This document shows, piece after piece, positions 1 through 64,000 of a stretch of DNA of 64,000 nt. Positions within the stretch are counted from its first letter, which is position 1. Every line of letters starts with the position of its first letter. A model generated the notes under the pieces. It did not search any database. It was not told where the DNA came from and was given only the letters and a program-made list of their open reading frames with translations. This DNA is from Dyadobacter sp. 50-39 (GTDB lineage Bacteria; Bacteroidota; Bacteroidia; Cytophagales; Spirosomataceae): assembly GCA_001898145.1 (NCBI GenBank), contig MKSR01000029.1, positions 806,001 to 870,000 on the forward strand, read 5' to 3'. The translations under genes and the position numbers were made by a program.

Positions 1-1098
1 GGACTCATCGCAAAGATCGTAAGGCACCTGGTCTGTCAATGTACCATCCGCGAGGCGGTAATGCGTACATACTTTAATGTTGTCGAAGATAGTCAGAACG
101 TCCACTTTCATCATGATCAGCTGTGTTACGCCGTTGATCATGATCGCATATTTCAATGCAGGCAGGTCGAGCCAGCCGGTGCGGCGCGGACGACCGGTAG
201 TAGCACCGAACTCACGTCCTTCTTTACGGATCTCCTCGCCTACCTCGTCATTCAATTCAGTAGGGAACGGACCGCTTCCTACACGGGTGCAGTAAGCTTT
301 GAAAATACCAAAAACCTCCCCGATCTGACGAGGCGCAATGCCCAATCCGGTAGAAGCACCGGCAGTCATGGTCGTAGAGCTGGTAACAAATGGGTATGAA
401 CCGAAGTCGATGTCGAGCAATGAACCTTGTGCACCTTCTGCCAGCACGGTTTTACCTTCATTCAATGCGCCATTCACAGTGTATTCGCTGTTCACGAGTG
501 TGAATTGCTTCATGAAATCGATCGCTTCGAAAAATTTCTCTTCCGCAGCGGGCAAAGTTTCGGAATAGTCGAATGAATAGAAATCAAGGATTACCTTATG
601 TGCATCGACCAGTTTTTTGTATTTGGCTGCAAAATTAGGCGACAACACATCCCCTACGCGCAAGCCCAGACGCGCCACTTTGTCCTGGTATGCAGGGCCA
701 ATACCGCGCAGCGTTGAACCGATCTTGGAATCACCTTTTGAACGCTCGTAAGCAGCATCCAGCAGGGCGTGGGTAGGAACGATAATGGAAGCTTTTTTGG
801 ATACGAACAGGTTGCTGATCAGATCCAGATTATATTTTGCGAGGCCTTCGATTTCTCTTTTGAAAACAACGGGGTCGAGCACGACGCCGTTACCGATGAT
901 ATTCTGGATATCGCTGCGGAAAATCCCCGATGGGATCTGGTGCAGAACGTGTTTGATACCGTCAAACTCCAATGTGTGTCCGGCATTAGGGCCACCCTGA
1001 AAACGGGCTACAACCTGATAGCGTGGCGCCAGGACATCCACAATTTTTCCTTTTCCCTCGTCTCCCCATTGAAGACCAAGTAGTACGTCAACTTTCAT
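1..1098 (-). CDS. purA: Adenylosuccinate synthetase, C-terminus cut by window edge
   Basis: Joins IMP and aspartate using GTP to give adenylosuccinate, the first committed step from IMP to AMP; cytosolic. The minus-strand frame from the ATG at 1096-1098 runs open to the window edge, giving about 366 of the usual 420-430 residues. The N-terminus carries the family signature WGDEGKGK (residues 11-18, catalytic Asp13), followed by the NAGHT and IIGNGVV motifs, and further on the GPFPTEL and TTGRPRRTGW substrate-binding stretches. It lies 77 bp downstream of a fur-family gene and the RSH gene on the same strand, an order I recall from other Cytophagales. Nothing looks broken; only the last 60 or so residues are missing here. 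Confidence 0.96.
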   Translation of the reverse strand, partial: MKVDVLLGLQWGDEGKGKIVDVLAPRYQVVARFQGGPNAGHTLEFDGIKHVLHQIPSGIFRSDIQNIIGNGVVLDPVVFKREIEGLAKYNLDLISNLFVSKKASIIVPTHALLDAAYERSKGDSKIGSTLRGIGPAYQDKVARLGLRVGDVLSPNFAAKYKKLVDAHKVILDFYSFDYSETLPAAEEKFFEAIDFMKQFTLVNSEYTVNGALNEGKTVLAEGAQGSLLDIDFGSYPFVTSSTTMTAGASTGLGIAPRQIGEVFGIFKAYCTRVGSGPFPTELNDEVGEEIRKEGREFGATTGRPRRTGWLDLPALKYAIMINGVTQLIMMKVDVLTIFDNIKVCTHYRLADGTLTDQVPYDLCDES

Positions 1099-1129
1099 TC
1101 AAATATTGGATTACTGAAAACTATATGGT

Positions 1130-1165
1130 GTAAGCGGCCCGGCAATGGGTGCATTACCGGGCCTG
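1130..1165 (-). terminator. Hairpin between fur and purA
   Basis: Arms 1136-1146 and 1153-1163 pair over 11 bp with one G-U wobble around a 6-nt loop. It sits just past the stop of the fur-family gene and before purA. No clear T-tract follows on the minus strand, so it may be only a weak terminator or a processing signal. Confidence 0.45.
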
Positions 1166-1175
1166 ATCGTGATAA

Positions 1176-1676
1176 TTATCTGTCTTCGTAAACAGCCGTT
1201 TCCCGCGGTGCGTCCGTGCGGTTCTGGCAGTTTTCCTTGTTGCAGTTACCGTAGAAAATAAGCGAGTGGTGCATCACGCTGAAATTCAGCATTTCTCCTA
1301 CCATGTTCTGGATCGACTGAATGCGCGGATCGCAGAATTCCATTACTTTATGACAATCTGTACAAATCAGGTGGTCGTGCTGCTTGTTGCCGTACGACTT
1401 TTCGAATTGCGCGAGGTTTTTGCCAAACTGATGCTTGGTCACGAGGTCGCAATCCACCAAAACGTCGAGCGTGTTGTAAACCGTTGCACGGCTCACACGG
1501 TAACGTTTGTTTTTCATGCTGATGTACAGCTCATCTACATCGAAATGATCCTCCCGGGTGTAAATTTCCTCCAAAATCGCAAAACGCTCGGGCGTTTTAC
1601 GAAGTCCCTTATTTTCCAGGTAAGCCGTTAATATTTTCTTAGCGGCCTCGAAATTTGGTTTGCTGGCTTGTGGCAT
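1176..1676 (-). CDS. Fur-family metal-responsive repressor
   Basis: A 166-residue winged-helix repressor of the Fur/PerR/Zur superfamily. Residues 20-90 form the DNA-binding domain, including RVSRATVYNTLDVL, the usual recognition-helix stretch. The C-terminal half has the metal and dimerisation signature HDHLICTDCHKVMEF with the CxxC pair of the structural zinc site, and a second Cys pair near the end (CNKENC). The length is slightly above the family norm because of a short tail. It lies between the RSH gene and purA on the same strand. Whether it is a Fur or PerR type cannot be settled by reading; a second, different family member lies at 15738-16157. Confidence 0.93.
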   Translation of the reverse strand: MPQASKPNFEAAKKILTAYLENKGLRKTPERFAILEEIYTREDHFDVDELYISMKNKRYRVSRATVYNTLDVLVDCDLVTKHQFGKNLAQFEKSYGNKQHDHLICTDCHKVMEFCDPRIQSIQNMVGEMLNFSVMHHSLIFYGNCNKENCQNRTDAPRETAVYEDR

Positions 1677-1803
1677 ATCTCTGATAATCTTGCGCGAAAA
1701 TACGCTTTTTTACTTAAATCACTCTCACATTCGCAAGCATAGTGCTGCTACCTCATTAATTACCAATTCAATAACATATTGGAGCGGCATTGGTTCAATG
1801 TGC

Positions 1804-4092
1804 CTATTTGCCGTTCAGATTGGTATCGAAACGCTGGACATTGTACACACCTTCCACCTGTTCCAGCTTCTGGATCAGGATGTCCAAATGCCTGGTATCC
1901 TGCACATACAGTTTGATATCGCCATTGAAAACGCCATCCTTGGTGTCGATCGTAAGCCCGCGCATGTTAATGTGCAGCTCGTTCGAAATAATGCGCGTCA
2001 CGTCGTTCACCAATCCCACGCGGTCGGTGCCCGACAGGTATAATCCGGCCAAGAACGCCTCGTCCTTACCCGACCACTTGGCCTTAATGATCCGGTTGCC
2101 GTGTTTGGACATCAGCTCGGCCGCATTAGGGCAGGTCGTGCGGTGTATTTTAATGCCCTCATTGATCGTCACAAACCCGAAAACGTCGTCTCCCGCAATG
2201 GGGTTACAGCATTGCGCAAGTTTGTAGTCGATCTTATCCATATCGTCGCCGATGAGCAGCATGTCATTGTCTGCACGGTCGCCGTGGATTTGCTTCAAAT
2301 ATTTGGTCAGCGTTTTACCGTCGCTGCCGGCTACGGGCGGTGTATTGCTCGCTGCGCCGTTCTCTGCCGCCTTTTTCTCCTTCGCGTCGCGGTCGCGCTT
2401 GAAGCGTTTCAGTTCGTCGATGGGAATGTATCCCTTACCGATGCGGTAGAAGAAGTCCGTCGTGGTTTTGCATTCAAAAAATGCCCGGAGCTGGTTCATT
2501 ACCTCCGCGGTAGCGTCCATTCCCAGGATTTTAAGCTTTTTCTCTACCAACTGGCGCCCATCCGTTTCATAGCGGCGGTTCTCTTCTTTCAGGAAATCCT
2601 TGATCCGCGCCCGGGCTTTGGACGTAACTACAATGCGCAGCCAGTCCTCATTCGGTTTCTGTTTGCCGGAAGTAATGATCTCGATCTGGTCTCCGTTGTT
2701 AAGCACATAGCTGATCGGCACCAGTATACCGCCCACCTTCGCCGCCATACAATGCGCGCCTACCTCGGAGTGAATGTCAAATGCAAAGTCCAGCGCGGTT
2801 GAACCCGCCTGCAATACTTTCAGCTCGCCTTTTGGGGTAAATACAAAAACCTCCTCATTGAAAAGGTTACTCCTGAACTCGTCCAGGAACTCGATCGCGG
2901 CCGTTTTGTCGCCAAAACCATTCTCCAATGTCTCGCGCACCTGCGTGATCCATTGCTCGATATTGCCTTTGACCTTGGTATCGTTGCCCTTGTATTTCCA
3001 GTGCGCTGCGTAGCCTTTTTCGGCGATCTCGTCCATGCGCGAGGTACGGATCTGCACCTCCACCCATTGCCCGCTCTTGCTCATCACCGTCGAGTGCAAC
3101 GACTGGTACCCGTTCGCACGCGGCGTGCTCAGGAAGTCCTTCAATCGGTCGGGGTTGGGCTTATAATGGTCGGTCACGATGGAGTAAGCCTGCCAGCAGA
3201 TCGCCTTTTCACGGTCGCTTTCCGGCGGCGATTCGAGCACGATCCGGATCGCGAACAGGTCATATATCTCCTCGAAAGGCTTATTCTGCTTCCGCATTTT
3301 ATTCCAGATCGAGTAAATCGATTTGGGCCGCCCTTTGAGGATAAAATTCAGCCCCGCCGCTTCCAGGTCCTGGGCGATAGGCTCCATAAACTTGGCAATA
3401 AAGCGGTCGCGGAGATTTTTTGTTTCGCGCAGTTTCCGGGCGATGGCGCGGTATTCCTGTGGTTCGGTGTATTTCAAATACAACTCTTCCAGCTCCGACT
3501 TGATGCTGTACAACCCAAGCCGGTGCGCGAGCGGTGCGTAAATGAATATCGTTTCAGAAGCAATTTTGAGCTGCTTGTCACGCGGCATGCTGTCGAGCGT
3601 GCGCATGTTGTGCAGGCGGTCGGCGAGCTTAACGAGAATCACCCGGACGTCGTCCGAAAGGGTGAGCAGCATTTTGCGGAAATTCTCGGCTTGCTGCGAG
3701 GAGCCGTACTCGAAGCGGCCGGAGATTTTGGTCAGCCCATCAATGATCTTGGCGACCTTCTTACCAAACAACCGCTCGATATCGTCGATGCCCATATCGG
3801 TATCCTCCACTACGTCGTGCAGCAATGCCGCCACGATGCCGGTAGTACCGAGCCCGATCTCCTCTACCACGATTTGAGCGACTGCAAGGGGATGGTAAAT
3901 GTATGGTTCTCCCGACCGACGGCGCATGTCCTTATGCGCATCGACGGAAGTGTAAAAGGCCTTTTTGATTAATTTAGCATCATTATCCTTCAAAAAAGGT
4001 TTGGCTGTTCGTAAAAGCCGGCGGTATTTTTTGAGGATATCCTTACGCTCCTGTTCCAGGTCAATGTTGAGGGATTCAACCAGTTGCTCCAC
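1804..4092 (-). CDS. Bifunctional (p)ppGpp synthetase/hydrolase (RSH family)
   Basis: Makes and degrades the stringent-response alarmone. The 762-residue protein has the complete long-RSH layout: HD hydrolase domain (HPLA near residue 67, LLHDVVEDT at 91-99), nucleotidyltransferase domain (GRPKSIYSIW, NGYQSLHSTV), TGS domain (EVFVFTPKGEL), a conserved-cysteine region (QCCNPI) and a C-terminal ACT domain. The intact HD pocket suggests hydrolase activity is kept, so this is the Rel/SpoT type rather than a synthetase-only RelA. The start is GTG at 4090-4092: an in-frame TAG lies four codons upstream and no ATG occurs until about residue 56, inside the HD domain. Confidence 0.95.
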   Translation of the reverse strand: MEQLVESLNIDLEQERKDILKKYRRLLRTAKPFLKDNDAKLIKKAFYTSVDAHKDMRRRSGEPYIYHPLAVAQIVVEEIGLGTTGIVAALLHDVVEDTDMGIDDIERLFGKKVAKIIDGLTKISGRFEYGSSQQAENFRKMLLTLSDDVRVILVKLADRLHNMRTLDSMPRDKQLKIASETIFIYAPLAHRLGLYSIKSELEELYLKYTEPQEYRAIARKLRETKNLRDRFIAKFMEPIAQDLEAAGLNFILKGRPKSIYSIWNKMRKQNKPFEEIYDLFAIRIVLESPPESDREKAICWQAYSIVTDHYKPNPDRLKDFLSTPRANGYQSLHSTVMSKSGQWVEVQIRTSRMDEIAEKGYAAHWKYKGNDTKVKGNIEQWITQVRETLENGFGDKTAAIEFLDEFRSNLFNEEVFVFTPKGELKVLQAGSTALDFAFDIHSEVGAHCMAAKVGGILVPISYVLNNGDQIEIITSGKQKPNEDWLRIVVTSKARARIKDFLKEENRRYETDGRQLVEKKLKILGMDATAEVMNQLRAFFECKTTTDFFYRIGKGYIPIDELKRFKRDRDAKEKKAAENGAASNTPPVAGSDGKTLTKYLKQIHGDRADNDMLLIGDDMDKIDYKLAQCCNPIAGDDVFGFVTINEGIKIHRTTCPNAAELMSKHGNRIIKAKWSGKDEAFLAGLYLSGTDRVGLVNDVTRIISNELHINMRGLTIDTKDGVFNGDIKLYVQDTRHLDILIQKLEQVEGVYNVQRFDTNLNGK

Positions 4093-4186
4093 TGCTATAT
4101 TCTAATTGGTATGCTTCACCAAAATAACAAATTTTAGCGACATTTTTCAACATGGTTTTACCCAAAGATAAAATTTTGAAAATAAT

Positions 4187-4218
4187 TTGCATGTTTTGAA
4201 AAAATACAAATACCTTTG
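4187..4218 (+). promoter_or_regulatory. Promoter of tRNA-Leu
   Basis: TTG at 4187-4189, a 21-nt spacer, then TACCTTTG at 4211-4218. This matches the Bacteroidota housekeeping consensus TTG-N19-21-TAnnTTTG exactly. It ends 44 bp before the mature tRNA. Confidence 0.75.
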
Positions 4219-4262
4219 CACTCCCAATTCGACAATCGTGTGGAAAAACGGGAAATAAGTGA

Positions 4263-4344
4263 GCGGGCGTGGCGGAACTGGTAGACGTGCTAGACTTAGG
4301 ATCTAGTGCCGCAAGGCGTGGGGGTTCGATTCCCTCCGCCCGTA
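4263..4344 (+). tRNA. tRNA-Leu (anticodon UAG)
   Basis: An 82-nt class II tRNA with a long variable arm. The acceptor stem GCGGGCG pairs with CGCCCGT (first pair G-U), with discriminator A at 4344. The anticodon arm is CTAGA-CTTAGGA-TCTAG, placing TAG at positions 34-36. The T-arm shows GGTTCGATTCC. CCA is not encoded and must be added. It is flanked by its own promoter and terminator, so it is a single-gene transcription unit between the RSH gene and trigger factor. Confidence 0.97.
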
Positions 4345-4424
4345 CGAAATACAAGGGAATGACGGGGCGTCAGATTCCTCTTCTAGCTGGGAAAATGAGT
4401 TGCTCCGTAGTATTGAAACCCGTC

Positions 4425-4467
4425 AAATGCCCTCAGGACTTCGTTTTGAGGGCATTTTTGTTTTTTT
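4425..4467 (+). terminator. Rho-independent terminator after tRNA-Leu
   Basis: Perfect 11-bp stem, AAATGCCCTCA (4425-4435) with TGAGGGCATTT (4447-4457), an 11-nt loop, then a T-rich run to 4467. Confidence 0.85.
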
Positions 4468-4511
4468 CTGTTCAAATGTAACAAAGGTATTTACCAATAG
4501 CTTAGCGACAC

Positions 4512-5864
4512 ATGGAAGTTTTGTTAGAAAAGAGTTCGCCGACCTTAGCCTCTCTGAAAGTAACGTTGACCAAGGAAGATTATCAGCCAAAAGTTGATAA
4601 AACGATCAAGGATTATTCGAAACGCGTGAACCTGAAAGGATTTCGTCCTGGCAAAGTACCATCCCATGTGATCCAGCGCATGTATGGTAAGAGCATTCTG
4701 GTTGACGAGGTGAACAACATCCTCAGCAATGCAGTAAGCAACTACATCCGCGAAAACAAATTGCAGGTGGTAGGCGACCCCGTACCTGACCGCGACAAAG
4801 CGGCAGAAGTGAACTGGGATACTCCAAGCTCATTCGAATTCAGCTATGACCTGGGTATCGCTTCGGATTTCGAAGCAGATCTCAGCGCATTGCCTGCTAT
4901 CAAACGTTACACGATCAATGTAGACGACAACGAACTGACGAAGACGATCGATAGCCTTCGCGAGCGTTTCGCCGACAGCATTCACCCGGAAGTAAGCGAA
5001 GCAGGAGACATGATCTTCGGCGAGCTGAAACAGGAATCGACCGAATTTACAACCCGCACCGCCATCCCTACCAAACAGGTTAAGGAAGAAGCTGCCGCGA
5101 AGTTCATCGGCGTGAAAAAAGGTGATGTAATCACTTTCGACATTCAGGATACTTTTACCGACGAGTCGGCAATTGCCCATGTAACCGGTAAAAAGAAAGA
5201 AGATATCGCTGACATTTCCGGTGAGTTCGTTCTGACCGTAGAAGACGTAACACGTTCAGCACCTGCGACTTTGAACCAGGAGTTTTTCGATAAGGTATTA
5301 GGACCAGGACAAGTTGAAAGCGAAGAGCAATTCAATGAGAAGGTTCTTGAAATCATCAAAAGCAACTACGAGCGCGAAACGGAAGCATTGCTCCGCCGTG
5401 ATATCGAGACTTCATTGTTGGACGCTATCTCCATCGAATTGCCTGAGGAATTCCTCAAAAGCTGGTTGGAGCGCACCAACGAAGGTAAGTTCACCCGCGA
5501 GCAGATCGACGAGCAATTCGGCGATTTCGCGAAATCGTTGAAACTGAGCCTGATCAAAAACAAGATCGCCGACAAGTCGGAAGTAAAAGTAGAATATCCT
5601 GAAATCCTGGCATTTACCCGCGAAATGGTAAAAGGTCAGTTCGGTATCTACGGTGACGACGAATCGATGCGTGAAACGATCGACCGCGTGGCGCAAGGTT
5701 ACCTCGCCGACAAAGAACGGGATAACTATACGAGCGTGTTCAACCAGGTGTTCGACAACAAGGTCCTGGAAGTAATCCGCAGCCAGGTAAGCACCGACGA
5801 GCAAACCGTAGAAGTGTCAGAATTCGAAAAACTCGCGAAAGGCGAAGTGGAAGCCGAGGCTTAA
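4512..5864 (+). CDS. tig: Trigger factor, ribosome-bound chaperone
   Basis: A 450-residue chaperone that docks at the ribosomal exit tunnel and shields nascent chains. The ribosome-binding signature GFRPGKVP is at residues 43-50, within the usual N-terminal domain. A degenerate FKBP-like PPIase region follows (around residues 150-240), then a long helical C-terminal arm domain rich in Glu, Lys and Gln. Weak conservation of the PPIase part is normal for Bacteroidota. The ATG at 4512 gives the usual N-terminus. It lies upstream of clpP and clpX, the classic tig-clpP-clpX order, here interrupted by an inverted XRE regulator gene. Confidence 0.96.
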   Translation: MEVLLEKSSPTLASLKVTLTKEDYQPKVDKTIKDYSKRVNLKGFRPGKVPSHVIQRMYGKSILVDEVNNILSNAVSNYIRENKLQVVGDPVPDRDKAAEVNWDTPSSFEFSYDLGIASDFEADLSALPAIKRYTINVDDNELTKTIDSLRERFADSIHPEVSEAGDMIFGELKQESTEFTTRTAIPTKQVKEEAAAKFIGVKKGDVITFDIQDTFTDESAIAHVTGKKKEDIADISGEFVLTVEDVTRSAPATLNQEFFDKVLGPGQVESEEQFNEKVLEIIKSNYERETEALLRRDIETSLLDAISIELPEEFLKSWLERTNEGKFTREQIDEQFGDFAKSLKLSLIKNKIADKSEVKVEYPEILAFTREMVKGQFGIYGDDESMRETIDRVAQGYLADKERDNYTSVFNQVFDNKVLEVIRSQVSTDEQTVEVSEFEKLAKGEVEAEA

Positions 5865-5882
5865 CCAACCCTTTTGAGGTAT

Positions 5883-5921
5883 AAAAAAACACCGTCAGGG
5901 ACAACCGGACGGTGTTTTTTT
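5883..5921. terminator. Terminator between tig and the XRE gene
   Basis: A 7-bp GC-rich core, CACCGTC (5890-5896) with GACGGTG (5908-5914), extended by an A-run on the left and T7 on the right. It can therefore serve both converging genes. Confidence 0.8.
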
Positions 5922-5939
5922 GCATTATAAGCGATGACA

Positions 5940-6314
5940 TTAAAAACCAATACGCGGGCGCTCCTCTCCTATCTGGCGAACAATCCCATCCCCGAACAGC
6001 TGCCTGAATTTTAGCTTCCATTGATCCAGCTCGTTTTGCAGCCGGCGGTTCTCGGCTAAAATGCGGGTATTTTCCTGCCGCAGCCATTCGGTTTCCGACA
6101 TTGCCGCGTCAATCCCGAGCAGTTCGGGCAGCGGCACGTCGAGTAGCTTCGCCACATTTTCCAGCCTTGACACCGAGAGTTCCGTGCGGCCACGCTCAAT
6201 GTCCCCGTACGCAGTCGTGGATAGCCCGAGCATGTCTGCCATATTTTCCTGTGAAAGCCCCTTTTGAAGCCTTATCTGTCTGATTTTCTCTGATAAATTG
6301 GATGTCACGTTCAT
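5940..6314 (-). CDS. XRE-family helix-turn-helix regulator
   Basis: A 124-residue protein with a Cro/C1-type HTH at about residues 8-62 (IRQIRLQKGLSQENMADML, then YGDIERGRTELSV). A leucine- and glutamate-rich helix follows at residues 76-100, probably a coiled coil for dimerisation, then a short basic tail. This small architecture is common in Cytophagales. It is inverted between tig and clpP and its start faces the 249-bp clpP leader, so the two genes diverge and could share control sequences. The target is unknown. Confidence 0.85.
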   Translation of the reverse strand: MNVTSNLSEKIRQIRLQKGLSQENMADMLGLSTTAYGDIERGRTELSVSRLENVAKLLDVPLPELLGIDAAMSETEWLRQENTRILAENRRLQNELDQWKLKFRQLFGDGIVRQIGEERPRIGF

Positions 6315-6409
6315 AATGTCCGATTATTATGCGTGGTATAACGTTTTTATGCTGCAATGTAATCTTTTATGATGGCTGCTGACTGTCGCATTTTTCGATA
6401 AATTGTCGC

Positions 6410-6444
6410 TGAAATAGACAAGGATTATTCAGTGAAATAGTCAA
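6410..6444. repeat. Direct repeat TGAAATAGWCAA in the XRE/clpP intergenic
   Basis: Two 12-bp copies at 6410-6421 and 6433-6444, differing at one base and spaced 23 bp start to start (about two helical turns). They lie between the divergent XRE regulator and clpP. They could be an operator for the XRE protein or for clpP control; the sequence alone does not prove this. I found no convincing TAnnTTTG box elsewhere in this 249-bp gap. Confidence 0.4.
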
Positions 6445-6563
6445 ATTTGTGCCATGCAACCGGGAAACCTGCCGCGATATAAGCAGAAACTAACCTATAT
6501 TGCTTTTTGTTCTCGAACTCAGTTGCCCTTTAACTATTGATAAATTAAAAATTAATTTTTTCG

Positions 6564-7238
6564 ATGAATTACGGAAATGAATTTAGAAAATATGCCGTTC
6601 ACCACCTGGGAATGAATGGCCTGACCGTGGACGGTTACATGAACCACTCAGTTGAGAACATGACCCGTTCGGTAATCGAGGAACGTCCTATGAACTTCCG
6701 CGAGGTCGACGTATTCTCCCGCCTGATGGCCGACCGTATCATATTCATGGGCACCGGTGTAGACGACAATATCGCGAACATCATTGTAGCCCAGCTACTC
6801 TTCCTCGAATCGGCAGATCCTAAGAAAGACATCCTGATGTACATCAACAGCCCCGGCGGTTCGGTCTATGCAGGTTTGGGTATTTACGATACCATGCAAT
6901 ATGTACGCCCCGACGTAGCTACGGTGTGTACCAGCCTTGCGGCCTCCATGGGCGCGGTGCTGCTAGCAGGCGGCGCGGCAGGCAAGCGCTCGGCGCTTCC
7001 GCATGCACGGGTGATGATCCACCAGCCATCCGGTGGTGCACAGGGGACGTCCGTTGATATTGAGATCACTACCCGCGAAATCGTGAAATTGCGCCACGAA
7101 TTGTATGAAATTCTTGCCCACCACACCGGCCAGACTCCGGAGCAAATCGCATTGGATTCCGATCGGGACAAGTGGTTGAAAGCACTGGAAGCGAAAGAGT
7201 ACGGTTTGATCGACGAGGTACTTACCCGCGATAAATAA
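6564..7238 (+). CDS. clpP: ATP-dependent Clp protease proteolytic subunit
   Basis: A 224-residue serine peptidase that forms the double-heptamer Clp barrel. The nucleophile is Ser128 in [10 protein letters not shown] and the His is His153 in [11 protein letters not shown]. The Asp lies in the LDSDRDKW stretch (198-202), all at family-typical spacing. The oxyanion and substrate strand [10 protein letters not shown] is at residues 95-104. The N-terminal extension of about 30 residues relative to E. coli ClpP is usual in this phylum and may be a propeptide. clpX follows 250 bp downstream behind a terminator, so the two genes are probably separate transcripts. Confidence 0.97.
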
Positions 7239-7258
7239 ATTGAACGGGTTTTCAATAA

Positions 7259-7290
7259 ACGCCCCGATAGCTCGCTGTCGGGGCGTTTTT
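7259..7290 (+). terminator. Rho-independent terminator after clpP
   Basis: Perfect 9-bp stem ACGCCCCGA (7259-7267) with TCGGGGCGT (7278-7286), a 10-nt loop and a following T-run. Confidence 0.85.
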
Positions 7291-7488
7291 AGTATATGGC
7301 CCAACCTTGATTTGGTAACCCGGTCAAAAAACCGGAAATTTGCATTCAGGATAACCGCTAATTGTCAATTAAAAGGAAGACTTGAAACATTACATTCGGT
7401 CTTCGTGTTACTTTGACTCACACGTTTGTTTAGTACGGCTTTTGTATGCAAGACCGTAAACATTCTCCAAACTGCTAAAATCGAATCG

Positions 7489-8733
<1,245 letters not shown>

Positions 8734-8761
8734 CAATCATCGCATTAACATATTTGACAGC

Positions 8762-8797
8762 GCCCTGCCTCTTTCAAAGAAGCAGGGCTCTTCTTTT
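8762..8797 (+). terminator. Terminator after clpX
   Basis: GCCCTGC (8762-8768) pairs with GCAGGGC (8782-8788), with additional TCTT/AAGA pairing in the apical part, followed by a pyrimidine run with six T. Confidence 0.7.
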
Positions 8798-8844
8798 TTC
8801 ATCCTAATAATCCTATTTTTACACAAAAACACTATATTATTTAA

Positions 8845-9537
8845 ATGGAAACCTGGCTCATCAATAAATCGATTGTGGTGATTGGAGGAACCGCCGGCGT
8901 GGGACTGGCTGCGGCGCAAGCATTTGTCCGCAACGGCGCTAATGTGGTAGTAGTGGGGCGCAATCCCGAGAGCTGCCTGATGGCAGAACTGAACCTGGGT
9001 AGCAATGCAAGGGCCAAACAAGGTGATGCTACACAGCCTCAGACGACTCTGGACGCAATCCAGCTCTGCATACGGGAATTCGGAAGTTTCGATGCATTAT
9101 ATCATGCGCCGGAGGACCATGAAGAACCGGCTTTGGACGGCCACTTGCACAACCTGGGCCTGGAAAGCTGGCGTAAAACGCTGGACCAGAACCTAACCTC
9201 CCTCATGCTCTCGAACCAGGCCGCAATACGCACTTTTATGGGGATGAACAAAGGCGGATCCATTCTGAACCTGAGTCCCGAAACCACGTTGCCGGAGGGC
9301 GGTATGGCAGGTCATGCGGGAGCAACTGCCAAAGCAGCGGTGATCGGCTTTTCCAAATCCATCGCAGCGACCTATGCAGGTCATGACATCCGTATCAATG
9401 TGATTTCTGCCGACACATCCGTACCCGCCGATCTTGAAGGTGCCGCCGTGTACCTGCTGTCGGACCATGCACGATTTACCAACGGGCAAGTACTCGTAGT
9501 CGACGGCGGCCGCAGCGTGCTGGAAGAGCAATACTAG
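8845..9537 (+). CDS. SDR-fold protein lacking the catalytic tyrosine
   Basis: A 230-residue Rossmann protein of the short-chain dehydrogenase/reductase family. The nucleotide site GGTAGVGLAAA lies near the N-terminus, and the C-terminal FTNGQVLVVDGGRS is the usual SDR ending. Aligning on the conserved Lys (GATAKAAVIGF), the position of the catalytic Tyr in YxxxK is Gly, and the loop before it is GHAGATAK. The catalytic Ser region reads LNLSPETT, so a Ser may remain. The protein may bind NAD(P) without normal SDR chemistry. It sits alone between clpX and pfkB; its substrate is unknown. Confidence 0.8.
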   Translation: METWLINKSIVVIGGTAGVGLAAAQAFVRNGANVVVVGRNPESCLMAELNLGSNARAKQGDATQPQTTLDAIQLCIREFGSFDALYHAPEDHEEPALDGHLHNLGLESWRKTLDQNLTSLMLSNQAAIRTFMGMNKGGSILNLSPETTLPEGGMAGHAGATAKAAVIGFSKSIAATYAGHDIRINVISADTSVPADLEGAAVYLLSDHARFTNGQVLVVDGGRSVLEEQY

Positions 9538-9652
9538 CGGCCCGAAAAACGACGGTGTTGTGAAGAAATTGCTGCGAATGCAATAGGAACGCAGAGAGAA
9601 TCGCTTTTTTTCTTTTATTCGCGTAAAATAGTTCACCAGACACCGTACTCCT

Positions 9653-10612
9653 ATGGCTACCGGACCGATTGTAACCCTTACAATAAATCCCGCGCTCGAC
9701 AAAAGCTCCAATGTATCGCGCATCGTACCTGACAATAAGCTGCGTTGCGACGCACCCAATTTTGAAGCGGGAGGAGGCGGCATCAACGTAGCCAAGGCCA
9801 TTCACCGGCTGGGGGGCAATCCCATCGCGATTTTCACCGTAGGCGGCCCCACCGGCCAGCGCCTGCACAAGCTCGTGAAGAGCGAGGGCGTAGAAACAAT
9901 GGTGATCGAAACAAAGCAGTGGACGCGCGAAAACTTCCACGTGCTCGAAACCAGTACCGGCTTTCAGTACCGCTTCGGAATGCCCGGCACCGAAATGATG
10001 CCGACCGAAGTACGCGCCATCCTCGAAACGATGGAGGAGCTCGACCCGAAACCTTCCTACATTATCGCCAGCGGCAGTCTTCCGCCGGGAGTCCCTTCCG
10101 ATTTTTACGGGCAAATCGCCAAAATAGCCCACGCACAGGGCGCCCGCTTTATAGCAGATACTTCGGGCGACGCGCTCCGCTATGCCACCGAAGCAGGGGT
10201 ATACCTTTTGAAACCCAACATCATCGAACTCAGCGAGCTGGTAGGCGTCGATAAACTGGAAATGGACGAAGTCGACGACGCCGCGCGTGCGCTCATCATA
10301 CGCGGGCAATGCGAGATCGTTATGGTATCCATGGGTGCGATGGGTGCCATGCTCGTGACCGAAGACCAGGTGGAACACATTCCCGCGCCACCCGTACAAC
10401 CCAAAAGCACCGTCGGGGCCGGCGACAGCATGCTGGCCGGCATTGTATGGACATTATCCCAGGGAAAATCCTACCGGGAAGCCGTGCGGATGGGCGTCGC
10501 ATGCGGAACCGCCGCCACCATGAATGCTGGCAGCGAACTATTTAGAATGCAGGATGTAAACCGCCTGCTCGACTGGCTCAACCGCTACGGAAAACGCTAT
10601 TCCGCCAGTTGA
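9653..10612 (+). CDS. pfkB: 6-phosphofructokinase II, PfkB family
   Basis: A 319-residue ribokinase-fold sugar kinase. It matches my recollection of E. coli Pfk-2 along its length: NPALDKSS near the start, the substrate-binding GGGGINVAKAI (about 40-50), WTREN and YRFGMPG in the middle, SGSLPPGVP, and the ATP/anion-hole motif TVGAGDSMLAG (about 262-272) with the catalytic Asp. The likely reaction is fructose-6-phosphate to fructose-1,6-bisphosphate; a role with tagatose-6-phosphate or fructose-1-phosphate cannot be excluded. It appears to be a single gene, with a 115-bp gap to the SDR and about 70 bp to the next gene. Confidence 0.88.
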   Translation: MATGPIVTLTINPALDKSSNVSRIVPDNKLRCDAPNFEAGGGGINVAKAIHRLGGNPIAIFTVGGPTGQRLHKLVKSEGVETMVIETKQWTRENFHVLETSTGFQYRFGMPGTEMMPTEVRAILETMEELDPKPSYIIASGSLPPGVPSDFYGQIAKIAHAQGARFIADTSGDALRYATEAGVYLLKPNIIELSELVGVDKLEMDEVDDAARALIIRGQCEIVMVSMGAMGAMLVTEDQVEHIPAPPVQPKSTVGAGDSMLAGIVWTLSQGKSYREAVRMGVACGTAATMNAGSELFRMQDVNRLLDWLNRYGKRYSAS

Positions 10613-10685
10613 TCAAAAGTATGTATGAACAAATAGTAAGAAACCCGGAGTGTCGTCTTTTTTCAAAAAATTAAAAAGATTTGTC

Positions 10686-11747
10686 ATGTCCGATACACAT
10701 TCCCGCCGTCAGTTTGCGAAGATTACCGCAGCCACCGCGGCAGCCCTTACTTTCAAGCCGTTCTATATTCTTCACGCCAAACCCAAAGCGGATGGCGAAG
10801 TGATTGGCCATGGTTCCCACCGCTACAAGGTGCACCAGGGATGGGGTAATCTCGACGCCTCCCAGTTCCCGGTCAACAACTGCCACGAAATGGTGCAGGA
10901 CAGCAAGGGCAGGCTTATTATGGTGGGTGATGAAGTGAAAAACAATATCCTCATCTACGACCGGTCGGGCAAGTTGCTGGAAAGCTGGGGGCACGAATTT
11001 CCGGGCGGGCACGGACTTACCCTGTGGAATGCGAACGGAGAAGAATTTTTGTTCATCAGCGACCCCAACATCGGAAAGGTCTTCAAAACCGATTTGAAAG
11101 GAAAAATCCTGCTTACCATCGAACATCCTTCGAAGGTAGGCGCGTATAAAGAAGCGGATCCGTTCAAACCCACCGAAACGGCCATTGGCCCGGATGGCAC
11201 CATTTACATTGCCGACGGTTACGGCTCACAGTGGATTTTGCGGTACACCCCCAAAGGCGAGTTCATCGACAAATTCGGCGGATCGGGCGACGGCGACGCG
11301 CAGTTTTCAACCGCTCACGGCATCGCCATCGATTACCGCGACAAAGCTAACCCGACGCTGATCGTCACTTCGCGCGCCCATAATGCATTTAAGAAATTCA
11401 CATTGGACGGAAAATACCTGAGTACCATCTTCCTCCCCGGCGCATTCGTTTGCCGCCCGGTTTTCAAAGACGATACGCTTTACGCCGGCGTATGCTGGTC
11501 GCGCTTGCGCTACCTGAACCAGACGCCTAACTCCGGCTTCGTGACGATTATCGATAAAGCCAACAAAGTCATTTCAAATCCCGGCGGCACCAAACCCGAG
11601 TACCGTAACGGCGAGTTGCAGCTCATGGTACAGGAGAAACCCATATTCATGCACTGCCACGATGTGTGCGTCGATAACGATCACAACATTTACGTGTGCC
11701 AATGGAATGCGAAAAAAACTTATCCGGTGAAATTGGAAAGAGTGTAG
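10686..11747 (+). CDS. Tat-exported NHL-repeat beta-propeller protein
   Basis: About 353 residues. A twin-arginine signal is at the N-terminus (SRRQFAKITAATAAALTF). The rest consists of NHL-like blades (for example GRLIMVGDEVKNNILIYD, GTIYIADGYGSQWILRY, HNIYVCQWNAKKTYP), giving a probable six-bladed propeller in the periplasm. The frame is open to 10650, but I start at ATG 10686 so that the Tat motif is close to the N-terminus. Relatives are often annotated as 6-bladed beta-propeller or peptidylamidoglycolate-lyase-like proteins. Enzyme activity cannot be inferred; it may act on or bind carbohydrate or peptide. Confidence 0.78.
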   Translation: MSDTHSRRQFAKITAATAAALTFKPFYILHAKPKADGEVIGHGSHRYKVHQGWGNLDASQFPVNNCHEMVQDSKGRLIMVGDEVKNNILIYDRSGKLLESWGHEFPGGHGLTLWNANGEEFLFISDPNIGKVFKTDLKGKILLTIEHPSKVGAYKEADPFKPTETAIGPDGTIYIADGYGSQWILRYTPKGEFIDKFGGSGDGDAQFSTAHGIAIDYRDKANPTLIVTSRAHNAFKKFTLDGKYLSTIFLPGAFVCRPVFKDDTLYAGVCWSRLRYLNQTPNSGFVTIIDKANKVISNPGGTKPEYRNGELQLMVQEKPIFMHCHDVCVDNDHNIYVCQWNAKKTYPVKLERV

Positions 11748-11760
11748 GAGCCATTCGGGC

Positions 11761-11813
11761 ATTACAATAAAAATGATCCGCCAGCCAGGCTAGCGGATCA
11801 TTTTTATTGTAAT
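11761..11813. terminator. Long perfect inverted repeat, bidirectional terminator
   Basis: Arms 11761-11781 and 11793-11813 are perfectly complementary over 21 bp around an 11-nt loop. The outer part is A/T-rich, giving T-runs on both strands. It lies between two convergent genes, and the right arm also encodes the last residues and part of the stop codon of the minus-strand membrane protein. Confidence 0.9.
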
Positions 11814-12548
11814 GCCATTCACGACCATCGTCGAGACGGTGAGAATGCCATAGGCGACACCGATCGGCATTTGCGGTACGAGCCACGCTACGCCCACCAG
11901 AAAAGCAACGAACCCGTACCCCGCCAGCAACAAGCCATACAATATCCGGATCGCCGCATCGGAGCCCTGCTGCGAATGCGTAAAAACTGCCAGTGTGGAC
12001 GTCATGATCGGAAACGGCGTGAGTAGCCCGCTCCAAGTGGGACCGAGGTAATCGGCGGCCTGAGTGAGCATTACTACAAATAGCGTAGCCACCAGCATCC
12101 TCAACGGGATATCCCAGGAGGGCTGCTTTTTGAAATCTCCCTTCGTTTTAGGTTTTGGGAAAAAGTATAAAACCAATGTGAGGACGATCAGATTGAGCCC
12201 TACACCCGCTGTAAGTGAAATATCCCTGCCCAACGAAAGTAATGCAACCACAAAAAATGCTCCGTAACTGAGCAGTACGGTAGGGAACCAGCGCAGCCGC
12301 GAGGACAGCGAGGCATACACCAGCGCGAAACACATCGTCCCGACCGACCCTAGCAATGCGGACGTGATGGTTGAAGCCGCGAACCCGGCGCCGTGCTCCA
12401 GAGCGATAAAGAAGGAAATCGGACCTGCTACCCACGGAAATCCGCCAATCCATCCCCCCAGTCCCTCTCCCCACTTACGGACCGCCATTGTCACCCCGGC
12501 AATGAGCGGGGGCATGAGCATGATTTTGGTTAACAAAAGATCGGACAA
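11790..12548 (-). CDS. Multi-pass inner-membrane protein, GlpM-like
   Basis: A 252-residue, very hydrophobic protein with about eight predicted membrane segments. Two halves look alike: GGFPWVAGPISFFIALEHG followed by a helix in the first, and LLTPFPIMTSTLAVFTHS followed by a helix in the second. This suggests an internal duplication, as in small transporter-like families. The pattern resembles proteins annotated GlpM-like, but I would not assign a substrate. Its 3' end overlaps the terminator hairpin. It diverges from the TonB receptor gene at 12709, which carries a metal-type operator, but there is no direct evidence of a shared function. Confidence 0.7.
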   Translation of the reverse strand: MSDLLLTKIMLMPPLIAGVTMAVRKWGEGLGGWIGGFPWVAGPISFFIALEHGAGFAASTITSALLGSVGTMCFALVYASLSSRLRWFPTVLLSYGAFFVVALLSLGRDISLTAGVGLNLIVLTLVLYFFPKPKTKGDFKKQPSWDIPLRMLVATLFVVMLTQAADYLGPTWSGLLTPFPIMTSTLAVFTHSQQGSDAAIRILYGLLLAGYGFVAFLVGVAWLVPQMPIGVAYGILTVSTMVVNGITIKMIR

Positions 12549-12629
12549 TGCTTTAATGCGGCAAAATGAAGCACAAATTTACATTTAAGACCCTAAACCA
12601 CTGAAAATTCGGGAAAATACTTGAAGTTT

Positions 12630-12654
12630 TTAATTGCAACACAGTTGCAATTAA
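12630..12654. promoter_or_regulatory. Palindromic operator, probable Zur/Fur-type site
   Basis: TTAATTGCAAC (12630-12640), spacer ACA, GTTGCAATTAA (12644-12654): perfect 11-bp arms. It covers the -33 TTG of the TonB-receptor promoter, the classic position for a repressor. The core TGCAAC-N3-GTTGCA recurs at 16278-16292 in front of the MerC-like gene. The likely binder is the Fur-family protein encoded at 15738-16157, by position. Confidence 0.8.
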
Positions 12655-12664
12655 CTTACTTTTG
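12634..12664 (+). promoter_or_regulatory. Promoter of the TonB-dependent receptor
   Basis: TTG at 12634-12636, exactly 20 nt, then TACTTTTG at 12657-12664, a full match to the Bacteroidota consensus. It is overlapped by the palindromic operator and lies 45 bp upstream of the start codon. Confidence 0.8.
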
Positions 12665-12708
12665 CAACGTTGTAACAAAAAGAACGTAACCCGCTACCGC
12701 TGCAAGCA

Positions 12709-15039
12709 ATGCCATCTGCCCGGTTTTCACTCCTGTTTTTTTTACTGTCGCTGCTTTGGCAGACCACCGTGGCACAGAAACCGGCCTGCGAATGCTTTGT
12801 GAAAGGAGTTGTGAAGGACCGGCATACGGGCCAGCCGATCATCGGGGCGACAGTGCTGATCGTAGGGCAGAACAACGGCGTTTTCACCGACACCCAAGGA
12901 AGATATGAGCTTCGAAACCTCTGTCCGGGCAATTATACATTGGAATGCCGCATTATCGGCTACAATCCCTTTCAGCAGAAAATCGACCTGACCGCGGGGC
13001 ACGAGGAAAACTTCAACCTGCTGGAACAGGAGGTGCATTTAAAGGACGTGGAAATTACTGCACATCGCACCGACGCACCCTCTTCTCAGCCACTGACGAC
13101 TATTTCCGGGGCAGATTTGGATAAGACGCGCGGCCAGACACTGGGCGAAAGCCTCAAAGGCGTTACCGGTGTCACAACCCTGCAAACCGGCTCTTCCATT
13201 GCCAAGCCGGTCATTCACGGTTTGCACAGCAACCGCGTGCTGATAATGAACAACGGGATTCGACAGGAAGGCCAGCAATGGGGCTCGGAGCACGCACCGG
13301 AAATCGATCCGTTCATTGCGACGCGCATTTCGGTGGTGAAAGGTGCCGCGGGTGTCCGCTATGGCTCGGATGCGATCGGCGGGGTGATACTGGTGGAGCC
13401 GGAAGAATTACCGGTGGATAAACCCATCACCGGCGAGCTGAATGCGGTGGGCTTTTCCAATGGCCGGCAGGGCGTATTGTCCGGAACGGTACAGGGCGGG
13501 CTGAACTTCGTAAAAGGATTCGGCTGGCGGGCGCAGGGTACCATTAAGCGGGGCGGGAACATTCGCACGCCTAACTATTTCCTGGACAATACCGGCATCA
13601 GCGAGAACAACTTTTCACTAGCGGCGGGCTATCGGCATAAGGGCCTTGGCATCGATGTGTTTTACAGCCGCTTCGATACCCAAATCGGCATTTTCTCCGG
13701 CTCGCACATTGGCAGCGTTACGGATCTGCTCAATGTGATCAAAAACGGTGAGCCGTTTGTCAAATCCGGGTTCAGCTATGCCATTAACCGGCCTAACCAG
13801 AATGCGACGCACGAATTGCTCAAAGCCGAAACCCACTACCATTTCAACGATGGCAACCGGCTGCAATGGACCATCGCGCGGCAGTACAACAATCGCAATG
13901 AGTTTGACCTGCACCGCCCGCGGAACGACAGTATAGCGGCCCTCAACCATCCCGAACTGACATTTAAACTCACTTCATTGACAAACGACGTGGTCTGGGA
14001 CCACAAACCCATTGCCGGAAAAATCAGCGGCCAGGTGGGTGTGAGTACATTGTACCAATACAACCTCATGAGCGGCCGTCCGCTGATTCCCAACTTTAAC
14101 CAGTTCAACGCAGGGCTCTTCTGGATTGAGCGGTACGTGACCAGTAAATGGGAGCTCGAAGCCGGCCTGCGTTATGATTACCGCATGCTGAAAACCTACC
14201 GGATAGTGAACCGCGAAAAGATCGCCGACCATTTCGATTTCGGTAACTTTTCGGGCACGGCAGGTGCTACCCGCAACTTTTCAGAACGCTTCTCCGCACG
14301 TGCGAACGTGGGTACGGCCTGGCGTGCACCCAATGTCAGTGAGCTTTTCAGTGACGGCGTCCACCACGGAGCCGCCGCGTACGAAAAGGGCGACGCGACC
14401 TTGCAGCCTGAAAAAGCGCTCAACTCCATTGCCAGCGTGAAATACGCAGCACCCAAATGGAGCGTAGAGGTGGGCGGCTACTACAATTACATTTTCGATT
14501 TTATATATCTCAAACCGCAGCCAGAACCTATTCTGACTATCAGAGGTGCATTTCCGTATTTCAAATACACCCAAACCGACGCTTCCTTCAAAGGCATCGA
14601 TGTGTCGGGAAGCTGGGAATTCATGAAGCGGACAACAATTTCGAGCAAGCTCACCTACCTGCGCGTGTACGACGAGCGGAACGACGGCTACCTGGTGATG
14701 ATCCCGCCGAACCGGTTGGATAATGCATTGAAATACCAGCTCGCGGACCGGGGCAAATGGAAGGACGGATTTATTTCAATAGGCAACATGCTCGTGGCCG
14801 AGCAGAAACGCGTGCCTGCTAACAGTGACTTCCTGCCGCCTCCGAAAGCATATTCGCTATGGAGCCTCCAAGCCGGCGCGACATTGAAAGTATCGGACAA
14901 ACAGCAGGTCGAAATAGGCATTAACGTACAAAACCTGTTCAACACCGTTTACAGGGATTACCTGAACCGCTTCCGCTACTATGCCGATGACATGGGCCGC
15001 AATGCCTCGCTGCGCCTGAAATGGAAGTTCGGCGCTTGA
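12709..15039 (+). CDS. TonB-dependent outer-membrane receptor, probable metal (zinc) uptake
   Basis: A 776-residue receptor. A signal peptide ends near residue 22 (TTVAQ). A carboxypeptidase-regulatory-like domain follows at about 28-115 (GVVKDRHTGQPIIGATVLIV). The plug is at about 120-230 (TLGESLKGVTGVTTL, KPVIHGLHSNRVLIMNNG, VVKGAAGVRYGSDAIGGVI), then a 22-strand-type barrel ending LKWKFGA. The plug closely resembles receptors of the ZnuD kind, but substrate is inferred mainly from context: a palindromic operator on the promoter, a Fur-family gene nearby and a MerC-like protein under the same operator. A lipoprotein gene follows 66 bp downstream, likely in the same operon. Confidence 0.9.
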   Translation: MPSARFSLLFFLLSLLWQTTVAQKPACECFVKGVVKDRHTGQPIIGATVLIVGQNNGVFTDTQGRYELRNLCPGNYTLECRIIGYNPFQQKIDLTAGHEENFNLLEQEVHLKDVEITAHRTDAPSSQPLTTISGADLDKTRGQTLGESLKGVTGVTTLQTGSSIAKPVIHGLHSNRVLIMNNGIRQEGQQWGSEHAPEIDPFIATRISVVKGAAGVRYGSDAIGGVILVEPEELPVDKPITGELNAVGFSNGRQGVLSGTVQGGLNFVKGFGWRAQGTIKRGGNIRTPNYFLDNTGISENNFSLAAGYRHKGLGIDVFYSRFDTQIGIFSGSHIGSVTDLLNVIKNGEPFVKSGFSYAINRPNQNATHELLKAETHYHFNDGNRLQWTIARQYNNRNEFDLHRPRNDSIAALNHPELTFKLTSLTNDVVWDHKPIAGKISGQVGVSTLYQYNLMSGRPLIPNFNQFNAGLFWIERYVTSKWELEAGLRYDYRMLKTYRIVNREKIADHFDFGNFSGTAGATRNFSERFSARANVGTAWRAPNVSELFSDGVHHGAAAYEKGDATLQPEKALNSIASVKYAAPKWSVEVGGYYNYIFDFIYLKPQPEPILTIRGAFPYFKYTQTDASFKGIDVSGSWEFMKRTTISSKLTYLRVYDERNDGYLVMIPPNRLDNALKYQLADRGKWKDGFISIGNMLVAEQKRVPANSDFLPPPKAYSLWSLQAGATLKVSDKQQVEIGINVQNLFNTVYRDYLNRFRYYADDMGRNASLRLKWKFGA

Positions 15040-15105
15040 CGAAGCCCGGCTTAGCGAAGCCCCGCCTGAAAATAATTTCTAATACAATACTAAAACCTAT
15101 TACTT

Positions 15106-15660
15106 ATGAAAATGAACCGTAAGCTGACCTGGATGCTGCTCGCCGCGATGACAACAGCATTTGTGCAATGTAAAGACTCGGGCGATGAGGTGAAGCCGGA
15201 CGACGAGAATGAGCTGATCACGTCGGTCACTTTGAAATTCACCGAGCAGGGAACATCCAATGTCAGCACTTTTTCCTACAAGGATGCCGACGGCGACGGT
15301 GGGAATGCGCCTACCAAATTCGACACGATTTCCCTGAAACCGAACACGACTTACACGCTGGCGATCGAACTGCTCGACGAAAGCAAGTCGCCGGTGGATG
15401 ATATTACCAAGGAAGTGGAGGAAGAATCCGACGAGCATTTGTTTGTATACACACCCTCGCCAGCGGCGCTTTTGACCTACACCTATGGCGATAAGGATAA
15501 AAACAACTACCCTATCGGCCTCACCGGCTCGGCCAAAACCGGCGCTGCAGGCAACGGCACATTGAAAGTGCAGCTACGCCACCAGCCGGGCGCCAAAAAC
15601 GGAACGCCTACACCGGGAAGCGACGATGTAAACCTGGATTTTATATTGAAGGTGAAGTAG
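15106..15660 (+). CDS. Small acidic lipoprotein co-transcribed with the TonB receptor
   Basis: A 184-residue protein with a signal sequence (MKMNRKLTWMLLAAMTTAF) ending at Cys22 followed by KDSGDE, a probable lipidation site. The mature part is Asp/Glu-rich and beta-strand-rich, with Asp/Asn/Gly clusters (DADGDGGNA, DKDKNN) that could bind divalent cations. It lies 66 bp behind the receptor gene with no terminator between them, and a hairpin follows it, so it is probably the second gene of the operon. It might be a surface partner of the receptor. I do not recognise a named family with confidence. Confidence 0.75.
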   Translation: MKMNRKLTWMLLAAMTTAFVQCKDSGDEVKPDDENELITSVTLKFTEQGTSNVSTFSYKDADGDGGNAPTKFDTISLKPNTTYTLAIELLDESKSPVDDITKEVEEESDEHLFVYTPSPAALLTYTYGDKDKNNYPIGLTGSAKTGAAGNGTLKVQLRHQPGAKNGTPTPGSDDVNLDFILKVK

Positions 15661-15698
15661 AAGCTGTTGCAGCAAGAAGAGTAAAAAGACGCTTTAAC

Positions 15699-15734
15699 TG
15701 TCACGCTGAGCGAACCGGTCCGTTCAGCGTGACA
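15699..15734. terminator. Inverted repeat between convergent genes
   Basis: TGTCACGCTGA (15699-15709) pairs with TCAGCGTGACA (15724-15734) around a 14-nt loop containing ACCGGT. It lies at the 3' ends of the lipoprotein gene and the Fur-family gene. It shares the TGTCRCSCTGAGCG start with the 74-bp palindrome at 31257-31330, so both may belong to one dispersed family. Confidence 0.7.
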
Positions 15735-15737
15735 CAA

Positions 15738-16157
15738 CTAGTTGCATTTGGGACAAACGCCCTGTATCAGCAGATTGAAATGTTCGGGATGGTAACCCTC
15801 CGGCAGGTTCACGGCCGGGATATGCAGATTTTCCAGGCAGTTGGTTTCACCGCATTCGCTGCATTTGAAATGGATGTGGTCGTGCTGGTGCTTTTCTTCG
15901 GAGCAGTTGTGCGAGCACAATGCGTACCGCAGCCCCTCATCGTCCAGAACCTTGTGTATAATGCCTTTTTCGAGGAATGTTTTAAGCGTCCTGTATATCG
16001 TCACACGGTCGTAGTTCTCTCCCAACGCGCCTTCCAGATCTCCGTGCGATAGTGCGTTTTTCCGATTGATGAATGTCGAAAGTACGTCCTCCCGGCACGT
16101 GGTCGTCCGCAGGTGATGCACTTTCAGCGTTTCTCTTAACTGGTCCATTGTTCCCAA
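15738..16157 (-). CDS. Fur-family repressor, probably Zur type
   Basis: A 139-residue repressor. The N-terminal winged helix ends around YDRVTIYRTLKTFLEKG, the recognition-helix region. The C-terminal domain has HQHDHIHFKCSECGETNCLE with the CxxC structural-zinc pair, and a final CPKC closes the second pair. It differs clearly from the other Fur-family protein at 1176-1676. Its gene is flanked by two genes that carry the same palindrome on their promoters, which points to it as their regulator. Zur is preferred to Fur because of the MerC-like and ZnuD-like neighbours; this is inference. Its own promoter lacks the full palindrome. Confidence 0.88.
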   Translation of the reverse strand: MGTMDQLRETLKVHHLRTTTCREDVLSTFINRKNALSHGDLEGALGENYDRVTIYRTLKTFLEKGIIHKVLDDEGLRYALCSHNCSEEKHQHDHIHFKCSECGETNCLENLHIPAVNLPEGYHPEHFNLLIQGVCPKCN

Positions 16158-16194
16158 CAGTTTGATAATTCCTCCCTTCTAAAACCTTTCCTGC

Positions 16195-16226
16195 CAAAGT
16201 TAAGTTCTAACCTTACCAAATTCCAA
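16195..16226 (-). promoter_or_regulatory. Promoter of the Zur-like gene
   Basis: On the minus strand, TTG (plus 16224-16226), a 21-nt spacer, then TAACTTTG (plus 16195-16202), 38 bp before the start codon. No TGCAAC palindrome overlaps it. Confidence 0.6.
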
Positions 16227-16277
16227 GGAATACCATTACACTTTCACCGCCTGGCGACCCAATCACCAAAAATATTC

Positions 16278-16292
16278 TGCAACCCTGTTGCA
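16278..16292. promoter_or_regulatory. Second copy of the palindromic operator
   Basis: TGCAAC (16278-16283), CCT, GTTGCA (16287-16292). Same core and spacing as the site at 12630-12654, again covering the -33 TTG of a promoter. Here the TTG lies in the right arm. Confidence 0.8.
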
Positions 16293-16318
16293 AGTTCAGA
16301 CTAGGGGTGTTATTTTTG
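16288..16318 (+). promoter_or_regulatory. Promoter of the MerC-like gene
   Basis: TTG at 16288-16290, exactly 20 nt, then TATTTTTG at 16311-16318. The start codon follows at 16340, so the leader is short. Confidence 0.8.
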
Positions 16319-16339
16319 CAACATTATTGTATGTAGGAA

Positions 16340-16735
16340 ATGAAAGCAGTACACTCACATGGCAGGGCCGACTACATTGGGATTTTGGGATCCGTGTTGT
16401 GCATTATCCATTGCATATTGGTTCCTGCATTGGCGCTTGGCTCATCGGTAGCCACGCATAATCATGCCCATATAGGCCTTATTTCGCTCGATTACCTGTT
16501 TATCCTCATCAACGGCATCGCCGTTTACTACGCCACACGCGATCACCGCTCATTGGGTATTCGCATATTGCTTTGGGGAGCATTGGCCATTTTTTCTATT
16601 TCATTGATTTTCGAAGGCCGTCATCAGGTTTTCTCCTGGCTGGGTTATGTGGGCTCGGGCTTGCTCATCGTCGGCCACCTCATCAACCTCTACATCTGCC
16701 AGATCGCCCCGCGGTTGAAGTTCAGGACCCGCTGA
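16340..16735 (+). CDS. MerC-domain membrane protein
   Basis: A 131-residue protein with four hydrophobic segments (about 13-32, 46-64, 74-92, 97-118). The first contains Cys21, His24 and Cys25 (LCIIHCILVPA), the metal-binding pair typical of MerC, and a His-containing loop follows (HNHAH). MerC was described as a mercury transporter, but in Bacteroidota its relatives commonly sit under Zur or Fur control without mer genes. The operator at 16278-16292 places it in the same regulon as the TonB receptor. The most likely role is metal movement across the inner membrane. Its stop codon directly abuts that of the next, convergent gene. Confidence 0.83.
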   Translation: MKAVHSHGRADYIGILGSVLCIIHCILVPALALGSSVATHNHAHIGLISLDYLFILINGIAVYYATRDHRSLGIRILLWGALAIFSISLIFEGRHQVFSWLGYVGSGLLIVGHLINLYICQIAPRLKFRTR

Positions 16736-17986
16736 TCACTTATCATATTCTACCTCAAAACGGCTCAGATCGGGTCGGTTCGGATGCTTCCGATCTAGCT
16801 CGTACTCGAAGAGCGTTTTACCCAGGTTCGCCATAAAAGGGAATCCTACGGTGTCATAGTCGTATTTATCGTCGTTGAAAATCCCGTCCTCATTGCAGTA
16901 AATGACGGCGGTGACCATAAATTCTATCCCTTTTTCAAAATCGGCGATATATGCATTGTCGAGCAGGAATCCATACGCGTCGCCGCATTTGTTGAAAAGC
17001 CGGATATGCCGTGGCAGGCGCGTTTTGGTAGCCCCGAAAAGGAGAAATTTCACAAAACCATCATAGTAATCATCCGTATAGCTCGCCGGATAGCTCGTCT
17101 CCACCGGGAATTGCGACATATACTGATAAATGAACCGGTAATCGCTTTCGGTAAGGTTAAAGCGCTGCGACGCAGGCACCTGATCGGGGAAGAAGAGCGT
17201 TTTCAGCAAACGATGCTGCTCTTCGAGCGGAAAGAAGTTCTTTTTAGTAAAGTCAAAGGGCTCGTTCACCAGAACGCCGTCTTTCATATACCCCTTACCC
17301 AGCATAATGGGCGCCGGTGCATTGTATTCTTTGTCGTTATACTTCGCCGGTTGGTCGAACACGATTTTACCATCCTTTTCAAACCGGACCGGGTTAGTGT
17401 ACCGGTTGTTTTCCGGCCCCATGGGCGATTCGAGGCGGTGCACGATACGGGTGTCCTTAAAACCCTTTTTGTGCAGGCTGTCGTTCAACTCCTGCTGCCC
17501 GATGAACTCGTACAGCCTGTTGAATGCGTCATTGTCGCTGGCCAGTAATATCTTCCGGGCATAATGCGCCACCGACGGCAACCCGTTTTCCGCACTTGTA
17601 TCGGCTTTCACGGCCGTTTGTTCAGGTCGTGCGGTGCCTGTGAACATCGGCGTGTCCTTGTCGATACCCAGCTTATTCAGTTTTTCGAATGCCAATGCTA
17701 CCGCCGGCAGCTTAACCGTACTGGCCGGATAAAAATACTCGCCGGTATTAACCCGATAGCCGTGCGTAGTAAAGTGCGGGATGTTGTTTTTGCTCCTGTC
17801 GATCTTCGTGTAAAGCACCTGGACTTTGTATTTTTCAGGGTCTTTCAGGATCGCTCCAAAGCGCTCGGGATGCTTTTTTAATAATTTTTCGATGAAATTA
17901 TCCGAATGGTACTGTGCGTGAATGGGCAGGGCGGCCAGCTGTAAAGACAAGAAAAGCAACAGTTTATAATTTCTGAAAAAGAGCAT
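16736..17986 (-). CDS. Secreted class A beta-lactamase-like serine hydrolase
   Basis: A 416-residue protein with a signal peptide ending at PIHAQ. The penicillin-binding-type motifs are visible in order: SxxK as PASTVKLP, SDN as LLASDNDAFNRLYEF, and KTG replaced by KCG (FNKCGDAYGF). The fold is therefore that of the class A beta-lactamase/DD-peptidase superfamily. The long insertions and the KCG change argue against a true drug-resistance enzyme; a peptidoglycan or D-amino-acid peptidase role is more likely. It is a single gene, convergent with the MerC-like gene with no bases between the stops. Confidence 0.82.
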   Translation of the reverse strand: MLFFRNYKLLLFLSLQLAALPIHAQYHSDNFIEKLLKKHPERFGAILKDPEKYKVQVLYTKIDRSKNNIPHFTTHGYRVNTGEYFYPASTVKLPAVALAFEKLNKLGIDKDTPMFTGTARPEQTAVKADTSAENGLPSVAHYARKILLASDNDAFNRLYEFIGQQELNDSLHKKGFKDTRIVHRLESPMGPENNRYTNPVRFEKDGKIVFDQPAKYNDKEYNAPAPIMLGKGYMKDGVLVNEPFDFTKKNFFPLEEQHRLLKTLFFPDQVPASQRFNLTESDYRFIYQYMSQFPVETSYPASYTDDYYDGFVKFLLFGATKTRLPRHIRLFNKCGDAYGFLLDNAYIADFEKGIEFMVTAVIYCNEDGIFNDDKYDYDTVGFPFMANLGKTLFEYELDRKHPNRPDLSRFEVEYDK

Positions 17987-18100
17987 GGAGAATACCGGGC
18001 ACGTGTTAGTCGAAGATACGATTTTTATTTTAAAGGGTGCCCGGAATTAGTTTTTACTCCCCGCATCCTTTTGCTGTAAGACATAAAATAGGGCGAAATA

Positions 18101-19819
18101 ATGGAAGACAACAAGTTGCGCAGCAGAGGCTGGTTTGGCAAATCGGGTAAGGACGGATTTATTTACCGTGCCTGGATGAAAAATCAGGGTTACCCCTCTG
18201 ATGAGTTTGAAGGACGGCCGGTAATCGGCATTTGTAATACATTTTCAGAGCTCACGCCGTGTAACGGGCACTTCCGCGAGCTCGCAGAATCAGTGAAACG
18301 CGGGGTGTGGGAAGCGGGCGGTTTCCCCCTCGAATTTCCGGTCATGTCGCTGGGTGAAACGCTCATCAAACCCACGGCGATGCTCTACCGCAACCTGGCG
18401 AGTATGGACGTGGAAGAATCCATCCGCGCAAACCCGATCGATGGCGTGGTACTGCTCTGCGGCTGCGATAAAACCACCCCTTCGCTGGTCATGGGCGCTG
18501 CAAGCGTGGACATTCCTACGATCGTCGTTTCCGGCGGACCAATGCTTACCGGCCGCTACCGGGGAAAAACCATCGGTACGAGCGACGTGTGGCGTTTCAG
18601 CGAACTGCACCGCAAGGGTGAACTCACGCAGGAAGAGCTCTACACCGCCGAAGCCTGCATGTGTCGTTCCGACGGCCACTGCGCGGTAATGGGAACGGCC
18701 TCTACGATGGCTTGTATGGTGGAATCACTCGGGCTGACATTACCGGAAAATGCCGCCATACCGGCAGCCGATTCGCGGCGGAAGGTGCTCGCACATCTGT
18801 CGGGCCGACGCATTGTGGACATGGTGAAGGAAGATCTGCGCCTGTCGCAAATCCTGACCCGCGAAGCATTCGAGAATGCGATTATGATCAATGGGGCCAT
18901 CGGCGGCTCCACCAACTTTGTGATCCATTTGCTGGCCATCGCAGGCCGGATTGGTGTGGATCTGAGTCTCGACGATTTCAATGACCTTTGCAAGAAAGTG
19001 CCGCTGCTGCTCAATTTGCAGCCATCGGGCGGGTATTTTATGGAGGACTTCTACTATGCGGGCGGCTTGCCGGTCGTGATTAAGGAGCTGAGCAGCATCT
19101 TGCATCAGTCGGTGATCACTGCCAACGGCAAAACAATGGCCGAAAACTCCGCGAGTGCGGAATGTTTCAATCCGGAGGTAATCGGTACGATGGATGAACC
19201 TATCAAAGATCTGACGGGCCTGGCGGTTGTACGTGGTAACCTTTGCGAAAATGGCGCGGTGATCAAGCCATCGGCGTCGTTGAAACCCGAACTCATGCAG
19301 CATCGCGGGAAGGCGATCGTGTTCGAGGATATCGACGACTACAAGCTCCGCCTCGACGATCCCGACCTCGATGTGGATGAAAACAGCATTCTCGTTTTGA
19401 AAAATGTAGGCCCGAAAGGCTATCCCGGTATGCCGGAGGTAGGTAATATGTCGTTACCTAAGAAGCTCCTGGCGCAGGGCGTGATCGACATGGTGCGCAT
19501 TTCCGACGGCCGGATGAGCGGTACCGGTTTCGGAACCGTTGTATTGCACGTGTCACCCGAAGCAGCTGTGGGCGGCAACCTGGCTTTGGTGCAGGATGGA
19601 GATTACATCGAACTCGACGTGGAGAACAGAAGGCTGCATCTTGAAGTATCGGATGAAGAACTGGCACGCCGCCGGACGCTCTGGAAACCGCTCGAACTGG
19701 GCTATAATCGTGGCTATGTGCATTTGCACATAGCGCACGTGACGCAGGCGCACGAAGGTGCCGATCTCGACTTCCTCAAAGGTGGTTCGGGGGATAAAGT
19801 AACGAGAGATTCGCATTAA
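18101..19819 (+). CDS. IlvD/Edd-family dehydratase, probable sugar-acid (arabinonate/xylonate) dehydratase
   Basis: A 572-residue iron-sulfur dehydratase. The cysteines Cys54 (ELTPCN), Cys122 (LLCGCDKTTPS) and Cys194 (RSDGHCAVMG) have spacing 68 and 72, nearly that of the [2Fe-2S] L-arabinonate dehydratase group as I recall it. The N-terminal stretch GRPVIGICNTFSELTPCN is also of that group rather than of biosynthetic IlvD. The expected reaction is dehydration of a C5 or C6 sugar acid to its 2-keto-3-deoxy form. An SDR gene follows 64 bp downstream, suggesting a non-phosphorylative sugar oxidation pathway. The exact substrate is not readable. Confidence 0.88.
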   Translation: MEDNKLRSRGWFGKSGKDGFIYRAWMKNQGYPSDEFEGRPVIGICNTFSELTPCNGHFRELAESVKRGVWEAGGFPLEFPVMSLGETLIKPTAMLYRNLASMDVEESIRANPIDGVVLLCGCDKTTPSLVMGAASVDIPTIVVSGGPMLTGRYRGKTIGTSDVWRFSELHRKGELTQEELYTAEACMCRSDGHCAVMGTASTMACMVESLGLTLPENAAIPAADSRRKVLAHLSGRRIVDMVKEDLRLSQILTREAFENAIMINGAIGGSTNFVIHLLAIAGRIGVDLSLDDFNDLCKKVPLLLNLQPSGGYFMEDFYYAGGLPVVIKELSSILHQSVITANGKTMAENSASAECFNPEVIGTMDEPIKDLTGLAVVRGNLCENGAVIKPSASLKPELMQHRGKAIVFEDIDDYKLRLDDPDLDVDENSILVLKNVGPKGYPGMPEVGNMSLPKKLLAQGVIDMVRISDGRMSGTGFGTVVLHVSPEAAVGGNLALVQDGDYIELDVENRRLHLEVSDEELARRRTLWKPLELGYNRGYVHLHIAHVTQAHEGADLDFLKGGSGDKVTRDSH

Positions 19820-19825
19820 CGGGCT

Positions 19826-19862
19826 GGTAATGTGCCGGCACTCCGGTAGCCGGCGCATTACC
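19826..19862 (+). other. Hairpin in the dehydratase-SDR intergenic
   Basis: Arms 19826-19839 and 19849-19862 pair over 14 bp with one G-U wobble and a 9-nt loop. No T-tract follows, so it is not a standard terminator. It sits in the leader of the SDR gene and could tune read-through or protect the upstream message. Confidence 0.6.
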
Positions 19863-19883
19863 ACCGTCCAAATCAGTACTAAG

Positions 19884-20681
19884 ATGAGTAACCAACTTTT
19901 TGACAACCATGTCGCCATCGTCACCGGGGCCGGGCAGGGAATCGGCTTTGAGATTGCCAAGCAGCTGGCTTGCCAGGGTGCCGGTGTAATCCTGAACGAT
20001 GCCAACAAGGCGCTTGCCGCCGAAGCGGCCAAGAAAATACGCAATAAGGAAGGTGAATGCGTTGCGTTCGCAGGTGACGCTTCCCAGCCGGAAGTGATCG
20101 ATGCGATGGTGGACGAGGCAGTTAAATGCTTCGGCAAACTCACGTTAACCGTCTGCAACGCCGGTATCACGCTTTTCGGTGATTTCTTCGAATATCCTGT
20201 TGAAAACCTTCGAAAGGCGCTGGAAGTGAACCTGATGGGCTCATTCCTGCTCACGCAAGCAGCTGCGAAGCAAATGCGGAAGCAGAAATCGGGCGGAAGG
20301 ATATTGCTGATGTCGTCGGTGGTGGGGCATCAGGCGCACCAGTACCTCGGCGCGTACGCGATGACCAAAGCCGGACTGGAAATGCTGGCCAAAAGCCTCG
20401 TCATCGAGCTTTCTCCGCATGGCATTACCATCAATACCGTTGCGCCCGGCGCCACTTTGACGGAGCGCACGCTGGCGGAAGATCCGACTTATGCCAAAAC
20501 ATGGTCGTCCATTACGCCTATGGGAAGGCCAGCTATCAGCGAGGACATTGCCAATGCCGCATTGTTTCTGCTATCGCCGCATTCCGGCCACATTACAGGG
20601 CAAAGCCTGATCGTAGACGGCGGCTGGACTTCCGTAAGTCCCCTGCCGGATCTGAGCAATATGAATGTCAAGAAAAACTAA
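19884..20681 (+). CDS. Short-chain dehydrogenase/reductase, probable sugar dehydrogenase
   Basis: A 265-residue classical SDR. The NAD(P) site is GAGQGIGFEIA, the structural NAG is present (VCNAGIT), the catalytic Ser is in LLMSSVVG, and YxxxK is YAMTK. It ends with the usual ITGQSLIVDGGW. I start at ATG 19884; the frame is open for 18 more codons, but those fall across the intergenic hairpin. Placed directly behind a sugar-acid dehydratase gene, it probably oxidises the sugar or reduces a keto-sugar acid in the same pathway. The substrate is unknown. Confidence 0.85.
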   Translation: MSNQLFDNHVAIVTGAGQGIGFEIAKQLACQGAGVILNDANKALAAEAAKKIRNKEGECVAFAGDASQPEVIDAMVDEAVKCFGKLTLTVCNAGITLFGDFFEYPVENLRKALEVNLMGSFLLTQAAAKQMRKQKSGGRILLMSSVVGHQAHQYLGAYAMTKAGLEMLAKSLVIELSPHGITINTVAPGATLTERTLAEDPTYAKTWSSITPMGRPAISEDIANAALFLLSPHSGHITGQSLIVDGGWTSVSPLPDLSNMNVKKN

Positions 20682-20686
20682 GGTTA

Positions 20687-21394
20687 CTATTCGCCCGAGA
20701 AAAGCTGCGCTTCCAGGTCATCGATGCTCCCGTCTTTTGAGAAGAACAGCTCACGTGGCTTGGTAGCGGTGCTGGGGTTGACGGTCATGAAACTCCGATA
20801 CTGATCGTCGCTGATGATTTTGAGGTTCAGCGCGCGTTTCAGCACCATCGGGAATGGTACTTTGAAGAAGTTGGCAATGTCAGAGGCCAGAAAGTCCGGT
20901 ATTTTGGAAATATCATTCCTGAAAAAGCTCTCCACTTCATCAAATGGCAGCAATGCCTCAAAAATAAGCTGCTCCGAACGCGCCGCCAGCGAAGCCGTGT
21001 TGGCATAAATCGTGTGCAAGCCGAGCGACACTGTAAGCAAATGAATGTGGTAATTGCGCTCGTTGATATCGGAAGCCGCATTCACAAAAACCCACCCTTT
21101 CTGGTGATAAATGGCTGAGAAACCTTTGAAAAGCGGATCTACATTGTGCAGTTGCGCTATTTTGATGCCGTCGGGATAGGGTAGCTTGTGACCTATCTGA
21201 TGCACGATGTCCTGGGCGTAGGAAATATCGGCCACCTCACCCGCCGGCTCGATCATCCAGTCGCCATTCACCAAACCTTCGAAAAGATGATCTGCGATCC
21301 GCTGGCTTTCTACCTGTCCCAAATGCAGGACAATGCGGTTACCGCGGACAGAATAATCGAGAAGGAGTTGATTTTTGGGCTGTTTCCGGGCCAT
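20687..21394 (-). CDS. IrrE/ImmA-like protein without the zinc-peptidase motif
   Basis: A 235-residue protein with no signal or membrane segment. The middle and C-terminal parts (EQLIFEALLPFDEVESFF, then LASDIANFFKVPFPMVLKRAL) resemble the layout of the ImmA/IrrE (DUF955) family, in which a peptidase-like core precedes a helical region. The HExxH site is absent: the matching helix reads HIHLLTVSLGLH. It would therefore be a non-catalytic member if the assignment holds, and I am only moderately sure. It lies 77 bp upstream of no obvious partner and is convergent with the SDR gene across 5 bp. Confidence 0.55.
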   Translation of the reverse strand: MARKQPKNQLLLDYSVRGNRIVLHLGQVESQRIADHLFEGLVNGDWMIEPAGEVADISYAQDIVHQIGHKLPYPDGIKIAQLHNVDPLFKGFSAIYHQKGWVFVNAASDINERNYHIHLLTVSLGLHTIYANTASLAARSEQLIFEALLPFDEVESFFRNDISKIPDFLASDIANFFKVPFPMVLKRALNLKIISDDQYRSFMTVNPSTATKPRELFFSKDGSIDDLEAQLFSGE

Positions 21395-21470
21395 ATCGAG
21401 GTAGTTGTTGAGGTGTTAACTTTCAAAGATACGTCCTTGACGTTTCCGCCGCAACAGCAGGCAGGTAATA

Positions 21471-22064
21471 TTATCGCCACTCCAATGTGTTGAGCAGTTG
21501 CAGCATATCGGCTTGTAGATAGTCGATCACAGGTGCCAGCGAATCATTTTTGGTAGCCATCGGAAAGTAAATGGCGCCCCTCATGAAATGCCTGGTACTG
21601 TCGGTTGTATAGAACTGGTAGGGGCTCGGCACATCGCCTTCGATTTTAAAAAGCAATGCCGTACGGCCGGTTTTGCCCAAAACACGCTGCTCCTGGATCG
21701 ACGAAGCCCTGATCTGGTGCTTACTCGCCAGCTTGTAACTGTCGTCGATGAACGCTTTAAGCAGTGCGGGGTTGTTGTTCAACGGCTTGTAGGTAATCTG
21801 GATATTGGCCTTAAAATGGGGGTAATTAATGAAAATCCAATCCTTGCCGGCCGTTTTGAATGTATCCGGCTCCACCACTGCATACTTGGAATATTGAAAT
21901 GTGTAGGGATGCGATTCGGTAAGCTGCCGGTAGCTGTGCGTGGGGAGGTCGATGCGGTTGTAGCCTTTAGGTTTCGGAATGTAGGTTTGTTCTCCCTCTT
22001 TTTTACAACCTGAGATAAACAGCACTGATACAGGCAGAAAAAACGCGAAAATGAATTTGTACAT
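21471..22064 (-). CDS. gldD: Gliding-motility lipoprotein GldD
   Basis: A 197-residue lipoprotein. The signal MYKFIFAFFLPVSVLFIS ends at a lipobox Cys (SGCKKEG). The mature N-terminus YIPKPKGYNRIDLPTHSY and the following FQYSKYAVVEPD are the family signature. GldD is required for gliding and type IX secretion in Flavobacterium; its biochemical role is not established. The frame is open for 59 more codons upstream, but the lipobox fixes the start at ATG 22064. It is close behind glmS on the same strand (130 bp). Confidence 0.9.
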   Translation of the reverse strand: MYKFIFAFFLPVSVLFISGCKKEGEQTYIPKPKGYNRIDLPTHSYRQLTESHPYTFQYSKYAVVEPDTFKTAGKDWIFINYPHFKANIQITYKPLNNNPALLKAFIDDSYKLASKHQIRASSIQEQRVLGKTGRTALLFKIEGDVPSPYQFYTTDSTRHFMRGAIYFPMATKNDSLAPVIDYLQADMLQLLNTLEWR

Positions 22065-22194
22065 AGAATAGGTCCCGTTGGCAAACATGCGCAAAACTAA
22101 CGAAAACGTCCGAACATTATTTTCGCTCCCGGTCCCTGAAAATAAAAAAGCGAAACCATCCAAAGACAGTCTCGCTCTCCGGCACCCTCCTCCA

Positions 22195-24036
22195 TTACTC
22201 CACAGTAACAGATTTGGCAAGATTTCTTGGTTGATCCACATTCCGGCCCCGCATCACTGCGATGTAATATGATAGCAGCTGCAACGGGATCACGGAAACG
22301 AGCGGCGTCAGAAGTTCATGGGTAACGGGCACCTCGATCACAAAATCGACCATGCCGGGGATTAATGTGTCCCCTTCGGTCACGATGGCGATCACACGGC
22401 CTTTGCGCGCCTTCACCTCCTGGATGTTCGACACGATCTTCTCGTATGAACTATCTCTGGTAGCCAGGAACACCACCGGCATATCCTCGTCGATCAATGC
22501 GATGGGGCCGTGCTTCATTTCCGCCGCCGGATAGCCCTCGGCATGGATGTAGGAAATTTCTTTGAGCTTCAAAGCGCCTTCCAGCGCCACCGGGAAGTTC
22601 AATCCGCGGCCCAGGTAAATGAAGTTGCGTGCATAAGTGAATATAAATGCGATCTCCTTGATCTTGGCGGCGTTCTCAAACACCTTTTCCACCTTCGCCG
22701 GAATGGTTTCGAGCTCGATCAGCAGCTGGCGATAAGTTTCTTCCGAAATAGTGCCTTTGCGCTTTGCTACGGCAATGGCCATCAGCGTGAGCACAGTTAC
22801 CTGGGCGGTAAATGCCTTGGTACTGGCCACACCGATCTCCGGACCTGCGTGTGTATAGGCGCCGGCATGCGTAGCGCGGGCGATCGACGAGCCCACTACA
22901 TTGCATACACCGAAAATAGTTGCTCCTTTCGACTTCGCGAGTTCGATCGCCGCCAGGGTATCCGCCGTTTCGCCCGATTGCGAAATGGCTATCACAATGT
23001 CGTTTTCCCTGATCACCGGGTTCCGGTAGCGGAATTCCGATGCGTATTCCACCTCCACATTGATCCGCGCCAGCTCTTCGAACATGTATTCGGCCACCAG
23101 GCCGGCATGCCACGAGGTACCACAGCCGACGATCACTACCCGGTCGGACTGGGCAAGCTTGTCGAGATAGTCGCTCAGGCCACCGAGTTGCAGGTGTGCG
23201 TCGTTGGCACGCAGGCGGCCGCGCATCGAATCGGCAATGGAGCGGGGCTGTTCGAAAATTTCCTTGATCATGAAATGGTCGTACCCGCCTTTTTCAATGG
23301 TTTCGAGCTCCATTTCGAGCTTTTGGATATAAGGAGTGGTCTCTTTGGAACTGTCAAGATGCTGGATGGCGAGCTTGCCTTCGCTGATCACCGCCACCTC
23401 GTAATCGTCGAGGTACACCACATCCTTGGTGTACTCCACAATCGGCGTGGCGTCGGAAGCGAGGAAATATTCATTTTCACCTACACCAATTACGAGCGGG
23501 CTGCCTTTACGCGCTGCAATGAGCTGACCGGGGTGGTCGAGCGACAGCACCACGATCGCATAGGCACCCACGACTTCCTTCAATGCCAACCGTACCGCGG
23601 CTTCGAGCGTGGCACCTGTTTCCTTCCGGACGTCTTCAATGAAATGGATCAGCACTTCCGTATCGGTATCGCTCAGAAAACGGTGGCCTTTGCCGATCAG
23701 GTTTTGCTTAATGGACGCGTAATTCTCGATAATGCCATTGTGGATGATCGACAACCGGCGGTCGTTGGAATAATGCGGGTGCGCATTCACGTCGTTGGGT
23801 TCTCCGTGCGTAGCCCAGCGGGTGTGCCCGATGCCGATGGTGGCTGCAAGCTGCCTGCCATTCAACTCCGATTCCAGGTCGGACACTTTTCCCTTTTTCT
23901 TGTAAATATTCAATTCGCCATTTTCAAGCAGCGCGATCCCGGAGCTGTCATAGCCACGATATTCCAGACGTTTCAGTCCCTTTAAAATCAAAGGATATGC
24001 CTCCCTGTTTCCAACATAAGCCACAATTCCGCACAT
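22195..24036 (-). CDS. glmS: Glutamine-fructose-6-phosphate aminotransferase (isomerising)
   Basis: A 613-residue enzyme that makes glucosamine-6-phosphate for peptidoglycan. It starts MCGIVAYVG, so Cys2 becomes the N-terminal nucleophile of the glutaminase domain (residues 2-230; GHTRWATHG, HNGIIENY). Two SIS sugar-isomerase domains follow (CGTSWHAGL, SQSGETADTL, then the second from about 460). It ends LAKSVTVE, the typical C-terminus. I reject the 15-codon upstream extension because the enzyme needs the Cys at position 2. Confidence 0.97.
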   Translation of the reverse strand: MCGIVAYVGNREAYPLILKGLKRLEYRGYDSSGIALLENGELNIYKKKGKVSDLESELNGRQLAATIGIGHTRWATHGEPNDVNAHPHYSNDRRLSIIHNGIIENYASIKQNLIGKGHRFLSDTDTEVLIHFIEDVRKETGATLEAAVRLALKEVVGAYAIVVLSLDHPGQLIAARKGSPLVIGVGENEYFLASDATPIVEYTKDVVYLDDYEVAVISEGKLAIQHLDSSKETTPYIQKLEMELETIEKGGYDHFMIKEIFEQPRSIADSMRGRLRANDAHLQLGGLSDYLDKLAQSDRVVIVGCGTSWHAGLVAEYMFEELARINVEVEYASEFRYRNPVIRENDIVIAISQSGETADTLAAIELAKSKGATIFGVCNVVGSSIARATHAGAYTHAGPEIGVASTKAFTAQVTVLTLMAIAVAKRKGTISEETYRQLLIELETIPAKVEKVFENAAKIKEIAFIFTYARNFIYLGRGLNFPVALEGALKLKEISYIHAEGYPAAEMKHGPIALIDEDMPVVFLATRDSSYEKIVSNIQEVKARKGRVIAIVTEGDTLIPGMVDFVIEVPVTHELLTPLVSVIPLQLLSYYIAVMRGRNVDQPRNLAKSVTVE

Positions 24037-24189
24037 ATTCTTAAAATATTTTAATTTTTGTGTATGCTTTGACGGAGGCAAATAAATGAGAAACAGTGTT
24101 GGTTAGCAAGCTAATTTTCAATTAAATACTAAAAAATATCCAATTCATCAACAGTGCTCGAACACACGAAACATTCCTGAAAAACACAA

Positions 24190-24222
24190 AAAAGCCGGCG
24201 ACTCTGAGAATCGCCGGCTTTT
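24190..24222 (-). terminator. Terminator after the GT5 gene
   Basis: Perfect 12-bp arms 24190-24201 and 24211-24222 with a 9-nt loop. On the minus strand a T-run follows, so it ends the upstream GT5-like gene before glmS. Confidence 0.85.
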
Positions 24223-24243
24223 CTGCCCTGTGAAATCTATCTG

Positions 24244-25050
24244 TTAACTTACCAGATCGTTGTAGAGATTGTAATACGACTCCGAGAAATTCTCATCCTG
24301 CTCATCGAGCTGCACGCGTTTTGGTGCATTGTTGAAAATTTCGTTGAGACTCGCGCTGCAATGCTCTTCGGCTTTCAGCACCGCGTCGGCATAAGCACAT
24401 CCGATTTTGACAAAACCTTCGAAATCGGCTGAATGCAAATGCGCCAGCGCTTCGTCGCTCACGTCCATGGCCTTAGCCTTGCTCTGCAAATCCGCATCGA
24501 ATTTGTAGTCGAATGCGTTGTTGTGTACGGTAAACACACTTTTCGTATCCTTAAACATCGGATCGTTACGGTAAGTGGTTTTCAGGTACAATGGAATCAG
24601 AGCCGTCATCCAGTCATTACAGTGCACCACGTCCGGGGCCCATCCCAGTTTCTTAACTGTTTCCAAAACACCCTTGCAAAAGAAGATCGCACGTTCGTCG
24701 TTGTCATCGAAGAAGTTATTTTCCTTATCGAAGAAAACGGATTTGCGATGGAAGTAATCGTCGTTATCTATAAAATAGACCTGCAACTTCGCATTGGGAA
24801 TCGAAGCTACTTTAATGATTAGCGGCTTTTCTTCATCTCCTACGGTAATATTGATTCCTGACAGTCGAACTACTTCATGAAGCCTGTTTTTGCGTTCGTT
24901 GATCAATCCGAAACGCGGAACGAGTATCCGGATTTCTGCCCCTTTTTCCTGCATTGCCTGAGGAAGCTTTCTCACGTAATCGGCAACATCGGTGGTTTGG
25001 AGGAAGGGATTGATTTCACTGGCTACATACAAAATTCGTAGTTTCTCCAT
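24244..25050 (-). CDS. GT5 glycogen-synthase-like N-terminal domain only
   Basis: A 268-residue protein matching the N-terminal Rossmann half of glycogen/starch synthase: ILYVASEINPF at the start, VLVPRFG-like RILVPRFGLINE, and VVHCNDWMTALIPLYL with FTVHNNAFDY. The C-terminal GT-B half, which binds the nucleotide sugar, is missing. The KTGGL loop near the N-terminus is changed to QTTDVADYV. Normal synthase activity is therefore unlikely. A stand-alone half of this kind beside panC is, as I recall, common in Bacteroidota, so it is probably a conserved protein of unknown role, not a broken gene. I start at ATG 25050, leaving out 12 upstream codons. Confidence 0.82.
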   Translation of the reverse strand: MEKLRILYVASEINPFLQTTDVADYVRKLPQAMQEKGAEIRILVPRFGLINERKNRLHEVVRLSGINITVGDEEKPLIIKVASIPNAKLQVYFIDNDDYFHRKSVFFDKENNFFDDNDERAIFFCKGVLETVKKLGWAPDVVHCNDWMTALIPLYLKTTYRNDPMFKDTKSVFTVHNNAFDYKFDADLQSKAKAMDVSDEALAHLHSADFEGFVKIGCAYADAVLKAEEHCSASLNEIFNNAPKRVQLDEQDENFSESYYNLYNDLVS

Positions 25051-25256
25051 AGATCTTTTAGCAGTTTGTGAAAAAAAGTTTTGCAAAATTATACAAAAAA
25101 AATGGCAATTTCAAAAGATATTCCAAACTAATTGTCATATTGCGCCCAGTTTGGGATTTCCCTGTCCTGATGTTTCCATAATCTGCTTTACGGTTAGTGC
25201 TATGTTAAAAAAGCAGCCGTAGCCCGCGGGTTACTCCCTCAGTTTTCGAATTTTAC

Positions 25257-26099
25257 ATGGAAGTATTTACTTCGGTCCAAAGCCTCCGCCAGTTCTTAGA
25301 TCAGCAAGTTTTACAGCAGAAAACCATCGGCCTCGTCCCAACCATGGGCGCCCTTCATACAGGCCACATTTCGCTGATCGAAGCCGCCAAAAAGGATAAT
25401 GATATTGTGGTTTGCAGTGTATTCGTCAACCCGACGCAATTCAATAACCCGGAAGACCTGGCCAAATATCCGAGAACCTTCGAAGCCGACCGTGTTATGC
25501 TCGAAAACGCAGGCTGCTCAGCGGTGTTCGCGCCGTCGGTGGAAGAAATGTATCCCGAACAGCCGGTCGTGAAAATGAACTTCGGCGCATTGGAAACGGT
25601 AATGGAAGGCGCTTCGCGGCCTGGTCATTTCAATGGTGTCGGCATAGTGGTTTCGAAACTCTTCAATATCGTAAAACCGCAGTACGCCTATTTCGGGCAA
25701 AAGGACTTGCAGCAGGTGTCTGTGGTGCGTCAACTAATCAGCGACCTTTCATTTGACATCGAACTCATCATTTGCCCTACTGTAAGGGAATCCGACGGAC
25801 TGGCGATGTCCTCGCGTAATACGCGACTGAATGCAGACGAGCGCGCTATCGCACCGCACATTTATCGCATCCTCACGGGCGCGGGCGAAGCATTGAATGC
25901 AGGCAAAAAAGTAAATGAAGTGGTGAATTGGGCCAAAAGCGAATTCGGAAAGATTAAAGAATTCACGCTTGACTATTTTGAAGTAATTTATCTAGGAGAC
26001 TTGCTTCCTATTGAAAGCATAGGCCCGGCGGGTTCCAATGCGATCTGCGTAGCGGCATTTCTAGGCCCGGTGAGGCTGATCGACAATATTATATTTTAG
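25257..26099 (+). CDS. panC: Pantothenate synthetase
   Basis: A 280-residue enzyme that condenses pantoate and beta-alanine with ATP to give pantothenate. The nucleotidyltransferase HIGH-type motif is PTMGALHTGH (residues 28-37). FVNPTQFNNPEDLAKYPR, the pantoate-binding FNGVGIVVSKLFNIV and YFGQKDLQQ follow, then SSRNTRLN. panD, which supplies beta-alanine, lies 2.5 kb away on the same strand, so the pathway is split but local. The gene diverges from the GT5 half-protein over a 206-bp gap. Confidence 0.96.
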   Translation: MEVFTSVQSLRQFLDQQVLQQKTIGLVPTMGALHTGHISLIEAAKKDNDIVVCSVFVNPTQFNNPEDLAKYPRTFEADRVMLENAGCSAVFAPSVEEMYPEQPVVKMNFGALETVMEGASRPGHFNGVGIVVSKLFNIVKPQYAYFGQKDLQQVSVVRQLISDLSFDIELIICPTVRESDGLAMSSRNTRLNADERAIAPHIYRILTGAGEALNAGKKVNEVVNWAKSEFGKIKEFTLDYFEVIYLGDLLPIESIGPAGSNAICVAAFLGPVRLIDNIIF

Positions 26100-26198
26100 T
26101 TTTTTGGAGGTAAATACTAGCTTTGCTTTATCACGATTTAGCGTTGCATCGGCAATAGGCTCCTTATAATCACCTTTACCCACCAAATAGTAATCAGG

Positions 26199-26245
26199 AA
26201 AGACCGAAGGCTTTTACCGACTGGTAAAAGCCTTCGGTCTTTTTC
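26199..26245 (+). terminator. Strong terminator after panC
   Basis: Perfect 20-bp arms (26199-26218 and 26223-26242) with a 4-nt loop, A-run before and T-run after. It stands 100 bp behind panC and isolates the next gene. Confidence 0.88.
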
Positions 26246-26282
26246 TTATCATGATGATTATGAAATTATAAACTTTAGGATC

Positions 26283-26756
26283 ATGCCAAATCACATAACC
26301 ATATATTTGACTCAAAATCTCACACAATTAAGTGTTGAAGAAATCAATTCTGGCATTTCGGCGGCCGACTGGTGGACATTAGGAGAAAAATTTGATATCG
26401 AAGAGGACGCTGTTGATGACTTCTGGGATACGTTGAAATGGTCAGACTCTCCAATCAGTTTTTATCAAGAGGGAGTGCGACCTGTCCAAATAAGCCTGTA
26501 CAATGAAGAGAAACGGTTGAAAGAGGAAATCGAGGAGACGCTCCAACGAAATCTCCCAAATTCTGTACGAAAACATATGGAGAGCGTGACGTCTGTTGTT
26601 ATCTTGGAACTGGGTATTTCACAATCAAATACGTTATTTGAAATCGTAGCATTTGAAATAGCGTACTGGCTAGCAGATACTAAGCATGGATTAATTCTCT
26701 CCCCAGATGGATTGTGGTTTGACCATTGTGATAACAGGTGGCAGCCGATCGTTTAA
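26283..26756 (+). CDS. Hypothetical protein, AT-rich orphan between two terminators
   Basis: A 157-residue soluble protein of unknown family. It is acidic, with a DIEEDAVDDFWD stretch near 40 and a C-terminal core IVAFEIAYWLADTKHGLIL followed by SPDGLWFD. That tail (YWLAD, GLI, DG-W) recalls small immunity-type proteins, but I cannot name a family. Its codon use (frequent ATA, TTA, AAT, AAA) is AT-richer than its neighbours. The gene is boxed in by two long hairpins (26199-26245 and 26772-26832), consistent with an acquired single-gene cassette. No toxin-like gene adjoins it. Confidence 0.6.
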   Translation: MPNHITIYLTQNLTQLSVEEINSGISAADWWTLGEKFDIEEDAVDDFWDTLKWSDSPISFYQEGVRPVQISLYNEEKRLKEEIEETLQRNLPNSVRKHMESVTSVVILELGISQSNTLFEIVAFEIAYWLADTKHGLILSPDGLWFDHCDNRWQPIV

Positions 26757-26771
26757 ATCTCGAAATGGTAA

Positions 26772-26832
26772 GTAGTGCTATAGAACGCGAAAAGGCTCCG
26801 ATGAGGAGCCTTTTCGCGTTCTATAGCACTAC
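26772..26832. terminator. 28-bp perfect inverted repeat between convergent genes
   Basis: Arms 26772-26799 and 26805-26832 are perfectly complementary with a 5-nt loop. The gene on the left ends at 26756 and that on the right at 26839. Confidence 0.88.
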
Positions 26833-26838
26833 CAGGCC

Positions 26839-28317
26839 TTATGCCAGTTTCCAGTCGCCGCGGTATTTGCGTTGAACGAACTGGTTCGCTTCGTCGAAGT
26901 TCGTAACCTTCATGTTCTTTCCGTCCCACAGGAGTTTCTTGCGGCCAGGATAGTCGAATCCTTTACCATCGGCTCTTGCAGTGCGGAGGTTGTAGCTGCG
27001 GATACCGAGGTTACCCATGATCACGGTTTCTGTCAACGGACCTGCATAGTCGAATGACGATGTCAGCGCCTTGTGCTCCTTGCTGTTGAAACCAGCCTTG
27101 CAGGCGTCGCTCCAAGACACATGGTGACCGAATTCCGGCATGGTCGTGTATTTGTTGCCGAAATCGCCTTGCTTGTATTCCAGCTTGCTGCCGTCTTTAA
27201 GGTACACTTTCGGAGCGATACCGTAAGTTCCGCAGGTCATTACGCCTTTTTCACCGATCAGGAGCACGCCGTTGCTGCTATCCGGCTCGCCCAGCGGGTC
27301 GTTGGCAGGGATAAGGTCCGGGTGGAACGGGCGCAGGCCGCCATCGTGCCATGTCAGCGTCACTTCCGATTTATTGGTTTTATTCGCAGGGAATTTCAAC
27401 TGCACGCGTGACGACGGCGGGCAGCCTTCGGGAATGTATTCGGCGGTCCAGTCTTTGATGAACACCTGCCCTACCGAGCATTCTACTTCTGTGGGATAAC
27501 CCAGACCGAGCGTGCGGAATGCAGGGTCGATCAGGTGACAGCCCATATCTCCCAATGCACCGGTACCGAAGTTCCACCAGCCTCTCCATTTGAACGGGTG
27601 CCATGCCGGGTTGTAATCCACCCAGTCGGCACAGCCTACCCACAGTTCCCAGTCGATGTCCGCGGGCACCTCGTGCTTGCCCGTAGGAACAGGGATACCT
27701 TGCGGCCAAACAGGACGGTTGGTCCACACATGTGCCTCGTGGACGTTACCGATGAGGCCTTTGTTAAACCATTCCTTCATCTGGTTTTGCGCAGGGTTGG
27801 AAGCGCCCTGGTTGCCCATCTGGGTTACTACCTTGTATTTGCGCGCAGCTTCGGTGAGCATACGTGCCTCATAAATGTCGTGGGTAAGCGGTTTCTGCAC
27901 ATATACGTGCTTGCCGCGCTGCATAGCCGCCATTGCGATGATCGCGTGCATGTGGTCGGCAGTGGAAACAGTTACGGCATCGATGCTCTTGTCCATTTCG
28001 TCGAACATCTTGCGGAAGTCTTTGTATTTTTTCGCGTCCGGATGCAGTTCGAAGTTCTTTTTAACCTGAGGCTGGCCCCAGTCCACATCGCAAAGTGCCA
28101 CCAGGTTTTCGGCTCCTTTGTTCCATGCATTGTTGGTGTCAGAAAAACCTTTTCCGCCCACACCTACGCCGGCAATGTTCAGTTTGTCGCTCGGCGCCTT
28201 ATATCCTTTTCCCAGCACATGGCGGGGAACTATGAAGAAACTTCCAATGGCCGCTGCGGAAGTCTTCTGGATAAAGTCCCGGCGGTTAACGTCTTTCGGT
28301 TTGTTTTCTGTACTCAT
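26839..28317 (-). CDS. Tat-exported Gfo/Idh/MocA-family oxidoreductase
   Basis: A 492-residue protein. The Tat signal NRRDFIQKTSAAAIGSFFIV leads to a periplasmic Rossmann domain (IAGVGVGGKGF). The Gfo/Idh/MocA signature HVYVQKPLTHD has Gln in place of the usual Glu before KP, a variant I recall from exported members in Bacteroidota. The C-terminal half is the alpha/beta substrate domain (GTGALGDMGCHLIDPAF). NAD(P) is probably bound before export. Substrates are likely sugars or their derivatives. It is a single gene, with a terminator downstream and a 236-bp leader shared with panD on the other side. Confidence 0.88.
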   Translation of the reverse strand: MSTENKPKDVNRRDFIQKTSAAAIGSFFIVPRHVLGKGYKAPSDKLNIAGVGVGGKGFSDTNNAWNKGAENLVALCDVDWGQPQVKKNFELHPDAKKYKDFRKMFDEMDKSIDAVTVSTADHMHAIIAMAAMQRGKHVYVQKPLTHDIYEARMLTEAARKYKVVTQMGNQGASNPAQNQMKEWFNKGLIGNVHEAHVWTNRPVWPQGIPVPTGKHEVPADIDWELWVGCADWVDYNPAWHPFKWRGWWNFGTGALGDMGCHLIDPAFRTLGLGYPTEVECSVGQVFIKDWTAEYIPEGCPPSSRVQLKFPANKTNKSEVTLTWHDGGLRPFHPDLIPANDPLGEPDSSNGVLLIGEKGVMTCGTYGIAPKVYLKDGSKLEYKQGDFGNKYTTMPEFGHHVSWSDACKAGFNSKEHKALTSSFDYAGPLTETVIMGNLGIRSYNLRTARADGKGFDYPGRKKLLWDGKNMKVTNFDEANQFVQRKYRGDWKLA

Positions 28318-28483
28318 CGGTTTTGGTAATGAAAAAATAAAGTAGATAATGAAGATTAAAGGAATAAGTTTTTATCAAGGATCGAATACTATAAAATCCC
28401 GCTTAAATATAATAATGTTCTCATGAAACCCATGAATGGGGGCATTCCAATTATTTCGGAACCGTCCCACCGGAGAGTATGTT

Positions 28484-28514
28484 TTGAGGACTGGGTATTA
28501 TTCCTGTAACTTTG
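28484..28514 (+). promoter_or_regulatory. Promoter of panD
   Basis: TTG at 28484-28486, 20 nt, TAACTTTG at 28507-28514. This places transcription just before the ATG at 28554 and rules out the upstream in-frame start at 28512, which lies in the -7 box. Confidence 0.78.
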
Positions 28515-28553
28515 CGGGGTAATGCATTTCATTTAGACCAATACCACCGGGTA

Positions 28554-28904
28554 ATGCAAATCACAGTAATGAAATCGAAGATTCACCGGGTTAAGGTGAC
28601 TCAGGCGGAATTGAACTACGTTGGCAGCATCACGATAGACGAGGATCTGATCGACGCAGCGGGACTGATAGAAAATGAACAGGTTCACATTGTGAATAAT
28701 AACAATGGCGAACGTTTTGTCACATATGTAATCAAAGGCGAGAGGGGTTCGGGCATGATTTGCCTCAACGGCGCGGCCGCGCGCAGGGTGCAGATAGGCG
28801 ACATCATCATCATCATCGCGTACGGCAGTATGAGCCAGGAAGAGGCGAAGACATTCAAACCGATGATCGTTTTTCCTGACCATAACAATCACCTGGTAAG
28901 CTAG
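28554..28904 (+). CDS. panD: Aspartate 1-decarboxylase (pyruvoyl enzyme)
   Basis: A 116-residue proenzyme that makes beta-alanine for pantothenate. It cleaves itself between Gly24 and Ser25 (NYVGSITID) and Ser25 becomes the pyruvoyl group. The alignment with E. coli PanD as recalled fits residue for residue from the start chosen here ([12 protein letters not shown] vs the family KLHRVKVTHADL), as do [14 protein letters not shown] and VGDIIII-type motifs. A membrane protein gene follows 40 bp downstream and could share its transcript. panC, the next enzyme, lies 2.5 kb upstream. Confidence 0.96.
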
Positions 28905-28944
28905 CCCCTCCGGTTTTTAGCTGCACTATACAATTTAGCATAGC

Positions 28945-29982
28945 ATGAAAAATATACTGCGTTACACGATATCGCTTGTCCTGGCAGGCGGTCTGCTCTG
29001 GTTTGTGTTTAAAGATATCAACCTGGGCGAAATGCTCGACCGTTTTGCGAAATCCGACTGGCGGTGGATCGCAGTATCATGCTTTTGTCTCCTGCTCGCA
29101 CACATTACACGCGCGTGGCGCTGGGGAATGCTCATCGAGCCGCTGGACCACAAGCCCGGCCTTACCAACAGCACGATGTCGGTTTTGACCGGCTATTTTG
29201 CCAATTACATTGTTCCCCGTATGGGCGAAGTGACACGCTGCGGTACGCTCTACCGGCTGGAACGCATCCCCGTGAGCCTGAGCTTTGGTACCGTGGTAGC
29301 CGAACGGATCTTCGATGTGATCATCCTTGTGTTGATGATTGGATTGAATTTCATCCTCGAATTCGATCGCCTGAGTACCTTCTTTACCGACTTTTTCCAA
29401 AGTAAAATAGGCGGCAACCAGGGCGGCGGCTCGGGTAGCGGCATGTTGCTGAGCATCCTGATCGTCGGATTACTCGGTATTGCAGTTGCGAGCATTGTGG
29501 TCTTCAAAAACGCTACGCTGCGTAACAAATTGCAGCAGAATGCAGTCGTTGCCAAGATCATCGGCTTCGCACAAGGAATGCTGGAAGGACTCCTGAGCGT
29601 GCGTAAACTGCGGAGCCCGGGGCTCTTTATTTTCAGCACAATCCTCATCTGGGTGCTTTATTACCTGGTTTCATATGTGCTTTTCTTCTGCATTCCCGAA
29701 ACCTCGCACCTTGGCCCGCTAGCCGGCTTGACATTACTGGTCGTAGGCGCGATCGGTATGACGGCCCCCACGCAGGGCGGAATCGGCGCTTACCACTTGC
29801 TGGTGGGTAATGTAATGGTACTTTACGGACTCTCGCAGAATGATGGCATCACATTGGCGACATTCATCCACGGCGCGCAAATGCTGTTCATGCTCGTGAT
29901 CGGCGCATTGGCATTTCTGTATGTGCTGATTGTGAACAAAAACAAGGTCGAAGAGCCGGAACAAGTGTCTGCGGCAAACTAA
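28945..29982 (+). CDS. Flippase-like integral membrane protein (YbhN/LPG synthase TM family)
   Basis: A 345-residue protein with about eight membrane segments. The N-terminal half has RAWRWGMLIEPL and VPRMGEVTRCGTLYR, the signature of the lysylphosphatidylglycerol-synthase TM region/UPF0104 family. The C-terminal part has MTAPTQGGIGAYHLLVGNVM, also a family mark. Such proteins are proposed to move lipids or isoprenoid-linked intermediates; the substrate here is unknown. It lacks the soluble aminoacyltransferase domain of MprF. It follows panD by 40 bp, and an RfaE2-type gene follows by 80 bp. Confidence 0.85.
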   Translation: MKNILRYTISLVLAGGLLWFVFKDINLGEMLDRFAKSDWRWIAVSCFCLLLAHITRAWRWGMLIEPLDHKPGLTNSTMSVLTGYFANYIVPRMGEVTRCGTLYRLERIPVSLSFGTVVAERIFDVIILVLMIGLNFILEFDRLSTFFTDFFQSKIGGNQGGGSGSGMLLSILIVGLLGIAVASIVVFKNATLRNKLQQNAVVAKIIGFAQGMLEGLLSVRKLRSPGLFIFSTILIWVLYYLVSYVLFFCIPETSHLGPLAGLTLLVVGAIGMTAPTQGGIGAYHLLVGNVMVLYGLSQNDGITLATFIHGAQMLFMLVIGALAFLYVLIVNKNKVEEPEQVSAAN

Positions 29983-30062
29983 TTGTAACTTTAATAGTCC
30001 TGAAAATTGGAAATGGAGTATGTTACGTTATTCCATTTCTTAAATCCATATTGTCTTTTACC

Positions 30063-30551
30063 ATGAATTTGACAGAAAGCAAGATCCTGAGACTAGAAGA
30101 AGCCATCCCCACCGTTGAAGCATGGCAGCGTGCCGGACAGAAAGTTGTATTCACCAACGGATGTTTCGATATTGTGCATCTCGGGCACATCGACTACCTC
30201 GAAAAAGCCCGCGCATTGGGCGATAAAATGGTACTTGGCCTGAACACCGATGCCTCTGTAAGCCGCCTCAAAGGTCCGCTTCGCCCGGTGGTAAACGAGT
30301 ACGCAAGGGCCAGGCTGATGGCAGCGCTCTCGTTCATCGATGCTGTCATTTTATTCGACGAACCGACGCCTAGTCAGTTGATCGAGGCCGTAAAACCTGA
30401 CATTTTGGTCAAAGGTGACGATTATACGATCGAAAACATTGCTGGCGCGGATTTTGTTTTGGGTAGAGGAGGTGAGGTAAAAACGATTGCTTTGGTGCAA
30501 GGCTATTCGACTACCGCGCTGATCGAGAAAATAAAACAAGGATATAAATAG
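30063..30551 (+). CDS. RfaE2-type sugar nucleotidyltransferase
   Basis: A 162-residue cytidylyltransferase-fold protein corresponding to the adenylyltransferase half of HldE. It has TNGCFDIVHLGHIDYL with the HxGH motif, VLGLNTDASVSRLKGPLRPV, and DILVKGDDYTIENI with GRGGEVKTIAL, followed by YSTTALIEKI. In the heptose pathway it would turn heptose-1-phosphate into ADP-heptose, for LPS core or surface glycans. I start at the ATG; four upstream codons with a TTG are also open. A zinc peptidase gene begins 8 bp after the stop, so the two are an operon. Confidence 0.9.
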   Translation: MNLTESKILRLEEAIPTVEAWQRAGQKVVFTNGCFDIVHLGHIDYLEKARALGDKMVLGLNTDASVSRLKGPLRPVVNEYARARLMAALSFIDAVILFDEPTPSQLIEAVKPDILVKGDDYTIENIAGADFVLGRGGEVKTIALVQGYSTTALIEKIKQGYK

Positions 30552-30559
30552 CAATAACT

Positions 30560-31234
30560 ATGGGACTTTTGATTGCTTTGATCGTAATGGGCGTGAGCTT
30601 TTACGTGCAATGGCGTTTGAAGAGTAAGTTTGAAGAATATTCACAGGTGGGATTGAGCAACGGCATGAGCGGTAAGGAAATCGCTGAAACGATGCTCCGG
30701 GAAAGCGGCATTTACGACGTAAGAGTAGTGTCCGTGGAAGGCCGTCTGACCGACCACTACAATCCGCAGGATAAGACAGTCAACCTTAGTCCCGATGTAT
30801 ATTACGGACGTAGCGTAGCTGCTGCGGCTGTGGCTTCCCACGAATGCGGGCACGCGGTGCAGCATGCTACCGCATACAGCTGGCTGCAATTCCGCTCGCA
30901 AATGGTGCCGTTCCTCAGCGTAGCGTCGCAGTATATGCAATGGATCATCTTTATTGGTGTGATACTGATCAATACCTCCATTATTCCGCTCGCTATCGGT
31001 GTGGCGCTGTTCGCGGTAACGACATTGTTCAGTTTCATCACGCTACCCGTTGAATACGACGCGAGTAACCGTGCGCTGGCATGGATCCAGAAAAACCGGA
31101 TTGTAAATGAACGTGAGTACGTTATGTCTGCCGATGCATTGAAATGGGCGGCCCGTACCTACCTTGTAGCTGCGATCGGTTCACTGGCTACATTGCTTTA
31201 CTATGTGAGCCTTTTGATGGGTCGCCGGGATTAG
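30560..31234 (+). CDS. Membrane zinc metallopeptidase (Zn_peptidase_2/YugP type)
   Basis: A 224-residue membrane protein. The zinc site is HECGH at residues 94-98 (AVASHECGHAVQH). A membrane segment lies at the very N-terminus and two or three more follow (about 120-165 and 200-220). The motif GMSGKEIAETMLRESGI and the NLSPDVYYGRSVAAAAVA run-up to the active site are typical of this uncharacterised family. It is translationally close to the RfaE2-type gene (8 bp). A large palindrome follows downstream. Confidence 0.88.
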   Translation: MGLLIALIVMGVSFYVQWRLKSKFEEYSQVGLSNGMSGKEIAETMLRESGIYDVRVVSVEGRLTDHYNPQDKTVNLSPDVYYGRSVAAAAVASHECGHAVQHATAYSWLQFRSQMVPFLSVASQYMQWIIFIGVILINTSIIPLAIGVALFAVTTLFSFITLPVEYDASNRALAWIQKNRIVNEREYVMSADALKWAARTYLVAAIGSLATLLYYVSLLMGRRD

Positions 31235-31256
31235 GATCCGGTTTAAATACTATGAA

Positions 31257-31330
31257 GTTACTGTCGCCCTGAGCGGAGTCGAAGGGCATTGGGCCCAATG
31301 CCCTTCGACTCCGCTCAGGGCGACAGTAAC
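31257..31330. repeat. 74-bp perfect palindrome without a loop
   Basis: Arms 31257-31293 and 31294-31330 are exact reverse complements over 37 bp, meeting at GGGCCC. It contains CCTGAGCGGAGTCGAAGGGC, a stretch I recall as frequent in intergenic repeats of Bacteroidota. It sits between two convergent genes and would work as a terminator in either direction. Confidence 0.92.
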
Positions 31331-31366
31331 GTTTAATACAAAAACCATTTACTTATTGGTACCAGC

Positions 31367-32537
31367 TTACTTCTTCCGCTGATTCCAGTACACAACCAGG
31401 TTATGCGTTGCACGGCCGGACGCGATTATATCCAGGTCGCCATCTCCATCCAGGTCAGCCGGCAGCAAATCTTCACAAGCGATTTTGATCTTTTCGTCAA
31501 GGGTATATTCCGTCCATTTCTTCCCCTCAGCGTCGCTTCCCACGTAAATGCGTAAGCCGGTCTCGCCGGTGACATTAGGGTTGCGCCACCCCATCACCAC
31601 CTGGTCGCGGCCCTGGCCGAAGAAATCGGCGCAGGCCAATGCATGACCTTCTTTTATGCGGTCGGTGAGCACGGTGCGGCTATCTTTGGTATACACTACC
31701 AGATCGGTGCCGTGCATAGGTTCGATGGTGGCAGTGAACAACTGCTTTTTCCCGAGACTTCCGGTTCGGATCCCCCCCTACCCCACGTTCGGGGACCATC
31801 CAGTTGCCGGACGCAGCCCAGCCGTCGGCCCCATTCAAAAACACCTGCACTCCTTCCTTTCCTGCAATGGACAAGCCTGCCATCCTGCCCGGGATCTCCA
31901 TCGGCTGGAAATTGTGGGTCATATGCATATTCGTCTCGATCAGGCTGTAAGGCCAGATTCCCTTTCTATTTTCAGGCACATCGAAAATGATCAGCTTGAC
32001 GCCCGCACCGTTTCCGCCGGTATTTCCTTCCCCATGCAAAGGCAATACTGCCAGCTGAAACGGACCGTCTGCGGTTTTCACCCATTGCATCCGGTGAATG
32101 GTTACTTCATGATGCAGGCGCACTGCCTCCCAGGGCGTCGTACGATCTTCCGGGGCCACCATGTAGAATACGGCACCGGATTTTTTCAGATCTTTTGTTT
32201 CGGAAGGGTTCCAGCCGGCTCCGACTGCAACCTCCACCTTGCCATCGCCATCGATGTCCCGGGCGGCAATGCAGACATTATCCTGCTCGGTGAGGTCTTT
32301 CGCTATCACGTAGCGCGTCCATGCGCCGTCTTTTTTCCCGGGATTTTTATACCATACAATCTCCTTTTTATCCGCCAGCAGAATATCGGGCTTGCCGTCC
32401 CCATCCACGTCGCCGGAAGCCACACCGTAGCCGATACTCACCTTATCGTCGATCGTTTGTCCGTTGAAAGTGGCTGTTTGTGCCCATGCATTGCCTGCAA
32501 CCAGCAATGCGATCGGGAGCAATAGTCGTTTAGTCAT
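31367..32537 (-). pseudogene. VCBS/FG-GAP-repeat secreted protein, split by a frameshift
   Basis: Two overlapping minus frames, 32537 to about 31772 and about 31778 to 31367, belong to one protein of roughly 390 residues. The first half has a signal peptide (LLPIALLVAGNAWAQ) and Asp-rich calcium-type repeats (GDVDGDGKPDILLAD, RDIDGDGKVEVAVG). The second half continues with VYTKDSRTVLTDRIKEG and DLDGDGDLDIIASG. The break is at a run of seven C (31772-31778). Taking out one base joins VGG to IRTGSLGKKQLFTATIEP. It is therefore either a real frameshift, a slippage-prone site or a homopolymer read error. Confidence 0.8.
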
Positions 32538-32636
32538 ATTTATGAAAACCGGTAGCTGCCGGAGAATAATTGTTTTAACCTATTTTTTAACAATATACTT
32601 CAAAATGGGCTCCACGGACATTGAAAAAACAGTTTT

Positions 32637-32669
32637 TTGTGTCGCTTTGCCCTGCATTACCTACTTTTG
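32637..32669 (+). promoter_or_regulatory. Possible promoter of gcvT
   Basis: TACTTTTG at 32662-32669 matches the -7 consensus. The nearest suitable TTG (32637-32639) is 22 nt away, one more than usual. The start codon is 29 bp downstream. Confidence 0.5.
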
Positions 32670-32697
32670 TAAATTATTGTAAAACCAAATATCCTTC

Positions 32698-33780
32698 ATG
32701 AAAACAGTCCCTTTACATCAGCTCCACATCCGTTTGGGCGCAAAAATGGTCCCGTTTGCAGGTTTTGAAATGCCTGTCCGTTACTCTTCGGATCTGGATG
32801 AACATCACACCGTGAGGAATGCAGTGGGTGTTTTTGATGTATCGCACATGGGTGAATTCAGTGTAAAGGGACCCGGCGCACTGGCATTGATACAAAAAGT
32901 ATCCGCGAACGATGCCTCCGCATTGTATGACGGAAAAGTGCAATACAGCTACCTGCCCAACGCTTCGGGCGGTGTCGTGGACGACCTGCTGGTGTACCGC
33001 ATTGCCGAGGACGACTATTTCCTGGTTGTGAATGCTTCGAATATCGAGAAAGACTGGAACTGGATACAGAGCCAGAATACCGAAGGTGTGGCCATGAAAA
33101 ACCTGTCGGATGCACTTTGCCTGCTGGCCGTTCAGGGACCGAAGGCAACCGCCGCATTGCAGAAACTGACGGATGTGGACCTGGCCTCGATGGAGTATTA
33201 TACCTTCAAAATCGGGGAAATGGCGGGAATGACAGACGTAATCATCTCGGCAACCGGCTATACCGGGGCAGGAGGTTTTGAAATATATGTAAAGAATGCA
33301 GATGCCGAAAAAATGTGGGATGCCATTTTCGAGGCGGGCGCGGAGTTTGGTATCAAGCCCGTAGGACTTGGCGCACGCGATACATTGCGTTTGGAAAAAG
33401 CATTCTGCCTGTACGGCAACGATATCGACGACGAAACGTCGCCGCTGGAGGCCGGGCTCGGCTGGGTGACCAAATTCACAAAGGATTTCATCAATTCGGA
33501 AGCACTGAAGGCACAAAAGGAAGCCGGTCTGACGAAAAAACTCGTCGGCTTCGAATTGATCGACCGCGGCATTCCCCGCGGGCATTACGAGCTATGCGAT
33601 GCGGAAGGCAACAAACTGGGCGAGGTCACCTCCGGTACCCAGTCGCCTACATTGCAAAAGGGCATCGGGCTGGGCTATGTACCCACCGAATTCAGCAAAG
33701 CCGGCAGCGAGATTTTCGTTAAAGTACGTGACAGACTGCTGAAAGCGCAGGTTGTGAAAACGCCCTTTGTTAAAAACTAA
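32698..33780 (+). CDS. gcvT: Aminomethyltransferase, glycine cleavage T protein
   Basis: A 360-residue folate-dependent enzyme that takes the aminomethyl group from the lipoylated H protein, giving methylene-tetrahydrofolate and ammonia. The layout is complete: [14 protein letters not shown] at the N-terminus, [45 protein letters not shown] and the C-terminal [21 protein letters not shown]. The length is standard. gcvH and gcvP are not in this window. comB follows after 30 bp, so they could be co-transcribed. Confidence 0.97.
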
Positions 33781-33810
33781 TCCCCTCCTATTCAGTCTGA
33801 TTGCATTTTT

Positions 33811-34521
33811 ATGAAACAACTTGACGTTTGTCTTACCCCGGATTTACTTCATCTGCACAAACTCGATAATTCAATAGTGGTGGTAGCCGATATTTTCAGG
33901 GCTACCTCCTGCATGGTAACCGGCCTCGCATATGGTGTAAAAAGCATTACCCCGGTGGCCAGTGTAGAAGAATGTAAATTTTTGCAGGACAAAGGATATA
34001 TAGCCGCAGCCGAGCGGGATGCCCGTAAAGTGGAAGGTTTCGATCTCGATAACTCGCCTTTCAGTTATATGCATGAAAGTCTCATTGGCGCGCAGATCGC
34101 GATGACGACGACCAATGGCACATTGTCCATTTCCAAGGCGAAATCGTCGGCGGTGAAAGTAATGATCGGCTCGTTCCTCAACCTGGGGGCATTGGCCAAT
34201 CATCTGAAATCGGAACCTTACGATGTGCTGGTACTGTGCGCAGGCTGGAAAGGCCGCCCCAACCTCGAGGATACCTTATTTGCCGGGGCATTGGCGGAGG
34301 CATTGAAGGATCAATTTATGCTGCTCGAAGACGGAACCCTGATGGCGCAGCGTTTATACCAGCAAAGCCGCGACAACCTGCTGGCGAGCGTGTCCAACTC
34401 TTCACACGTGCGGCGCCTGCAGCGCCTGGGCATCCAGAAGGACATTTCCTATTGCCTGCAAACCGATCTGTACGACGTAGTCCCCGTTCTCAGAGGTAGT
34501 ACGCTGGTATCCATGAACTAA
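33811..34521 (+). CDS. comB: 2-phosphosulfolactate phosphatase family protein
   Basis: A 236-residue protein of the ComB family. The signatures VVVADIFRATSCM, AAERDARKVEGFDLDNSP, MTTTNGT and VLVLCAGWKGRPNLEDTLFAGAL are present and the length is typical. In archaea ComB makes sulfolactate for coenzyme M; many Bacteroidota carry it with no coenzyme M, so the substrate here is uncertain. A sulfonate metabolism role would be a reasonable guess. It lies in a head-to-tail run gcvT-comB-repeat protein with gaps of 30 and 21 bp. Confidence 0.9.
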   Translation: MKQLDVCLTPDLLHLHKLDNSIVVVADIFRATSCMVTGLAYGVKSITPVASVEECKFLQDKGYIAAAERDARKVEGFDLDNSPFSYMHESLIGAQIAMTTTNGTLSISKAKSSAVKVMIGSFLNLGALANHLKSEPYDVLVLCAGWKGRPNLEDTLFAGALAEALKDQFMLLEDGTLMAQRLYQQSRDNLLASVSNSSHVRRLQRLGIQKDISYCLQTDLYDVVPVLRGSTLVSMN

Positions 34522-34542
34522 TATTTACTCAATCGAAACTGC

Positions 34543-36510
34543 ATGTACAGACTAGTCTTTATGATTTTTTTCGGGTTGCTGCTGCTAACAGGTAAGGTAG
34601 AAGCGCAAAGAAGGAACAGCACGCCCAGGAAGACTTTGATAACGCCTAAGAAGAAGGCTCCTACTCCTCCGCCCGCTGCTCCGGCCGCTGCTAAAACAGA
34701 TAGTGCGAAGCAGGCAGCCGCCATTGCAACTCCGGCTGTGGACACGACGGCGGCCGATACCACAATGCCCAGCGCAATCTCCGCAAGCGGTGACACACTG
34801 ACCGAGGCAGCGAATGAAGCGAAGCTTCCGGTGGAAAAGGCGGACACCATGCATGCTTACAAGATCACGATCGAGGACATTTCATACCTGGCTGTTTGTC
34901 CGGGTACCAACATTACCATTCCTTTCAAAACGGACGGTCCGTTCGACGAAGACAATACATTTATTGCGCACATTATCGACGCTACCGGTAAATCGGTCCC
35001 GATTTCACTCCCTGTGAAAAAGAGCCCGGTGAAAGCCGTAATACCTTCTTATAAAGTCGGGGGAGAGGTTTACCGCATTCAGATTATCTCTTCTATCCCG
35101 GTAATTAAAAGCCAGGAAGTTCCATTAAGGTTACTGCAAGCGCCAGCAGCCAGGATCGACCTGATCGATGGCACACAGACCGTGCGCATTATGCCGGGGC
35201 AGGAAGCGCACCTGCGGGTGAACCTGACCGGGGCTGCACCATGGTCGTTCCGTCTGTCGGATAGCACCACGGTACTGCAAACGCTTTCTAACCCGCATTA
35301 TATTACAGTAAAACCCACGGACGTGAAGGCTTACCGCATTACCGGCGTTTCCAATGCGTGCGGAAGCGGTACTACTTCGGGTGAGGCCATTGTGAATGTC
35401 AACAACAACCCGGAGCCAAAACTGGAACTGAAAGAGGCTGACAAAATTGCGAAACTTTGCGCGGGCGTACCGTTCCAGGTGCCTTTCAATGCGACCGGGA
35501 AGTATAAAGAAGGAAATAAATTCATCGTTCAGATCGCAGAAAGGACCGGCGCTTTCAAAAATATTTCCACCCCGGATTCAACCGGCTACATTACCACCCA
35601 GATTCCCGATAGCTATAAGCCCGGGGAATATCGCATTCGTGTCACTTCCACGGCTCCTTATCTGGTGAGCCAGACTGCGAACGTTTCGATCGTTTCGCCT
35701 ACTGTTGCTACGCTTCAAAAGGATTCATTGCGATTGGGCGAGAACGAGTCCGGTCAGCTTACCGTGAAGTTTACCGGCGGGGGCCCATGGTTTGTGCTGC
35801 TTTCGGACGGAACTTATGAGAACAATATCCAGGAATCGCCGCATAAGATCAAGGTAAAGCCGTTTTACGATACCAACTACCAGATCAGCTCAGCAGGTGG
35901 TCTTTGCGGCGTAGGCAAGTTTTCGGGTTCTGCAAAAGTTACTGTAAAAGCTCCGCCGGCAAGTATTACGCTGGAAAAGCTTCCGCAGAATATGGTATGC
36001 GCAGGATCTACCATTGATATTCCTTACAAAACGGAGGGCCGATACAACCCTAACAACAAGTTTACGGTCCAGATGACCGACAAATCGGGCCGTTTCGTAA
36101 CGCTGCCCACCACGGTAACCCCCACGGCCATGCAGGTGAAAATTGCAGCAGCTGCGCCGGGAGACACCAGCAAGATCCAGAAGATCCGCATTGTTTCCTC
36201 GTCGCCGGCGGTGTCGAGTGCCATCGAAGAACTGGAAGTCATTGCGCCGGACAAAGCCATTGCAGAAGTCTCCGGACGAGGTACCATTTCGGCCGGACGT
36301 TCTACCCGCATTCAGTTAAGGTTCAAAAACGGGCTTCCGCCATGGTCTTTCACGCTGTCGGACGGCACGGCTATCAACGGTACATTCCTTAATCCGTACC
36401 TGATTTCCGTTTCACCTGCCTCCACCACAGAATATACCATCAGTTCACTGAAAAGTGGATGCGGTACCGGCACAGGACGGGGATCGGCCGTGGTAACGGT
36501 AGAAAACTAG
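34543..36510 (+). CDS. Secreted protein with three tandem beta-sandwich repeat pairs, next to porZ
   Basis: A 655-residue protein with a signal peptide (VFMIFFGLLLLTGKVEAQ) and then a Pro/Ala/Thr-rich linker to about residue 95. Three tandem units follow, each with two parts. Part one begins with a Cys-Pro/Ala-Gly stretch (VCPGTNITIPFKT, LCAGVPFQVPFNA, VCAGSTIDIPYKT). Part two contains PW-F-LSD (APWSFRLSD, GPWFVLLSD, PPWSFTLSD) and ends CG-G-SG. They look like immunoglobulin-like domains. I know no function. It ends 9 bp before a PorZ-like gene, so a cell-surface or T9SS-related role is plausible. Confidence 0.8.
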   Translation: MYRLVFMIFFGLLLLTGKVEAQRRNSTPRKTLITPKKKAPTPPPAAPAAAKTDSAKQAAAIATPAVDTTAADTTMPSAISASGDTLTEAANEAKLPVEKADTMHAYKITIEDISYLAVCPGTNITIPFKTDGPFDEDNTFIAHIIDATGKSVPISLPVKKSPVKAVIPSYKVGGEVYRIQIISSIPVIKSQEVPLRLLQAPAARIDLIDGTQTVRIMPGQEAHLRVNLTGAAPWSFRLSDSTTVLQTLSNPHYITVKPTDVKAYRITGVSNACGSGTTSGEAIVNVNNNPEPKLELKEADKIAKLCAGVPFQVPFNATGKYKEGNKFIVQIAERTGAFKNISTPDSTGYITTQIPDSYKPGEYRIRVTSTAPYLVSQTANVSIVSPTVATLQKDSLRLGENESGQLTVKFTGGGPWFVLLSDGTYENNIQESPHKIKVKPFYDTNYQISSAGGLCGVGKFSGSAKVTVKAPPASITLEKLPQNMVCAGSTIDIPYKTEGRYNPNNKFTVQMTDKSGRFVTLPTTVTPTAMQVKIAAAAPGDTSKIQKIRIVSSSPAVSSAIEELEVIAPDKAIAEVSGRGTISAGRSTRIQLRFKNGLPPWSFTLSDGTAINGTFLNPYLISVSPASTTEYTISSLKSGCGTGTGRGSAVVTVEN

Positions 36511-36519
36511 CATTCAGCC

Positions 36520-38346
36520 ATGCGCAAAGGGGGGATTCTGCTTTTCTTAACGGCTATTTTATTCAGCCCTTCGCGCATGTTAGGACAGGCTTTGCCGCTG
36601 GGCGAGTGGCAAAGCCATTTCAATTACCGCTCCGCTCAGCACGTTACAGACGCAGGCTCCCGGGTTTACTGCTCTTCCTACAACGGCCTTTTTTCGGTAA
36701 ATACCGAAAACGGGGCCATCAGGGTACTTTCCAAGGCCGACGGTTTCAGTAACACAGGCATCAGCGCGATGGGGTACCAGCCATCGTCCAGGCTCCTGAT
36801 GCTGGCTTACCGGAATGGTACGTTCGATTTTGCTTACCTCAACGAACAATCGGAACACGATCAGATCGAAACTTGGGACATTTTAAACGAAACCCAGGGA
36901 TTGCCTGCCGACAAAGCGGTGCGACGCATTGTGTTCCGGCAAAACCTCGCTTATGTGGCAACCGGCTTCGGCGTGCTCGTGGTGGATCCCCAACTTCGGC
37001 AGGTGGAGGAAACCTACCGCTATATTGGCCCCAATGGCATGCAGGTAGCCGTCAGCGATCTGGCATTTTCGGAGGACTCTCTGTTTGTTATGACTCCGCT
37101 CGGCGTGCTGGCCACCGCAATGCGCGATGATGTAAACCGGCAATATTTTGCTAACTGGAAGTCTGTTAACAGTCCCGGCAGCATTTCCGGCATTGCATTC
37201 TTTTCGGGCGCCATTCATGCTTCTGTTTCAGGCAAGGGGATTTTCAGATATGAAAAGGGAAGCTGGAAACTTGTTTATACCTCCAACAATCCCTCCCTGC
37301 ATATACTGGATGCAAGTGATGTACTAACTGTCTCAACCGGGAATACTATTCTCACGCTCGATCCGCTTTACAAGCCTCAGACTTTCAGCAGCCTACTTTT
37401 TGCAAATGTCCGGTCGGGCATTCAAAAAGGATCAAAAGCATTTTGGGTTGCCGACCAGAAAAATGGACTGATTACCAACCAGTTTTCAGACATCAGGGTG
37501 GTTACGCCTGCACAGGGCGACACCGCCATTTCGCCACGTGCTGATTCGACGGTCACCGACCTCAATGGCATTGTCTGGAACCGGCTGCCCGAATCGCTGG
37601 GTGGCGGTATCATGGTGAGCAATGCAGATGGTTCGCGTAAGAAAGTGCTGTCAACGTCGATAGGCACCGGCTCGCTGCCTGCATTGAAAATCAATAGTCT
37701 CGCGCTTGATCAGGATGGATTTATATGGTTTGCGAGTGCAAAAGGTGTGGGTTACTTTATACCCGACGGCGTTTTGGATGCGCCACGCGTGGACGCCATA
37801 CTGCCTGTTTACGGCCAGCGAAGGCTTTTTAACAATGAAGAGTGTACGGCACTCGCCATCGAGCCGGGCAACCGTAAATGGATCGGCACGCGAACAGGTC
37901 TTTACCTGTTCAATGCGGATGGTACCGAGCTGATACGAAAATTCACCGCGGCTGACAGCCCGCTTCCGTCGGATGTGATAAGGGCGCTTCGCTTCGAGCC
38001 GGAAACCGGCTTACTGTTTGCAGATACGCCTGCGGGTATGGTTTCCTACCAGAGCGACGCCCGGGCGCCGGCCGAAAGCCTGGCCCGCATTACTATCTTC
38101 CCCAACCCTATCCGTCCCGGCTATTCGGGCAATGTCGGCATCAACGGACTTACCGCCCAATCGACGGTCAAAATCACCGACCTGGCAGGCAGGCTAGTGT
38201 TCGAGACGCGATCGGAAGGTGGCCTCGCTTCGTGGAACCTGAACGACTACACAGGGCGCCGCGCACGGGCGGGAGTATATATTGTATTCGTTGTGTCGGC
38301 CGATGGCACTCAGCAACAGGCGGGTAAATTGGCAATTATTAATTAA
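36520..38346 (+). CDS. porZ: PorZ-like type IX secretion beta-propeller protein
   Basis: A 608-residue secreted protein with a signal peptide (FLTAILFSPSRMLGQ). The mature start LPLGEWQSHFNYRSAQHV and the following two-component-regulator-type propeller blades (GLFSVNTENGAIRVLSKADG, WIGTRTGLYLFNADGTEL) are those of PorZ. The C-terminus is a T9SS sorting domain (ITIFPNPIRPGYSGNV, then GLASWNLNDYTGRRARAGVYIV). PorZ joins the PorU-PorV-PorQ attachment complex that cleaves cargo and links it to A-LPS. It is in an operon with the upstream repeat protein (9 bp). Confidence 0.85.
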   Translation: MRKGGILLFLTAILFSPSRMLGQALPLGEWQSHFNYRSAQHVTDAGSRVYCSSYNGLFSVNTENGAIRVLSKADGFSNTGISAMGYQPSSRLLMLAYRNGTFDFAYLNEQSEHDQIETWDILNETQGLPADKAVRRIVFRQNLAYVATGFGVLVVDPQLRQVEETYRYIGPNGMQVAVSDLAFSEDSLFVMTPLGVLATAMRDDVNRQYFANWKSVNSPGSISGIAFFSGAIHASVSGKGIFRYEKGSWKLVYTSNNPSLHILDASDVLTVSTGNTILTLDPLYKPQTFSSLLFANVRSGIQKGSKAFWVADQKNGLITNQFSDIRVVTPAQGDTAISPRADSTVTDLNGIVWNRLPESLGGGIMVSNADGSRKKVLSTSIGTGSLPALKINSLALDQDGFIWFASAKGVGYFIPDGVLDAPRVDAILPVYGQRRLFNNEECTALAIEPGNRKWIGTRTGLYLFNADGTELIRKFTAADSPLPSDVIRALRFEPETGLLFADTPAGMVSYQSDARAPAESLARITIFPNPIRPGYSGNVGINGLTAQSTVKITDLAGRLVFETRSEGGLASWNLNDYTGRRARAGVYIVFVVSADGTQQQAGKLAIIN

Positions 38347-38394
38347 AATCATAAATTAATCCATGCGTTCAGACTTGCGGACGCAGCTGACTAT

Positions 38395-39048
38395 ATGACG
38401 TCCAATCAGGAAAAAGCGCCTTACATTGTGGGTATCACCGGCGGCAGCGCATCGGGAAAGACCTATTTTATGAAAAACCTTATCGATGCATTTGGTAAGG
38501 ATGAGATTACCCGGATCTCGCAAGACAACTATTATCGTCCGATCCATGAAATTCCGCGTGACGAGAATGGCATAGAAAATTTTGATCTGCCCGAAACGAT
38601 CGATCACCATCTTTTTGCTGAACATATCGCCGTGCTAAGAGCAGGCCGATCGGTACAGCAAAAGGAATACACGTTCAACAATCCGCTCATCAAACCAGAG
38701 ATCCTGGTTTTCGAACCCAAGCCGATCATCATTGTCGAAGGCATCTTTGTTTTCTATTTCCCTGAAATAGCACGGCTTATCGATTTGAAAATTTTCGTCG
38801 ATGCCAAGGAACACGTTAAAATAAAACGGCGGATTATTCGTGATAATAACGAGCGCGGCTACGACCTCGACGACGTCCTCTATCGCTGGGAACACCACGT
38901 CGCCCCGACTTACGATAAATTCATCCTTCCCCTGCGCGCAGAGGCCGACATGATCATCAATAACAATTCCCGGTTCGACACGGGCTTGCAGGTTCTGATA
39001 GGCTTTTTGAAAGGGAAGCTGGAAGAACAATACAAACATTCATCCTAA
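38395..39048 (+). CDS. udk: Uridine kinase
   Basis: A 217-residue P-loop kinase that phosphorylates uridine and cytidine in pyrimidine salvage. The P-loop is GGSASGKT (residues 16-23). ISQDNYYRPIHEIP and NFDLPETIDHHLF, the nucleoside-binding segments, follow, then IIVEGIFVFYFPEIA and RRIIRDNNERGYDL. The length fits. It lies 48 bp behind porZ and 23 bp before the lipoprotein gene, so all three could be one transcript. Confidence 0.93.
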   Translation: MTSNQEKAPYIVGITGGSASGKTYFMKNLIDAFGKDEITRISQDNYYRPIHEIPRDENGIENFDLPETIDHHLFAEHIAVLRAGRSVQQKEYTFNNPLIKPEILVFEPKPIIIVEGIFVFYFPEIARLIDLKIFVDAKEHVKIKRRIIRDNNERGYDLDDVLYRWEHHVAPTYDKFILPLRAEADMIINNNSRFDTGLQVLIGFLKGKLEEQYKHSS

Positions 39049-39071
39049 CCATCGAAAATTTAACCGAGTTA

Positions 39072-39788
39072 ATGAAGAATTCTTTACACACGATTTGCCG
39101 GACTTTCGCTAAACACATCACTATTCTTGCCGTAGCATCTATCGGTTTATCCGCTTGCGACGACGCGACCGAGCCTGTTGATCCCTATGCATATTATCCG
39201 CTCACAATTGGGCATTATGCAGTATACGATGTAAATCAGGAGGTTTATTCGACCGGGCAGTCGGCGCCGGTTGTCACGAAATGGCAGGAGCGGGACGAAG
39301 TAGACAGGATTGCTTCGGATTCGTCCGGGATCGTCACCTACATCATCGCAAGATCAACCCGCAATTCGTCAGCGGATTACTGGCAAAAAGTCAAAGAGTA
39401 TGCCGTGCATAAATATCCCGACAAGCTTCTGACCAATATCGACAACCAGCCTTTTCTTTCGCTTACCTTCCCGATCGATTCGCGTACTACCTGGAATGGG
39501 AACAGCTACAACAACCAGGACGAACAGGATAGCTACTATGAGCCGGGAGTGAAATCTGTCAAAATCGGAGAGCAGTCATTTGACAATGTGCTGACGGTTG
39601 TTGAGCGCAAAGACACGTCGATCATCAACAGGTATGTGACCATCAAGCAATACAGCCCGGGGGTGGGCCTTATTTCCGATGACCAAACCGCCTTTGAACT
39701 TTGCCAGAATGACGAGTGCATCGGGTCAGGGAAAGTAGAATCCGGCATCCACAAGACGCGTAAGATCGTGGAGTTCGGTAACCGGTAA
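39072..39788 (+). CDS. Hypothetical lipoprotein
   Basis: A 238-residue protein with a signal ending in the lipobox LSAC at Cys29 or so (ASIGLSACDDATEP). The mature part begins with YAYYPLTIGHYAVYDVN, a pattern seen in many uncharacterised Cytophagales lipoproteins that have a Y-P-L-x-G-x-x-x-x-Y-D start. The rest is beta-rich. No catalytic motif is visible. It follows udk by 23 bp. It ends 136 bp before the lasso-precursor gene and shows no resemblance to a lasso B protein. Confidence 0.75.
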   Translation: MKNSLHTICRTFAKHITILAVASIGLSACDDATEPVDPYAYYPLTIGHYAVYDVNQEVYSTGQSAPVVTKWQERDEVDRIASDSSGIVTYIIARSTRNSSADYWQKVKEYAVHKYPDKLLTNIDNQPFLSLTFPIDSRTTWNGNSYNNQDEQDSYYEPGVKSVKIGEQSFDNVLTVVERKDTSIINRYVTIKQYSPGVGLISDDQTAFELCQNDECIGSGKVESGIHKTRKIVEFGNR

Positions 39789-39924
39789 TCCTGTCAACAA
39801 CGTCCGTTCGGACATTCAAAACTTGATTTTTTCATATTCGTTTCGAATAAGATTTGCAAATTCAATTTATATTAATAAATTTACGACGGATACTGGTAAT
39901 AATCATTCATTCAACCGATAAACA

Positions 39925-40080
39925 ATGAAAACATTGACATCGCACTCTACACAGACGAAAAAGTCTTACCGCAAACCGGTCCTCGTTCTTCATGGTGACG
40001 TTAGAAAACTCACTAAAGGTAAACTGGGAAGCCTCACCGATTTGGATCCTTCTGACAACCACTTCTCAACTGAGGGGTAA
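39925..40080 (+). CDS. Lasso-peptide precursor (A gene), 51 codons
   Basis: Encodes a 51-residue peptide below the usual ORF-size cut-off. The leader (residues 1-31) contains Y15-RK-P18-V-L20-VLH-G24-DVRKL-T30, an exact fit to the lasso leader consensus Y-x2-P-x-L-x3-G-x5-T. Thr30 is at position -2 of the cleavage site, as is nearly universal. The core would begin at Gly32: ring part GKLGSLTD with Asp at position 8 as the isopeptide acceptor, then tail LDPSDNHFSTEG. The next gene codes for an asparagine-synthetase-like protein, the usual ring-closing partner. Maturation needs a leader-binding and protease (B) activity, which this window lacks. A plausible -7-like box TAAGATTTG lies upstream but is one base too long. 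Confidence 0.85.
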   Translation: MKTLTSHSTQTKKSYRKPVLVLHGDVRKLTKGKLGSLTDLDPSDNHFSTEG

Positions 40081-40110
40081 TCAGGAGTATTTAGGCACGT
40101 TGATTTCACG

Positions 40111-42048
40111 TTGGTACTCCAAGGCATTGTTTATTACGATGAAAGCATCAAAAATCAGATTGCTTTCGACAATAAATACGATAATAAGCTTGCCGGTGCC
40201 AACTTTACAGTTTTAGAAGCAGGGTTCGGGAAAAATTCCTTCTACTCTTTCTTACTGGGAATTCAAAAGAAAAACCTTTCTGAGCCGGAATGTTTAAGCA
40301 ATATAAAACTTAAACATTCCGGCTCTTTTTATGCCCGGTTGAAGACCCTGGATGCATCCGGAGAATCGCTCTCCGTTGGCGCCTGGATCGACGAAACGCA
40401 ACAAACCACCAGCCTGGCAAGGGACGCATTCAGTCCGGTACCACTTTATTATCTCCATATCCCAGGCAAATTTTCCATTTTTTCGTCCAGCTTATCCTCC
40501 ATCACCGGGCTTGACTTGGTCAGAAAGGATTACCTGGAACCGGATTTATTCCAGATCCTTGCACATCTTGACCTGAGAAAGGAACGTGCACTATCCCATT
40601 CCAACGGGACTTTTTACGCACACATCAAGTCAGTGCCGCCGGGTCATATGGTTGAATTGAGCAGTTCGGGGGCAAGCATTCAGCGCTATGTTTCGTTTAA
40701 TGCATCGAAATGGAGTTCGGTCAGAACAGCCGGCGAGATAGGCGAAGCACTGTTTGACGTGTTCCGGCAAAGCGTCGACCGATGTTCGCTGGATAGCGGT
40801 GGAAAGCCGTTTGCATCACATTTAAGCGGCGGCCTCGATTCATCTTCCGTTAGCGCGATGCTAAGGTTCAATAATCCGGATGCCGCTATTCATACCCTTC
40901 ATAATAAATCCAGATACCCGGATACCGACGAAAGTCACTTTGCGCAGGCGGTTGCGGCAAAAATCCACTCCGTGCACCATGAAGTGTTTCAATCCGAGGA
41001 GGATTTTGAGCTCATCAGGCTGCAAACCTCGCTCTCAGCACAGCCACTGGCCTCCCGGCTGTCGCCGGCGCTCCTATCTACGATGCTGCTATACGGCAGG
41101 GATCTAGGCTGCAAAGTGCTTCTGAACGGCAATGGCGGCGACTCGATCATTGGTAGTGGTATGGAGATATTCCAGCATGCTTTCGAGACCAAAAACTGGG
41201 CGCTCTTGAAAGAAATACTGGCCAAACGGGTACCCTACTTCAATGCTGCGCCCTATCCGGGATGGGAGTCGTTCCCGGCAGAAAAGCAGCACTTCCTGGT
41301 CAGGCAATTTTACTATTATAACCGCATCACCCGATCCGGACGTAGTCCTTTGGCGCTTGCGAGAACCTACGCCGAACTCGCCAAAAACCTGGATTTATCG
41401 CATACGTACATGATGAGGCGCGGTATCACAAGCCTGCTCAACAGGCGAAATAAGCCCAATGTGCATGGGCAAGTGAACCTCGCGAACAACGAACTGCTGG
41501 AATTAACAGATACCGGACCCCAGTTTTCTACCACGCGTTCACTTCTAGGCGAGCTCGATCCGATACAATTTGGAGCGCTATTTGACGACGTATTCAGTCC
41601 AATGGTAAGCTGGTCTACCGAAAACCTTTTCGATCTTGGAAACCACTACGGCATCAGCAGCAGATCACCTATGAAGGACAAGGCATTGTTCGAACTATGC
41701 ATGTCTGTTCCGGATTTGATCAAATATGGAGAAGGAAGGGGACGCGAGCATTTCAGGATGGCCATGAAGCGTTTGCTTCCCCATGAAGTTTACAACCGCA
41801 CGAGCAAAGCCACACTATCTTCACAATATGGGCAGGAAATGACATCCAGGCTCTGGAACCAGGCTAAGGAATCTGTAATGGATTCTTCACGGCTTTGGGA
41901 CTTTGTTGACCGGGCAAAGCTCCTGCATGAAGTAAGCATCCTCAACAATCCTCATGTAGCCTATTCCCAGAAAACAAAGACCTGGCTGCATATAACCCGG
42001 GCTATTACCCTGTCGTGCTGGCTCGACTGGCTATCCGGAAACAAATAG
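40111..42048 (+). CDS. Asparagine-synthetase-like lasso cyclase (C gene)
   Basis: 645 residues if translation starts at the TTG at 40111. The synthetase domain is intact: the ATP-binding SGGLDSS (residues 239-245), LLNGNGGDSIIG (around 335) and a C-terminal REHFRMAMKRLLPHEVYN. The N-terminal part lacks the Cys2 of glutaminase domains but keeps FLARD-like LARDAFSPVPLYY and VPPGHMVEL, as expected for a lasso cyclase that activates the Asp side chain with ATP and closes the ring on Gly1. The frame is open straight from the precursor stop and no ATG exists near its beginning, so the start is unsettled. A terminator-like hairpin lies inside (40282-40330). Confidence 0.85.
   Translation: MVLQGIVYYDESIKNQIAFDNKYDNKLAGANFTVLEAGFGKNSFYSFLLGIQKKNLSEPECLSNIKLKHSGSFYARLKTLDASGESLSVGAWIDETQQTTSLARDAFSPVPLYYLHIPGKFSIFSSSLSSITGLDLVRKDYLEPDLFQILAHLDLRKERALSHSNGTFYAHIKSVPPGHMVELSSSGASIQRYVSFNASKWSSVRTAGEIGEALFDVFRQSVDRCSLDSGGKPFASHLSGGLDSSSVSAMLRFNNPDAAIHTLHNKSRYPDTDESHFAQAVAAKIHSVHHEVFQSEEDFELIRLQTSLSAQPLASRLSPALLSTMLLYGRDLGCKVLLNGNGGDSIIGSGMEIFQHAFETKNWALLKEILAKRVPYFNAAPYPGWESFPAEKQHFLVRQFYYYNRITRSGRSPLALARTYAELAKNLDLSHTYMMRRGITSLLNRRNKPNVHGQVNLANNELLELTDTGPQFSTTRSLLGELDPIQFGALFDDVFSPMVSWSTENLFDLGNHYGISSRSPMKDKALFELCMSVPDLIKYGEGRGREHFRMAMKRLLPHEVYNRTSKATLSSQYGQEMTSRLWNQAKESVMDSSRLWDFVDRAKLLHEVSILNNPHVAYSQKTKTWLHITRAITLSCWLDWLSGNK
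40282..40330 (+). terminator. Terminator-like hairpin between precursor and cyclase body
   Basis: Perfect 17-bp arms (40282-40298 and 40309-40325) with a 10-nt loop, then TTTTT (40326-40330). It lies 200 bp past the precursor stop and inside the cyclase reading frame. In lasso clusters a hairpin after the A gene lets the precursor message exceed that of the enzymes; here it would act in the same way. Confidence 0.8.
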
Positions 42049-42079
42049 CCGCCACCAGCCAATGGCTGATAGCGGCTTT
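42047..42079. terminator. Hairpin at the 3' end of the cyclase gene
   Basis: Outer stem AGCCGC (42047-42052) with GCGGCT (42072-42077) and inner stem AGCCA (42057-42061) with TGGCT (42063-42067), separated by a bulge. It overlaps the stop codon of the cyclase and lies before the convergent C25 gene. Confidence 0.45.
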
Positions 42080-42101
42080 CAGGAGCATTCAATCCCTTAT
42101 C

Positions 42102-45100
42102 TTATTTGATAATCACAACTCTTCCGGTTTTTTCGAACTCGGTCCCGGAGCCGCTTTTGGGAGTAATCATAATCTTATAGACATACAAACCAGAGTGCAA
42201 CGAGTCAACCTGCATGTACCAAGTAAATTTCTCGGTGACATCGGCATCTACCACCTTTTCAAAGACCTGGTTGCCGTTCTTGTCAAAAAGAAGAGATCTT
42301 ACCTGCGCCTTTTCCATTCCCAGTTTACCCATTTGGGCCTCAAATCGCAGATAAGAAAAAGCCGGGTTCGGACTTGCTACCACTTCTATATTCGCCGCTT
42401 CTTCTTCTTTCACCTCGAAGACCAACTGGTAAGGCTGCACAGTGGCATTCGACGCCATATCCCTTCCATTCACCAGCAACTCGTACTTGCCGGCAACCAA
42501 ACCGCTTGACGCGTAACTTACACGAATTGCGTGGCTGCTCACCGAATCAATCGTGAGATTCGGGTTCGAGAAATTCACCTTTTTAAACTTGCAGCTTTCA
42601 TCCTGGCAAGGCTTCAAAAAGACTTCTATCAGCGTTGTATCGGAGAATATCAATCTATCGTCTTCCAGATCGACAGTGATCTTAGGGTTAGGCCTGATCA
42701 CCTCGTTATTCTCCAACTGCCTGCCGTTGAAATTCACACTTAATACCGGCGGCACGATATCCTTGATGGCTGTGGCCGGGTATGCTTTCTCGTCTTTTGC
42801 GCGATCCCAGTCGATCAGCAATTCAGCAATGTTGTTTTTCCGCGTTACCTCCGACAGCGTGATTTTCGGATCGATGATGACCTGGACGCTCTGGAGAATT
42901 TTATCGTTTGTAAAAGTCACTTCCAGGGTGTCGGAATAAGCAAAAGCCTGAACAACCTCCGCCTTGGTCACATTACCTTCTTTATAGCGATAGGTAATCT
43001 CCACCGGCACATTTCCCCCTTTTTGGAACCTCCCTTTATTGGAAAAAATGGTCCGCAATCTGAGTTTCGCAGAGTTCCCGATTGTCTTGTCTCCCAATTC
43101 CGAATGGATGGAAATGCCCTCGTCGGCATCCACCGCATAGTCGGGCTTGTCAACGGTGACCAGTTTAAGTGCAGGGTCCCCTTGTAACAGCGACTGGTGA
43201 ATGTTTGCAATAGCATACACTCCCTTGTCCTCACTCGCTATTTTCTGCGCGACTGCCACCTGAATTTTCCCGATCGGCTGGTTCAGCATTTCAGCATTGG
43301 AAAACATGTCGTGGTACAGCTGGATAAGGTAATCTTCGGAAGGGCTTACGAAGCTCTCGAACGAGTTCGCCACCACCACGATTGCCCCGCGGCGGGCAGC
43401 CAACAACCAATCCATCGACAATGAGTACCTGTCAACACCAGAGTTGGCCGCAGGATTAAACCTGCCGCTGAAAATATTCCCTACACCACAGCCATTGAAA
43501 TACATCATAGGGTATCGCAACGAATTGGCATAAGCTCTCGCTTCGTCGGTGGCATAGCCCATGTCGAGGTCGGTAATCGTCGTCGAACCGTGTCCGAAAT
43601 AGGTAATCAGCCCCACACCCGCATTCACCTCCGGCGTAATGTTTACTTTTTCCGCTTCAATAATTGGCTGCTGTTTAACGAAAGCAGTAACCTGCCCGCC
43701 TACCGGCCCGTTCGTGATAACGGGTACCAGGTTTTTCAGCATGTTTTTAAGCTGCGTAATTTCGGAAGTAGACTTACCACCATTCAAATGAAGCACCCTT
43801 TTTCTCCATCCCAGGTCTCCAAAGGCATTCGATTCATAGTCCTTTACTTTTTGCAGATAGTCCCTGATATTATCATTCGTCACCGCCGGAATCCTGCCGA
43901 TCGGAACACTCGGGACGTTAGCCGGAGTGCCTCCGAGGCCTTCTACCAGGAGCACATCGGAGCCGGGATATCCCACTGTCGGAACCTCGTCGGGAAGCTC
44001 CCGCTTCATCCTTTCATTATGCGTGATGGATTTACCAATGAGCAAAAGTTGTTTATCCCTGCTTCCCTGCGTAAGCATATAGTCGACAAACCTGCGAATA
44101 CCTACCGGACTCGGCTCGCCATAGTTAAATTGATTGTAAATGTCCTTGATACTTACTACCAATGTCTTGTAACCGCCGCCCGCTGCACTGGCGCGGTAGT
44201 CGGCGTACAGTTTGGCACCTTCCAGCAAGTTCTCGCTGGTAATGATCACATAATCGGCGTTGGCCAGGTCCGGTTTAGTGAATTTCCCGGAGGTGATATT
44301 CGCAGCTGCTACCGTAGCGACATCAGCGGTAACCAGGAGGTTTGCGACTTTGCCGGTTTGACGGTTAAATGTAAGATCCGACAGATTTCCTGAAAGAATA
44401 ACCGGTCGGTCTTCATTCGTGATATCTAATACCTGGGCACCGGCTGGTCCATTCTTTAAACTAATTCTGGAAGTTTTGGAGCTGGTTGCGGGAACCGTAA
44501 ACGTTATCGTTTTCAGCCCTGCCATGTCCAGGTCACGTGCATACGTGATCGTAAAATAGGCCGGCGAGAAACGGTCCAGTGCATCCGAACTGACGGATTT
44601 TAATGTCAACACTCCTTTTCCGTCTGTGCCCACATCACCCGCCTTCAATTCAAATGAAGTTTCTACGCCTGCAAATCCCGAGTTGCTGAGCGTCTGCACC
44701 AGCCTCAGCGACTGATCATTTTTTCCGACGTAAATTTCAATGTTCCTGCTATTGTTACTCCGCCCGTGAACCAACAGCTTTAAAACAGCCTTTTCGGCAC
44801 CGGATTTACCCAAACCAGGAAGTGTAAATGCATACGGCACCTGCTTCTGACCGAGCTGCACTTTCCCGGTTTTGCTGGCAGCCAGCTCGAAGAAACTATT
44901 GAAGAAATTGGGACGTACGGGGTATTCGGTACTGAGCGAATACTCCTGCAAGAATACATTCTGAGCTACCGCAGTCGCTTCGGTTAACTGCGCCGCGGCG
45001 GGATCGGTAGCCACATTTTGCGTTTCGGCACGCAATCCGGCTGCATCGCCGTTGACCAGAAAGTAAGCGCTCTGATCGGAATAATAGCTAAAAAAGGGGT

Positions 45101-45452
45101 TTTTACGGGAGCTCATCGGCCGGTAAAACAGCGAGTCTGTCTGACCATCATTCGGCACCGCGTAAAACAATATTTCATTTTTGGAGGTACTTAAAATAGC
45201 CACCTGTTTTCCGCGATGCCACAATTGCAGCTTTGAAGGATCACTGGTGGAAAAACCGGCAGGAAGCGAAGCGAAGGGGACTTTGTAAATCCCCTTCTGT
45301 GCAATCGCTATTTTGACAAATGGCTTATCGTAAGAAATCCAACTATTAGCGTATGGCGCCCCCCATTGAGCTAGTACTTTGAAACATTGCAAAAACAATA
45401 TCGCGGTAATAGCTATCCTCGTCTTCAAACCTGTGTGGAACATACTGAACAA
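42102..45452 (-). CDS. Gingipain-like C25 cysteine peptidase with T9SS sorting domain
   Basis: A 1116-residue secreted protein with a signal peptide (TAILFLQCFKVLAQ). A beta-rich N-terminal region ends around residue 400 and includes GVPNDGQTDSLFYR-type sequence shared with the next gene. The caspase-like C25 domain has the His in ITYFGHGS (about 619) and the Cys in FNGCGVGN (about 655). Ig-like domains and a T9SS sorting domain follow (ASPNPAFSYLRFEAQ, then SLHSGLYVYKI). It should be exported by type IX secretion and anchored or released at the surface. It is not the sortase PorU, which lacks this C-terminal signal. Its paralogue lies 38 bp upstream. Confidence 0.87.
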   Translation of the reverse strand: MFSMFHTGLKTRIAITAILFLQCFKVLAQWGAPYANSWISYDKPFVKIAIAQKGIYKVPFASLPAGFSTSDPSKLQLWHRGKQVAILSTSKNEILFYAVPNDGQTDSLFYRPMSSRKNPFFSYYSDQSAYFLVNGDAAGLRAETQNVATDPAAAQLTEATAVAQNVFLQEYSLSTEYPVRPNFFNSFFELAASKTGKVQLGQKQVPYAFTLPGLGKSGAEKAVLKLLVHGRSNNSRNIEIYVGKNDQSLRLVQTLSNSGFAGVETSFELKAGDVGTDGKGVLTLKSVSSDALDRFSPAYFTITYARDLDMAGLKTITFTVPATSSKTSRISLKNGPAGAQVLDITNEDRPVILSGNLSDLTFNRQTGKVANLLVTADVATVAAANITSGKFTKPDLANADYVIITSENLLEGAKLYADYRASAAGGGYKTLVVSIKDIYNQFNYGEPSPVGIRRFVDYMLTQGSRDKQLLLIGKSITHNERMKRELPDEVPTVGYPGSDVLLVEGLGGTPANVPSVPIGRIPAVTNDNIRDYLQKVKDYESNAFGDLGWRKRVLHLNGGKSTSEITQLKNMLKNLVPVITNGPVGGQVTAFVKQQPIIEAEKVNITPEVNAGVGLITYFGHGSTTITDLDMGYATDEARAYANSLRYPMMYFNGCGVGNIFSGRFNPAANSGVDRYSLSMDWLLAARRGAIVVVANSFESFVSPSEDYLIQLYHDMFSNAEMLNQPIGKIQVAVAQKIASEDKGVYAIANIHQSLLQGDPALKLVTVDKPDYAVDADEGISIHSELGDKTIGNSAKLRLRTIFSNKGRFQKGGNVPVEITYRYKEGNVTKAEVVQAFAYSDTLEVTFTNDKILQSVQVIIDPKITLSEVTRKNNIAELLIDWDRAKDEKAYPATAIKDIVPPVLSVNFNGRQLENNEVIRPNPKITVDLEDDRLIFSDTTLIEVFLKPCQDESCKFKKVNFSNPNLTIDSVSSHAIRVSYASSGLVAGKYELLVNGRDMASNATVQPYQLVFEVKEEEAANIEVVASPNPAFSYLRFEAQMGKLGMEKAQVRSLLFDKNGNQVFEKVVDADVTEKFTWYMQVDSLHSGLYVYKIMITPKSGSGTEFEKTGRVVIIK

Positions 45453-45490
45453 AGTTCTTCCCTACTTAATAATCGTTTCTAACTATCCGC

Positions 45491-48448
45491 CTATTTCTTG
45501 AAAATCTTGCGCTGATATACGTCACCATTTTCAGTAGAAACCTTGATGATGTATTCGCCCGAAGGAAGGTTTTCAAGATTAACCTTTGTTCCCTTGCCAC
45601 CTCTCTGATAGAATCTTGCTTTCTGATCCATAATGTCCCAGCTCTTGATTTTGGTCGGTACATTCAATTTCAGATCGACCTTGTCGGTAGCAGGGTTCGG
45701 CCAAACCACCAGGGCAGACGTACCTTCTCTCGTAACGGACACCATTCTGGAATAGGTAATTTCCCCCGCCATTGTCTGGCCGTCTACCGTAGTGGCACGG
45801 TCCACTTGTTTCAGACGGTAGTAGCTGGTTCCCGCAATCGGGCTCAGATCTGTGAATTGATAGGAAGTCGACACGTCGCTATCGCCTTTTCCTTCCACCG
45901 TACCGATTTCTTCGAAATTCTTGGCATTGTAGCTTCTTTCAATTACAAAGTGGCTGTTGTTCCTTTCAGAGGCTGTAACCCAGGTTACATTCACCTTCTC
46001 GCTTCCTGCTGCTTTGGCATCAAACGATACCAGGCTCACTGGCAAAGCACCTTCCGTCACCAGAATGCGCAATGCCGGGTCTCCCTGAAGAATGACCTGG
46101 TGAACATTGGCCCGGTCTGCATTGTAGTATGACAACACCCTTCCGTTTTCGGCAGGATTATACGTATATCCCAATTGTTTGGTTTCCGCCGCCACGTCGC
46201 GCAGGATCTGCCCGATCGTGCCGCGGTTCTGGTCGTTCTGCCCGAAGATTTTCGGATACAAACGATCCAGATATTCATTGGATGTGGAAGCATAGGCATC
46301 CCAGTCATTCCCGAATACTACAATTGCACCGGCGTTCGGAGCAAGCAGCCAGTCGAGTGACAGCGGTCTTTTTCCGGACGAAGTAGGATAGTTAGGCGGT
46401 ACTACCCCGCTGAATGGGGAGAACCTGTTGCTGTAAATGTTATTCACGCCGCAACCATTATAAAACAGCACCGGATATTTGCCCGCATTCGCATAGCCCT
46501 TGGTGCCGTCTGTCGCATAGCCGAAATCATAATCCGTTACATCCACGTTTCCGTGACCGAAATAGGTGATCATACCCGCTCCTACTCCGTTCAGTTCGCT
46601 AGAAAGTGTTGTCAGGACGTTTCCGGAGCTAACCGGCGTTTTCTTTCTCTGGATCGTATCTCCCAGGAACGGCGCTGCGAAAATGGGCCCGCTGATGTCC
46701 GATAGGTATTTGGCGAACTGGTTAATTTCATCAGAGGATTTTCCTCCATTGATGTGTATCACGTTCTTTCTCCAAGCCAGGTCTTTCTGTCCCTCGTAAG
46801 TTTTAACCTTTGCCAGGTAGTCTTTAACCTGCTGGTTTGTAATCGCCGAGATCCTCCCGACCGGAATGACAGGAACATCGTCCAATGCGCCGCCAAGGCC
46901 ATCGGCAAGCAGCATATCAGACCCCGGGAAACCGATTGTAGGTATTTCGTCCGGGATCTCGCGCACACTGCGCTCGTAGTAGGTGACCGATCGTCCAAGT
47001 AATAACAGGAATTTGTCCGTGTTGCTGTCGGAGACCATGTAGTCAACAAACCTTCTGATGGCAACAGCGCTGGGCTCACCGTAGTTGAACTGGTTGTAAA
47101 TATCCTTAATCCGCTTCACCAGTGGCTTATACTTCTTGCCCGGCGATTCAGTTTGACGGTAAGTAGCATATTCATTCGCTGAGGACCACAATGTGTCCGA
47201 GGTAATGATCAGATAATCGAATGCGGATGGTGTAATCTGCTGGAATGTAACAGCCGTAGCCGTGGCAGGCAGCACCTCGGTGCCAACGAAGAGTTTCATC
47301 GCATTGCCGTTTCTTGAAACCATCATGTCAGCCGCTGAGCCGTTGATAATCCTCGGATTGCGGAAATTCGACACGTCAAGGAAACGCAACGGAGCCTCCG
47401 GGGTTACAGCTGGTGTATTCTGGATCGTGAAACGTGTATTGCCCCCCGCCGCCGGAAAGTTAAATTCGTAGGAAACCGCTCCCTGCATGTCGATGTTCTG
47501 GTCGTAAGTGACGGTATAGTAGGAAACCGAAAAGCCGTCTGTCCCTCCACCGGTCGACTTGAAGCCCAGCACACCTGCCCCGTTTGCATAGTCGGTACTA
47601 AGCAGATCGAACGGGTAATCAGTATCCAGAAAGCCCGTGACGACCGTGTTACCCACTACCCGTTGTGAGGCTGCATCTTTACCCACGTTCACTTCTACCG
47701 TCGATTGGGCGGAGAATGCATATCCCCTGCCTTTCAGGTGCACGTTCACAGCCGGAGCGGCCGATCCGTATTTCGACTTGATCTGAAATGCAAATGGCTC
47801 CTCCACATAACTGTTTGTAAAAACGTTCGGTTTGGCATTAGTGGTTCGCAGCGCCTGGTTATTCGAGATCCGGGTACCGGTTCCGGCCTTACCTTCCTCA
47901 AAGTAGCTGTTCAGGGTAGCCGGGCGTGAAGGATAAGAAGTCATGTGCGAATTCTCGATCACGAACCTCTTCAAAAACGTGAATTTATGAAACTCCTGCT
48001 TGGCGAGTCCCTGATCGGGTGCAAGCGATTCCGTGGCGGCTACCGGCCTGGGATTAGAATCAAATGTTAAAAAGTAGGTACTTTGATCGGAATAAATACT
48101 GAAATAAGGGTTTTTTCTCGTCGTAGGCAGCCGGTAGAGCAGCGCATCGGAAGAGCCGTCGTTGGGCACACCATAAAATTCGATTTCGGTATTGGAAGCG
48201 CTTACCAGGGTTACCTCTTCCCCGCGGTGGTAAAGGTGAAGGAAGTTCGGTTTATTCTTGAAAGCGTCCGGTAAGGTCACCTTGTACAGCCCGGCCTTGG
48301 ATACATGGATCTTCACCCATGTCTGGCCATACTTTCCATTCAACCATTCATTTCCATATTTCCCACTCCATGGCGATTGCGCAAATCCTTGTTGAATAAG
48401 TAGTGAGATAGCAATGAAAAAGAGAGTAGTAAACCTTTTTGTGTTCAT
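45491..48448 (-). CDS. Second gingipain-like C25 cysteine peptidase with T9SS sorting domain
   Basis: A 985-residue paralogue of the neighbour downstream. A signal peptide is followed by an N-terminal beta-rich region with GVPNDGSSDALLYRL and RKNPYFSIYSDQSTYFL, nearly the same as in the other copy. The C25 domain has MITYFGHGNVD (about 630) and LFYNGCGVNN (about 665). A fibronectin-type or sandwich region (NVTWVTASERNNSHFVIERS) and a T9SS domain (VVWPNPATDKVDLKL, LPSGEYIIKV) close it. It is the first gene of the pair and may share one transcript with the other (38-bp gap). A function in protein degradation outside the cell is likely. Confidence 0.87.
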   Translation of the reverse strand: MNTKRFTTLFFIAISLLIQQGFAQSPWSGKYGNEWLNGKYGQTWVKIHVSKAGLYKVTLPDAFKNKPNFLHLYHRGEEVTLVSASNTEIEFYGVPNDGSSDALLYRLPTTRKNPYFSIYSDQSTYFLTFDSNPRPVAATESLAPDQGLAKQEFHKFTFLKRFVIENSHMTSYPSRPATLNSYFEEGKAGTGTRISNNQALRTTNAKPNVFTNSYVEEPFAFQIKSKYGSAAPAVNVHLKGRGYAFSAQSTVEVNVGKDAASQRVVGNTVVTGFLDTDYPFDLLSTDYANGAGVLGFKSTGGGTDGFSVSYYTVTYDQNIDMQGAVSYEFNFPAAGGNTRFTIQNTPAVTPEAPLRFLDVSNFRNPRIINGSAADMMVSRNGNAMKLFVGTEVLPATATAVTFQQITPSAFDYLIITSDTLWSSANEYATYRQTESPGKKYKPLVKRIKDIYNQFNYGEPSAVAIRRFVDYMVSDSNTDKFLLLLGRSVTYYERSVREIPDEIPTIGFPGSDMLLADGLGGALDDVPVIPVGRISAITNQQVKDYLAKVKTYEGQKDLAWRKNVIHINGGKSSDEINQFAKYLSDISGPIFAAPFLGDTIQRKKTPVSSGNVLTTLSSELNGVGAGMITYFGHGNVDVTDYDFGYATDGTKGYANAGKYPVLFYNGCGVNNIYSNRFSPFSGVVPPNYPTSSGKRPLSLDWLLAPNAGAIVVFGNDWDAYASTSNEYLDRLYPKIFGQNDQNRGTIGQILRDVAAETKQLGYTYNPAENGRVLSYYNADRANVHQVILQGDPALRILVTEGALPVSLVSFDAKAAGSEKVNVTWVTASERNNSHFVIERSYNAKNFEEIGTVEGKGDSDVSTSYQFTDLSPIAGTSYYRLKQVDRATTVDGQTMAGEITYSRMVSVTREGTSALVVWPNPATDKVDLKLNVPTKIKSWDIMDQKARFYQRGGKGTKVNLENLPSGEYIIKVSTENGDVYQRKIFKK

Positions 48449-48832
48449 AAAGTCCTGTTTAAATTATTTGTGTGATTATTCTTTCCCTTCCTGGCTGCCG
48501 AAACACCAGGAACTTCTCATTCTATAAGCATATTAAAGCTACAATTTCTTTAATACGGCAGCAAATATACTTATCAAAATGTAGTAACCAGCTTATCAAC
48601 TGCTCATTAAGTTACGGTCATAAAAAAGAATCAGCGGTTACTTACCGCACACGATCGTAGAACGGAAAACGACGCTTTGCTGGTACAATTTTTTAGGCTT
48701 ATTTACCACTCGGCAGTGTTTCAATGAACTAACGCAATAAAAGTGTGTCTTTTTTATCATTGGTATTCGAGTTAATTCGTGCTTTATTTGCTAAAAAATT
48801 CTTTCTCACTTATAAACTAAACTCATACAATT
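48449..48832. other. 384-bp divergent intergenic region
   Basis: Separates the C25 pair (minus) from the collagen-like lipoprotein gene (plus). A -7-type box TATATTTG is on the minus strand (plus 48562-48569), but no TTG lies at the right distance. No RNA gene, repeat or credible small protein was found. Confidence 0.4.
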
Positions 48833-49423
48833 ATGATTAGAAGGCTGACTTTTATCGCTTGGATAGCATTTATCGGTCTGGTAACAAGTTGCGACGGTGA
48901 TAAGGGCGACGTTGGTCCGGCAGGACCCGCAGGGCCCAAAGGAGAAACAGGAGCCCCCGGCAAGGACGGAGCAGATGGTGAGGATGGCAAAGACGGCGTA
49001 GGCGCGAAAGAGATTGTTGCAACTATGGTGAAAAGCACCAACGGAGGATATACACTGGGTAAGGCAAATCTGACTTCTGCGGATACTGCCATGATTTCCA
49101 AGAGTGTAGTAGTTGTTTTCATCAAGAGCCAGGGATTGTGGTGGTCTCAGCCAGGCATCGTGCGTTTCGCCGACAACAAATGGACGAATTTCACTTTCGT
49201 GACCCTTTTGAGAAATACCACATTCTTCGTCGACATCCGGCCTATGTCCTGGTCAGAACAACAGGAAGCAGCTCCTGAGCGTGAATTTGAAGCCATTCGT
49301 GCGGTGATTATTCCAGCCGAAAAATTAAGACTCAACGCCGAAGTCGATATGACCAACTACGAGGAAGTTGTAGCGGCATTCGACATCAAAGAATCAGACA
49401 TTTTGCAAGCCGACGTAAAGTAG
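48833..49423 (+). CDS. Collagen-like (Gly-X-Y) lipoprotein
   Basis: A 196-residue lipoprotein. The signal IAWIAFIGLVTSC ends with a lipobox Cys at residue 20. About eleven uninterrupted Gly-X-Y triplets follow at residues 24-57, rich in Pro, Lys, Asp and Glu. A globular C-terminal region of 140 residues then follows, containing WWSQPGIVRF and WSEQQEAAPE. Collagen-like repeats in bacteria form trimeric stalks; here the stalk would be short and anchored directly at the lipid. The family is common in Bacteroidota as collagen-like protein; the globular head has no motif I recognise. Confidence 0.82.
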   Translation: MIRRLTFIAWIAFIGLVTSCDGDKGDVGPAGPAGPKGETGAPGKDGADGEDGKDGVGAKEIVATMVKSTNGGYTLGKANLTSADTAMISKSVVVVFIKSQGLWWSQPGIVRFADNKWTNFTFVTLLRNTTFFVDIRPMSWSEQQEAAPEREFEAIRAVIIPAEKLRLNAEVDMTNYEEVVAAFDIKESDILQADVK

Positions 49424-49440
49424 GTTTTGCTTCAAAAACG

Positions 49441-49470
49441 AAAGGCGATCTCAGGGTCGCCTTTTTGTTT
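49441..49470 (+). terminator. Terminator after the collagen-like gene
   Basis: AAAGGCGA (49441-49448) pairs with TCGCCTTT (49457-49464) around an 8-nt loop, followed by a T-rich run. Confidence 0.78.
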
Positions 49471-49657
49471 TTCTCCCCACCACTTTTGCAACATAGAAAG
49501 TTTTAATTGCCCCCTGCCAAGAAGTTGCAAAACGCCATAACTTTTATTTTTGAAATTATACTATTTTCGAAACAAATATTGTTAGGACGATTGTTATCTA
49601 GCAGTGATTTGTACTTTTCCGGGCTAAGGCCTTCTTACCATATTTCTTTTTTTCGTG

Positions 49658-51184
49658 ATGAATACCAAAAAGTCTTCAAAAACGAGCTCACCTGACGTGG
49701 TTTTGATTGGGGCAGGCATTATGAGCGCTACGCTCGGGGTTCTACTGAAAAAGCTTAATCCTTCCATTACCATTTCCGTATTCGAGCGCCTCGATCGCGT
49801 GACTGCGGAGAGCTCAGATCCGTGGAACAACGCCGGTACAGGCCATTCCGCTTTCTGCGAATTGAACTACACCCCTCAGCTGGCTGACGGTTCGGTCGAA
49901 ACAAAAAAGGCCATCAAAATTGCCGAGTCTTTCGAAGTATCGAAGGAGTTTTGGGCATATCTGGTCGAAAATGGCGTAATAGAGTCACCTGACGCATTTA
50001 TCCACAATATTCCCCATTTAAGCTTTGTTTGGGGTGAGGAAAACGTGGATTATCTCCGCAAACGCTACACCGCGCTCACGAGCCATCATTTGTTCGACGG
50101 TATGGAATACACCGAAGACAAAGAAACGATCGAAAGCTGGATCCCGCTGGTAATGCACGGCCGTAATGCCGACGAAAAAGTGGCAGCTACACGCATGCAG
50201 CTCGGCACCGACGTCAATTTCGGTGCACTGACGAAAGCGATGTTCGCCTACCTCGAAAAACAGGACGGCGTTAATCTTTTTCTCAACTACGAAGTCGACG
50301 ACATTACCCGCAGAAGGGATGGCTCATGGCTGATCGAGGTGACGGACCGTGCGACTAAAAAGGAAAGTAAGTTTAACACCACATTCGTATTCATCGGTGC
50401 AGGCGGCGGTTCGTTGCCTTTGCTCGAAAAATCGAATATTCCCGAAGGCAAAGGTTTCGGCGGCTTCCCTGTGAGCGGCCAGTGGCTGGTTTGCAACAAG
50501 CCTGAAATTATTGAAAAACACCAGGCGAAAGTATACGGAAAAGCCTCGGTAGGATCTCCGCCGATGTCGGTACCTCACCTGGATACCCGCATTATCGATG
50601 GCAAAAAGGCATTGCTTTTCGGGCCATACGCCGGGTTCTCGACCAAGTTTTTGAAAAACGGTTCATATCTGGACCTTCCGCTTTCCATTAAGCTGAACAA
50701 TATCAAACCCATGCTGGCGGCCGGATTGCACAACATTCCGCTGACCAAATATCTGATCGACCAGGTTAGACAATCGCCGCAAGACCGTCTTGAAGCACTT
50801 AAGGATTACTTCCCAGAAGCAAAACTGGAAGACTGGGATCTTGAAACAGCCGGTCAGCGAGTTCAGGTGATCAAGAAAGATAAGAAAGCGGGCGGTGTCC
50901 TGGAATTCGGTACCGAAATGGTCACCGCTGCCGATGGCTCACTGGCTGCATTGCTAGGCGCTTCTCCGGGAGCTTCTACGGCGGTTTCCATCATGCTGGA
51001 ACTGATTCACAGATGTTTTAGCGAGGCCAAGACCCCTGAATGGCAGCGTGAATTCAAGAAGATCATCCCGTCTTTCGGCAAATCGCTTGCCAAAGAAAAG
51101 GACCTGGCCGCGAAAACCCGCGCCTGGACTACCGAGGTGTTGCATTTAAGCGCCCCGCACCTGGAAGAAGAGGTACCTGCCTGA
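49658..51184 (+). CDS. mqo: Malate:quinone oxidoreductase
   Basis: A 508-residue FAD enzyme at the inner face of the membrane that oxidises malate and passes electrons to quinone. The FAD site VVLIGAGIMSATLGVLL is at the N-terminus, then the family marks VFERLDRVTAESSDPWNNAGTGHSAF, GGGSLPLLEKS and a C-terminal FGTEMVTAADGSLAALLGASPGAS. I begin at ATG 49658; the preceding in-frame GTG is not needed. A pair of TTTTGCAAC and GTTGCAAAA half-sites lies upstream (49484-49532), but with a 31-nt spacer. Confidence 0.96.
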   Translation: MNTKKSSKTSSPDVVLIGAGIMSATLGVLLKKLNPSITISVFERLDRVTAESSDPWNNAGTGHSAFCELNYTPQLADGSVETKKAIKIAESFEVSKEFWAYLVENGVIESPDAFIHNIPHLSFVWGEENVDYLRKRYTALTSHHLFDGMEYTEDKETIESWIPLVMHGRNADEKVAATRMQLGTDVNFGALTKAMFAYLEKQDGVNLFLNYEVDDITRRRDGSWLIEVTDRATKKESKFNTTFVFIGAGGGSLPLLEKSNIPEGKGFGGFPVSGQWLVCNKPEIIEKHQAKVYGKASVGSPPMSVPHLDTRIIDGKKALLFGPYAGFSTKFLKNGSYLDLPLSIKLNNIKPMLAAGLHNIPLTKYLIDQVRQSPQDRLEALKDYFPEAKLEDWDLETAGQRVQVIKKDKKAGGVLEFGTEMVTAADGSLAALLGASPGASTAVSIMLELIHRCFSEAKTPEWQREFKKIIPSFGKSLAKEKDLAAKTRAWTTEVLHLSAPHLEEEVPA

Positions 51185-51196
51185 TCTTAGCGTATA

Positions 51197-51242
51197 TAAT
51201 AAAGCAAAAGCCCCGGAAATTTCCGGGGCTTTTGCTTTATTA
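51197..51242. terminator. 46-bp palindrome, bidirectional terminator
   Basis: Arms 51197-51219 and 51220-51242 are perfect reverse complements over 23 bp with no spacer, A/T-rich at both ends. It separates mqo from the convergent epimerase gene, whose stop codon is in the right arm. Confidence 0.9.
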
Positions 51243-52085
51243 AAATGCCAGCGACCTCAGGAATTTCAACCCCTCCACCGCGATCGCTTCCCGCGAGGGC
51301 TCCACTTGTCTCCAAATAGAGGCGGCTTTGGCAATGACCTTGACATCCGGCGTGAATGATTCGATGACGATATCGCCCGGGTAATGGATACGGTCCAAGG
51401 CAGCAAAAATGCGGTCCCAGTTGATCTGGTCACCACCGGGGGTACCACGGTCGCTCCCGGAGGCGTGGAGAAGCCCCAGCCTGCTCCCTGCCTTCTGAAT
51501 GGCCAGCGCCGGATCCTTTTCTTCCAGGTTCATGTGAAAAGTATCCAGATGTACCTGCAATGCATCGCTGCCCACGTCTTCAATCATCCGAAGCGCCTGA
51601 TCGCAGGTGTTGATAAAATCAGTTTCATACCGGTTCAATGGCTCGATAGCCAGCTTTACACCGTGCGCTGCGGCAAAATCGGCGAGGGTTTTGAGGTTAC
51701 CTGCGACGAGTTCCCATTGCTTCCGCTTTTGATCGTCGGGCACCAGTTCCGCCCGCCCTACCGCGGAGTAAATAGGCCCGGCGACCAGCTTGCTGCCAAG
51801 CACCGGCGCAATGCGCACAAGTGCCTCCACATACCCGATCGCCGTCACCTGGTCTTTTCGCGTGCCGCGCAAGTCGCGTCCGGGGCCCGTAGCAGCGCAC
51901 ACCGACCTGCATTCAAGCCCGCTATCATCCAGCGCCCGGCGAACCTTTTCGGGATCGATATCGGCGGGATCTTCCACCGCTATTTCAACAAAATCGAATC
52001 CCCACGCTTTAAACTGCGGAAAAAAGGAGACGCTTTCGTTCGTGAATGGTGAAGAAAACAAATAGGTATTGATACCAAACTTCAT
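51240..52085 (-). CDS. Sugar phosphate isomerase/epimerase (D-tagatose 3-epimerase-like)
   Basis: A 281-residue TIM barrel. It has GINTYLF at the start and the metal-binding set in the usual order: Glu in IEPLNRYETDF, Asp in LQVHLDTFHMN, then a His in LLHASGSDRG and Glu in IVIESFTP. These are the marks of the ketose 3-epimerase group. The real substrate could be another ketose or an inositol. The gene is the last of three on the minus strand, 6 bp after the VCBS gene, so a shared transcript is very likely. The stop codon lies in the palindrome. Confidence 0.87.
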   Translation of the reverse strand: MKFGINTYLFSSPFTNESVSFFPQFKAWGFDFVEIAVEDPADIDPEKVRRALDDSGLECRSVCAATGPGRDLRGTRKDQVTAIGYVEALVRIAPVLGSKLVAGPIYSAVGRAELVPDDQKRKQWELVAGNLKTLADFAAAHGVKLAIEPLNRYETDFINTCDQALRMIEDVGSDALQVHLDTFHMNLEEKDPALAIQKAGSRLGLLHASGSDRGTPGGDQINWDRIFAALDRIHYPGDIVIESFTPDVKVIAKAASIWRQVEPSREAIAVEGLKFLRSLAF

Positions 52086-52091
52086 CGGTGA

Positions 52092-53300
52092 TTACTTCCC
52101 TTTTTGCTGTGTAAAAATGCGTACACCTTTTTTGTTGCCGGTAACGATATCGAGCAGCCCGTCGCCGTTCAGATCTTCTACGGTTACGTGCAGGCCTACA
52201 CCCGAATCGTCATCAATATCATGCCTGATCCACGTGGGTACCTTTCCGGGCTTGTATTCAAACCAGGAGATAAATGCCGGTTCAAATTCCCCGGGATCAT
52301 TTCCGTTGTGCGCGAAATAGCGTTTGCCGGTGATGAAGTCGGGATGGCCGTCACCATTGATGTCTTTCAGCGCCAGGCCATGCGTCTGTGAGATGGTCTT
52401 GTCAATGGTATGATGGATCCACACGGTTTCCTTGCCCTCTTTCTTCTGCTCGTGCCACCAGATGCCGTAGTTGTGGGCCGAAGCGCTGAGGACGTCGTTC
52501 AGGCCGTCGCCGTTCAAGTCGAGGACATACATTTGCGAGCAGTCCTGGCCGAGGTCTGCCGGATGGAACTTCCAGTCTTTGTCTTTGGGATACTTGGCAG
52601 GCCCCTCCGCCGGGCCCTCCCACCAACCGCTTCGCACCAGTACATCTTTTCGACCATCGCCATTGATATCACCATAGCCGATCCCGTGCGTGTACATGTG
52701 CGTGGAGTTGTTGGGGTCGTTGCTGATCACATATTTTTCCCAGACCGTATCTCCTTTCTTCGAAGGGCATTTAAGCCAGATCATTTTCTTACCCGTCGGA
52801 TCATTGCAAAGCAAATCCAGCCGCCCGTCGCCATCGATATCCACCAACTGCGGCGATTCATTTCCTACCGAAGAATAAATCGTGTGCACCGGCCAGTGGC
52901 CAGGCCTGTTCTGCGGGTTTTCATGCCATGCAGCCGCCTTACCCGGCCAGTCGATGCGGATGAGGTCTATCCAGCCATCCTGGTTCACGTCCATCGCAAA
53001 ATCCAGGAAGGAATCGCTATAACTTCCATTTACGACAAACTCCTGCGGCTTGGCCAGCTCGTGCTCCTTCCAGTCGGGTGCCTCAAACCAGTAGGCCCCT
53101 GAGAGGATATCCTTCTTGCCATCTTTATTTACATCGCCCATCGCGGCACCCTCGGCGATGAACCGTTTGGTCAGTTCCGTTTTTTTAAATGCAATAGCCG
53201 ATCCGCTCTTTCCTTTCTTCTGCGCCGATGCATTTGTCCACGCAAAGACCATTATATTGATCAAACAAAACCATTTCAAAACTCTTCCGGTTAACAGCAT
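52092..53300 (-). CDS. Secreted VCBS/FG-GAP repeat protein
   Basis: A 402-residue protein with a signal peptide (LINIMVFAWTNASAQ). It has repeated Asp-rich segments of the integrin-like beta-propeller type: GDVNKDGKKDILSG, VDIDGDGRLDLLCND, GDINGDGRKDVLV, LDLNGDGLNDVLSA, KDINGDGHPDFITG, EDLNGDGLLDIVTG. These bind calcium in relatives. It shares its general layout with the frameshifted gene at 31367-32537. It is 6 bp before the epimerase gene and 32 bp after the large cytochrome gene. It may bind a carbohydrate or act as a surface scaffold; no enzyme motif is seen. Confidence 0.85.
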   Translation of the reverse strand: MLLTGRVLKWFCLINIMVFAWTNASAQKKGKSGSAIAFKKTELTKRFIAEGAAMGDVNKDGKKDILSGAYWFEAPDWKEHELAKPQEFVVNGSYSDSFLDFAMDVNQDGWIDLIRIDWPGKAAAWHENPQNRPGHWPVHTIYSSVGNESPQLVDIDGDGRLDLLCNDPTGKKMIWLKCPSKKGDTVWEKYVISNDPNNSTHMYTHGIGYGDINGDGRKDVLVRSGWWEGPAEGPAKYPKDKDWKFHPADLGQDCSQMYVLDLNGDGLNDVLSASAHNYGIWWHEQKKEGKETVWIHHTIDKTISQTHGLALKDINGDGHPDFITGKRYFAHNGNDPGEFEPAFISWFEYKPGKVPTWIRHDIDDDSGVGLHVTVEDLNGDGLLDIVTGNKKGVRIFTQQKGK

Positions 53301-53332
53301 CAGATCTATGGGTTAGGATTAATGTTCCGATA

Positions 53333-56300
53333 TTATTTAACTCCCAGCAGGTAGTCGAGCAGGGCGTAGAAGTCTTTCTCGGGAATAATGTTCCGGAATT
53401 GATCGGGCATTAAAGTGTATTTGGATGCCCGGTATTCCTTCATTTCTCCTTTTGCTACCGAAAACTCCTGCCCCGTCATGTCCGCGAAAACCATGGTTTC
53501 GCCTTCTGTCCTGCGGTACAAGCCCGTGAGGGTCTTTTCATTTTTCAATGTGATATTATAAGTACGAAATGCCTCAGTTATATTCCTGTTGGGGTCAAGG
53601 ATTTTTTGGGTCAATGCCTTGTGCCCCCAATTTCCGATGCCGTCGAGCTGTGGGCCTACCAGGCCGCCCGAGCCCTGGATCTGGTGGCAGCCGCTGCAAT
53701 TCTGCACGAAAATCACTTTTCCAGCATCCGAAAATGCGGTCGCCGGCTTGAAATTAGCGATGCGGGCATCGATGAGCTTCTGGCGTTCCTCCCGCTCGCC
53801 CGCACCAGCTGCCAGTAACTCCCGCATCAGGGTTTGCTGGGATGCGTCCGCATTGCTGGTAAGCCGGTCCTGTACCGGCACCTCGGTTGCAATGTCCGGT
53901 CCAAGCTCACCTTCACGAAATGCATTCAATAAATACCCGATCCCCTCCGAGGTGTTGGCCAGCACCGCCGCAATAACCACTTGCAGATTTCTCGCACCGC
54001 TTGCCAGCTGCTTTTTCAAAGTTTCGTATACCGATGGGGCTGCCGCCTGGCCAAGTGCAACGGCCAGCTTTTCCCGCAAAGCAGGTAATTCGGCAGGATC
54101 GTTGAATACATCGGACAGCGCATTGGAATTACCCTGCGGATTTATGTTCATTAATGCATCCGCAGAGGCACTTCGCACCGTATAATCCATCCATTCAGTT
54201 TGCAAAATATGCCTTAATGCAGGCTGGACTGACTTAATACGATATTCTCCGGCAATTTCTGCTGCCGCGATCCTTTGCGCCGAAATGGCGGCAGGCCCTT
54301 TTTCCGGAACGGAGAGTACCGCCGGTTCGAACTGCCCGATACCGACCGAGCCCGTCTGCGAACTGTCTGCTGCCTCTATATATCCCATCTGCCCCTCATA
54401 TCCTGCCAGATTGAATGTCGCCGTACGAATGAGGTCTTTATACTGCATCACCTCTACCTGGTTGACGCGATACTCGGCCACCACCTTTCCGCTGTCGGCC
54501 AACCGGATTTTTACCGAGTTTTTCGAGACACCTTTCCGGTCCGACCGGTTATGGACGTCATTGTCAAATACATTCATACGCAACATCGCGGGCAGTTTGA
54601 ACGGCACCGAATACAAAACCGACTGAGGCCCATAGCCTCCTTTTTCACTCAAAACAATGCGGAAAGGGGGCATTACATCCACCAGAAACCGCTCCGATAC
54701 CGTCCATGAATTCACCGGGTCGGCATTCCGGGCTACCTTGCGGATTTTCCATGTTTCGCGCTGAGCAGAAATATCATTCAGGAAGTTTCCGGCCAGGCGC
54801 TCGCCCCAGGCCGCCATTTTTCGGCTCGGCGCAGCACCGCTTTGCCGGATACCCGACTGGATCGTCCGGAAGAGTGAAAGCTGCTTTTCCGGTTCATTCG
54901 CAAATTTTACATGAATCAAATCGATCGCCTTTTCAATCTGATACGGCGCTGCGAGCCGGCCAATGTACTCGAGGTTATTCAAAAGGTCCCCGGCAGCCAG
55001 CTCGTGCGTGAGCGTGTAGTCGAGCACGAACGCCGCCCCCGCAGAGGAAGGCACATCCAGCAGCGCCCTGTTCAGCAATGCTAGCTGCGGATCAGTCCAT
55101 TGCATTGCGGGAATACGCCACATCACGCTGGTGTTTTTCAGGTTGCTCCGTATACCCAGCAACGCAGTATAGCGCAGGTGTGTGTCCTCCGGTATCGTTT
55201 TATCATATAAATCCATCAATAATGCCAAATTCTCGGCCCTGGGAAAGTGTATCAAAACTTCTGCCGCCGTGCGCTGCACAAATGGGTCATCGCTTTTCAA
55301 TGCGTCGGTAACCAGGCCGTAATGCGTATCGGAAATGGTATTTCTTTCATTCAATATCCGCAATGCATGGATTTTCACCACCTGTTCATCTTGTTTCAAC
55401 GCAGTATCAAGCAGGCGGTCGTCGAGTGCATTCAGGCGGTGCAATATCCACAATGCATGTACGTGAGAAACGAGGTCGGGATGGGCATCCAGCAGTCCTT
55501 TCACCGGCGCTATCGCCCGGTCTTTCCAGGAATCCACGAGCCGGTCGGCAATTTTGAGGCGGGTGTTCAGCTGCGGATGTTTCAGCCCTTCCAGCAATTG
55601 AGTGATTGTTGCTTTGGACCAATCGGTGACCGGCAAATTATCATGCGCTTCCGGGCCCTTGTAAGTCACTTTCCAGATCCGCCCGCTCACCCGGTCGCGG
55701 CCGGGATGGTTCAGGGCCACTTCATAATGGCCGATGATCCGGTTGTAAAAATCGGCGATGTACAATGCTCCGTCGGGCCCCACTTTGATATCTACCGGCC
55801 TGAACCACGGGTCTTTACTAACCAGCAGCGGCTCCTCCTTTTTGGAAGAAGGCGTAGAACCGTTGAAAGTAACTGTATTCCTGTCGATACGACAGGTAAC
55901 CACATCGCCGGTAAAAAAGCTGGCCCGGTACCTGGCCGGAAATTGCGTGCCGGTATAATAAACAAGTCCTGCCAACGCCGTTGAACCCAGGTCGTAAGTC
56001 ATCATCGCAGGCGCAAATCCGAGGCCTACGGGTGCCTTCTTGCCGAAATGCGGGTAATCTCCGCCGAAAATCAGCTGGGTAATAGGCTTGGTATGGCAAT
56101 CCACCGAATACAGATACCCTTTCTCATCATAGGCGTAACCGAACGGGTTCACCCGCCCGAAAGTAGTCTGTTCCACATGGCTGCCATCGAGTTTGACGCG
56201 GAACGTATTCCCGGACGTCATCCGTATCGAATCGCCGTCCGTACCGGCCACATTCGACACATTGGAAAAGCCATGGCACACGTGCAGCCAGCCGTCGTAG

Positions 56301-56905
56301 CCGCGCATGAGGTTGTTCACCATGCCGTGCGTGTCTTTATGCCCAAAGCCCCCAAGCAATATCCTCCTGCTGTCGGCCCTGCCATCGTCGTCCGCATCTT
56401 TAAAATAATACAGATTGGGAATGCTATACCCGATCGCCCCATCGGCAACGGGCATGATGCCAATCGGAATGTTGAGGCTGTCGTCGAAATGCGTGAAGGA
56501 ATCTGCCCTGCCGTCGCCGTCTTTGTCTTCGAGAATGGTAATGCGGTCTGTCCCGTCGCTTTCGCCGGCGGCTACCGGATACTCCGACGATTGGGTCACC
56601 CATAACCTGCCGCGATCGTCAAATTCCATGTTCATCGGCTTGGTAATGTCGGGTTCGGAAGCGAAAAGCGTTACTTCGAAACCCTCCGGCAGTACAAAAC
56701 TGAGGCGCTCCTCTTCCGGCGTTCTGAAGCCGGTAGTCCGAATGTGTTCCGCGTAAATGTCGGTCTCCGATTGTTGAAGAGTGCCAGCAACCGATACGTT
56801 CTGACCGGATTTGTTTTGCGGCGGTTTGCAGCTCTGCGTGTTGACCAGTAGGAACGCCGTCAGCAAAGCTACACTGGTTTTGCCAGTGCTTCGGGAAGTC
56901 ACCAT
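53333..56905 (-). CDS. PVC-type heme-binding CxxCH lipoprotein with dehydrogenase-like propeller
   Basis: A 1190-residue exported lipoprotein (signal TAFLLVNTQSC). It reads as a beta-propeller of the glucose/sorbosone dehydrogenase type (DDRGRLWVTQSSEYPV, then DGALYIADFYNRIIGHYEV). A helical HEAT-like segment spans about residues 430-620 and a beta-rich region follows. A C-terminal cytochrome c domain has CSGCH at about 1069 (FVQNCSGCHQIQGSG). The layout is that of the large membrane-bound dehydrogenases first noted in Planctomycetes and also found in Bacteroidota. It probably oxidises a sugar or sugar alcohol outside the cell, with the epimerase acting inside. The substrate is unknown. Confidence 0.85.
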   Translation of the reverse strand: MVTSRSTGKTSVALLTAFLLVNTQSCKPPQNKSGQNVSVAGTLQQSETDIYAEHIRTTGFRTPEEERLSFVLPEGFEVTLFASEPDITKPMNMEFDDRGRLWVTQSSEYPVAAGESDGTDRITILEDKDGDGRADSFTHFDDSLNIPIGIMPVADGAIGYSIPNLYYFKDADDDGRADSRRILLGGFGHKDTHGMVNNLMRGYDGWLHVCHGFSNVSNVAGTDGDSIRMTSGNTFRVKLDGSHVEQTTFGRVNPFGYAYDEKGYLYSVDCHTKPITQLIFGGDYPHFGKKAPVGLGFAPAMMTYDLGSTALAGLVYYTGTQFPARYRASFFTGDVVTCRIDRNTVTFNGSTPSSKKEEPLLVSKDPWFRPVDIKVGPDGALYIADFYNRIIGHYEVALNHPGRDRVSGRIWKVTYKGPEAHDNLPVTDWSKATITQLLEGLKHPQLNTRLKIADRLVDSWKDRAIAPVKGLLDAHPDLVSHVHALWILHRLNALDDRLLDTALKQDEQVVKIHALRILNERNTISDTHYGLVTDALKSDDPFVQRTAAEVLIHFPRAENLALLMDLYDKTIPEDTHLRYTALLGIRSNLKNTSVMWRIPAMQWTDPQLALLNRALLDVPSSAGAAFVLDYTLTHELAAGDLLNNLEYIGRLAAPYQIEKAIDLIHVKFANEPEKQLSLFRTIQSGIRQSGAAPSRKMAAWGERLAGNFLNDISAQRETWKIRKVARNADPVNSWTVSERFLVDVMPPFRIVLSEKGGYGPQSVLYSVPFKLPAMLRMNVFDNDVHNRSDRKGVSKNSVKIRLADSGKVVAEYRVNQVEVMQYKDLIRTATFNLAGYEGQMGYIEAADSSQTGSVGIGQFEPAVLSVPEKGPAAISAQRIAAAEIAGEYRIKSVQPALRHILQTEWMDYTVRSASADALMNINPQGNSNALSDVFNDPAELPALREKLAVALGQAAAPSVYETLKKQLASGARNLQVVIAAVLANTSEGIGYLLNAFREGELGPDIATEVPVQDRLTSNADASQQTLMRELLAAGAGEREERQKLIDARIANFKPATAFSDAGKVIFVQNCSGCHQIQGSGGLVGPQLDGIGNWGHKALTQKILDPNRNITEAFRTYNITLKNEKTLTGLYRRTEGETMVFADMTGQEFSVAKGEMKEYRASKYTLMPDQFRNIIPEKDFYALLDYLLGVK

Positions 56906-57012
56906 ACGATAGATGAGGATAAGCGTTCAGGAATTTTCAATGAATAAACATTGATAATTAAACCCGATGGCTAGCCTGTTTTACTATCGTTGAGAGGGCT
57001 TAAAATAAAAAT

Positions 57013-57050
57013 CCGGGCCGTAATGCAAGAAAATGTGCATTACGGCCCGG
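57013..57050 (-). terminator. Terminator of the S74/T9SS gene unit
   Basis: Perfect 15-bp arms (57013-57027 and 57036-57050) around an 8-nt loop; the minus strand continues into a T-rich run. Confidence 0.85.
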
Positions 57051-57076
57051 AAGGTCTTCATGGGCATGCGATAAAG

Positions 57077-58072
57077 TCAGTACTTAACGAAATGCATCGT
57101 TTCGAAAGAGCCGTCACGGTACTCAATCCGTACCATATAGCTTCCCGACTTAAACCCGGCCAGCGGGATATGCTTTTCTTTTGCACCTGTTACTCCCCGG
57201 CGCTCCGCAAGCACGACGCCACCGGCATTCAGCACTTTCACCCCCACTACCTTCGTCCAGTCTTTCACATCCAGTTCAAGCCGGTCTGTCGCAGGGTTAG
57301 GAAAAACGGCTGACACATTTTTGTTCCACGCTATCATCCTTACCTGACTCAAAGCGAAAGTCCCGTCGCGATCGACCATTTTGAGGCGGTAGTAGTTGTT
57401 TCCGCCGAAGGGGTCATGATCCGTATAATCGTAACCGGCTTCCCCTCTGCTATCCCCCGCCGAGTGCACACGCCCCAGCGATTCCCAGTCTTTTGCATTC
57501 CGGCTCCGCTGGATTTCAAAGAAGTCGCTGTTGGTTTCGGAGGATGTTTTCCATATTAACCTGATCGCGTCTTCATTCTTTTCAGCCTCAAATGTCACAA
57601 GCGTTACAGGCAGCACGCTCTGTCCATTGACCAATGTCAGCAGCTTGATATCCAGCCCGCTCACATCTTTCGAAACAAAATGCTTTCCCAAATCACGCGT
57701 GCAGCCGGTCATCGTCACAAACCCTGACTCGTCTGACCACGAATTAGCCATTTCCAATAGGGATTCAGTGTTCCCATTCAACTGCACAGGGTCATAAATC
57801 ACCCCCAAATTCCCCTCAAAATTGACGGGATTATTAAAGACGTACTTCTTATTAATACTTGCATTGGGGTTGCCGGGTACCGCTGTATGCTCTACGGTAA
57901 GCGAATAATTGTTGCCCAGGTTCAGGTCCTCGGTAGGGACAAAAACAAGGCTGTCCACCGAAAATGTCGTCCCGATTTTGACATACAGGCTATTGCCTGT
58001 TACAAACTGCGCCCTGGCAGCGAACATCGTCCCGGCCAGGAGCATAGACGTTAATAAAATAGTGCGATTCAT
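57077..58072 (-). CDS. T9SS cargo protein of unknown function
   Basis: A 331-residue secreted protein with a signal peptide (LLTSMLLAGTMFAARAQF). The central region has the sandwich domain common in Cytophagales surface proteins (VTFEAEKNEDAIRLIWKTSS and YDYTDHDPFGGNNYYRL). The C-terminus is a T9SS sorting domain (AVFPNPATDRLELDV, LAGFKSGSYMVRIEY). No enzyme motif is visible. It is the last of four genes read together on the minus strand, 24 bp after the first S74-type gene, and has its terminator behind it. Confidence 0.78.
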   Translation of the reverse strand: MNRTILLTSMLLAGTMFAARAQFVTGNSLYVKIGTTFSVDSLVFVPTEDLNLGNNYSLTVEHTAVPGNPNASINKKYVFNNPVNFEGNLGVIYDPVQLNGNTESLLEMANSWSDESGFVTMTGCTRDLGKHFVSKDVSGLDIKLLTLVNGQSVLPVTLVTFEAEKNEDAIRLIWKTSSETNSDFFEIQRSRNAKDWESLGRVHSAGDSRGEAGYDYTDHDPFGGNNYYRLKMVDRDGTFALSQVRMIAWNKNVSAVFPNPATDRLELDVKDWTKVVGVKVLNAGGVVLAERRGVTGAKEKHIPLAGFKSGSYMVRIEYRDGSFETMHFVKY

Positions 58073-58096
58073 AACGATTGTAAGTGTGAGTGAAAA

Positions 58097-59164
58097 CTAC
58101 TTTTGAGTAACCAGCGCCCTGCTTCTCTTTGGGCGGACCAACGCTAGCTGTGACTTAATGCCCGCAATCTCCGCCTTCAGCGCGTCATTGCGCTGCCGCA
58201 AATGTTCTGTCCTTTTAACCAGCGCCTGAATGGCGATCAGGTTAATGCCGTCAAAATCGGCCTGGTTGATGGTCGTATCGTTACCGATCGTGCCATACGC
58301 ATCGTGCCCGAATGCTTCGAAGAAATCCTGCGCCATAGGGCCGTAATGCCGGAAAGTCGCGGGGTCCTGGCCTTTGTAGTTCCAGGATGTCAGCTTCATC
58401 GCGCCTATTTTTTTCAGAAAAGCCTCGCCGTCGACGGGCGAAAAGTTCTCTTTCCTGTTGACATCCGACAGTACCTGCCACGAGTTGCCCCCGGATTGCA
58501 GCCCCAAACCGACTGTCAGATCGCTGTTTGTAAAGAGTCGATACCCACCTGCAAACCGCATCGATAGCTGGTTTTCCGCGTTGCTTTTCAGCATCACATT
58601 CTTGGTGTTATCACCAAAAACAAATGAGCCCTGTTTGCCATCGGACGAAACCAGATTGCCGAGCGCCACGGAATTGTCACCGCTTGCGGTGGCCGATACG
58701 CCATGCGCAAATGCGTAGTTCCCAGACGCCGTTGTATTCTCACCGCTCGCAAACGCCGCTTTGCCGGAAGAAAACGTTCTCAGTCCAAAAGCCGTGGCAC
58801 CCAATCCCGGCGCGGAGACTTCAAAACCGCTGGCAAAGGAATAGCTCCCGACCACCTGCGGATCCAGGCCGCCATTACCGTCCCGCTCGCCGAGTGACCG
58901 GAATGCGCCTTTCTCGTGAAACCATTTCATTTTATGCTCCACCGAATCCGGAAAGCTTGGGTCGTAAAACGGATTTGTTTCCGGCTTCAAACGCTTGCTG
59001 GTCGACAATACCGATCCATCATGGACATGCAGCAGCTCTTCCGGCTGCGTCGTCCCCACTCCCACCTGCGCGATGCCATGCTTGGGCGCCCCTATCATTG
59101 CGATTGATGCTACCATACTTATATTCCATACTTGATGACGGAGATCAAAAAGGAAATTCTTCAT
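58097..59164 (-). CDS. Tail-fibre-like protein: YadA-type head repeats and S74 chaperone domain (copy 3)
   Basis: About 355 residues. A signal or hydrophobic N-terminus is followed by VGVGTTQPEELLHVHDG, typical of these proteins. A region of YadA-head-like 14-residue repeats comes next (GLGATAFGLRTFSSGK, AFASGENTTASGNY, AFAHGVSATASGDN). The C-terminal intramolecular chaperone domain of the S74 type has SDVNRK near 232, keeping the Ser and Lys at +5 of the catalytic dyad, and YGPMAQDFFEAFG. A coiled coil ends it. The start is ATG 59164; an upstream TTG also is open. It is one of three tandem paralogues. A trimeric surface fibre is likely. Confidence 0.82.
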   Translation of the reverse strand: MKNFLFDLRHQVWNISMVASIAMIGAPKHGIAQVGVGTTQPEELLHVHDGSVLSTSKRLKPETNPFYDPSFPDSVEHKMKWFHEKGAFRSLGERDGNGGLDPQVVGSYSFASGFEVSAPGLGATAFGLRTFSSGKAAFASGENTTASGNYAFAHGVSATASGDNSVALGNLVSSDGKQGSFVFGDNTKNVMLKSNAENQLSMRFAGGYRLFTNSDLTVGLGLQSGGNSWQVLSDVNRKENFSPVDGEAFLKKIGAMKLTSWNYKGQDPATFRHYGPMAQDFFEAFGHDAYGTIGNDTTINQADFDGINLIAIQALVKRTEHLRQRNDALKAEIAGIKSQLALVRPKRSRALVTQK

Positions 59165-59215
59165 AAATGCTCTCAAATAATCGTGTGAAATTTCATAAAC
59201 TATTGAAATGCAACC

Positions 59216-60307
59216 CTATCGACGCGCCACAATGGTCTTTTCCTGCGATCGGGATTGCTGTTTTCGGGTTGCAAACAACTTTGCGCGCAGCGTTTCGACT
59301 TCCGCTTCCAGCTCGTCATTCGTCTTTTCGAGATCGTCGGTTATCCGGATCAGCTCCTGGATTGCAATGAGCGCAACACCGTCAAAATCCGACTGATTAA
59401 TCGCCGTTTTACCACCGATTGTCCCGAGAGCGTCTTTACCGAATGCTTTGAAGAAGTCCTGCGCCATGGGTCCGTAATGCCGGAAAGATTTCGCGTCCTG
59501 GCCTTTGTAGTTCCAGGAAGTGAGCGGCATTTTTAAAATGCTATGCAGAAATTCCCGGCCATTCACAGGCAGGAAATTTTCCTTTCGCCGTACATCGGAT
59601 ATCACCGTCCAGGCATTGCTACCCGGCCCGAGAATCACCCCCACTGTAAGCGCGTCATTCGTGTAAAACTCGTAGCCACCACTAAAAACAGCTTTAAACT
59701 GATTATCCCCGGTATTCTGCGTGGCGAAATTGGTATGGCCAAAAATAAAACTTCCTGTCTGGTAATTATTCGACAGGTTAGTACCTACGGAAATACAGTT
59801 AGGCCCGTTTGTAATAGTGGAAAAACCCTGGGCGAAAGAGACATGGTCGCTCGCAATTACGCCCTGTCCACACGCAAAAGCACCTGTTTCTTCGGCATGC
59901 GTCCGCAAGCCGAAAGATGCGGCCGCCGTTCCCCGCGCGGTGTTATCGTAGCCGGCAGCAATCGAAAATCGGCCGGAGTTCAACGTATCGATCCCGACGT
60001 TATAAAAGCCTTTACCCAAAAACCGGATCGCGGCCTTTTCGCACATCCATTTGAATGCGTGCTGTACGGAATCATCATCATTAAAAACCGGAGCATAAAA
60101 CGGGCTCGTTTCCGGCGGCAGCTTCGGTGTTTTGTAAAGTACAGTGCCGTTATGCACATGCATTTTCTCCTGCGGCACCTGCACGCCGAGTCCCCATTGT
60201 GCATGCGCGGTCCCCGTACACAGACAACCTAAAATAATGATCAACGCAAGTAGTTGACCACTGCATCCCCGCAGGAATATTTGTCTAAAACTCAACTGAT
60301 CCATCAT
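59216..60307 (-). CDS. Tail-fibre-like protein with S74 chaperone domain (copy 2)
   Basis: 363 residues, the most divergent of the three paralogues. A signal peptide (LLALIIILGCLCTGTAHAQ) is followed by LGVQVPQEKMHVHNG. The head-repeat region (AAGYDNTARGTAAAS, AFACGQGVIASDHV, SFAQGFSTITNGPN) is less regular than in its neighbours. The S74 domain reads SDVRRKENF with the Ser-Lys pair, then WNYKGQDAKSFRHYGPMAQDF. The C-terminal coiled coil is longest here (ITDDLEKTNDELEAEVETLR). It lies 11 bp after copy 1 and 51 bp before copy 3. Its role is probably the same kind of surface fibre, or it adds a subunit to mixed trimers. Confidence 0.82.
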   Translation of the reverse strand: MMDQLSFRQIFLRGCSGQLLALIIILGCLCTGTAHAQWGLGVQVPQEKMHVHNGTVLYKTPKLPPETSPFYAPVFNDDDSVQHAFKWMCEKAAIRFLGKGFYNVGIDTLNSGRFSIAAGYDNTARGTAAASFGLRTHAEETGAFACGQGVIASDHVSFAQGFSTITNGPNCISVGTNLSNNYQTGSFIFGHTNFATQNTGDNQFKAVFSGGYEFYTNDALTVGVILGPGSNAWTVISDVRRKENFLPVNGREFLHSILKMPLTSWNYKGQDAKSFRHYGPMAQDFFKAFGKDALGTIGGKTAINQSDFDGVALIAIQELIRITDDLEKTNDELEAEVETLRAKLFATRKQQSRSQEKTIVARR

Positions 60308-60318
60308 CGTGTGCGCTA

Positions 60319-61365
60319 TTATTTTTTGCTAACCAAAACCCTTTTCCCGCGTGACGGCTTATCGCGGATGGCCATCTCTGCTTTTAGCGATGCTATTTCC
60401 TGCCGCAGATCGCTGTTGATCTGCTCCATCCTGCGTATCAATGCCTGGATTGCGATCAGGTTCACCCCGTCGAAATCGGCTTGGTTGATCGTTGTGTCGT
60501 TCCCTACCGTGCCGTACTCGTCCTTCCCGAATGCCGCATAGAAATCCTGCGCCATGGGGCCGTAATGCCGGAATTGTTTCGGATCCTGGCCTTTGTAGTT
60601 CCAGGAAGTGAGGTTCATTTGTCCGATCTTTTGAAGGAAATCTTCTCCATTGACGGGTGCGAAGTTTTCTTTTTTGTTCACGTCTGAGATGACTGACCAG
60701 GCGTTGCCTCCTGCGGGAAGGGCTACTCCAATGCTGGCAGCACTGTTTGAGAAGAATTTATAACCACCGGAGAATCCCATTACCATTTGTCTTGCAATGT
60801 CATTGGACAATGTTTTGCCTGTGGCAGTGCCAAATACAAATGAATAATCTCTGCCATTTGTCGAAACGTTTTCTCCGATTACAACTGATGTCCCTCCGTT
60901 TGCAATCGCATTACTACCCGCTGCGAAAGCGTAGCTGGCTGCCGCAAGGGTGCTATAACCGATCGCCAGAGAGCTGGTTCCTGTGGCGGTGGTTCTCAGC
61001 CCCAATGCAGTTGCTCCAAGGCCGGGCGCCCATGTTTCGTAACCGGATGCAAATGAGAATGCTCCAATATTCTGAGGTTCCAGAGAGCCCGTTCCTACGC
61101 GCTCGCCGACAGATCTGAAAGCACTTTTGTCATAAAACCACCGCAGGTTATTTTGCATGGCAAGCGGAATACCCGGATCGTAGAATGGATCATTTTCAGC
61201 TGGCTGGTCGGAAGTAGTCCCAAACAGCGATCCGTCATGTAAATGCAACTTCGCCTGCGGCGTCTCGGTACCGATCCCTACTTGCGCATACGCGCCTTGC
61301 GCGGACATGCCCAGAACGAGTGCTGCGAGCGCAGCCCGTCCCCAATTTTTAAATGTACCCATCAT
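60319..61365 (-). CDS. Tail-fibre-like protein with S74 chaperone domain (copy 1)
   Basis: 348 residues, first gene of the unit. A signal peptide (AALAALVLGMSAQGAYAQ) is followed by VGIGTETPQAKLHLHDG. The YadA-head repeats are regular (GLGATALGLRTTATGTS, SLAIGYSTLAAASY, AFAAGSNAIANGGT). The S74 domain has SDVNKKENF and YGPMAQDFYAAFG, then a coiled coil (INSDLRQEIASLKAEMAI). It closely resembles copy 3, so the two probably arose by recent duplication. It is separated from copy 2 by 11 bp. No phage genes lie nearby, so a cellular role is more likely than a prophage remnant. Confidence 0.83.
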   Translation of the reverse strand: MMGTFKNWGRAALAALVLGMSAQGAYAQVGIGTETPQAKLHLHDGSLFGTTSDQPAENDPFYDPGIPLAMQNNLRWFYDKSAFRSVGERVGTGSLEPQNIGAFSFASGYETWAPGLGATALGLRTTATGTSSLAIGYSTLAAASYAFAAGSNAIANGGTSVVIGENVSTNGRDYSFVFGTATGKTLSNDIARQMVMGFSGGYKFFSNSAASIGVALPAGGNAWSVISDVNKKENFAPVNGEDFLQKIGQMNLTSWNYKGQDPKQFRHYGPMAQDFYAAFGKDEYGTVGNDTTINQADFDGVNLIAIQALIRRMEQINSDLRQEIASLKAEMAIRDKPSRGKRVLVSKK

Positions 61366-61489
61366 GCGTGATTGTAAAAGTTTGACATCTTGACATTTCT
61401 AAAATGCCCGAATGTCAATCAATTGCATCACAATCAAGATGGTTGATACCCGAATGGTATTTAGAGGTTATTTATCGGAGCAATCACAC

Positions 61490-62725
61490 CTATTTGAATA
61501 CCTCACCGAAGTGGTCGAGGTTTACACCCAGCACTTTTTGAGCGATGGCGTTCAGCGCTGCTTTGTCCCCTTCGAAATGGAATGTGCTTTGGCGGTGGGT
61601 GAGCGATTCGCCTTTTTGCAGTGCCCTGACGGAAGAATTCGATTCCAGTTCGTAAAATGGCCCCATCTGCGTGCCGTCGGCCAGCTTGCCGTCATTGTAG
61701 GCATTTAATGCATCGCCGCTGTAAGGATCTTTGTGCAGCTCCCAGGTCGACTTCATATACTGGCCTTGCGGGTCGAGATCGTATTGGATAATGGTCAGAA
61801 TGCCCTTTTCGGCATCGTAACTTCCAGCCACGTTCCGGGCCGATTTGGGAGCAATGCCGATCTTGCTGCGATGTTTGCCGTCGGCTTTGAGGAATAATGT
61901 CGAGTCTTTGACTCGAAGTCTGTCGGCTGGTATTTTGCCGAAGTAGTCGTCGGTAATAAGCGGGTTTGCGGATAGTGCTGTGGAAAAAGGCGCGATGATC
62001 GTTGTGTGGTCCGATGGCCGGAACATGCCCAGCAGCCAGATACCCAGCATACCGGTCTCCGGTTTCCAGGCTTCATCTCCATTGGTAACTGAATTGGTCG
62101 ACCGGTAAGCCACCGCTTTGACACCGCTTAATGCAGGCAAACCGAGCAGGTTTTCGATGTTTTCTTTCGCAAGCATCTGCACCTTCCGGTTGATTTCGAT
62201 CACAAATGTCTTGCCCGAATAGTTTTCAATCGCTGCATTGATCTGAAACTTTACCGAAGACGCATCCGATTCGACTACCTTATAAGCTACCGTATCGATC
62301 AATGCAGGGGTCTGCCAGTTCTCGAAATCAAAGGACTGGCCTTTTTTGAAATACACCGAGAACTGCCCGCCCTCGGGTGAGAGCCAGAAACGCTCTTCGC
62401 CGCCAAAGCCGTTCATGTGCGGCTGATATTGGCCGCTTTCAATGAGCTTGTAATTGATCCAGCCATAGCTGTTTCCCGCATCGCCATCAGCCGTGCTCGT
62501 CATCACCCGCCCTTGGTAGGCCGGAATGATAATGGCCTGGGCTTCCGCATTGTCCGGAGCCGACAGCACGACGGCGTCTTTATATTTCTTCAAAAATGCC
62601 AGATCATGCCCGAAGGTACCGGCAGACTGCGTTTGCTCTTTTTCCAATTTGTTACTGTTGTTGTTCGACGAACACCCAGTAGCCGCCAGCATCGTCACCA
62701 AAATGAACGGATAATGCGCTTTCAT
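61490..62725 (-). CDS. Lipoprotein with a mutarotase-like fold (DUF6786-like)
   Basis: A 411-residue lipoprotein (VTMLAATGCSSNNN). The beta-rich body resembles the galactose-mutarotase superfamily: GNSYGWINYKLIESG, NGFGGEERFWLSPEGGQFS and FYELESNSSVRALQKGESLTHRQ, in which the last is the usual C-terminal signature. I recall this as an uncharacterised family (DUF6786), but I am not certain of the number. It begins 4 bp after the stop of a RhaT-type transporter gene on the same strand, so it may act on or bind the sugar that transporter takes up. Confidence 0.75.
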   Translation of the reverse strand: MKAHYPFILVTMLAATGCSSNNNSNKLEKEQTQSAGTFGHDLAFLKKYKDAVVLSAPDNAEAQAIIIPAYQGRVMTSTADGDAGNSYGWINYKLIESGQYQPHMNGFGGEERFWLSPEGGQFSVYFKKGQSFDFENWQTPALIDTVAYKVVESDASSVKFQINAAIENYSGKTFVIEINRKVQMLAKENIENLLGLPALSGVKAVAYRSTNSVTNGDEAWKPETGMLGIWLLGMFRPSDHTTIIAPFSTALSANPLITDDYFGKIPADRLRVKDSTLFLKADGKHRSKIGIAPKSARNVAGSYDAEKGILTIIQYDLDPQGQYMKSTWELHKDPYSGDALNAYNDGKLADGTQMGPFYELESNSSVRALQKGESLTHRQSTFHFEGDKAALNAIAQKVLGVNLDHFGEVFK

Positions 62726-62729
62726 CGGG

Positions 62730-63812
62730 CTATTCTTTCAAGTAATTGCCATAACCCACGATCAGCACCGAAAGGATGATCACCAGAATACCGATGATGA
62801 TCGAAGAAATGGTCTTTTTACTTACTCCTTTCCACTCTTTCAGGACTAGTCCCCACGAATTGGCTACCAGGATAATGAATGCCATGTGCAGGATCCACGA
62901 GCTGGGGCCGTTACCTAACTTACTCTCGCCCATGCCGTAAAAGAAGAATTGCAGGAACCAGGTGGTACCGGCCAATGCAGAAAAAATATAGTTCGATAGC
63001 AGGGGTGCCGAAGCGTCGGTATAGTTGCCGAATGTTTTGTTACGCGCGTTGAGCAGCATACACCAGATGAAATTGGTCGTGAGACCGCCCCACAGGATGA
63101 CGACGTATGTCACATTGTTTTGAAACAAAAATTCACCCTGCCCCGGATTCGCTGCTTTCCATATCTCGTTTGCTTCCTGCGCCATCACCTTACCGGCATC
63201 TATCCCGAATGCGAAACAGGCGCTGAGAATACCGGAGATAATCGAGACGGTCAGCCCCAGGCCGATTTTGAACTCGTTGTTATCTGTTGCCACGTGTCCG
63301 GTTTTGCGCAAATCGGCGTCCTTCATCGCTCCTGCCCTGCCGCAAATGACGATCCCTATCACACACACCAGCAAACCGATGAGTACCCATTGTCCCCAGG
63401 CATTGCTGAAAAGCATCGAAATCGTGTCTTTGCCGGGCTGCGGGCTGAACTCATAGTAAATTGAGGGGATCAATGCGCCGAAAACCGAGCAGAGCCCAAG
63501 GATGATCGAGCTCCCGAGCGCTACGCCCAGGTAGCGCACGCCCAGCCCATACGTAAGGCCTCCAATCCCCCAGAGCACGCCGAAGAAATAGGTCAGAAAA
63601 AGAATGCCGCCATTGGTATGGGCAATGATGTCAGTATAACCGGGGATAGTCAGGTAAGCAGCAAGCGGCGGCACAATGAGCCAGGAGAAAAGCCCTCCGA
63701 CGATCCAGTATGATTCCCAGGCCCAGCCTTTGACCTGCTTATAAGGAATGTAAAAACTGCCGGAGGCAAAGCCGCCGATGAAATGGAAGATAACACCCAG
63801 AAGAGCTTGCAT
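62730..63812 (-). CDS. rhaT: L-rhamnose:proton symporter family protein
   Basis: A 360-residue membrane protein with ten hydrophobic segments. The N-terminal GVIFHFIGGFASGSFYIPYKQ and the following WESYWIVGGLFSWLIVPPLAAYL are the RhaT signature. The segments GVRYLGVALGSSIILGLCSVFG and GTTWFLQFFFYGMGESKLG fit as well. It imports L-rhamnose, or a related sugar, with a proton. Rhamnose catabolic genes are not in the window, so a different sugar is possible. It is followed directly (4 bp) by the mutarotase-like lipoprotein gene. Confidence 0.9.
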   Translation of the reverse strand: MQALLGVIFHFIGGFASGSFYIPYKQVKGWAWESYWIVGGLFSWLIVPPLAAYLTIPGYTDIIAHTNGGILFLTYFFGVLWGIGGLTYGLGVRYLGVALGSSIILGLCSVFGALIPSIYYEFSPQPGKDTISMLFSNAWGQWVLIGLLVCVIGIVICGRAGAMKDADLRKTGHVATDNNEFKIGLGLTVSIISGILSACFAFGIDAGKVMAQEANEIWKAANPGQGEFLFQNNVTYVVILWGGLTTNFIWCMLLNARNKTFGNYTDASAPLLSNYIFSALAGTTWFLQFFFYGMGESKLGNGPSSWILHMAFIILVANSWGLVLKEWKGVSKKTISSIIIGILVIILSVLIVGYGNYLKE

Positions 63813-63897
63813 GAATATTTTTGAATTTTATCATGTAAAGGCGTTCCCCGGGGTATCTACTTGATGATGCGGTAAGTCTTTCAGCGTGGCCGAGTTC

Positions 63898-64000
63898 TCA
63901 GTCGCCCACAACCAGCTTCCTCACTACCCGTGTGTTACCGGACTTCAACTCCACGAGGTACAAACCGGCCGGCCATTGGGCTGTTGAAATCTGCTGCGTC
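63898..64000 (-). CDS. T9SS sorting-domain C-terminus, rest beyond window
   Basis: The minus frame from the window edge to the TGA at 63898-63900 gives 33 residues ending in RVVRKLVVGD. They include WPAGLYLVELKSGN, the closing strand pattern of a T9SS type A sorting domain. The protein to which it belongs cannot be told. Confidence 0.75.
   Translation of the reverse strand, partial: TQQISTAQWPAGLYLVELKSGNTRVVRKLVVGD

Follow-up and report, generated by a model that had tools for sequence, protein, structure and literature searches.

A short reading frame in the genome of Dyadobacter sp. 50-39 raises two related questions: whether it encodes the precursor of a lasso peptide and, if so, where the enzymes that would mature this precursor are encoded. 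The frame spans positions 39925-40080 on the forward strand of a 64,000-nucleotide stretch of contig MKSR01000029.1 (the window; positions refer to it unless a contig is named). Lasso clusters are expected to carry B1 and B2 beside the precursor; here, both are encoded elsewhere in the genome.

The lasA Precursor Gene

The original prediction described a 51-codon gene with a lasso-type leader motif, Thr at -2, Gly1 and Asp8, and the translation confirms each of these features. The 51-residue product, MKTLTSHSTQTKKSYRKPVLVLHGDVRKLTKGKLGSLTDLDPSDNHFSTEG, contains Y15-x2-P18-x-L20-x3-G24-x5-T30, with Thr at -2, Gly at core position 1 and Asp at core position 8, and it scores 25.3 bits against the NCBIfam model NF033521 ('lasso_leader_L3'; cut-off 19). 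The accompanying suggestion that such a gene is too short for routine ORF calls is doubtful, since NCBI has a model for this kind of leader. The leader (codons 1-31, with Thr at -2; 39925-40017, +) is kept across the genus, while the core (40018-40077, +) differs between species. This core comprises GKLGSLTD, an eight-residue ring predicted from the conservation of Gly1 and Asp8, and the tail LDPSDNHFSTEG. Its computed dehydrated mass is 2070.949 ([M+H]+ 2071.957), reproducing the values given earlier (2070.95 Da; 2071.96). 'Class II' lasso peptides are those without disulfides; the listed features identify a lasso precursor, and the class II label originally attached to them fits a core that lacks Cys.

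Several lines of evidence bear on whether a frame of merely 51 codons might match the motif by chance, a probability that we regard as negligible. In the window, a single short ORF carries the leader motif, compared with an average of 0.017 per window in 60 first-order Markov windows. The absence of a homologous small gene from relatives had been set beforehand as a refuting outcome; such a gene was found in 48/48 Dyadobacter genomes (E <= 0.01). Compared with the alleles of two relatives (G156 and G169), the 31 leader codons show no nonsynonymous and 4-6 synonymous changes, and the 20 core codons show 6 and 6 nonsynonymous changes; relative to a more distant allele (G178), 3 nonsynonymous and 9 synonymous changes fall in the leader. 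This pattern of codon changes, differing between leader and core, fits a coding gene. Together with the NF033521 score, these observations refute a chance match.

Core chemistry was compared among 51 precursors parsed from 53 cyclase modules, with G170 (frame-shifted) and G179 (cyclase cut by the contig end; locus L096) left aside. Gly1 is present in 40/51, Asp8 in 42/51 and an acidic residue at positions 7-9 in 49/51, in support of the lasso-precursor interpretation. A Gly-Ser pair falls within the first eight core residues in all 51, and a Lys within the first three in 45/51. On sequence grounds, 39925-40080 is thus a genuine lasso precursor gene, referred to here as lasA.

A promoter-like element, TTTG-N19-TAAATTTAC (39853-39884, +), lies upstream of lasA. 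The columns of its TA-nn-TTT-n-C part (39876-39884) are invariant in 18 aligned upstream regions, and TTTG (39853-39856), located 19 nt before it, is retained in most of the 18 loci. We take this element to resemble the Bacteroidetes -33/-7 promoter; a sigma-70 scan gave no match at lasA.

The Cyclase and Its Neighbors

As originally predicted, an asparagine-synthetase-like gene directly follows lasA: a PF00733 gene (E-value 1.7e-32), lasC, begins 30 nt downstream (40111-42048, +; the TTG start simply reflects the choice of the longest ORF). It encodes a putative lasso macrolactam cyclase with an Asn_synthase fold and an SGGLDSS loop. Its best NCBIfam match is the lasso cyclase model NF033535, a cyanobacterial model, at 166 bits, well under the cut-off of 525. 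The L-SGG-x-DSSS columns are invariant across 22 aligned cyclases, and in 48/52 modules inspected lasA lies upstream of the cyclase, within 400 nt and on the same strand. LasC is the sole PF00733 protein found in the genome (G000), so that asparagine would need an AsnB-independent route.

Upstream of lasA are udk (uridine kinase; 38395-39048, +), which marks the slot and stands outside the pathway, and lipo238 (39072-39788, +), a lipoprotein-like gene with a predicted beta-rich fold. The fold was not used to assign a function to lipo238; its model has a pLDDT of 89, and the best PDB matches (4fvs lipoprotein, LolA-like) reach TM <= 0.47. Downstream of lasC are two C25-family peptidase genes on the reverse strand, PorU2a (42102-45452) and PorU2b (45491-48448), the latter with a type IX secretion system (T9SS) sorting tail. 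Both exceed the 450-bit cut-off of the model for the T9SS sortase PorU/'PorU2' (NF052324; 853.5 and 588.2 bits), making them putative sortases. Further along the window (58097-61365, -), three adjacent secreted-looking proteins have related starts (...VHDGS/VHNGT/LHDGS...) and are possibly a tandem family.

PorU2 is present in 35/36 wide lasA loci (about 8 kb on each side), with both genes in 35. It lies less than 10 kb from lasC in 26/29 named Dyadobacter and 17/24 other Bacteroidota loci, these counts covering the 53 scanned of 80 loci, the rest being mostly cyanobacterial, together with Dyadobacter L274. As lasso-exclusive markers, both neighbors were rejected: NF052324 matches 149/150 genomes of the family (112 over the cut-off), and the lipo238 profile matches 111/150. 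A second lipo238-PorU2 pair, located outside the window (G000:C27:93206-97241), is without a PF00733 cyclase, since the only such protein in the genome is LasC of the window. The lipo238-PorU2 pair may be an older unit later joined by lasso genes. PorU2 and lipo238 are therefore frequent but non-exclusive partners of lasC, as both are also found away from lasso genes, and the link is positional. Possible roles of PorU2 toward the lasso peptide include export, processing, target and immunity. No exporter gene was recognized beside lasA-lasC or the B locus with the profiles applied, none of which was for exporters.

A Distant B Locus

A profile scan of the window found no B1, B2, HPr-kinase-like (HprK) or nucleotidyltransferase (NTase) gene. 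Searches of the whole genome (7.72 Mb, 48 contigs) returned one PF13471 (B2), one PqqD, one PF00733 and one lasA match. The original prediction called the precursor correctly, but did not notice that the window is without B1 and B2, which lie 605 kb off. B1, B2, HprK and NTase form a B locus some 605 kb away from lasC, with which they have the contig in common (G000:C29:239019-241883). The predicted peptidase B2 (C29:241141-241581) scores 88.7 bits against the lasso B2 model NF033537 (cut-off 33), and also exceeds the PF13471 cut-off; its Cys85 and His119 are invariant in 21 sequences. The predicted B1 (C29:241584-241883) is above the cut-off of Pfam PqqD and below those of two lasso PqqD models (61.7 vs 80 bits; 42.7 vs 70). 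The Walker A residues of the HPr-kinase-like gene are invariant in 21 sequences, and the NTase beside B1-B2 is of the NTP_transf_5 type. The NTase occurs in two very unlike lineages (45-81% versus 28-31% identity to the copy of the window species), with neighbors that are more alike (loci L125, L129, L136, L139 and L142).

The HprK-like and NTP_transf_5 genes beside B1-B2 recall the HPr-like kinase and nucleotidyltransferase of paeninodin and pseudomycoidin clusters, as these are described in passages of PMC9266682. According to the same passages, known lasso kinases modify a very conserved C-terminal Ser. By contrast with the paeninodin type, what the Dyadobacter cores keep is the Gly-Ser pair among their first eight residues. 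A C-terminal Ser as the kinase site is unsupported here, as only 8/51 cores end in Ser/Thr and the window core ends in Gly; the ring Ser would instead be the conserved candidate target. Since the B locus carries the kinase-like and nucleotidyltransferase genes, the mature peptide could have a greater mass than the core without modifications.

The Split Across Dyadobacter

The separation is seen throughout the genus. All 48 Dyadobacter genomes contain lasA, a cyclase and a B2 over its cut-off, with a single lasA match in 43/48, four in G152, and two each in G154, G096, G161 and G142. B1, B2, HprK and NTase were found in 0/36 wide lasA loci, of which 35 contain udk, whereas the identical scan found all four B-module genes and ftsH in 20/20 fetched B loci. 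One lasA locus without udk, L086 (G155), seems to have left the slot. The order at the B locus is kept, from uvrC (usually with hi0933) to an aldose-epimerase gene and ftsH; aldDH and saccDH are mostly at this locus, and absent in L128, L138 and L139. In 20 genomes, one contig carries both the slot cyclase and B2, at distances of 559-695 kb in 15 and 1.4-4.8 Mb in five (a 360-kb pair in G142 is omitted, as it involves an extra cyclase); the two lie on different contigs in the remaining 28.

A hidden second B2 near lasC was considered and rejected: PF13471 gave one match in each of the 48 genomes except G148, whose second match is weak (26.9 bits) and on a different contig from lasC. Four genomes (G152, G154, G096 and G142) have extra lasC modules yet one B2, as expected if B2 serves several modules in trans. 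Extra-slot modules (L099-L102; G152:C11:1048288) have no B2 of their own, and several differ from the slot precursors in the spacing from Thr to the ring.

Related Loci in Other Genera

In Rhabdobacter roseus (L195, L230), the genes occupy one stretch, saccDH-aldDH-B1-B2-three other ORFs-lasA-lasC-lipo238-PorU2a-HprK-NTase. The full set adjoins the flank genes where Dyadobacter has the B module alone; the stretches covered at both loci end before the ftsH flank. In three genera (L182 in Arundinibacter; L185; L188), the B module sits between aldDH and ftsH, with cyclase modules elsewhere. In Arundinibacter (G011), three cyclase-lipo238-PorU2 modules are present (L179-L181), two of them with a recognized precursor, along with an additional PF13471 gene that neighbors divergent HprK- and B1-like genes (L183). 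Clusters in Spirosoma and Runella are often contiguous.

Outside Dyadobacter, B2 is present in 31/32 genomes with a lasC-type cyclase (E <= 3e-16, a threshold of our choosing) and in 26/101 others. Within the 32, B2 lies within 15 kb of the cyclase in 18, the two are apart in 13 (on different contigs in 8 of these), and one (G138) is without a B2 match. The PF13471 match in G129 is at a contig end (28.9 bits). To judge from gene content and order, the two halves seem to derive from a single pathway that became divided, with the separation fixed in Dyadobacter.

Many precursors in other genera have a K-x-G-S-x-x-D-like string after Thr at a different spacing, so that ring start or ring size may differ there; in some lineages, both are ambiguous. 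The precursor is often adjoined by a protein of about 340-410 amino acids that matches the PorU2b profile, as seen in L195 (5207-9686) and several Spirosoma and Runella loci (L226-L246). The L195 protein has a T9SS sorting tail and is preceded by a 1145-aa protein weakly matching surface cohesion proteins.

Co-variation of lasC With Its Neighbors

Identity matrices were built from 27 of the 37 genomes with wide loci (17 for hub versus cassette, these terms denoting B1-B2 and the block of lasA-core, lasC and PorU2 genes; 26 for split counts, as one lacks porZ). Ten genomes were omitted because a gene required for the comparison was absent, split, relocated or beyond the region fetched (G170, G155, G172, G161, G166, G179, G177, G153, G164 and G104). 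Mean pairwise identity across the 27 is 91% for comB and 74% for orf655, compared with 34% for lasC and 46% and 47% for the PorU2 genes. The partial Mantel correlation of lasC is 0.84 with PorU2a and 0.77 with PorU2b (0/2000 permutations reach either), and weak with lipo238 (0.215; 0/2000). LasC does not follow the flanks (comB 0.03, udk 0.02, PorZ -0.08); before control, its correlation with orf655 is 0.52. The lasC tree has 17/23 splits in common with that of each PorU2 and 3/23 with the species tree, with which porZ has 13/23.

Individual pairs display the same pattern. G162 and G169 are nearly identical elsewhere (comB 100%, orf655 96%), yet their lasC identity is 32%; G000 and G156, no closer by orf655 (94%), have 73% lasC identity. 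For G162 and G169, the DNA is 93-98% identical between positions -120 and +60 of lasA, 56% identical over the next 60 bases and 41-50% identical beyond. The drop occurs at the same place of lasA in three other differing pairs, and is absent in the same-allele pair G000/G156. When 15-nt blocks are counted from the codon of His7 onward, the number of identical bases in six differing pairs declines from 13-15 (blocks 1-2) to 7-9 (block 4), while two same-allele pairs hold 12-15. The drop in DNA similarity begins in the late leader, at about codons 17-22, ahead of the core.

The genes of the B locus behave differently among themselves. With orf655 distance standing for species distance, B2 and B1 track the species (correlations of 0.91 and 0.76), HprK does so less (0.63) and NTase hardly (0.28), and all four keep partial correlations of 0.21-0.31 with lasC (7-64 of 2000 permutations). 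Splits in common with the species tree number 6/14 for the B1+B2 tree, 4 for ftsH and 2 for lasC. As the B1+B2 tree matches only 6/14, descent of the hub with the species is argued mostly from synteny and pairwise distances. The hub is not uniformly constant, and hub and cassette are not fully independent.

Discussion

The gene lasA belongs with known lasso precursors, and it is the layout of the pathway, with two loci forming a hub and a cassette-like block, that sets it apart. It is likely that Dyadobacter has a split pathway, in which a fairly constant B1-B2 hub acts in trans on an exchangeable cassette of lasA-core, lasC and PorU2. LasA would probably be cotranscribed with lasC. The PqqD-type B1, supplied from the locus 605 kb off, would bind the lasA leader, and the B2 peptidase of the same distant locus would cut it. 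LasC would then link the Gly1 alpha-amine to the Asp8 side chain, around the tail. In this scheme, one chromosomal slot would hold B1-B2 as a hub that changes fairly little, and a second fixed slot would hold the cassette, made up of lasA-core, lasC and the two PorU2 genes, which has been exchanged between species or retained as old divergent alleles. The likeness of promoter and early leader may serve to let the hub process all alleles.

Dyadobacter resembles lasso systems with separate B1 (PqqD/RRE) and B2 proteins in its gene kinds (A, B1, B2, C), leader motif, Thr -2, Gly1 and Asp8. It differs from them in that lasA-lasC and B1-B2 are two distant loci genus-wide, and in that lasA-lasC varies separately from the genes that flank it. 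Citrulassin is also a lasso pathway with a remotely encoded enzyme, a PAD encoded far from the cluster, as described in passages of PMC9266682; that enzyme is a tailoring one, whereas the remote enzymes of Dyadobacter would be the leader-recognition and peptidase pair. A split lasso pathway is not described in passages of PMC10352776 and PMC12636315, nor in the titles and abstract openings searched, a set outside which the lasso mining paper of Tietz (2017) falls. Within the literature covered, searches for 'PorU2' and for 'lasso peptide' with 'type IX secretion' returned no link between PorU2 and lasso peptides.

It is conceivable, although very unlikely, that the B1-B2-kinase-NTase locus serves another, unseen peptide, and that lasA-lasC is matured by a different peptidase or not at all. 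The loci are indeed apart wherever both can be placed in the genus, and the hub has no local partner, the small ORFs beside the B locus of G000 showing no full leader motif. Against this, the single lasA-profile copy in 43/48 genomes leaves no other such substrate visible, homologous B genes adjoin the same precursor-cyclase pair in Rhabdobacter, Spirosoma and Runella, and B2 accompanies lasC-type cyclases outside the genus (31/32 versus 26/101). That the enzymes act as proposed, with the product being an unthreaded branched macrolactam rather than a lasso, is likewise improbable, if slightly less so. Threading is not readable from sequence, and the context, with PorU2 genes and no recognized exporter, is unlike that of characterized clusters; the leader motif, Thr -2, Gly1/Asp8 and the B1/B2/C set are nonetheless of lasso type.

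A more serious contender, still unlikely overall, dispenses with exchange: lasA-core, lasC and PorU2 would evolve fast in place, neighboring genes correlating through linkage. Linked genes have a common history, the uncontrolled correlation of lasC with orf655 (0.52) fits such a process, and the likeness around the lasA start could reflect purifying selection on promoter and leader. It accounts poorly for G162 and G169, nearly identical elsewhere with lasC at 32%, when G000 and G156 are no closer and have 73%, and for the 17/23 splits that lasC has in common with each PorU2 against 3/23 with the species tree. Cassette exchange is the better reading of the similarity pattern, and not the sole one, because purifying selection on promoter and leader could by itself keep the stretch at the lasA start alike.

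One may speculate, with low confidence, that each Dyadobacter maintains a single hypervariable lasso cassette in which the peptide and the co-exchanged PorU2 sortases are matched partners at the cell surface, and that a constant hub in trans, by reading one fixed leader, lets transferred cassettes work at once. The lasso peptide would then be a ligand or an inhibitor of its cognate PorU2 enzymes, their attached cargo, or a kin or competition signal for which PorU2 gives specificity or immunity.

In genome mining, a RiPP precursor is usually expected to lie next to its enzymes, and tools built on gene clusters would take the Dyadobacter pathway for an incomplete one. An arrangement in which leader and hub stay constant while core, cyclase and surface peptidases can be exchanged would amount to a modular design of natural origin, of use for engineering in that one B1/B2 pair could serve many cyclases. 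The T9SS sortase-like neighbors, in turn, offer a testable lead on what lasso peptides do in Bacteroidota.
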